This document shows positions 1-30,085 of a stretch of DNA of 30,085 bases, in pieces. The translations under genes were made by a program, and so were the position numbers. Source of the stretch: Saccoglossus kowalevskii. Taxonomy: Eukaryota > Hemichordata > Enteropneusta > Harrimaniidae. Within the stretch, counting starts at the first letter, position 1; every line of letters starts with the position of its first letter. The stretch lies in assembly GCF_000003605.2 (NCBI RefSeq), contig NW_003156747.1:60552-90636 (forward strand), in the 5' to 3' direction. Under the pieces are notes generated by a model. The model ran no database searches. It was not told where the DNA came from and worked only from the letters and a program-made list of their open reading frames with translations.

Positions 1-545
1 ACCTGGATAAAGGGAGACGACGTCAAAAGATCGATGTCGGATAAAAAACTTAATTGATTAATATTGGCCATGGCATCAGACTGCATTCACCATTAAATAC
101 AAATTGATAATTGGACAGTAGTATGGCATAGCAGTTGGTTGTCGGGTGGGTGTAAAAAGACTTTACAAATGCACCTCATTTGACGCACATATTTACACTC
201 GGACCAAACCATTTTCTCGTCTTCGATGTTTTTTTTTTCATTTTCTGTTATTTCTGTCCATGATTGGATAGAAAAAAAACGAACTACAAATACTCCAAGA
301 TTTTTTTGACTTCATTAAAAAATAAAATCGTTTTTGTAGGATGGAAACTTTTTAAGGTCAACCCCCCTACCCAAACTAAAGCAAATAAGTTTTTTAACCG
401 ACATCGATCTTTTGACGGCGTCCCTAACCATACTAACTGTCTGAAATGCTATTTTGAGGTATCTAAAATCAAGAGAAAGTGTTGAACATAGGAATACTGT
501 GAACAGTTGACCTGTCCTGTGTATTATCTCTATATGTTTTATAAC
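1..545. other. No recognised feature
   Basis: AT-rich sequence with short open frames that resemble no known protein. I see no splice-bounded exon, RNA gene or repeat here. Confidence 0.5.
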
Positions 546-2570
546 GTAACTTTAACAACTTTGTCGCAATGCATACATTCTACATAAACTTTGCACGCGA
601 CTTTGCTGTCACGTACCAAACATTTCGTACTCTGCATCTTCTCGGCAAGGCAGACGTTCCACTAAATTTTACCACATTTGAACTCTTTCTATGTAATGCT
701 ACTACCGCTAAATTTTCACCTAACATTTTTAACTTTCTCGTAACTTTTTCAATTTTGCACTCATCTTTGCATACTTTCCAATTAACTTTATGAATTTTGC
801 ACAGTACATTGCGAATATACCATGTACATTTTGCAGCATTATTTCATAGCATTATATGTGTTTTACGCCACTTTAACAGCTATGCATCTTTACAGACTTT
901 CCACGTAATGTTACCAATTATTTCAATATCTTGCACATGTACAATGTAACTTTAGTTATTTTCCGTGAAAAGATGGCAATTAGAAATAAGGTTCCCTGTA
1001 AATTTACCAACTTTGCAGACTTTCCACGTAACACTACAAACTTTTTAAGTAACAATGTCGAATTTCTATTCAAATTTACCAACTTTGCCCAAAACTTTAC
1101 AGACTTCCTTCATAGCAATAAAGACAGTACACGCAACTTTGTTGACTTTCCACAAAGTTTAGCAAAATTGCACACTATTTGTATCCAATAACTTTGCAGA
1201 CTTTCTATGTAGAAATAGAGACGTTTTAAATAACTTTATAGACTTTTTATGTATGCAACTTTGCAGGTATTCTATATCACTTTGCACACTTTGCCTGCAA
1301 CATAAACTGCGTACTTGATATTGAAATCACCAATAGTACCGGTAATTATATTTTCATTGTAGTGAGATGCTGACTCAAGCATTTACTAGTATTCATATAT
1401 GGAATAGCAAATTTATCAGATGTAACTTCACAACATTTTAAGCAACTTCCTCCTACCGGTACATTGAATGGAAATTTGCTGAATTTCATCTTCTTTGCAC
1501 GCAACATTGAAGATTTTTCATGCAAATTTACCATGCTGTATGCAACTTTGCAGACTTTATGTAATGTAATTATTCTACCTATAGCTATTAATTAGCCTCT
1601 AATGACAGATCTGAGTTATCATCTATGAATACTGTCCTACATGCTGGTATTAAATTTGCTTCATAGTTAAATTTGAGAGGTAGATCTTGCCAATGTCTGT
1701 CAAGTCTATATTTAAATGTACCGGGTATTTACATTTTTGGCACTCACGACATGTTAAGTGAGACTTTACACATAGCTTTACTAATATTGCATGTATTTTT
1801 ACAGGCTTTTCAATTAATTCTGCCAACTTTGAATGTAACATCTCAAATGCTCTCTGTGACCAACTTTGCATTCAACTTAGCAGTCTTTCCATGTAACTTA
1901 GTTGCGACTTTGCAGGCTTGTAATCTAATATTACCCACATTGCATGCAACTTTACATACGTAGTTTCATGTAACTTTACTTCCCACCCAACTCCATTGAC
2001 TATATAAGTAACTTTCCACCAAACTTTTTTCAACTTTCCATGTAACTTTATCAATTAAGTATGCAAGTCTCAAACTTTGGACGCAACTTGCCAACCTTTT
2101 GGGCAATTTTACCAACTTACGTACCCTCACAGTCATGCCACATAGCAATAAGGATTATCAACATAACTTTATCCATTTTGCATGTATCTTTGCAGACTTG
2201 TGTAGAAATACAGACTTCCCATGCAATATTATCATCTCTGCACGCAACTTTGCAGATTTTCCATGACTTTGCGACTCCACATGCAACTTTGCATGTAACT
2301 TTTCCAATTTTGCTTGCAGCTTTGTACATGTTCCACCTAATTTCACCTCTTTTTGCAAACTTTCTACGCAACTTTACACACTGCGCCTGCAACTTCCCAC
2401 GTAACATTACCATCTCTGCAAGCAAATCCTGCTTTTCACCTAATTTTATCTACTTTGCATGCAACTTTGCGGACTTGCATGGAGATTTTCCAAGTAACTT
2501 TACCAACTTTGCGGATTTTCCACCATAATATTTGATATAGAAATCACCAATAGTAATTACATTTTCATAA
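546..2570. repeat. Degenerate 'aactttgca' repeat field, about 2 kb
   Basis: Dozens of imperfect units such as CATGCAACTTTGCAGACTTT and CATGTAACTTTACCAACTTT, with loose spacing of about 20-42 bp. Open frames on both strands here only reflect the repeats (runs of KLHGK or FTNFA). Two blocks end with the same boundary sequence (GAAATCACCAATAGTA at 1322 and 2540), so a segment of about 1.2 kb may be duplicated at higher order. No gene seen. Confidence 0.8.
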
Positions 2571-3618
2571 CAAAACTATCAGGTGGACGATCTGATATAC
2601 AAGACCAACCAAGTGATCATGGTTGTAAGGTGGAATTGCATAACTGGAAAATTAAAGTCGTCACCTGCGCATTGTTCAGATGGCCATAGCATATCATTGT
2701 TTACAAACAAGCATCTACCCATGAGCCTTTGCATTTTTAGCGTGTGTTGTTATCATCGCTTGGCACTCAATTCCTGTGTGTGTGCAGGTGATGATCCTCC
2801 TGCTTTAAATGAAAGTTAAGTTAAAGTAAATGTGTATCTAGGCACAACGTTTAAAGTTTGTGTTGATTCGCTGTAAATCTTTAGCAGAATGCCAAAACAT
2901 GTATCAGGATTGATTTTTTGCTAGAAACGTTTTGGTAGCTGTACGGAACAATAATGGTCAAAATTTATCAAACCAATACATATGAAATTTTCAAAAAATT
3001 TGTTTTAGTCACATGACTAATGAGTAAAAATACTAATGGCATATCTACTGTCATTCTTGGTGTCAAAAAATACACTATTGTAAAGAATACACCATGAAGT
3101 ATAAATGAGTATTTTGTTTTTCTCTAGAATGATAACTGTTTCTTCAAAATTGTTTGTGTCACTGTCAGGTCGCATCTGTTTTTTGGACAATGTTTTACAA
3201 AATACATGGTCACATTCTCACAAAATTGAGGCAAGATTTGGAAGCTAATCTCCACAACCGAAAAACAGTACTACCATAGTGATAGCAGTTTCCTGTTTCA
3301 CAGATAACCCTCTGTTTTCTTTATGCAAGTCTAGATTACCTATTTCTAGAAATGACAAATGAGTTCACAGCACATTGTCTTCATAGAAAAAAGTCCAAAC
3401 ATAGATGTAACATTAGACATAATGTGAAAACAAATCAAATAACTTTTCACATAAATTTATATACTATAAAAGAATCAGGACATTCTATGCCCAAACTTTG
3501 TTTCTTTAAGGAACCATAAATGTACTCATAAATAAATTCCCTGTTATTTCCTAGAAGTGGATCTAATTGCTAATTAAATTAAATATTGTCCATTGCTATT
3601 AGCACAATGATAATATAA
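2571..3618. other. Intergenic 3' flank, no recognised feature
   Basis: AT-rich DNA with no convincing exon or repeat. An open frame at 2583-2819 has no family resemblance. Confidence 0.5.
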
Positions 3619-3731
3619 GGTGATTACGAGGATACCCAAAAGTATGCACGAAGACAATACAGTGGTAGTATCGAGGTTGATGCTACTGTGTATTGTCAGA
3701 GTGCATACTTTGTGGTATCCTCGTAATAACC
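3619..3731. mobile_element. Palindromic MITE-like element
   Basis: Almost one continuous imperfect palindrome: GGTGATTACGAGGATACC at the left and GGTATCCTCGTAATAACC at the right, with arms of about 55 bp. Inner arms share GACAATACA and TGTATTGTC. The sequence following it (3732-3815) and the right arm recur near 17,130-17,390, which marks it as part of a dispersed family. No coding capacity. Confidence 0.75.
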
Positions 3732-4158
3732 TCAAGTTACTATTTTGCAATACCGTAAAATTACGGTACGCTATTACTTATGGCGTTATCATGACAGATG
3801 TATAATGATAATTTGTATCATTATCTGTACAATGATTACAGTTCATACCATTGACAAGTGTAATTTACAATCATATATTTTTTTCCAAAATATGTGTTCA
3901 TTCAAAAGTGAATATTTACTAGATCGTTACATTGTCAGAACCACATGGTTAAAAAAGAATGATATGTAAAGTCACATGCATAAAGTATCCATTAGCACCA
4001 GTATTTTCTAAAACCTAAAATTGTTAGAAATCATGCAAGTATATTGGATCCTGTGAGTCATGGTTTCAACTTCAGTGTAAACAATTGCTCATACATGTAG
4101 GTCCATACTGGATAGAGACAATATTGATCCCCAAACCAGTATGGAAAGTACTCAACAG

Positions 4159-4164
4159 TTTATT
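4159..4164 (-). terminator. Candidate polyadenylation signal of VNUT copy A
   Basis: AATAAA on the minus strand, about 375 bp after the stop codon and the first such hexamer I see downstream. If used, the 3' UTR includes the 42-bp repeat. No transcript evidence. Confidence 0.3.
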
Positions 4165-4281
4165 GGTTAGATAGATTATATGAATGTCAACTTTTTCAGA
4201 TCTCACACTTGATTGGTAGACCTGTTACAAGATTCATTGATGAGACATTGGGGCAGCAAAACACACTGTAAGTTAGATGGT

Positions 4282-4379
4282 GTTACCATGGTAATCCAGA
4301 TAACAAATTGCTAGTCAGATGGTGTTACCATAGCAATAACAGTAATGCACTTCTAGTCAGATGGTGTTACCATGGTAAC
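4282..4379. repeat. 42-bp tandem repeat x3 with RFX X-box-like palindromes
   Basis: Three copies of TCAGATGGTGTTACCAT-type sequence with an exact 42-bp period. Each carries a palindrome core: GTTACCATGGTAAT (4282), GTTACCATAGCAAT (4324) and GTTACCATGGTAAC (4366). The third is a perfect 14-bp palindrome and matches the X-box consensus bound by RFX/DAF-19 factors. It lies 158-255 bp past the copy A stop codon, probably in the 3' UTR or just beyond it. Confidence 0.75.
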
Positions 4380-4536
4380 CAGGATAATGCACTGCGAGCT
4401 AGTTGTGTCCCAAACCTCGTCCTGGACATGTATTTGTGTTGTTAATTCATCACCATCTGTATGTACAGTCTTGAATCTAAGATGTGCAGATTTTGGGGTC
4501 AATATTGAAGTCACCTTGTCCTCAATTATTTTTTTT

Positions 4537-4706
4537 TTAAATGATTCTACTTCCAGTACCAAATAGCATGAATATGACCCAGCCAGTAGCAACCACACAA
4601 GACGCTGAACCAAACACTGTTGCCCAACTCTGTGTATATTCCAATATATGACCAGTGATGTAGACACCAATAAAACCAGGCATTGCTCCAGCTGTATTCA
4701 TGACTC
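4537..4706 (-). CDS. SLC17A9: VNUT copy A exon 9 (TM11-TM12, stop)
   Basis: 170 nt including TAA at 4539-4537, residues 398-453. Acceptor TTTTCATAG. Encodes GVMNTAGAMPGFIGVYITG and TM12, ending in a short FGTGSRII tail. The C-terminal cytosolic tail is much shorter than in vertebrates. The following 3' UTR begins with a T-poor, A-rich run on this strand. Confidence 0.92.
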
Positions 4707-7700
4707 CTATGAAAAACAGAATACTTTAAAAGTACCGGTACATCTACATTTAGAGGCCACTTACAGATAATTCAAACATGTGCATAGATTTTTACATACA
4801 CACAACATTGACAGAAAATGTCAACTTCTTGTTAAACATTTTTGGTAAAAGTGATATTTACAACTTCTTGTTAAAAACCCCAAGTCCAATTGCTTTGATA
4901 TTACATATATAGGTACTACATGTAGACTTCTTTCAGATTTGTTCATTTTGTAATGAATTCTTCAATTCTCTAATTTTGATGAATATTTTTGTAATTTTTG
5001 GTAAAAGTGATATTTTCGACTTCTTGTTGAAAACCACAAGTCTGATTGCTTTGATATTATATATACATGTATAGGTACTACAGGTACCAGATTTTTACAT
5101 TTTGTGATGATATCTTCAATTCTCTAATTTTAATAAATATTTTTGTCTTTGTAAAAAGTGATATAAATATTGAATAAATAAATTAACTATAAACTATACA
5201 TCCATAGATAGTAACAACAAATTGTTTATAAAAAGTTAAAGCCAGCTTGAGAGATATAGTACAGTCTAGGCGTAACTTTACTAACTTTTTATAAAAAAAA
5301 AAAAAATATAGTATTAATGTCATCAAATTTTAACCAATTCCTAGTAGTATTTACCTAGTATGTTACTATTATTAGACATATTTAGGGCAGATTACGCTGC
5401 ATAATTTAGAAGTGTGATAGTTTTGAAAACAAGATTAGCTTAAAGCTATGTTTTGCTCACACTATGTGTTGGTAATTCTCAGTTTGTAAGGTTACTTACC
5501 AAATACTGAACCTGCCCACTGAGGTGCAATATCTTGTGGATTTGTAAGAACACCGGCGTTACTAAACGACTGGAAGACTAGAGCGGTAGCTGCAAATGTC
5601 AATGATGCATTGTAATATTCAGATTGTCCAATCAGAATAAGACAAACAATTATTCCAAGTGATGCAATCGTCTGTAAAGAAATGTCATAGCATTAATAAT
5701 AATTAATTAATAATAATAATACTAGTAATAATAATAATAATAATAATATGTCTAATTGTGATTACCTGATGTTGACTACCGAACCTAATGTCCTGAAACA
5801 TGTGAGAGTGTTCGATTGGTGTTCCAGTAAATTATTATAGGTGAGTACTGATGCAGAAATGAACCAGATATTGCTTATGTAGGTAAACAAAGATACAGTG
5901 GGATTTGTTCAGAGGAGACAAATCCACAGCAAGCCTTTGTTGCTAGAAACAGGTGAACATAGAAATCAGGATTCTATGTTTTGAAAGAGTGCACTCATTT
6001 TTATCAGTGGTGCAATCTCTGCTGTAAATATTCATGCTTTCTTCAGGTTTCCTGGAAATGGTATGTACGATGTAAATGGGATAGAAATAAGCAGCTAAAC
6101 TGTGAATGACAAACAATCTCCAGAGTCCCTAAATAGTTATAGACAGTAAACCAGGGGTGATAAACTACAGAGATGCAATAGGAGAAGTCTGCAGGGTCTG
6201 TATAATTGGAATCTTCTTTCTCATCTATGGGCTAATGTATTATGATTGGATATGTCAGGGTTTCTAATCACTTCATCCGCAAGAAAGATATGCATGTCAG
6301 GGAAATAGACAGCTCATCAACAGATATGAAAAAAAAAAAGATATTTCTAGAAAATATTGTTTTTCATTCGGAATCAAATTTAGGAGAGGGGGGTTGGAAA
6401 CAATACCTGCATGATTATGCAACATCAAAATTATGTGTCAGCCATCTTGTTTACTTTATATACACAAGGACGACCAAACAAAGATATATACCAAATTATA
6501 TTATAGCATTATCAAAGCTAGGGAATTTATGATGCCATTGCTGCTGATTATTCATGATAATGTATCTCATTATTGAGCATCAAGGCCCTGTACCATGAAT
6601 ATGAATACTATGTTGTTTTCGGATATGAATAAAGGAGAAGCTATTTAAAAAGAAAAGGAATTGTGAGGTAACAAGTATTAGAAGTATGCCTACAGAGCAG
6701 AATACTGAGAGATGGATTTGTTCTGCTTTTTGTAGTGAGTACGGTAATACTTCATTATTTGCAAAACGAATTAACGTGACGTGTATTTCCACAGCGTTGA
6801 CTTCCCCGTAAATGTCACAGTCTGGAGGCACAGTTTGCATAAACAAATGAAAGTGTTTTTCTTTAATTTTTTAGTAAACCCAAAACATGAATCACATTTA
6901 ATTGTAGCAATTTAGGTACAGAAAGTGTTTTAACATTTTTCTAACCCACAAAAAAGAGAACTGTAAGGGGAAGGGTCAGGATGCTTCCCCTCAGTCAATC
7001 ACTAGCAGGTGCTGTATCACCCATACGACCTACATGTGACCCAAAAAACACATTTTTTAGCCTTAGCGGATTTAAAAATGATTTCTCATCTATATCCATA
7101 ATGTATAAACAAAGCAGTAGACTAAGATGAAATGTATGTAAACAGAGTTTCAAAAATCCAAGGTGGCTTCCAACCATTGTGAATAATCATGGTGGGTTTG
7201 AGGAATTGATGTTATGAGGCCTTGATTATATAACCCAAGTTTAAGATCAATTTAGAAACTGATTTTCAGAATTTTTATTAATCTAATCTATGTGATAGAT
7301 TTTTTTTATTACCCATGCCTTTTTTACGTTAATCTGATTGGAAATTAAGAAGTTAAAAAATATATAAAACACATGAAATCATGATCATGTGACTTCTAAA
7401 TTAAATATCAATATGGCAACAAGCTCACTATACTTACATGAATGCATTTTCTTGCTGTTGTGACTGTGTAGCCAAAAGAGACAAGACTATCTGCAACATA
7501 TCCTGTTGCAATGGATGATGGGATAGATACTATCCAAGGGACCACGTTAAAAACCCAGCCCTGGTAATCAAAATCAAAAACAGCAATAAATGCATAAGTA
7601 CATTGAGTCAAACTATTCAGTGACTTGGTAGTAACTACAGTGACTTTGGATCATTTGTGGTAGCTTGAAAAGAATAAATCAGTTAGTTTATCAACATTTT

Positions 7701-10700
7701 GGAAAAGTTGAAGTGCACCTGTTATTAAAAATTATGATTTTAGCAGTTATGCACATATATTTATTTTAATTTATGCAAATAATCAAATTAATAATCATTT
7801 TAGAACTGACTTAGTAAATACACTGTGCATTATTGCATATTGAGACACAATCTTGTTACTTCCTTACTGCAATGAAAGACAGACCTGCCCAGGTATTGTG
7901 ACGACACTTATCATTTGCATGCATTAATATACGGTATATCCACACATTGTTTTCTAAATTTTGATAATTGAAATCATAATTTTAAGCCATTTTGGATGAG
8001 ATTTTGGATTAAAATTAGGTAAATAGTTTTGAAATTATAACAACTTTGTACTTAAGTGTATAACACTCAAATTTGATCAACATGTAAGTGGCTTCCTACT
8101 TTTACAGAGTGTGCAGACTATTTGATGTTAAATCCATTCAGCATCCGAATATTTCCCGCAAAAAATTTAGTGCCACATTTTGCCTGTTTTAAAGCATTCA
8201 CTATTAGCTATGGGTTTTGGCCAACATTTAAAAAAAAAAAATAAAAAAAAAAAGTGAAAATGTTACATTTTATTCTGTTAACAAAAGTGTTGGTGTGCAA
8301 TGGTTTAATATCTCCAGTAGAATGATTATGCACATAATTTGGAAGGTTTTAGTGTTGAAGTGTAAAATTGAACTTTGACCCCTCTGAATAGTAGATAAGC
8401 TGTTGAATTGATAAGGCTATCATACCAAAGGTTTTTATCTTGTTGATACTGTTATAGTCATCTGGTAAATGTAAAAATTATATTTTGAAAAATGTTTTAA
8501 CAACAATAATAATGTCATACAGGAGAACTATTATTTAAAAAAATATACATTTGGAGAAAATATAAATAAAAGAAATCTTACTTTTTCCTCTGGGTATTTT
8601 TCAGTAAAATATGTAGGTAGCCAAGAAAATAAGAGAAAAAATGTATAATTTAAACAGAAATGTCCAAGCACCATTGCCCTGTAATTACAAAAATAAAGTG
8701 TCAGTGATTGAAAGAATATATCAGGAAAAGTTTACTACTACAGTACTTCCCCAAGTATAAGCCCCTCCACGAGTATAAGCCCATTCCTCTGTTTTTGGAC
8801 ATTTAACGAGTTGAGGGCATCCCTGAGTATAGGCCCAGGGTGATTTAACTGGGTGTCGACGAAATTTATTAAGATATACATATGCATGCAAAATTGTATT
8901 TCATTGCATAAAAATAGGCCATTGGCCTGTTGCTCAACGGCTATTGTACAAAAGATTAGTGCTGTATATGACAAATACCACGCCAAAATTAGGAAATTGA
9001 AAATTTCCTTAACAAATTAACAAAACTGATAGAGTAGTATAGAAGAAATTTTAGAGTTTTGGGGGGTTCATTTGCATAATTTTTGGCAGATCGACTTCTC
9101 ATGAACAAATTACCATCTACACTCATCAAGGCATCCACACACCAAAAATCGAGTCAAACGGTTAGGCGGTTTTTGAAAGAAGTCGTGCACAGACAGACAG
9201 ACGGACGACAGGCGCAGGACAGAAAATCATAATTGGTAAGGTAGTTTGATTCCAGATTTCATAGTGCATGGCGGGCGAACGTACGGAACATAGATCACAC
9301 TGTTTCTATTCTATTTACTCAGGATGAACCTCAATGTTGCAATACTGAAATAATCCATATTTCTTCTTTCTAGTAGTAGTAGTACGGTAGTAGTTTTCCA
9401 AATGGCAAAAATGTGATTGTCAAGTCGTGAAACCTGATCACTGAACATAGTTTTACTTTTCCGAATAATCTTGTCCATTGAGCCTATCGTGAATGGGGTG
9501 TGAACGAGCAAACTATTTTTCAACATGACTTAATGGCGACCATGAAAGGTTTAAATACTTCACTCACCCACCGAAAATTGCAAATGAACAGCTTTTAGTG
9601 GAAAAAATCACTGTTTTTTTTGTCGAAATCAGTGTTAACAGATCGCATTTTAACATCGCGGTAATTCACTTCGTCAATAATCAGAAAACTTCGTCTGTAT
9701 GACATTTTCATTGGTTAACGAAAGACGTGACCTGTTAGATCAAAGGAAGTTTTTCAGGTCAAATTATGATGAAACCATGGTGGCAGTAGTTTTGTATTGA
9801 GGGTTTGCATACAATCGAAAAGATTCCACAACGAAGATAATAATAAAGGTTCTTGCCTTCGACTGTTTTCCCACAGACTCACCCCATTTTTGCACCATAA
9901 ATTCAAACAGTATGTAAACTGTATTGTAATAAAAATGTGTGTATTTTTATGAACATGTTTGTTTCTTCATTGTAAAATATTTCGTTGAAATCAATGACAA
10001 CTGTTTTGCATTTTTTCCTCAAAAAGATGTAATATTCTTCCGAGGGCGGCGCTGTGAACAAAAAATGTAATTCGGATAATTTTTCGAGGTTGGAAAGATG
10101 GTTACAGTTTTAAACACACTAAAAAATTATTTTTTTCTGAGGTGGTTCTTGAGTATAAGCCCACCCCCTAATTTTCCTGATTTTTCATGTTCGGGCCCCT
10201 GGGCGTATACGCGGGGAAGTACGGTAGATATAACTAGATAAAATACATCACATGCAAATCTTGACTGGTTACACCCTCAAATGTCAGAAGCCAGGATACC
10301 TTGCTAAAGCTCTCCATGGTACACTAGAAGATGGTATTGACTTACCAGAAGCCAGGATGCCTTGCTAAACCTCTCCATGGTACACTAGAAGGTGGTATTG
10401 ACTTACCAGAAGCCAGGATGCCTTGCTAAAGCTCTCCATGGTACACTAGAAGATGGTATTGACTTACCAGAAGCCAGGATGCCTTGCTAAAGCTCTCTAT
10501 GGTACACTAGAAGGTGGTATTAACTTACCAGAAGCCAGGATACCTTTCTAAAGCTCTCCATGGTATACTAGAAGGTGGTATTGACTTACCAGAAGCCAGG
10601 ATGCCTTACTAAAGCTCTCCATGGTACACTAGAAGATGTATTGACTTACCAGAAGCCAGGATGCCTTGCTAATGCTCTCCATGGTACACTAGAAGATGGT

Positions 10701-13700
10701 ATTGACTTACCAGAAGCCAGGATGCCTTGCTATAACCTCTCCATGGTACACTAGAAGGTGATATTGACTTACCAGAGGCCAGGATACCTTGCTAAAACTC
10801 TCCATGGTACACTGGAAGATGGTAATGACTTACCAGAAGCCAGGATACCTTGCTAAACCTCTCCATGGTACACTAGAAGGTGGTATTGACTTATCAGAAG
10901 CCAGGATGCCTTGCTAAAGCTCTCCGTGGTACACTAGAAGGTGGTATTGACTTACCAGAAGCCAGGATACCTTTCTAAAGCTCTCTATGGTACACTAGAA
11001 GGTGGTATTGACTTACCAGAAGCCAGGATGCCTTGCTAAAGCTCTCCATGGTACACTAGAAGGTGATAATGTATCTGAATGGTTGAGAACATCTTCAGGT
11101 GTTTTTATAATTCCATTATAAAATAATCTAATATTTAATCTTTGTTTCATTAAATAAATTCTGACCATCAACGCCCATAATATTGCACACGTTCCAAATA
11201 TATAGAATACTCTATGCCAGTCATAATAAGATAAGACAATAGAACCAAGACTTCCTGATAATAAATTACTGTAAGAAAATAACATAATATGAGCAGAATA
11301 TAATCGAGCGGAGCTATGTCACGGAACGTTCTACGTGGCTAAGATGTGCACCACTGTACCATGCATTTCCAGCGATGCTATGGAACACTGGTTGCTGTAC
11401 ACTGATAGAAATGTTATTTATAAAGATGTAATAAAACAATATTATTATGGTTTGAAGAGCCAATGAAAATAGATGCAAACAGCTTAAGTCGAGGAAACAG
11501 CAAAAACTCAACTTTGTAGTAATATTGAGCAACCAAATTTGACTTCTGTGGTAAAATTTATATATGTTGCACACATAGGGGTAATCTTGTTATACTTTTT
11601 AGGGGAGTCTTCACAACTATCCCAAAATACAGATTTCTGAGAGTTTTCAGACGTGATAGTAGCCAGGCAGTGAAAATGCTCAGATGACCACCCGAGACAT
11701 GCTTAAAGTTCATAATTTTTTTTAATAATGTTTGTAATGAGCAATAATTGAAGACATTACAAGACATAAGATATATTTCATGCTTGGTATGTAATAGGAC
11801 TCAGTCAGTCATATAGTAGTTATGTCAGTGTGAATACAAGCTAAGCTTGCAACAAACATGGGTTTGGCATTTGGCAGCAGGCCGGTATGTGATGTACTGT
11901 AAAATCTGTATTAGAAGCCGCAGATTCTATTAAAATGGTACATTACAACATATGAGAAATGGTGAATTTTTGGGTCTCAATTGTTCAAAAAGAATGGGTG
12001 CAGCTTCCATCAGGGATGCAGCTTTTAATGCAGATTTTATGGTAGTAAGCATGAGAATATCACAAGAATATGTACTGCTAAGTATACACAAGGCATTACT
12101 GGTAACAGTGATTGTATTGGTCAATGCAATCCCACACTGCCTGAGTGCATACTTTACGCTATTCTCATGCCATTATCATACAAAGTCATGTTTTCCAAAA
12201 TGTTTTTTATGATAAATTTATGATAAATTCAGAGGTACATTATTTGGGGATTGCAAGTAGCGTGACATGATATCAAGATCTTGCTTCAATCACGCTCTCA
12301 CATAAGCGTTCCCAACTCAGAACAATGCGAATGCCCAAGGTAACTAGGATACTGGGAGGTCCAGGTGGATCAAAATAGCTGCTCACATTATGACGAATTA
12401 CAATCAATATATTTCCTATACATTTTCGATGTATTACATTTTTTCACTATTATAGTGGTAAGACATGTTTTGTTGTTTTATTGCAAACCTTGAACATTGA
12501 TACATGTCATGTCAGTGCTATGTGCATTGCAAAATTCTAATGTTTTCTGTGCAAGATATACAATGTATAACAATTATATAGTTACCTACCCAGCATAAGT
12601 CCCGGATATAACTGTTGTATATACATAGGATTTACAAGATTTGTCAACTTTTCTTCCCATTAGACTTGTCATGGACGGATAATGAAAAGCTACAAATTAA
12701 AATGAACCCAAATGTCACAAATTTGAATATTTAAACACAAAGGCAGCTAGCTGGTGTTATAGTAAGTAGTGGGTACAGTAGGATTTATTACAGTAGCTAT
12801 GGGAACATTATAGGCATGGATATATTTGGTATAGATACATGTATAGTAGATATGGATATAGTAGATACTGCGAGTGGTTAGTGCGAGTAGTACTAATCCG
12901 AAATAGTACTAGATCTAGTGGAAAAATGTACATAGTGCGAGAGACATTATTATGAATTGTCAAGACATTCCGTAATTATTGTCTGATAATAAATTAATGT
13001 TTATGCAAAATTGTTTTATCATTTATTCATTGGAAATGTGCTACAGTGAAAAAATTGAGAGTGTACATAATTTTCATTGCTATTCACTTTGTCTTTTGTT
13101 GTAATGAACTTTGGGAATACTAGGAAATTGCCATGTTTTCAAAATCGTGATCAACTGGGAAATCATATTTAGCTTTATTGACAGTGAAATTGTAGATTGA
13201 ACTTTGTAATTTTTACAGATTACGAACAGAGACAATTGTGGTTTCAATTATGGCATATGTACAAACTTGTATATAAGCTGTGGCATTGCTTTGATGAACT
13301 CAGGATTTATTTCCCCGCTGCATGTTGTCGTTTTTATTTGGACTTTTCGAGTCAGAAATAAAATAATTGCCCCCAAAATACTAGGGACTATAAATTAACT
13401 CTGTTCGTACTTAATTGTTTTGCATGTGTGTAGTTTGCATTTAAAAAGGGTTAGGATAACAATGCCACTCACACTGTGTATATTTTACCCTTAGATCTAG
13501 TGCAATTTCAGAATAGTTCTACTCACACTAACCACTAGCACTATGCCCATTTCAACACACATATATACATGTATTACAGAATGAAATAGACACTGCTATT
13601 TCTAGAAACCCTATGAATTCTGGGAGGTCAAAAACCCAATGAATTCTGGGAGGTCTAGAAACTCAATGAATTCTGTGACGTCTAGAAACCCAATGAATTT

Positions 13701-16006
13701 TAGGAGGTCTAGAAACTGAATGAACTCTCAATACAAATTAAATTAAATTAAAAAGGACAAAGAGTATACATACCTTGTAATGCACCGTAAATAACTCGAA
13801 GAAAAACTAAACATTTTAACTGTGATGATTTGTCTTCATACATGTATGCCAAATAAGGTGTTAATAAAGTAAGAGCTCCCCAACACATTGCAGCTAAAGT
13901 CACTATGTAATCACCGCCATATCTATCACTAATGTATCCAGATAATATCTGCGTCAGTGCATAACCCCAGAAAAATGAAGATAAAATTAAACCCTACAAA
14001 CAAAACAGAAATAAAATGGTAAGAAGATGGATTGGTCTGGCAATGAAAATTAACTTAAACATGTAGCATGTGATAATTACAACAATAAACATGCAAAAAT
14101 GTATAGCCATATTTCAAAACAAATATTTTCGCTTGGATTCAATTTTCGGTATTTTTGCTAAAGGAAGGATTCTGTGAAAATAAAATCCAGCGAATATACT
14201 TTTTTTCTATATTTTACATTCAATTTGTCAAAAAGTAATAAAAATATAAATTCCATACAAAAACACCCAAGAATTTTTTTTGGCAAAAATTAAATCTAGC
14301 TAAAATATAGTATTTTGTAGTAGCATTCTAAGACAAACAAGTTTATTAAAATAATGAATATTCACAGACATGCACCTGATCAGACAGGTAATTAATTATT
14401 TAAAAACTTCATTTAGTAAATATATACATTTATTTTTGTATTCTACTTTTTTTATACTTTATTACTACAACTTAAAGATGCAATATGAACAAATATATGT
14501 ATATTTTATATATTATATTGCTGTCTGATGTCTAGACTGGATCTGGGTATGATTATCATGAATTAATCGTAGGTCGGGCAAATCAAAAGTTACTTAAAAG
14601 TTAGCAATGAGAGAAAAAGGAAACACAACAATATTATTAATTATAAAATTCAAATATAATAATACACATGTGCCATGTTTGTACATACCAAAACAACCCG
14701 AGCATGTGTGTTTTCATGAATGTTAATAGTTCATCAAATGAAGACTCAAATGTGTACTACAAGAACAGCATTTCAGTTCACAATGAATCATAGTCCAATT
14801 TATTCACCAACACACATTATCAAATAACAATAATAATCAAAGAAAGATTAGAAAGAACTGTGTGCTGAGAGTATTGAAGACACATTAAAAATTAATTCAA
14901 AATTACTTGTACACGAGATATTGATGGAAAAGCTGAAAACTAATTATGTAAATCAGGTAATTAATATGAACAGAACAAAAAAATTATGAATTATTATGCT
15001 AATTAGAGAATTAATATGAACAAATTTTAACCCAAAATTAATCAGTCTATTGTCCTAGAGCATTTATGTAACAAATTTTATTCAAATGTGATGATCAGTA
15101 ATTGAGATATCAGTGTTAATTAATTATGTTAATTAGGTGATTAATAAGCATAAATATTTACCAAAAACTAATTGGGTCTCTGCATAGTTCTCTTTAAAAG
15201 TGTCATTAAAATTCAATTCGTGGTTCTTTATATATCAGTGGAAAATTATGCAAATTAGGTAATTAATATCCAATTAAAACCAATCAGGTCTCTGCATAGT
15301 CCTAGAAGATCTATGTAGCAAGTCTCATTGAAATATGATGATTAGTACTTGAGATATAAGGCAAAAAGCTGAAAAATTAATTATGCTAATAAGGTAATTA
15401 ATATGCACAAATATTTACCCAAAAACTAATCAGGGGTCTGCACAGTCCTTAAGTAACTATGACCTCTATGTACCAAATTTCATTGAAATGTGATGATTAC
15501 TACTTGAAATATCAAAAGCTGAAAATTAATTAATTAGGCAAATTAGGTAAATATTATATACTCGTATTACCCTAAAAACTATCAGGTTTGTGCAGTGTCC
15601 TATGATATCTATGTACCAAGTACTTGAGATATCAGTGGAAAAGCCGAAATCAATATTGCACAGATTTTTACCCAAAACTAATCAGATCTGCGCATTAGTT
15701 TGGAGCATCTATGTGTCAAGTGTCATCAAAATCTAATGAGTGGTTCTTTAGATATCAGTGGAACAGTAATGGAACAGCTAAAAATCAGCTTTTTTACCAA
15801 AACCTAATCAAATCTGCGCATTGGCCCAGAACATCTATGCACCAAGTTTCATCAAAAATCAATGTATGGTTCTTGAGATATCAGTGGAACAGACAGACAC
15901 ACACCTTTTTGTGCTTCGCAACACAGGAGTCAAAAATGACATATTCTCATACATATTGCATCTTTTTAAGATGGACTTATTATTCATTATGATGTGATAA
16001 AGATAA

Positions 16007-16078
<72 letters not shown>

Positions 16079-19000
16079 AACATTCTGTAATACATGTAAT
16101 CTTTTATCTAACTGTAAAGAAATTATTCTTCTTTGGTTTTTAAAAAACATTTTTTTAAACAGAAAAAGATAAATAACTGACTAGTCTGTTTTACTAAAGG
16201 ATACATGGATACTGATGTAGGTTTGAATTACAAATATGACAAACTCTAAATATAGATATCAAACAATGACCATATACAATTCTAAGGCCAAGATAAACAC
16301 ATTCATGGTTCTGGTCATGTCAGTTAAAAGTACTGATAGTCACAAATTCTTTGTTGGAATTAATTTTTTTTTTAAATTTTAAAAAAAGGGAAAGAAAAAT
16401 TATAAACAATGAAAGATGTAGATTATACTTAAATATAGTACAGTAAAATCTGTATATAATATAATATATTTATATATTAATATAATATATATATAATATA
16501 ATATATTAGGGATGCGGCTACTAACAGAGATTTTACTGTACTACTTCTAATGGCACCTTATCCAGGTCTTGTTCAATCAAAGTGACACCTCCTAGCAATA
16601 AAAATCTTATTATATAAAAATGCATAATCCATTGAATAACCAGTTGAACATTTTGAATCATATAACAAAAACTAAATGTCATTTCATGTCAATTAAAGCA
16701 TGTCTAAGAAACACATGGCTGCCAGTGAACAAGATAAGGTTATGTCAACACCATTGTTCCATCCTCTCCTGTTCCATAAGCCAAAAATGGCTGCCAGGGA
16801 GTAGCTACACAAAATGAGCCAACTTTGTAGTTAGATTTATATAATCAGAAAAATTACATTTTATAAAACCGTATAGCCTAGTTCCACTAATATGATCGAA
16901 ACTAAAAATTGCGAAGGTAATAGTTATTTATTTTAATAAGAAAACAGGAAATGGAAAGAAAATAAGATCATTTTTCTCTGTAAGGAAACAAAACTGCCTA
17001 AAATTTTGGTAACCAGGCATTCACTTTTTACGATCCCTATAATGTATGCACGTATGTACGTGGTCGCATTGACCTCCACTGCGCGACGGTCAATACTCCT
17101 GCTGTACAGTGGAAGTTGAAGGTTGACGTACTGAGTGCATACTTTTTTGTATCCTAGTAATAACCTTATTATTATACATCTTTTCCTCCCAAGGATACAT
17201 TCTTTGTATGGGGTCCATTCAAACCCCGGGGGGCTTCCATGTTTGTTTTTGTTATTGGAGAATGCATACACACGTAATCGTTCCATATTTGGAATTTGCA
17301 TTTCCTAATATGGTAGGATGAAAATACTCAGTGCAATACCACAAAATTACAGCACAGTGTAACTAATGGCGTTACAGTGACAGATGAATAATATAATAAG
17401 TCTTTATCATCCAAATGTAATAAGAACAATAAACTAATTTTTAACAAGAATAAATGAGTAGTAGTGAAAGATTTTAGAATAAATAACTACAAATACATTA
17501 TTATTAATTTAATTAAGACTAATTAGCAGGAAGAGGGATACACAAGTACACTTACTGTTTCTGTTTTATTCCATGAGAATTCTTTTGATAATGCTACAGC
17601 ACATAAAGGAATAGCATTTCTAGCTGCATATGTAATAGCAGTGCCTGTAAACAGGGCTATTGTCCATGCTCTTTTTTCAGCTCTGCAAATAAAAATAAAA
17701 AAACATTTACAGATTACTGCCACAATGTAGTCTGAAAAAAAAAAAAATTTATTTAAACATGGTATGCATAGAAGAGATGCAACAAATGCCGTGTGATTTG
17801 AATGCACAAATGGAAACCCGTCACTTCGCCTGAAATGAGAGAAATCACAGAAATTCTACTAATATTGGAATGTGTGCTGCAACCAGAGATAGATCTTTAA
17901 TGGGCAAGATCAGGAGATTTTGGTCACAAAATTGTACAGAAAAAAATTGCATAGGACTGGTTTCGCCTTTTGTTGAGATAATTTGACTACAGTAATCAGT
18001 GTTACTGTACACCAGTCACACTATAATATTCAAACCAGGAAAAGTGTGACTAAATGTTGAAAATGTGTACCATCATGAATTTTCCATCATTGTGGTGTTA
18101 AATTTAGTACACTCAGCAACTACTCTGGACTTGTGCTTTCTAGACTAACTCTGATGTTCAGAGTATGGTTTAAAACTTCAGAGAACTGCAGGCTCAATCA
18201 ATCAATGTTTTCAACAAGTCAATGGAAATATATATTTATGTCCATGATTCATGAAAATTGTTTGTAAATGACAAAAATAATGTTGTACTGTAGAATACTT
18301 TATTTTCGCTTGGAATTTATTTTCGCTATTTTCACTGAAGGGATGATTCCGTGAAAATAAAATCTAGCGAATATACTTTTTTGCCTATATTTCACATTAA
18401 ACTCATCAAAAATCACTGAAAATAAATTCCATACAAAACGCCCAAAAAGCCTTTTCAGCGAAAATTAATTCCAGTGAAAATAAAGTATTCCACAGTACTT
18501 GTTTTTTACTGAACAATGCAGGTTAATTTATTCAGTGTTTAATGCTTCTCTACAACAGCCCTAAAAAAAATAGAAATTTTAGCTACACTGTGTCATACCC
18601 TGTCTCTTTATAAGAATATGTTTGAAAGCACAAATGCTCACCGAGGAATGTTCCATACTATACAGAAGGTAATAACGAATTACTACGACCTGACATGTTT
18701 AACCAAAAAGACTGCCAGTAATTTATAATGTGTTTAACAATAAAAACACATGTCAATTAATTGCCTTTGCCTCAGTAACAACATTTGAAATATCAAACTT
18801 GCAAAGCGCAGCCTTCGGCTGTTGTCGAGCCATGGATGCACGACGTTGTCAGAGTGGGTGCTATTTACCTTTGATCACTGGGTGCCCATGTATTAAACAG
18901 GTTGCCATGGATATAGCAAAATGTGGTGGATGTGCAGCAAATGAATGTGCACTGTTTTCAATCAAGCAGATGAGCAAAACATGTATGAGTAACTGTCAGA

Positions 19001-20415
19001 ATCTTGATTTATCTGTACAAATCCCAATTACTTTTTGAATTTGATGCAATTTGCTTGAATTGCCACATAAGAGTATTCAAATTTAGTTTATTGCTGATGT
19101 ACTCATGTGCATTTCATGTATTATGTCTTGCGAGTGTCCACACCGTTTTGCTATAAAGCAGTACGTGATTGAATGTCACTCTGACAACACCACAAATCCA
19201 GAACTAGTCGTTGCCTAACCATTTGTTGTGTGGCCGTGATTAAATATTTAAATTTGATGACAGCTGATGAGCAGTATATACAAATTTTCACAAATATGTT
19301 TATAGTATATTTTATTTGACTCAAATTAATGAATTGGAAATACATTAACCATGGTCATATGATGATATATATGATATATCAAATGTACAATAGTATACAA
19401 ACAAAAATGAAATTACAGAAAACCTATATTGATAACCAGTGGTAGCCAGCTCATTTAAATCAAAATATGAATTTGAACAATATCGACTTGTAAAAAATAA
19501 TAATCATAGAACAAGTATAACCAAATTTAGAATCTCTGCTCATACACTGCCAATTGAAAGGTTAAGATACAAAGGTATGCCTTCAGAGGAAAGAATTTGT
19601 AATTTGTGTGAAGACAAGGCTATTGGTGATGAAATACATGCATTATTCGTTTGAAAGAACAAAAGGTTAATAACTAGTCGTACACAATTTATTAATACTT
19701 TTAGATAGTCTACTACCGGTAACATTATCAGAACAAAACATGTTCAAACAAATTTTAAGTTCAAATGATGGTTTTGTTACCAACAGTCTGGGAAAATTCA
19801 TCAATGATATTTTAACAGAAAACAAAAATTAAACTTTTAATATTTAACATTTGTCTAACATTTATTTTATATTCTTACAGTGTTTGTTTATTTGTTTGTT
19901 TGTTTGTAAAGTAATGTATATTGGCCATAGATGATGCATTTTCCATGCATTATTTTGTGTCAAATAAAATATACTATTCTATATACTATGATACCATACA
20001 CTGTAATGCCTGTAAGCCTGAATATATATTATAACCTCAGAATATAGATTCTTCATTAGTTACATTGCTACCCTAGTGACTGAAATCTACAATATCGACA
20101 TCCAATTATTGTCACGTGACCTGAATAACGATCGAGACGTACTCGAGTTGTGTACTCAGTGTCGTGGTTGCCATTGGAGTCAACTAGAGTCAAGACGTGA
20201 CACACCCCCTCATTGGTCAAACCTAAAGGTCGCTAACCTTTCCTACACACTACAAAAACAAGCGTGTTGACCAATTACTAATTATTCTAAAACCATAAAC
20301 AGAAAACGACGCACCTAGTCCAGTGATGTACCGCTGTCGCTGCTGTGTTACTATTTTGTGGATCTGATAAACTGATTTGCAACGTGGAAGGCGTTTTTAT
20401 GATGGAAGCAGCCAT
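4537..20415 (-). CDS. SLC17A9: SLC17A9-like vesicular nucleotide transporter, copy A (complete, 9 exons)
   Basis: Complete spliced gene. Coding exons (minus strand, 5' to 3'): 20415-20315, 17682-17556, 13993-13774, 12689-12590, 11268-11017, 8678-8582, 7560-7438, 5671-5500, 4706-4537. They join in phase to 1,362 nt, giving 453 residues; human VNUT is about 436. All eight introns have GT/AG ends. Diagnostic family blocks appear in order: WNKTET-GLILSSFFWGY across the exon 2/3 junction (residues about 71-87), TQILSGYISDRYGG, a TM4 arginine before YGALQ, FHYPSMTSL, SVPWRALARHPGFW, SWLPTYF, GWVFNVVPW and PQDIAPQWAGSVFGVMNTAG. The family has about 12 membrane helices and imports ATP and other nucleotides into secretory or lysosomal vesicles, driven by membrane potential and dependent on chloride. 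The start is the first ATG, with A at -3 and G at +4. Another SLC17 subfamily is less likely because the motifs are closest to SLC17A9. The number of exons is directly seen; expression is not known. Confidence 0.93.
5500..5671 (-). CDS. SLC17A9: VNUT copy A exon 8 (TM9-TM10)
   Basis: 172 nt, residues 341-397 plus one base, acceptor TTTACAG, donor GTAAGT. Encodes TIASLGIIVCLILIG (TM9), then FQSFSNAGVLTNPQDIAPQW and AGSVFG. The NPQDIAP..AG..FG block corresponds to NIQDLAPSCAGFLFG of human VNUT. Confidence 0.93.
5692..5750. repeat. TAA-rich microsatellite, copy A intron 7
   Basis: Interrupted TAA/TTAA repeats beside the acceptor of exon 8. Low-complexity; no other role visible. Confidence 0.85.
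5751..7437 (-). other. Copy A intron 7, remainder
   Basis: Intronic AT-rich DNA. Open frames at 6242-6532 (plus) and 6580-6846 (minus) lack family resemblance and splice logic. No repeat recognised. Confidence 0.5.
7438..7560 (-). CDS. SLC17A9: VNUT copy A exon 7 (TM8)
   Basis: 123 nt, residues 300-340, phase 0 at both ends. Acceptor TTACCAG, donor GTAAGT. Encodes GWVFNVVPWIVSIPSS followed by TGYVADSLVSFGY and the TTARKCIH stretch. The first block is nearly identical to human VNUT (GWIFNVVPWLVAIPAS), the strongest single match in the window. Confidence 0.95.
7561..8581 (-). other. Copy A intron 6
   Basis: 1,021-bp intron between exons 6 and 7. Contains an interrupted poly-A run near 8229-8254 and otherwise nothing that I recognise. 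Confidence 0.6.
8582..8678 (-). CDS. SLC17A9: VNUT copy A exon 6 (TM7)
   Basis: 97 nt, completing Trp267 and running to residue 299. Acceptor AATTACAG, donor GTAAGA. Encodes MVLGHFCLNYTFFLLFSW followed by LPTYFTEKYPEEK, matching the family's LLSWLPTFFEE segment in TM7 and the following loop. It is too short to stand out as an open frame and was found by homology and splice phase. Confidence 0.9.
8741..10224. mobile_element. Non-autonomous DNA transposon, about 1.48 kb (copy A intron 5)
   Basis: Terminal inverted repeats: the left end reads CAGTACTTCCCCAAGTATAA, the right end reversed reads CCGTACTTCCCCGCGTATAC. Both are flanked by TA, consistent with a TA target duplication. Sub-terminal GAGTATAAGCCCA motifs recur at 8771, 8825 and 10149. 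The interior has no transposase open frame. A GACAGACAGACGGACGACAG stretch near 9190, typical of invertebrate repeat junctions, suggests a nested insertion. Confidence 0.75.
10284..11064 (-). repeat. 61-bp minisatellite built from the exon 5 end and its splice donor
   Basis: About 13 tandem copies, period 60-62 bp, beginning inside exon 5 of copy A and continuing about 730 bp into intron 5. Each unit on the minus strand contains the exon end (coding VPWRALARHPGF), the donor GTAAGT, then CAATACCACCTTCTAG. Eleven copies, including the true one, keep GTAAGT. One has ATAAGT (near 10888) and the distal edge copy lacks it. Substitutions are few. Two units carry TAG in the coding frame (near 10500 and 10987). 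Confidence 0.93.
11017..11268 (-). CDS. SLC17A9: VNUT copy A exon 5 (TM5-TM6 and central loop)
   Basis: 252 nt, residues 183-266 plus two bases, acceptor TTACAG and donor GTAAGT at 11016-11011. Encodes LLSGSLGSIVLSYYDWHRV, TM6, and the large cytosolic loop ending SVPWRALARHPGFW, which aligns with VPWRRLFRKPAVW of human VNUT. It is 30 nt longer than copy B exon 5; the difference lies in the loop. The last 45 or so bases together with the donor form the unit amplified in the minisatellite that follows in the intron. Confidence 0.93.
11894..12044. mobile_element. MITE, TACTGTAAAATCTGTATTAG family (copy A intron 4)
   Basis: The left end TACTGTAAAATCTGTATTAG continues as AAGCCGC. The right end reversed reads TACCATAAAATCTGCATTAA and continues AAGCTGCATCCCT. 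About 150 bp. A second copy lies at 16439-16540. The open frame overlapping it is not a gene. Confidence 0.72.
12590..12689 (-). CDS. SLC17A9: VNUT copy A exon 4 (TM4-TM5)
   Basis: 100 nt, residues 150-182 plus two bases, acceptor TTTGTAG. Encodes AFHYPSMTSLMGRKV and SYVYTTVISGTYAG, matching the family block after TM4. Two overlapping donors exist (GTAGGT at 12589 and GTAACT at 12585). Only the upstream one keeps the frame with exon 5, giving AGNLLSG. Confidence 0.92.
12866..13545. mobile_element. About 680-bp element with 55-bp terminal inverted repeats (copy A intron 3)
   Basis: The left arm has GCGAGTGGTTAGTGCGAGTA and GTACTAGATCTAGTG; the right arm has CTAGATCTAGTGC-type sequence (TTAGATCTAGTGCAATTTC) and TACTCACACTAACCACTAGC in reverse. 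An inner inverted pair, TTACGAACAGAG at 13221 and CTCTGTTCGTAC at 13400, sits inside. No transposase frame is visible. Confidence 0.75.
13601..13731. repeat. 27-bp minisatellite x5 in copy A intron 3
   Basis: Five units (the last partial) of TCTAGAAACCCAATGAATTC followed by TGGGAGG. They end 42 bp from the exon 3 donor. This is the intron homologous to the one in copy B that carries the larger array, but the units are unrelated. Confidence 0.88.
13774..13993 (-). CDS. SLC17A9: VNUT copy A exon 3 (TM2-TM4)
   Basis: 220 nt, residues 77-149 plus one base, acceptor TTTGTAG and donor GTATGT. It contains the MFS signature region GLILSSFFWGYALTQ, the D-x-Y-G-G loop (SDRYGG, the equivalent of the GD..GG motif between TM2 and TM3) and the TM4 arginine in LRVIYGALQ. 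Length and phase are identical to copy B exon 3, with 39 of 73 residues identical by hand count. Confidence 0.95.
14110..14325. mobile_element. MITE family 'TATTTTCGCT', copy 1 (copy A intron 2)
   Basis: Contains ATATTTTCGCTTGGATTCAA, GTGAAAATAAAATCCAGCGA and AAATTCCATACAAAAACACC in the order shared by three other copies. Ends are decayed. Family length is about 200-215 bp with inverted ends of the type TACTGTGGAATACTTTATTT. Confidence 0.75.
14880..15925. repeat. Degenerate 120-150-bp tandem array (copy A intron 2)
   Basis: Roughly eight units, each with AATTATGCTAATTAGGTAAT, AATATTTACCCAAAAACTAA TCAG-type, CATCTATGTACCAAGT and GTACTTGAGATATCAGTGG phrases. It ends in ACAGACAGACACACACC. The phrase order looks like repeats derived from a mobile-element tail. 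The short open frame at 15711 is a by-product. Confidence 0.75.
16006..16075. repeat. (ATT)n microsatellite
   Basis: Uninterrupted ATT/TTA repeat of about 70 bp, in intron 2 of copy A. Confidence 0.95.
16439..16540. mobile_element. MITE, same family, AT-rich centre (copy A intron 2)
   Basis: Inverted ends TACAGTAAAATCTGTATATA and, reversed from the right, TACAGTAAAATCTCTGTTAG followed by TAGCCGCATCCC. The centre is a run of TATAATATA-type repeats that may have expanded after insertion. Confidence 0.75.
17125..17395. mobile_element. Second copy of the 3.6-kb element family (copy A intron 2)
   Basis: GAGTGCATACTTTTTTGTAT followed by CCTAGTAATAACC parallels 3698-3731. ACTAATGGCGTTACAGTGACAGATGAATAAT at 17360 onward parallels 3776-3808 (AATGGCGTTA versus TATGGCGTTA, then GACAGATG). 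Between them is extra sequence absent from the first copy. The relation is clear but its boundaries are not. Confidence 0.6.
17556..17682 (-). CDS. SLC17A9: VNUT copy A exon 2 (TM1)
   Basis: 127 nt, residues 34-76, acceptor TTTGCAG and donor GTAAGT. It encodes TM1 with the conserved arginine in YAARNAIPLC and then the lumenal FSWNKTET stretch, which matches the FGWNK.E block of vertebrate VNUT. It is exactly the same length as exon 2 of copy B. Confidence 0.93.
18286..18497. mobile_element. MITE family 'TATTTTCGCT', copy 2 (copy A intron 1)
   Basis: The best preserved copy. The left end is TACTGTAGAATACTTTATTT and the right end reversed is TACTGTGGAATACTTTATTT. The terminal TA on each side fits a TA target duplication. 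No coding capacity. Confidence 0.88.
18498..19424 (-). other. Copy A intron 1, middle part
   Basis: No exon of the host gene. A Cys-rich open frame (18730-19038, plus) has no recognisable family. GTTGTCAGAGTG at 18845 and CACTCTGACAAC at 19178 form an isolated inverted pair that could be the ends of a small decayed element. Confidence 0.4.
19425..19980 (+). pseudogene. 5'-truncated LINE (non-LTR retrotransposon) 3' fragment
   Basis: The open frame from 19439 encodes the C-terminal end of a LINE ORF2: HRTSITKFRISAHTLPIE, then RICNLCEDKAIGDEIHALF, the family's HR..L.K.R...H.L.IE and RIC..C.....DE.H.L patterns. The frame then breaks. The sequel (MFKQILSSNDGFVTNSLGKF, stop at 19830) is in another frame. 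A 3' tail with TTTGTTTGTTTGTTTG and AATAAA follows. It lies antisense in copy A intron 1. Superfamily (L2/CR1-like or other) is not settled. Confidence 0.75.
20111..20120. promoter_or_regulatory. Palindromic E-box GTCACGTGAC (CLEAR/USF type)
   Basis: A perfect 10-bp palindrome, GTCACGTGAC, lies in intron 1 of copy A, 194 bp after its donor. This is the core of the CLEAR element recognised by MiT/TFE factors and also by USF-type bHLH proteins in animals. Its place near the promoter of a transporter that works on lysosome-related vesicles is suggestive only. Confidence 0.4.
20173..20275. promoter_or_regulatory. Three CCAAT boxes beside copy A exon 1
   Basis: ATTGG occurs at 20173 and 20212 and CCAAT at 20271. 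The last two have GACCAAT context, close to the NF-Y consensus. They sit within 145 bp of exon 1 of copy A, inside its intron, and could belong to the promoter region of copy B or to an alternative start. Chance occurrence is possible in AT-rich DNA. Confidence 0.3.
20315..20415 (-). CDS. SLC17A9: VNUT copy A exon 1 (start codon)
   Basis: 101 nt encoding residues 1-33 plus two bases. The N-terminus begins MAASIIKTPSTL and is a short polar cytosolic tail ending in HHWT. The donor is GTGCGT at 20314-20309, a weaker match than the GTAAGT used elsewhere. The last two bases (AG) complete an Arg codon with exon 2. The reading frame stays open upstream but has no earlier ATG before 20415, and the ATG context is AAAATGG. 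Confidence 0.88.
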
Positions 20416-20870
20416 TTTACAAATTACCCACAGTCCTCTTCGGTGGATGTTAAATTTATATTCAATTATGAGCAAATATATAATTTATTGTTGACAAAAT
20501 AGGAATGCATATCACTGATATATCTATAGTAAGTCATATATTATTGCTTAGATATCTCGCAAGTACAATGCAAGTAAAAAAGACACAAAACTGAAATGAG
20601 GTCATGTGTTGAACTTTGACCTTTGAGGTCATTACAATGACAACAAAACGATAAAACGTTTACACATCCTGGGTTTGGAAGGTTGAGAGTACTAGTATTC
20701 CATTGTCATAGTAAGTTACTAAAAAGTCCATTGATTTACTAATGACTTCACCAAAAGAGTGATATATCACAGGAAATGCAACAACAGCTCTGTAGTTCGA
20801 ATAAACGCTCAACACAAGCGAGTTCGCTTTGAATGACTACGATCGGCGTCTGTTTCAACACAACACCAAT
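20416..20870. promoter_or_regulatory. Shared divergent promoter interval of the two VNUT genes
   Basis: 455 bp separate the two start codons, so both 5' UTRs and core promoters must lie here unless there are upstream non-coding exons. It holds a TATATA stretch about 60 bp before the copy A ATG, an AT-rich middle and a cluster of AGGTCA-type half-sites at 20599-20631. The copy B side has an upstream ATG. There is no CpG-island look. A bidirectional promoter is inferred from spacing, not shown. Confidence 0.6.
20599..20631. promoter_or_regulatory. Nuclear-receptor half-site cluster, including a DR1
   Basis: Three hexamers matching AGGTCA or its complement exactly lie at 20599-20604, 20617-20622 and 20626-20631. 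On the minus strand 20622-20610 reads AGGTCAAAGTTCA, a direct repeat with one-base spacing of the kind bound by HNF4/RXR/COUP-type receptors. The pair 20617-20631 is also an everted repeat. The match is by sequence only; occupancy is unknown. Confidence 0.4.
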
Positions 20871-20977
20871 ATGGACTCTGATTACGAACAGTTAGAGACA
20901 GTCGGAGATAGATTAATACCAGTGAACGATGATAAAGATAACTTGAAATCAGAGACCAATAGCAAACTTTGGACAAG
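20871..20977 (+). CDS. SLC17A9: VNUT copy B exon 1 (start codon)
   Basis: 107 nt, residues 1-35 plus two bases, donor GTGAGT. Encodes an acidic cytosolic tail beginning MDSDYEQLETVGDRL and ending KLWT. The split Arg codon (AG|A) at the exon 1/2 junction is the same as in copy A, where exon 1 ends HHWT. The acidic tail with its YEQL sequence resembles a tyrosine sorting signal, though that is only a motif match. Confidence 0.87.
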
Positions 20978-23900
20978 GTGAGTTTTAGTCCAATTTGTCA
21001 AACCCAAAATAGTCGCGGTTGGAGCGACGACGATTGGCAAGAGTTCCTTTTGTACATCCCTAACCCTAACACTCACTCCCAGTTACCCAATTCATTTGTA
21101 TATGCCCCCTCTAGATAACTATAGATGTCCTTAGGAGGGGCACGTACATTTAAATGGGGAGAGCTGGAGGGGAGGGCTAGGGTTAGTGATGGGGGGTGCA
21201 AAAGGAACTCTTTCACAGTGTAGCTAATATTACATTAAAACTTTTATTATATATGGAATATTGATCTGGAAAGTTTAAAGAAGTTTAACCTTTCCGGTAA
21301 CCTTCTCCCATTTTAATTGTATATGCCCCTCTTCAGAACACATAGATAGATAGATATTTTATTTGACAATAATAAATTTAGTAAGAATGAATGAATGAAT
21401 GAAAAAAACATACAATAAATCAATGATCAAGAAAAAAAAATATAGTTATACAATGTACATATACATGTAGTTATCAGGAGGAGCGTATACAATTACATTT
21501 GGAGAAACTTATCACCAGATTTCCTTGACTTTTAACCGTATGTTTTGTCTTTTGCTGTTGCTCGCAAAATGCAGACAAAAATGTATGGTCGCCAAACTAG
21601 TTGGTACTATTTTTGTACAAAAAAGTGTGTCAAACACCAAGGAAAATAGTGATTTTAAGGCATTTGCCATAGATTCTCATGGTAAAAATGTTATAAGTCT
21701 TATGTTTGTCCCAAATTATTTGGTGATTCTGATGAATACTATTAAATAATTCTTTAATACAAATTCTTATAGAAATAGTTCCAAAATATCCATTTTTTAG
21801 ACTGAGTAAAAATCCTTAAGTCAATGACTGATGTCTAAATATATAATTATGCAACACTTTTCAAACAAATAAATGTGATAATTAATTGCTTTGACCTTAA
21901 CAATAGTTGAAGTACTCGTTGATGTATTATCTGAAGTCTCGAACATATAAAATCCACCATGAATTGGAATCAGCAGTTACGCGATGTTTGCGAGTTATGC
22001 GTGTCAGAATCTGTTTGATGTTTTTTGTATGCTACTGAAAATTCACATACTACTTCATATTCCAAATGTACAAACAGGCATTGAAATATATAAATTTTTT
22101 CCCTGCATGCACAGTGTGCATGTTAAATTTGAAATTTACCTGCACTAACTTGTTGAGAAATGCACTACTTTTAAAGTTTAAATGAAATTTATGGTTTATC
22201 GATTGATGCGATCATGAAAGAATTTGCCTTTTTTAGTTGTCTTACAATGTTGGTTGAACATAATTTAGGCTTAGTGAATATGAGAAAATGTCGCGTTAAT
22301 TTCTACATGCACAGCGTGCACATTATATTTTGAGTTTACTTGCACTAGCTAATAATCTATGTGCATAGTGCAGTGTGCACCAGGGTATTTCGATCCCTGA
22401 CAACCAAATATATTGGATAATACAGCTTTAAAGAACTGTACAACCTTAAAGAACCGTACAGTATTAGAAAAAATAAATTCTGCAAGCACGCCGGAACCGT
22501 CGGACAAATATTTTATGCAGTGTCATACACACAGCTGTAGTCATTTAAATACATGTAGTATGTAAGTTACTGTAATTTATATATACCGGTAATATTTTTC
22601 TATTCATTTTTATTGATATTTGTTAAGAGATAAATATCACAATGGATAATAGAATCCTTTCAATACTCTGTTTCTTGAAATGCCATTCTGTGATTCTTGA
22701 ATTGAACAAAAGACTGTCCACTAAAGTGACCTAAACCAAGTCAAATCCGGATGATGAAAACCATGTGTGCTGATGTACCAGAATCTTATTTGAAATAGGA
22801 AACATGTACTTTCTACTACTGTGGAATACTTTATTTTCGCTTAGAATTAATTTTCGCTGAAGGAATGATTCAGTGAAAATAAAATCCATTGAATATACCC
22901 TTTTTCCTAAATTTTACATTCAACTTGACAAAAATCAGTGAAAATAAATTCCATACAAAACACCAAAAAGTCTTTTCAGCAAAATTAATTCTAGCTAAAA
23001 TAAGTATTTTGAAGTAATAAGGGGACGCCTTTTTGAAAATAGCATATTTTATTATTTACATTTATTTAATTCTAATCATGCTTACATGTATGTATTCATT
23101 AATTATTTTAATTATTATAATTAATTTTACCAAATGTTTTATTTTCATACAGACAAGAGCGTTGGATGTGGTCACTGGCTTTATTTCTGCTGAGTGTGTT
23201 TAATTATTGTTGTCGTAATGCAGCACCATTATCTGCTATATCAATGGAGCAAGAACTAGACTGGAATAAAGAGCAAACAGTAAGTATACATAACTCTTGT
23301 CAGTGAAAGCTGATTTGAATCGTATTTCTACTGTGACAATAATTGTATGGTTCTGTGAAAACAAATCTAAAAATCTAAAAACATCTCAGTGATATCACTA
23401 TTATTAAAACATAGAAAAACTTGATCACAGTAAATCATTCAATTATAGTGTGATAATTCACATACATGCAAGAAAGAAGAATGTGTTTACCAAAAAATAT
23501 ATGCAAGACTATCCAAAATGCGGACATTTTGGAACATTTTCCATAGGAATCCATGTAAACACATTATTCCATGGATAACTGGTACTAATTTTCGAAATTC
23601 ATTTTTTAGCATAGGTCACCGAACCAAATTTTGCGATATGATGGATTGTTTCTGCCATAGAAACCAATTGTAAACTATTCAAATAACACATTTTTGATCA
23701 TTTTTCAAAGTCGCTTTGTTGAAAAATTAGTCTGATGACCATATATTTTTAATTCAGAATTTTGAACATTACAGTAACCCAAGAAAACTACCTTAATATG
23801 ATATCTAGGAAGTACCGTATTTATCTGGGTAAGCACTCAGGGTCCTTAACATGGAAAATTGCCAAAAAATAGGGGTGGGCGTTTGCCAGGACATCCCCCT

Positions 23901-26900
23901 GCAAAAAAAAAACGAAAATCAGTGAAAATTGACAACACGCAGAACTGCGACAGGGAATAGAATGTCAAATGAAGACATGCAACGGAAATAAATGAACAAT
24001 ATGCAGCATTAGAAGAGTAACAAGAAATAATTTATTGCTTAGAATGTGACAAATAAACCAGAAATAATAAGAATCAACAATGAAGAATTATTTGAATTAG
24101 GATTTCTCTGCCGACAAACACGCCCAATACTCATGAACTCGTAATGAATTAAAGTGTCAGGGGTTAGTTAAACTGCATAAAATTATTTCTGGTTTTGACA
24201 AATACGGGATCAACAGCCATACATGTACAAGATCAATAATAATTTACGCAGTAAAATTACCAAAGTTCATTGTTGTTTGAAAAAAACCCATCTCAGATCT
24301 TTATTTGTACTTTCATTGTTATCTTCGTGAAAGTCAAAACCCTCAAAGTCCAAATCACTACTAGTGTTTCATCATAGAGGTCCAGTCAACATTGCTTTTT
24401 TATCAGACTAGGCGCTCATTAATCATGGTGAAAGTTACCATTCAGCTAGTTCCGGTGGTTGGAATGTCTCACTAATGTATATCGCAGTGGGCTTGAAAGA
24501 GGAAGAATTTTTTTCTCAAACGACAGAAGAATAATTTCCATGACAGAAATGCAACAGTTGTGATGAAAGAGGCAACAAAGTCAAAATTTTGACTTACCGT
24601 AGCATCTTGAAATATTGACATGTTATCTTGAAATTTTGATTTTGCTTTGTCGAAATTTTGAGATGTTAGGAAAAAATTTGGGATATTGTTTTTTTACACT
24701 TAAAATTTGGCGCTATGGGGCTTCCATAGAAGTATCCAGTCTGTAAAAGTTTTATCATTTATCAATGGAAATAAATGAAATTGTTGCGGAAGTACCGTAT
24801 TTACTTTATTAGAAGCACATTTTCAAAAAAAGAGAAATTATAAATCAAAAATAGCATTTATTATATTGTAGAGCATTGAAATGTGTTTTTATTTACATAT
24901 TAAGTGCATGCTCTAGTAGCAATAATAGGGTGAATATGGTAGTTCTTGGGTCACTGATGTGGTTGCATGACTGGGAAATAAAGATACATTAGATTCTTGA
25001 GTTAAATCTTAAATGCTTATGGTTTATGCAAAATCAACTCAATACAGTTTGGGGAAACAAGCAATCTCACTGCACCACACTTTATATCCACTACGGTAAC
25101 TCTTGAACTATTTGGACCCTGAAATTAAAATTATTTTAACTCATTATTTGCACACAAATATACTGCGCATACCAGCATATTGTGCTTGTAATTTATTAAA
25201 AAATAATAATTGAGGTCAGAACTAACGTTCTTTAAAATTCCACAGCAGGAGGGACTTGAGGGAATAATTAGAAATCCCTATTTTATTCTATATATGGTAG
25301 GAATTTATTCACAAGACCCCTAGCCTCCCAGAAAGAAGTTGTTCTAATAGACCCATAATTTTTCTTCAAGCCTTTAGACCCCTAAAACCAGTATGAGAGT
25401 AATTTTAGCCTTGAAATGCTTCTTAATTTAAGTTATATATTTTTGTTGGGTTTTGTGTTTGACAGTAAATTGCGATTTGTATTTTTCTGTGACCATATTG
25501 AGTTGATTATTAGGGGAGGAATACAAAAATAATGTTTTCAGACAATCTGAAGTTACCCGGTTTTTACCTATGTCCTTTTGATGTAATGTCTGTTACATAA
25601 ATATTTCTGATAACCCACAAGCTGTATGTCAAGCTAAAAATAATTTCTCTTGACATGAGAATAATGTCTGTGACATAAGCAAGTTTATAACACAGTTCTA
25701 AATTCCACAAGGTAATATTCTAGTAATAAAGGCAACTAAAATAACTTCCACATCCTCTGAATGTAACGTCCATCACTGTGGAATTGCCCAGCTGATTATT
25801 TGCAATAATAAAAATAATAAATTTATTTTGTTAAAATGTAATTTCAAAGGCTAGTATAGATAATACCTCAGAAAAAACACACACTGTGAAATAACTTATT
25901 TGCACTCTCATTTAATTTCACTAATTCTTAAAGTTCACTTTTACATGGTCATGTGAATTTAATTTAGTGGTTTTTACGTATCAGAGAAAATGGCGAAAGT
26001 AAATTTTGTTGAATATTTAATGTATTTACAGTAGTTTTCACTGAAAAATAGTTGCAGGTGATGGTTGTAGAAATGAGGGAGTGAGGATGCCATTTGTTTT
26101 CATATTTTTCCAAAATTTTGATCTTCATATAGTCTAAAATTATCAATTAATTTTTCAAAATATAAAAAATGTTGTTGCTCAAACATAGAAAATATTCAGT
26201 TAAAAATTATGCAGATCTTGGTGTGATTGCAAAGGTATTACCATGCAAAAAATTGAGAATTCTTAAAAATAATATTACAATGTGAAATAGTTTGATATTT
26301 AATTTTCTAGGGTTTGGTTCTGTCAAGTTTTTTCTGGGGTTACACAGCCACACAGATTCCTGCTGGATATTGTAGTGATTTATACGGTGGAAGTCAAGTA
26401 ATAACCATGGCAGCTATTGGATGGGGTACAATTACAATGTCATTACCAGGCTTTATCTATCTATTCCCAAATAAATCATCACAGTTATTAATGGTAGTTG
26501 TGCATAGGATAGTATTTGGTGCATTACAAGGTATGATCAGTGTATGATCTCATCAACATATGACTTCATTGGTGTATGACCTCATCATTAGTATGTATGA
26601 TGTCATCAATGTTTGACCTCATTGGTATGTATGATGTCATCAATGTTTTACCTCATTGGTATGTATGATGTCATCAATGGTTGACCTCATTAGTATGTAT
26701 GATGTCATCAATGTTTGACCTCATTAGTATATGATGTCATCAATGTTTGCATGACCTCATTAGTATATATGATGTCATCAATGTGTGCATGACCGCATTA
26801 GTATATATGATGTTATCAATGTTTGCATGACCTCATTGGTATGTATGATGTCATCAATGTTTGCATGACCTCATTGGTATGTATGATGTCATCAATGTTT

Positions 26901-29015
26901 GACCTCATTAGTATGTATGATGTCATCAATGTTTGACCTCATTAGTATATGATGTCATCAATGTTTGCATGACCTCATTAGTATATATGATGTCATCAAT
27001 GTTTGCATGACAGCATTAGTATATATGATGTTATCAATGTTTGCATGACCTCATTAGTATGTATGATGTCATCATTGTTTGCATGACCTCATTAGTATAT
27101 ATGTCAATGTTTGCATGACCTCATTAGTATGCATGATGTCAGCAATGTTTGCATGACCTCATTAGTATGCATGATGTCATCAATGTTTGACCTCATTAGT
27201 ATGCATGTTGTCATCAATGTTTGACCTCATTAGTATGCATGATGTCATCAATGTTTGACCTCATTATTATGTATGACCTTATCAGCATGTACTGCAAACA
27301 ATTTAATTTTTGCTACTATCGCCGGGTAGAAATTTTTGTAATTTTAGAATTATATGGCATTTGTGAAGACAAATTTACTCTGTGTTGTAATTTATTTTAT
27401 TACAATTTCACAATTCATAGATGTGTAATCTTTGCCGTGGATTGATTAGCATTTGCAGTGTTTTCGAAATTTGTTGGGTGCGATCAGATTTCTCATGGAA
27501 TTAACTTTAATTGTCATGCACTGCATTTGAATAAAACAATAAAATTGTGTTTAAATTCCGGAACATTTACAAATTGGGATTCATCATGTAACAATCAATG
27601 CACATAATGGATATTCAGTGTCAACAAACACAAAGGATATAAAAACATGCCTTAATTCACAGTTCCAAACAATGCCACTGTAATTTATAACATTACATAC
27701 ACTATGAAGACCATAATCATAACTTTGAAATCACAAAAGCTGTTAAATCAGAAATAATATAGATATATGATTTTTACAAAAACAAATTTGTGAAAACGAC
27801 AGGAGAATCATTCTTTAACCCAAGTTTAACAGTTTCTTGTCAGGTCATTAATCAGATGGACACTATTACCTGCATGTAGTCCTGATAGGATTATGATTGG
27901 TGTATGAAAAAAATCATATTTTAGTATGTTAAAAAAGTTTTTCCTTTCAATTGCTAAAATCAAGGGCTTCAAATTGACGAGAAAGACAAATAAGAAATCA
28001 TAAAATAAGGTTTCTTAGTTCTCTTATTTCTTCTGTTCATCCTTGGTTTGTTGATCCCCCGGTTGATCCATGTTCGATTAATTTGTCAGTTTATTGTATA
28101 TTTTGACAGCACTTCATTACCCAGCTTCTATTAGCTTATTAAGTACACGCGTTGATCCATTGAATAAATCTAAGGTATATTCTATGGTTTCATCAGGAAG
28201 TTCAACGGGGTAAGTAAAACTATCCATCTATGTATGAAAACAATGGAACAACTAAGTTTATCATATGACCATTTATGATATCTGTGCTGTCCTGTTTTTT
28301 TGCTGGTGGCAGCAATATTTTGCATGGCCCAGTTTTATTTTTTGATAAAAAAATTAAATAAATAAAAACAACAAAAAATAACAACAACATAGAGCACAAC
28401 TCCGAATTGAGAGATAACATTTATTTTTTGTAAATTCAATAATACAAACAAAAGAGACTTCAAATGTCAACCTGGACATAGAGGGCGCTACCACAGAAAA
28501 GTGAATTCACTAAAAACTTTATTTTAGCTGGAATCAATTTTCGTTGAAAAGGTTTTTTGGGTGTTTTGTATGAAATTTATTCTCACTGATTTTTAATGAG
28601 TTGTAAGTGAAATATAGAAAAAAAAGTATATTCACTTTGATGAAAATAAATTCCAAGCAGAAATAAAATATTCTACAGTACACAGTTTTAGGCTTACTTT
28701 ACACCACATGTAAATTGTGACTTTATCTGCATGTAACTCCACATATGTACATATTATAGACACACTCTTGACTCTATTTGTGTATTATTTCAGTGTACTT
28801 GTATCTGGTCTCATTGGTTCCTATCTACTCAGTAAATATAATTGGCATATAGTATTTTATTTCTTTGGATTCTGTTCTGTTACACTGGCAGTGTTCATCA
28901 GAAAAACTTTAATGAAAAAACATGCAGCTGTGCAGATAGAAATAGTAAAAAAAGGAAAGGAAAAGAAAAGAAAAGCGGTACCGTGGAGATTATGGTTTAA
29001 AAGTAAAGCTTTTTG
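20871..29015 (+). CDS. SLC17A9: SLC17A9-like vesicular nucleotide transporter, copy B (5' part, exons 1-5)
   Basis: Partial gene running off the right edge. Exons 20871-20977, 23153-23279, 26311-26530, 28110-28209 and 28794-29015 join in phase to 776 nt (258 residues plus two bases), with GT/AG ends throughout. Family blocks: DWNKEQT-GLVLSSFFWGY across exons 2/3, QIPAGYCSDLYGG, a TM4 arginine before FGALQ, LHYPASISLLSTRV, LVSGLIGSYLLSKYNWHIV and AVPWRLWFKSKAFW. The central loop is strongly basic (KKGKEKKRK). Exon lengths 2-4 and all phases equal those of copy A, so the two are inverted duplicates. TM7-TM12 (about 190 residues) must lie beyond 30085; I found no in-phase exon 6 between 29016 and 30085. 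The start ATG has A at -3 and G at +4. Role as for copy A, by family membership only. Confidence 0.9.
21037..21214. mobile_element. Long-palindrome MITE (copy B intron 1)
   Basis: The left arm GCAAGAGTTCCTTTTGTACA, then TCCCTAACCCTAACACTCAC, is mirrored by GGGTTAGTGATGGGGGGTGC and AAAAGGAACTCTTTC at the right. Arms are about 75 bp. Begins 60 bp after the exon 1 donor. The CCCTAACCCTAAC stretch resembles telomere repeats but is part of the arm. Confidence 0.8.
21297..21515. mobile_element. Second copy of the same MITE, split by a simple-repeat-rich insert
   Basis: TTAATTGTATATGCCCCTCT at 21315 repeats the left-arm phrase at 21093, and GGAGGAGCGTATACAATTAC at 21478 is its inverse. Between them lies GATAGATAGATATTTTATTT, AATGAATGAATGAATG and A-rich sequence, which looks like a retroelement tail inserted into the MITE. 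Confidence 0.6.
22100..22385 (+). repeat. Direct duplication with TGCACAGTGTGCA palindromes (copy B intron 1)
   Basis: GCATGCACAGTGTGCATGTT at 22105 and ACATGCACAGCGTGCACATT at 22303 head two related segments, each followed by TTTACTTGCACTA-type sequence. A third GTGCAGTGTGCAC lies at 22367. Role unknown. Confidence 0.5.
22817..23016. mobile_element. MITE family 'TATTTTCGCT', copy 3 (copy B intron 1)
   Basis: The left end TACTGTGGAATACTTTATTT is intact. The right end reversed, TACTTCAAAATACTTATTTT, is diverged. Inserted about 135 bp before the exon 2 acceptor of copy B. Confidence 0.85.
23153..23279 (+). CDS. SLC17A9: VNUT copy B exon 2 (TM1)
   Basis: 127 nt, residues 36-78, acceptor CATACAG, donor GTAAGT. 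Encodes RWMWSLALFLLSVFNYCC followed by RNAAPLSAISM and DWNKEQT. The TM1 arginine and the WNK motif match copy A at the same positions. Too short and too tightly bounded to show as a long open frame. Confidence 0.92.
23808..24803. mobile_element. Possible decayed element between GGAAGTACCGTATTTA direct repeats (copy B intron 2)
   Basis: The same 16 bp, GGAAGTACCGTATTTA, occur at 23808 and 24788, followed by TAAGCAC- and AGAAGCAC-like sequence. TACCGTATTT plus 'aagcgc/aagcac' is common at the ends of invertebrate repeats. No coding frame between. Could be two independent elements. Confidence 0.35.
24804..26310 (+). other. Copy B intron 2, remainder
   Basis: AT-rich intron. The open frame at 25964-26146 on the minus strand is not convincing. 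I see no further repeat. Confidence 0.5.
26311..26530 (+). CDS. SLC17A9: VNUT copy B exon 3 (TM2-TM4)
   Basis: 220 nt, residues 79-151 plus one base, acceptor TTTTCTAG. Encodes GLVLSSFFWGYTATQIPAGY, SDLYGG and HRIVFGALQ. The donor is GTATGA, weaker than the GTATGT of copy A, and the minisatellite of intron 3 starts directly with it. The frame stays open past the donor only briefly. Confidence 0.95.
26531..27285 (+). repeat. 34-38-bp minisatellite starting at the copy B intron 3 donor
   Basis: Roughly 20 copies of a unit of the form GACCTCATTAGTATGTATGA followed by TGTCATCAATGTTT, with an optional extra GCAT. The first, degenerate units begin with the donor GTATGATCAGTGTATGATC itself, so the array abuts exon 3. 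Most units contain ATGATGTCATCA, a near-palindrome resembling bZIP (CRE-like) sites, and GTATGT, a donor-like hexamer. Confidence 0.92.
27286..28109 (+). other. Copy B intron 3 downstream of the minisatellite
   Basis: No exon or recognised repeat until the acceptor at 28101-28109. The open frame at 27221-27445 starts in the repeat and has no family resemblance. Confidence 0.5.
28110..28209 (+). CDS. SLC17A9: VNUT copy B exon 4 (TM4-TM5)
   Basis: 100 nt, residues 152-184 plus two bases, acceptor TTTGACAG, donor GTAAGT after ACGGG. Encodes ALHYPASISLLSTRVDP and SKVYSMVSSGSSTG. Same length and phase as copy A exon 4. No long open frame covers it, so it was located by alignment to copy A and by its splice sites. 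Confidence 0.92.
28509..28680. mobile_element. MITE family 'TATTTTCGCT', copy 4, opposite orientation (copy B intron 4)
   Basis: The internal order is reversed relative to the others (GTTTTGTATGAAATTTATTC on the plus strand) and the right end is TTCTACAGTA. It ends about 113 bp before exon 5 of copy B. Confidence 0.75.
28794..29015 (+). CDS. SLC17A9: VNUT copy B exon 5 (TM5-TM6 and basic loop)
   Basis: 222 nt, residues 185-258 plus two bases, acceptor TTATTTCAG, donor GTATGT. Encodes VLVSGLIGSYLLSKYNW, TM6 with HIVFYFFGFCSVTLAVF, then a Lys-rich loop and VPWRLWFKSKAFW. The loop is ten residues shorter than in copy A and carries none of the exon-end repeats seen there. Confidence 0.93.
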
Positions 29016-30085
29016 GTATGTATATATTTATAAGTTAGTTATTATTATCAGAAACAGGGACTATGTCTGTCCCTCTATCCATTCAATGTTATTTCTCATG
29101 CATGCTTGAATTGTTTTTCTCAGTTAGTGCAGAGTCAAGTCATGATAGGAATGACATATTGGCCCCAAAAACACTCAACATATAAACATTTATTTACCTT
29201 TTCTCTGTCTTATCCGAGCTGATTACATTGGTATGCAAATTACATGTGTTATGTTACTGATGCGCATTGTTTTGTCATTTGATTCAAAATGGCGGACTGG
29301 TGGCCATGTTGTTTTATTTTCATATATCTTAATTCTCAGATGTATCTTGACTGATTTTGTTCAAAGGAGGGATAATACAAAAACTTAACATAAGCCCAAT
29401 AATAATAGATGCAGTAATACCAGTATATAGTTGTTATTTGCAATACATTGTTGCTTTCATCTGCATTTGTATGAAATTGTTTCTTTTCACACCTATGATG
29501 TTGCCTTCTCTTTGGGATGTCTGGTTATCATCTTATAAAAGATTGACCTGAAAAATTACAATTAGGGACATTGTAATTCTTGGCTTTTCATTTAGCATAA
29601 AAATAAATAGAATTTACCATTCCTTGTAAAGTTGTATTTGCATTTGGTCTAAACATATTTGCACTATTCTACCTTTCCCCTATTTGATGTCAAATTTATG
29701 TCACAACAATAGACCATTTCCTGTTTACTGTGAGATCCCATGTTATGTGTGAAATTGAACATAAAAACAGGAGAATCAAATGTCATAGCACTATAGTTGC
29801 ATCAAAACATCACATGGGATTTCTGAAATATGCTATACACACTTGATGATGGTCAAATTAAATAAAGTAAGCGTATCTCATCGCAATACTCCCCTTTGAA
29901 CAATTTTGAGTCTGCATCTTTCACGTAATATGCAAAATTTTGCATTAAACAGGAAAATCACCTATCATGTAAATATATTGAATTCCAAATGTTATAGGAT
30001 TTAGTTTTTTATAGTTGGTATTTCAATCATTTTCGTATCTGTACTTAATCATTCACTCCTTTGACATTGTACTTGTTTTAAGTTT
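29016..30085 (+). other. Copy B intron 5, 5' part
   Basis: The expected exon 6 would complete Trp259 (TG|G) and encode a TM7 with a SWLPTYF-like motif. No such segment is present. AAACAGGAGAATCAAATGTC at 29766 and AACAGGAAAATCACCTATCA at 29949 are a loose repeat pair. Otherwise featureless. Confidence 0.6.

Follow-up and report, generated by a model that had tools for sequence, protein, structure and literature searches.

The window, that is, the whole stretch of 30,085 nucleotides that was analysed, contains two copies of a putative transporter gene. Copy A lies on the minus strand. Its exon 5 occupies positions 11017 to 11268 (252 nt) and has an open SLC17/MFS-like frame, NLLSGSLG...RHPGFW, with similarity to sialin and MFS_1. 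The exon ends with ...SSVPWRALARHPGFW, which is followed by GTAAGTCAATAC, and exon 6 (positions 8582 to 8678, minus strand) begins at the acceptor TTTTTGTAATTACAG/GG. When exons 3, 5, 6 and 7 were combined, the PDB matches were sialin (2.7e-19) and VGLUT2 (7.2e-17). The Pfam match was MFS_1 (4.7e-12), and five transporter models of NCBIfam matched far under their cut-offs. Judged by this similarity, copy A is an SLC17-like transporter. The paralogue, copy B, lies on the plus strand, with exons near 23151, 26311 and 28798. Its exon 5 (positions 28794 to 29015, plus strand, donor TTG/GTATGT) ends at a codon and in an intron phase identical to those of copy A exon 5. Exon 6 of copy B was not found, and the 7 kb beyond the window read N. 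The GTAAGT donor of copy A exon 5 (positions 11011 to 11016, minus strand, first intron base 11016) keeps the transporter frame when it is spliced to 8678, and the product reads ...VPWRALARHPGFW-AMVLGHF.... Since this protein aligns to sialin gap-free at the junction, and copy B has the same codon and phase, the donor after 11017 is supported by homology.

A single tandem array covers the end of exon 5 and the beginning of intron 5 (window positions 10285 to 11065, minus strand). TRF reported a period of 61, 12.8 copies, 92% matches and a score of 1350. Read on the minus strand and cut at CCTGGC[CT]TCTG, the array consists of the exon 5 end, called unit 0, and then of 12 downstream units, not about 13 as the original prediction had counted. 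The lengths of units 1 to 12 are 61, 61, 61, 61, 62, 61, 60, 61, 61, 61, 61 and 61 nt. Unit 0 comprises the last 49 nt of exon 5 (11065-11017). Over these 49 nt it does not differ from the downstream consensus, and it diverges further upstream; the remaining 12 nt of each unit are GTAAGTCAATAC, the start of intron 5. The repeat unit is 49 nt of exon 5 end plus 12 nt of intron, and the claim that the array multiplies a genuine donor together with its exon end was borne out, as the unit spans the boundary of exon 5 and intron 5 and the donor is backed by homology. The 22 nt from the donor to TTCTAG had been taken for intron. This is correct for the 12 nt of GTAAGTCAATAC, and the following CACCTTCTAG turned out to be a copy of exon 5.

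The alignment of the 12 downstream units contains 30 variant cells out of 744. The array lies far beyond chance, which the analysis confirmed. A genome search with the array found it in at least one place, the window itself; words that are very common are ignored by this search, and the number of places is a minimum. We also considered whether the copy number might be wrong, the array having been collapsed or expanded during assembly. Only a single assembly is at hand, and the mirage minisatellite of the amphioxus globin BflGb6 is described in the cited passage as apparently mis-assembled in a draft (PMC3087553). However, the 12 units carry several private variants and two indels, unlike simple assembly stutter, and an artefact of this kind is extremely improbable.

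To describe the background, we counted as minisatellites repeats with a period of 15-300 and 3 or more copies. They cover 1792 of the 30085 bases of the window. Outside it, 21 stretches of the genome were sampled, not counting the mitochondrion and the locus of the array itself. Four of them (L002, L007, L012, L013) are all N. In the five lettered stretches from contigs above 80 kb (L003, L008, L009, L017, L022), the cover is 3259 of 32829 unmasked bases. This figure leaves out 12 lettered stretches from contigs under 80 kb, where the share of tandem repeats is 99-100% in seven, 74% in one, 22% in one and 0% in three; with these included, the cover becomes 82696 of 150466 bases. These samples are few and were taken at contig ends or near the window. 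With 16 homology-placed splice sites and a cover of 6-10%, blind placement would put one or two arrays at such sites, so a single splice-junction array is unsurprising.

After exon 5 of copy B, 1.07 kb of intron lie within the window, and TRF detected no array there. A degenerate array is present elsewhere in copy B, in the intron after exon 3, which starts at 26531. The TRF rows there run from 26541 to 27291, with periods of 16 to 38 and a higher-order period of 218, and hardly any sequence separates the array from the donor. When compared with the array, the 31 nt at the start of this intron match it better than all of the 1462 random 31-mers from the window. The array also contains four times the 9-mer TTGGTATGT, which is the 9-mer of the copy B exon 5 donor. 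We looked for an exon part in the copy B array as well, but it could not be demonstrated: the 31-mer from the end of exon 3 scores 17, a value reached by 158 of the 1462 random 31-mers of the window. Read-through at exon 3 of copy B leads to a stop at the sixth codon, the split codon being counted first.

Next to the exon 5 site of copy A, the array offers further junction sites after downstream units 1-11. Among the resulting 12 sites, 11 have GTAAGT; in the remaining one (first base 10894) it is changed to ATAAGT. Unit 12 has no donor, and its end runs into ACATTT. The predicted number of 11 intact donors was thus correct, when the GTAAGT of exon 5 itself is counted together with the ten downstream. 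The latter lie between 10340 and 10955 on the minus strand, with first intron bases at 10955, 10833, 10772, 10710, 10649, 10589, 10528, 10467, 10406 and 10345, and each has the same 9-mer (CTG/GTAAGT) and the same score as the donor of exon 5. With a matrix of 8 homology-placed donors, all 11 rank 14 of 3402 GT sites, ties counted. The donor and acceptor scores are rough, as each rests on 8 homology-placed sites from both gene copies, which include the 11017 donor and the acceptor of copy B exon 3. Because the 11 intact donors share one 9-mer, strength alone favours none of them, including the first. When duplicated 5' splice sites are of equal strength, the intron-proximal one is often preferred. 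Such a preference would predict trouble here.

We then compared the conservation of the donor with that of the rest of the unit. The GTAAGT block has one change in 72 cells, and as few are found in 23 of the 62 circular blocks of six columns. For the 9-mer CTGGTAAGT, 8 of 62 circular blocks are as clean. This comparison gave no significant excess of conservation that would indicate selection on the donor block. The 11 intact donors out of 12 fit selection and recency of the array equally well. It was also proposed that the donors serve as decoys, binding U1 snRNP without being spliced and in this way shielding the intron from premature cleavage and polyadenylation or strengthening the definition of exon 5. 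Eleven strong donors within about 0.7 kb would suit this role, but there is no sign of selection, and we regard it as very unlikely.

The original prediction saw in the array a ladder of in-frame micro-exons that would add variants of CVPWRALARHPGF to the cytosolic loop. Several of its details were correct. Between TTCTAG or TTCCAG and the next junction lie 39 nt (13 codons) in 11 of the 12 downstream units, and these stretches keep the codon phase of exon 5, as claimed. Unit 5 had been overlooked: a 1-nt insertion makes it 40 nt long and shifts the frame. A single acceptor-like site ends in CAG (TTCCAG, unit 4), and two units, 1 and 9, have in-frame stops. Altogether, 7 of the 12 downstream units combine the 39-nt length with a donor and an open frame; units 1 and 9 fail because of the stop, unit 5 because of its length, and units 2 and 12 lack the donor.

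The acceptor-like sites of the 12 downstream units (positions 10323 to 10994, minus strand; first bases after AG from 10994 to 10323) are weak and belong to copied exon sequence. Together with the one in exon 5, the 13 TTCTAG/TTCCAG sites score from -7.4 to 0.2. The 8 homology-placed acceptors score 12.4 to 19.1, or 3.1 to 15.8 under leave-one-out scoring. Among the TTCTAG/TTCCAG sites, the best ranks only 450 of 2954 AG sites on both strands of the window, and these sites have 9-10 pyrimidines in 16 positions versus 11-14 in the homology-placed acceptors. No YTNAY branch motif was found in the consensus unit. The homology-placed acceptor of copy B exon 3 ends with TTTTCTAG, and therefore TTCTAG is in itself no bar to use as an acceptor; this point speaks for the ladder, as do the phase and the seven fully intact units. 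The distance between adjacent units, just 22 nt, speaks against it. So does the pattern of changes in the 39-nt part. Ten distinct changes were counted there in 12 of the 13 rows (unit 0 plus all 11 downstream units with a 39-nt part, without the 40-nt unit 5). Nine of them alter or stop the peptide (8 non-synonymous and 1 stop) and 1 is synonymous, while 27 of all 117 possible single changes would be synonymous. By this count of distinct changes in 12 rows, there is no sign of coding constraint on the 39-nt peptide. On the grounds of acceptor scores, the branch motif and the pattern of changes, the micro-exon ladder was rejected, and its existence is highly improbable.

For every donor, we translated the product of joining it to exon 6. 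With the first donor, the frame stays open. Splicing in silico to 8678 from any of the ten downstream intact donors retains GTAAG, and TAA appears right after the Trp codon TGG. None of the ten, used alone, leaves the frame open. It had been suggested that the choice of donor could produce isoforms with loops of different length. Since TAA directly follows the Trp codon, donor choice alone cannot lengthen the loop, and isoforms of this origin are excluded. From this stop to the exon junction there are 60 to 670 nt; in mammals, stops so far upstream usually trigger NMD.

We also considered another possible role of the array, in which the downstream donors would be used to a measurable extent, TGG-TAA would direct the mRNA to NMD, and the output would be tuned by the length of the array or by the level of U1 or SR proteins. 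The identity of the ten downstream donors with the 9-mer of exon 5 is in favour of this, as is the upstream position of the stop in all ten products; besides, human IFI6/6-16 is described as using donors from a repeat (PMC4526556). On the other hand, amphioxus mirages with repeated splice signals reportedly yield no aberrant mRNA, as far as the cited passages go (PMC3087553, PMC3902484), and the donor block has no significant excess of conservation. We consider such unproductive splicing unlikely. It is somewhat less likely still that the array length determines what share of the transporter mRNA is lost to NMD, and that expression is thereby tuned by differences in copy number between animals. 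If this were true, the array would be a functional mirage outside amphioxus, with eleven equal 5' splice sites in series, the first alone leading to a working protein.

Arrays of this kind have been described before. In amphioxus, the minisatellites called mirages are reported for Adh3, the globins BflGb6 and BflGb9 and troponin C, with similar repeats in PGBD5 (PMC3087553, PMC3902484). According to the passages cited, regular splicing is apparently undisturbed by them, as judged from data on Adh3 and from RT-PCR of the globins; the authors add, however, that the repeated signals might be used as cryptic sites. The same passages state that the copy number of mirages differs among alleles and propose them as a route to new introns (PMC3087553, PMC3902484). 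As in the mirages so described, the unit of the present array crosses an exon-intron boundary, its length of 61 bp is inside the reported range (10-72 bp for Adh3), and the splice signal is preserved in many units, though not in every one (GTAAGT in 11 of 12 here, AG/GT there). Unlike them, it is located in another gene and in a hemichordate instead of a cephalochordate, and it is known from the sequence of one assembly. Its 11 donors also exceed the copy numbers given in the cited mirage passages. The mitochondrial genome, a contig of 17037 bp, agrees with a hemichordate origin: in COX1, ATA occurs at nine codons where Ile is usual, and the only AAA occupies a position where Lys is usual, a pattern that fits enteropneusts.

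In human IFI6 (6-16, G1P3), a minisatellite with multiple splice donor sites was reportedly described by Turri et al. in 1995. The cited passage on IFI6/6-16 states that the minisatellite supplies several splice donors and that two downstream units are used, with different isoforms encoded (PMC4526556). The present array is similar, judging by that passage, in supplying multiple donors; in contrast to the different isoforms there, its downstream donors lead to an immediate stop. Intron gain through tandem duplication of AG/GT segments is the third related case (PMC4974935, PMC2809761; discussed in PMC3087553), and variable repeats at exon-intron boundaries in human segmental duplications are said to be able to form novel introns (PMC2812944). 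As in the passages on AG/GT duplication, the tandem duplication here carries splice signals. However, no new intron is visible, and the copies lie inside an intron that the paralogue shares in position and phase. A literature search for such arrays in Saccoglossus and hemichordates gave, besides PMC3902484 and PMC3087553, only PMC8101967, PMC2772990 and PMC3188502, whose titles do not concern this gene. The array is a further case of splice-junction minisatellite, a rare but previously described kind.

Thus, it is probable that the array is a mirage-type minisatellite, that exon 5 is spliced from 11017 to 8678, and that the downstream donors are carried as intron sequence. The 61-bp stretch, made up of 49 nt from the exon 5 end and 12 nt from the start of intron 5, would have been duplicated in tandem into the intron, and the copies may have expanded through slippage or unequal exchange. 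Exon 5 would still be joined to exon 6 (11017 to 8678), so that the normal transporter is made, and the first donor is presumably the one mainly used. Occasional use of a downstream donor would place TGG-TAA in the mRNA and give a truncated or NMD-degraded product. The array itself is most likely neutral. A neutral by-product had been named as an alternative in the original prediction, and it has become the best-supported reading: unit 0 equals the consensus, no constraint was shown, minisatellites are common, and mirages are reportedly harmless to splicing. The use of repeat donors in human IFI6/6-16 may, by analogy, count against it. From the prediction as a whole, the multiplication of the donor and exon end stood; the in-frame micro-exons and the loop-length isoforms by donor choice alone did not.

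The splice-junction minisatellites known from amphioxus and human IFI6 are extended by this array to an acorn worm; perhaps they are a general feature of genomes rich in minisatellites. The locus offers a clean natural test of how the spliceosome chooses among equal 5' splice sites, since its intact donors have an identical 9-mer and just one of them, the first, is productive. It would also allow a test of whether such arrays serve as raw material for new introns.

Among the stretches sampled elsewhere in the same assembly, with 10 kb fetched from each, 7 of the 12 that hold letters and come from contigs shorter than 80 kb consisted of 99–100% tandem repeat (L006, L011, L016, L019, L020, L021 and L023). 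Long open frames were present in some of them and look like translations of the repeat only. Two further stretches, L004 and L024, belong to the mitochondrial contig (17037 bp). In this contig as assembled, COX1 and the majority of the other protein genes lie on opposite strands; this may reflect a true inversion or stem from the assembly.

In intron 5 of copy A, the minus-strand transporter gene, a block with terminal inverted repeats (8738–10227) adjoins the 61-bp array that repeats the end of exon 5 and its donor. The arms of the block are 27 nt each, 85% complementary and separated by 1436 nt, and TA possibly stands on both flanks, judging by eye. We take this block to be a putative DNA element of the Tc1/mariner or pogo type. 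Also in copy A, a 27-bp array of 4.8 copies (13601–13728) follows the donor of exon 3 at a distance of 45 nt. Inspection of its unit by eye revealed TTCTAG and no copy of the exon end or donor.

In the plus-strand paralogue, copy B, the intron 3' of exon 3 opens, within 26531–27291, with a degenerate array with periods of 16–38 bp. The start of this array practically coincides with the exon 3 donor, and several donor-like GTATGT sites lie inside it. The copy B array is a second donor-multiplying array at the transporter locus.
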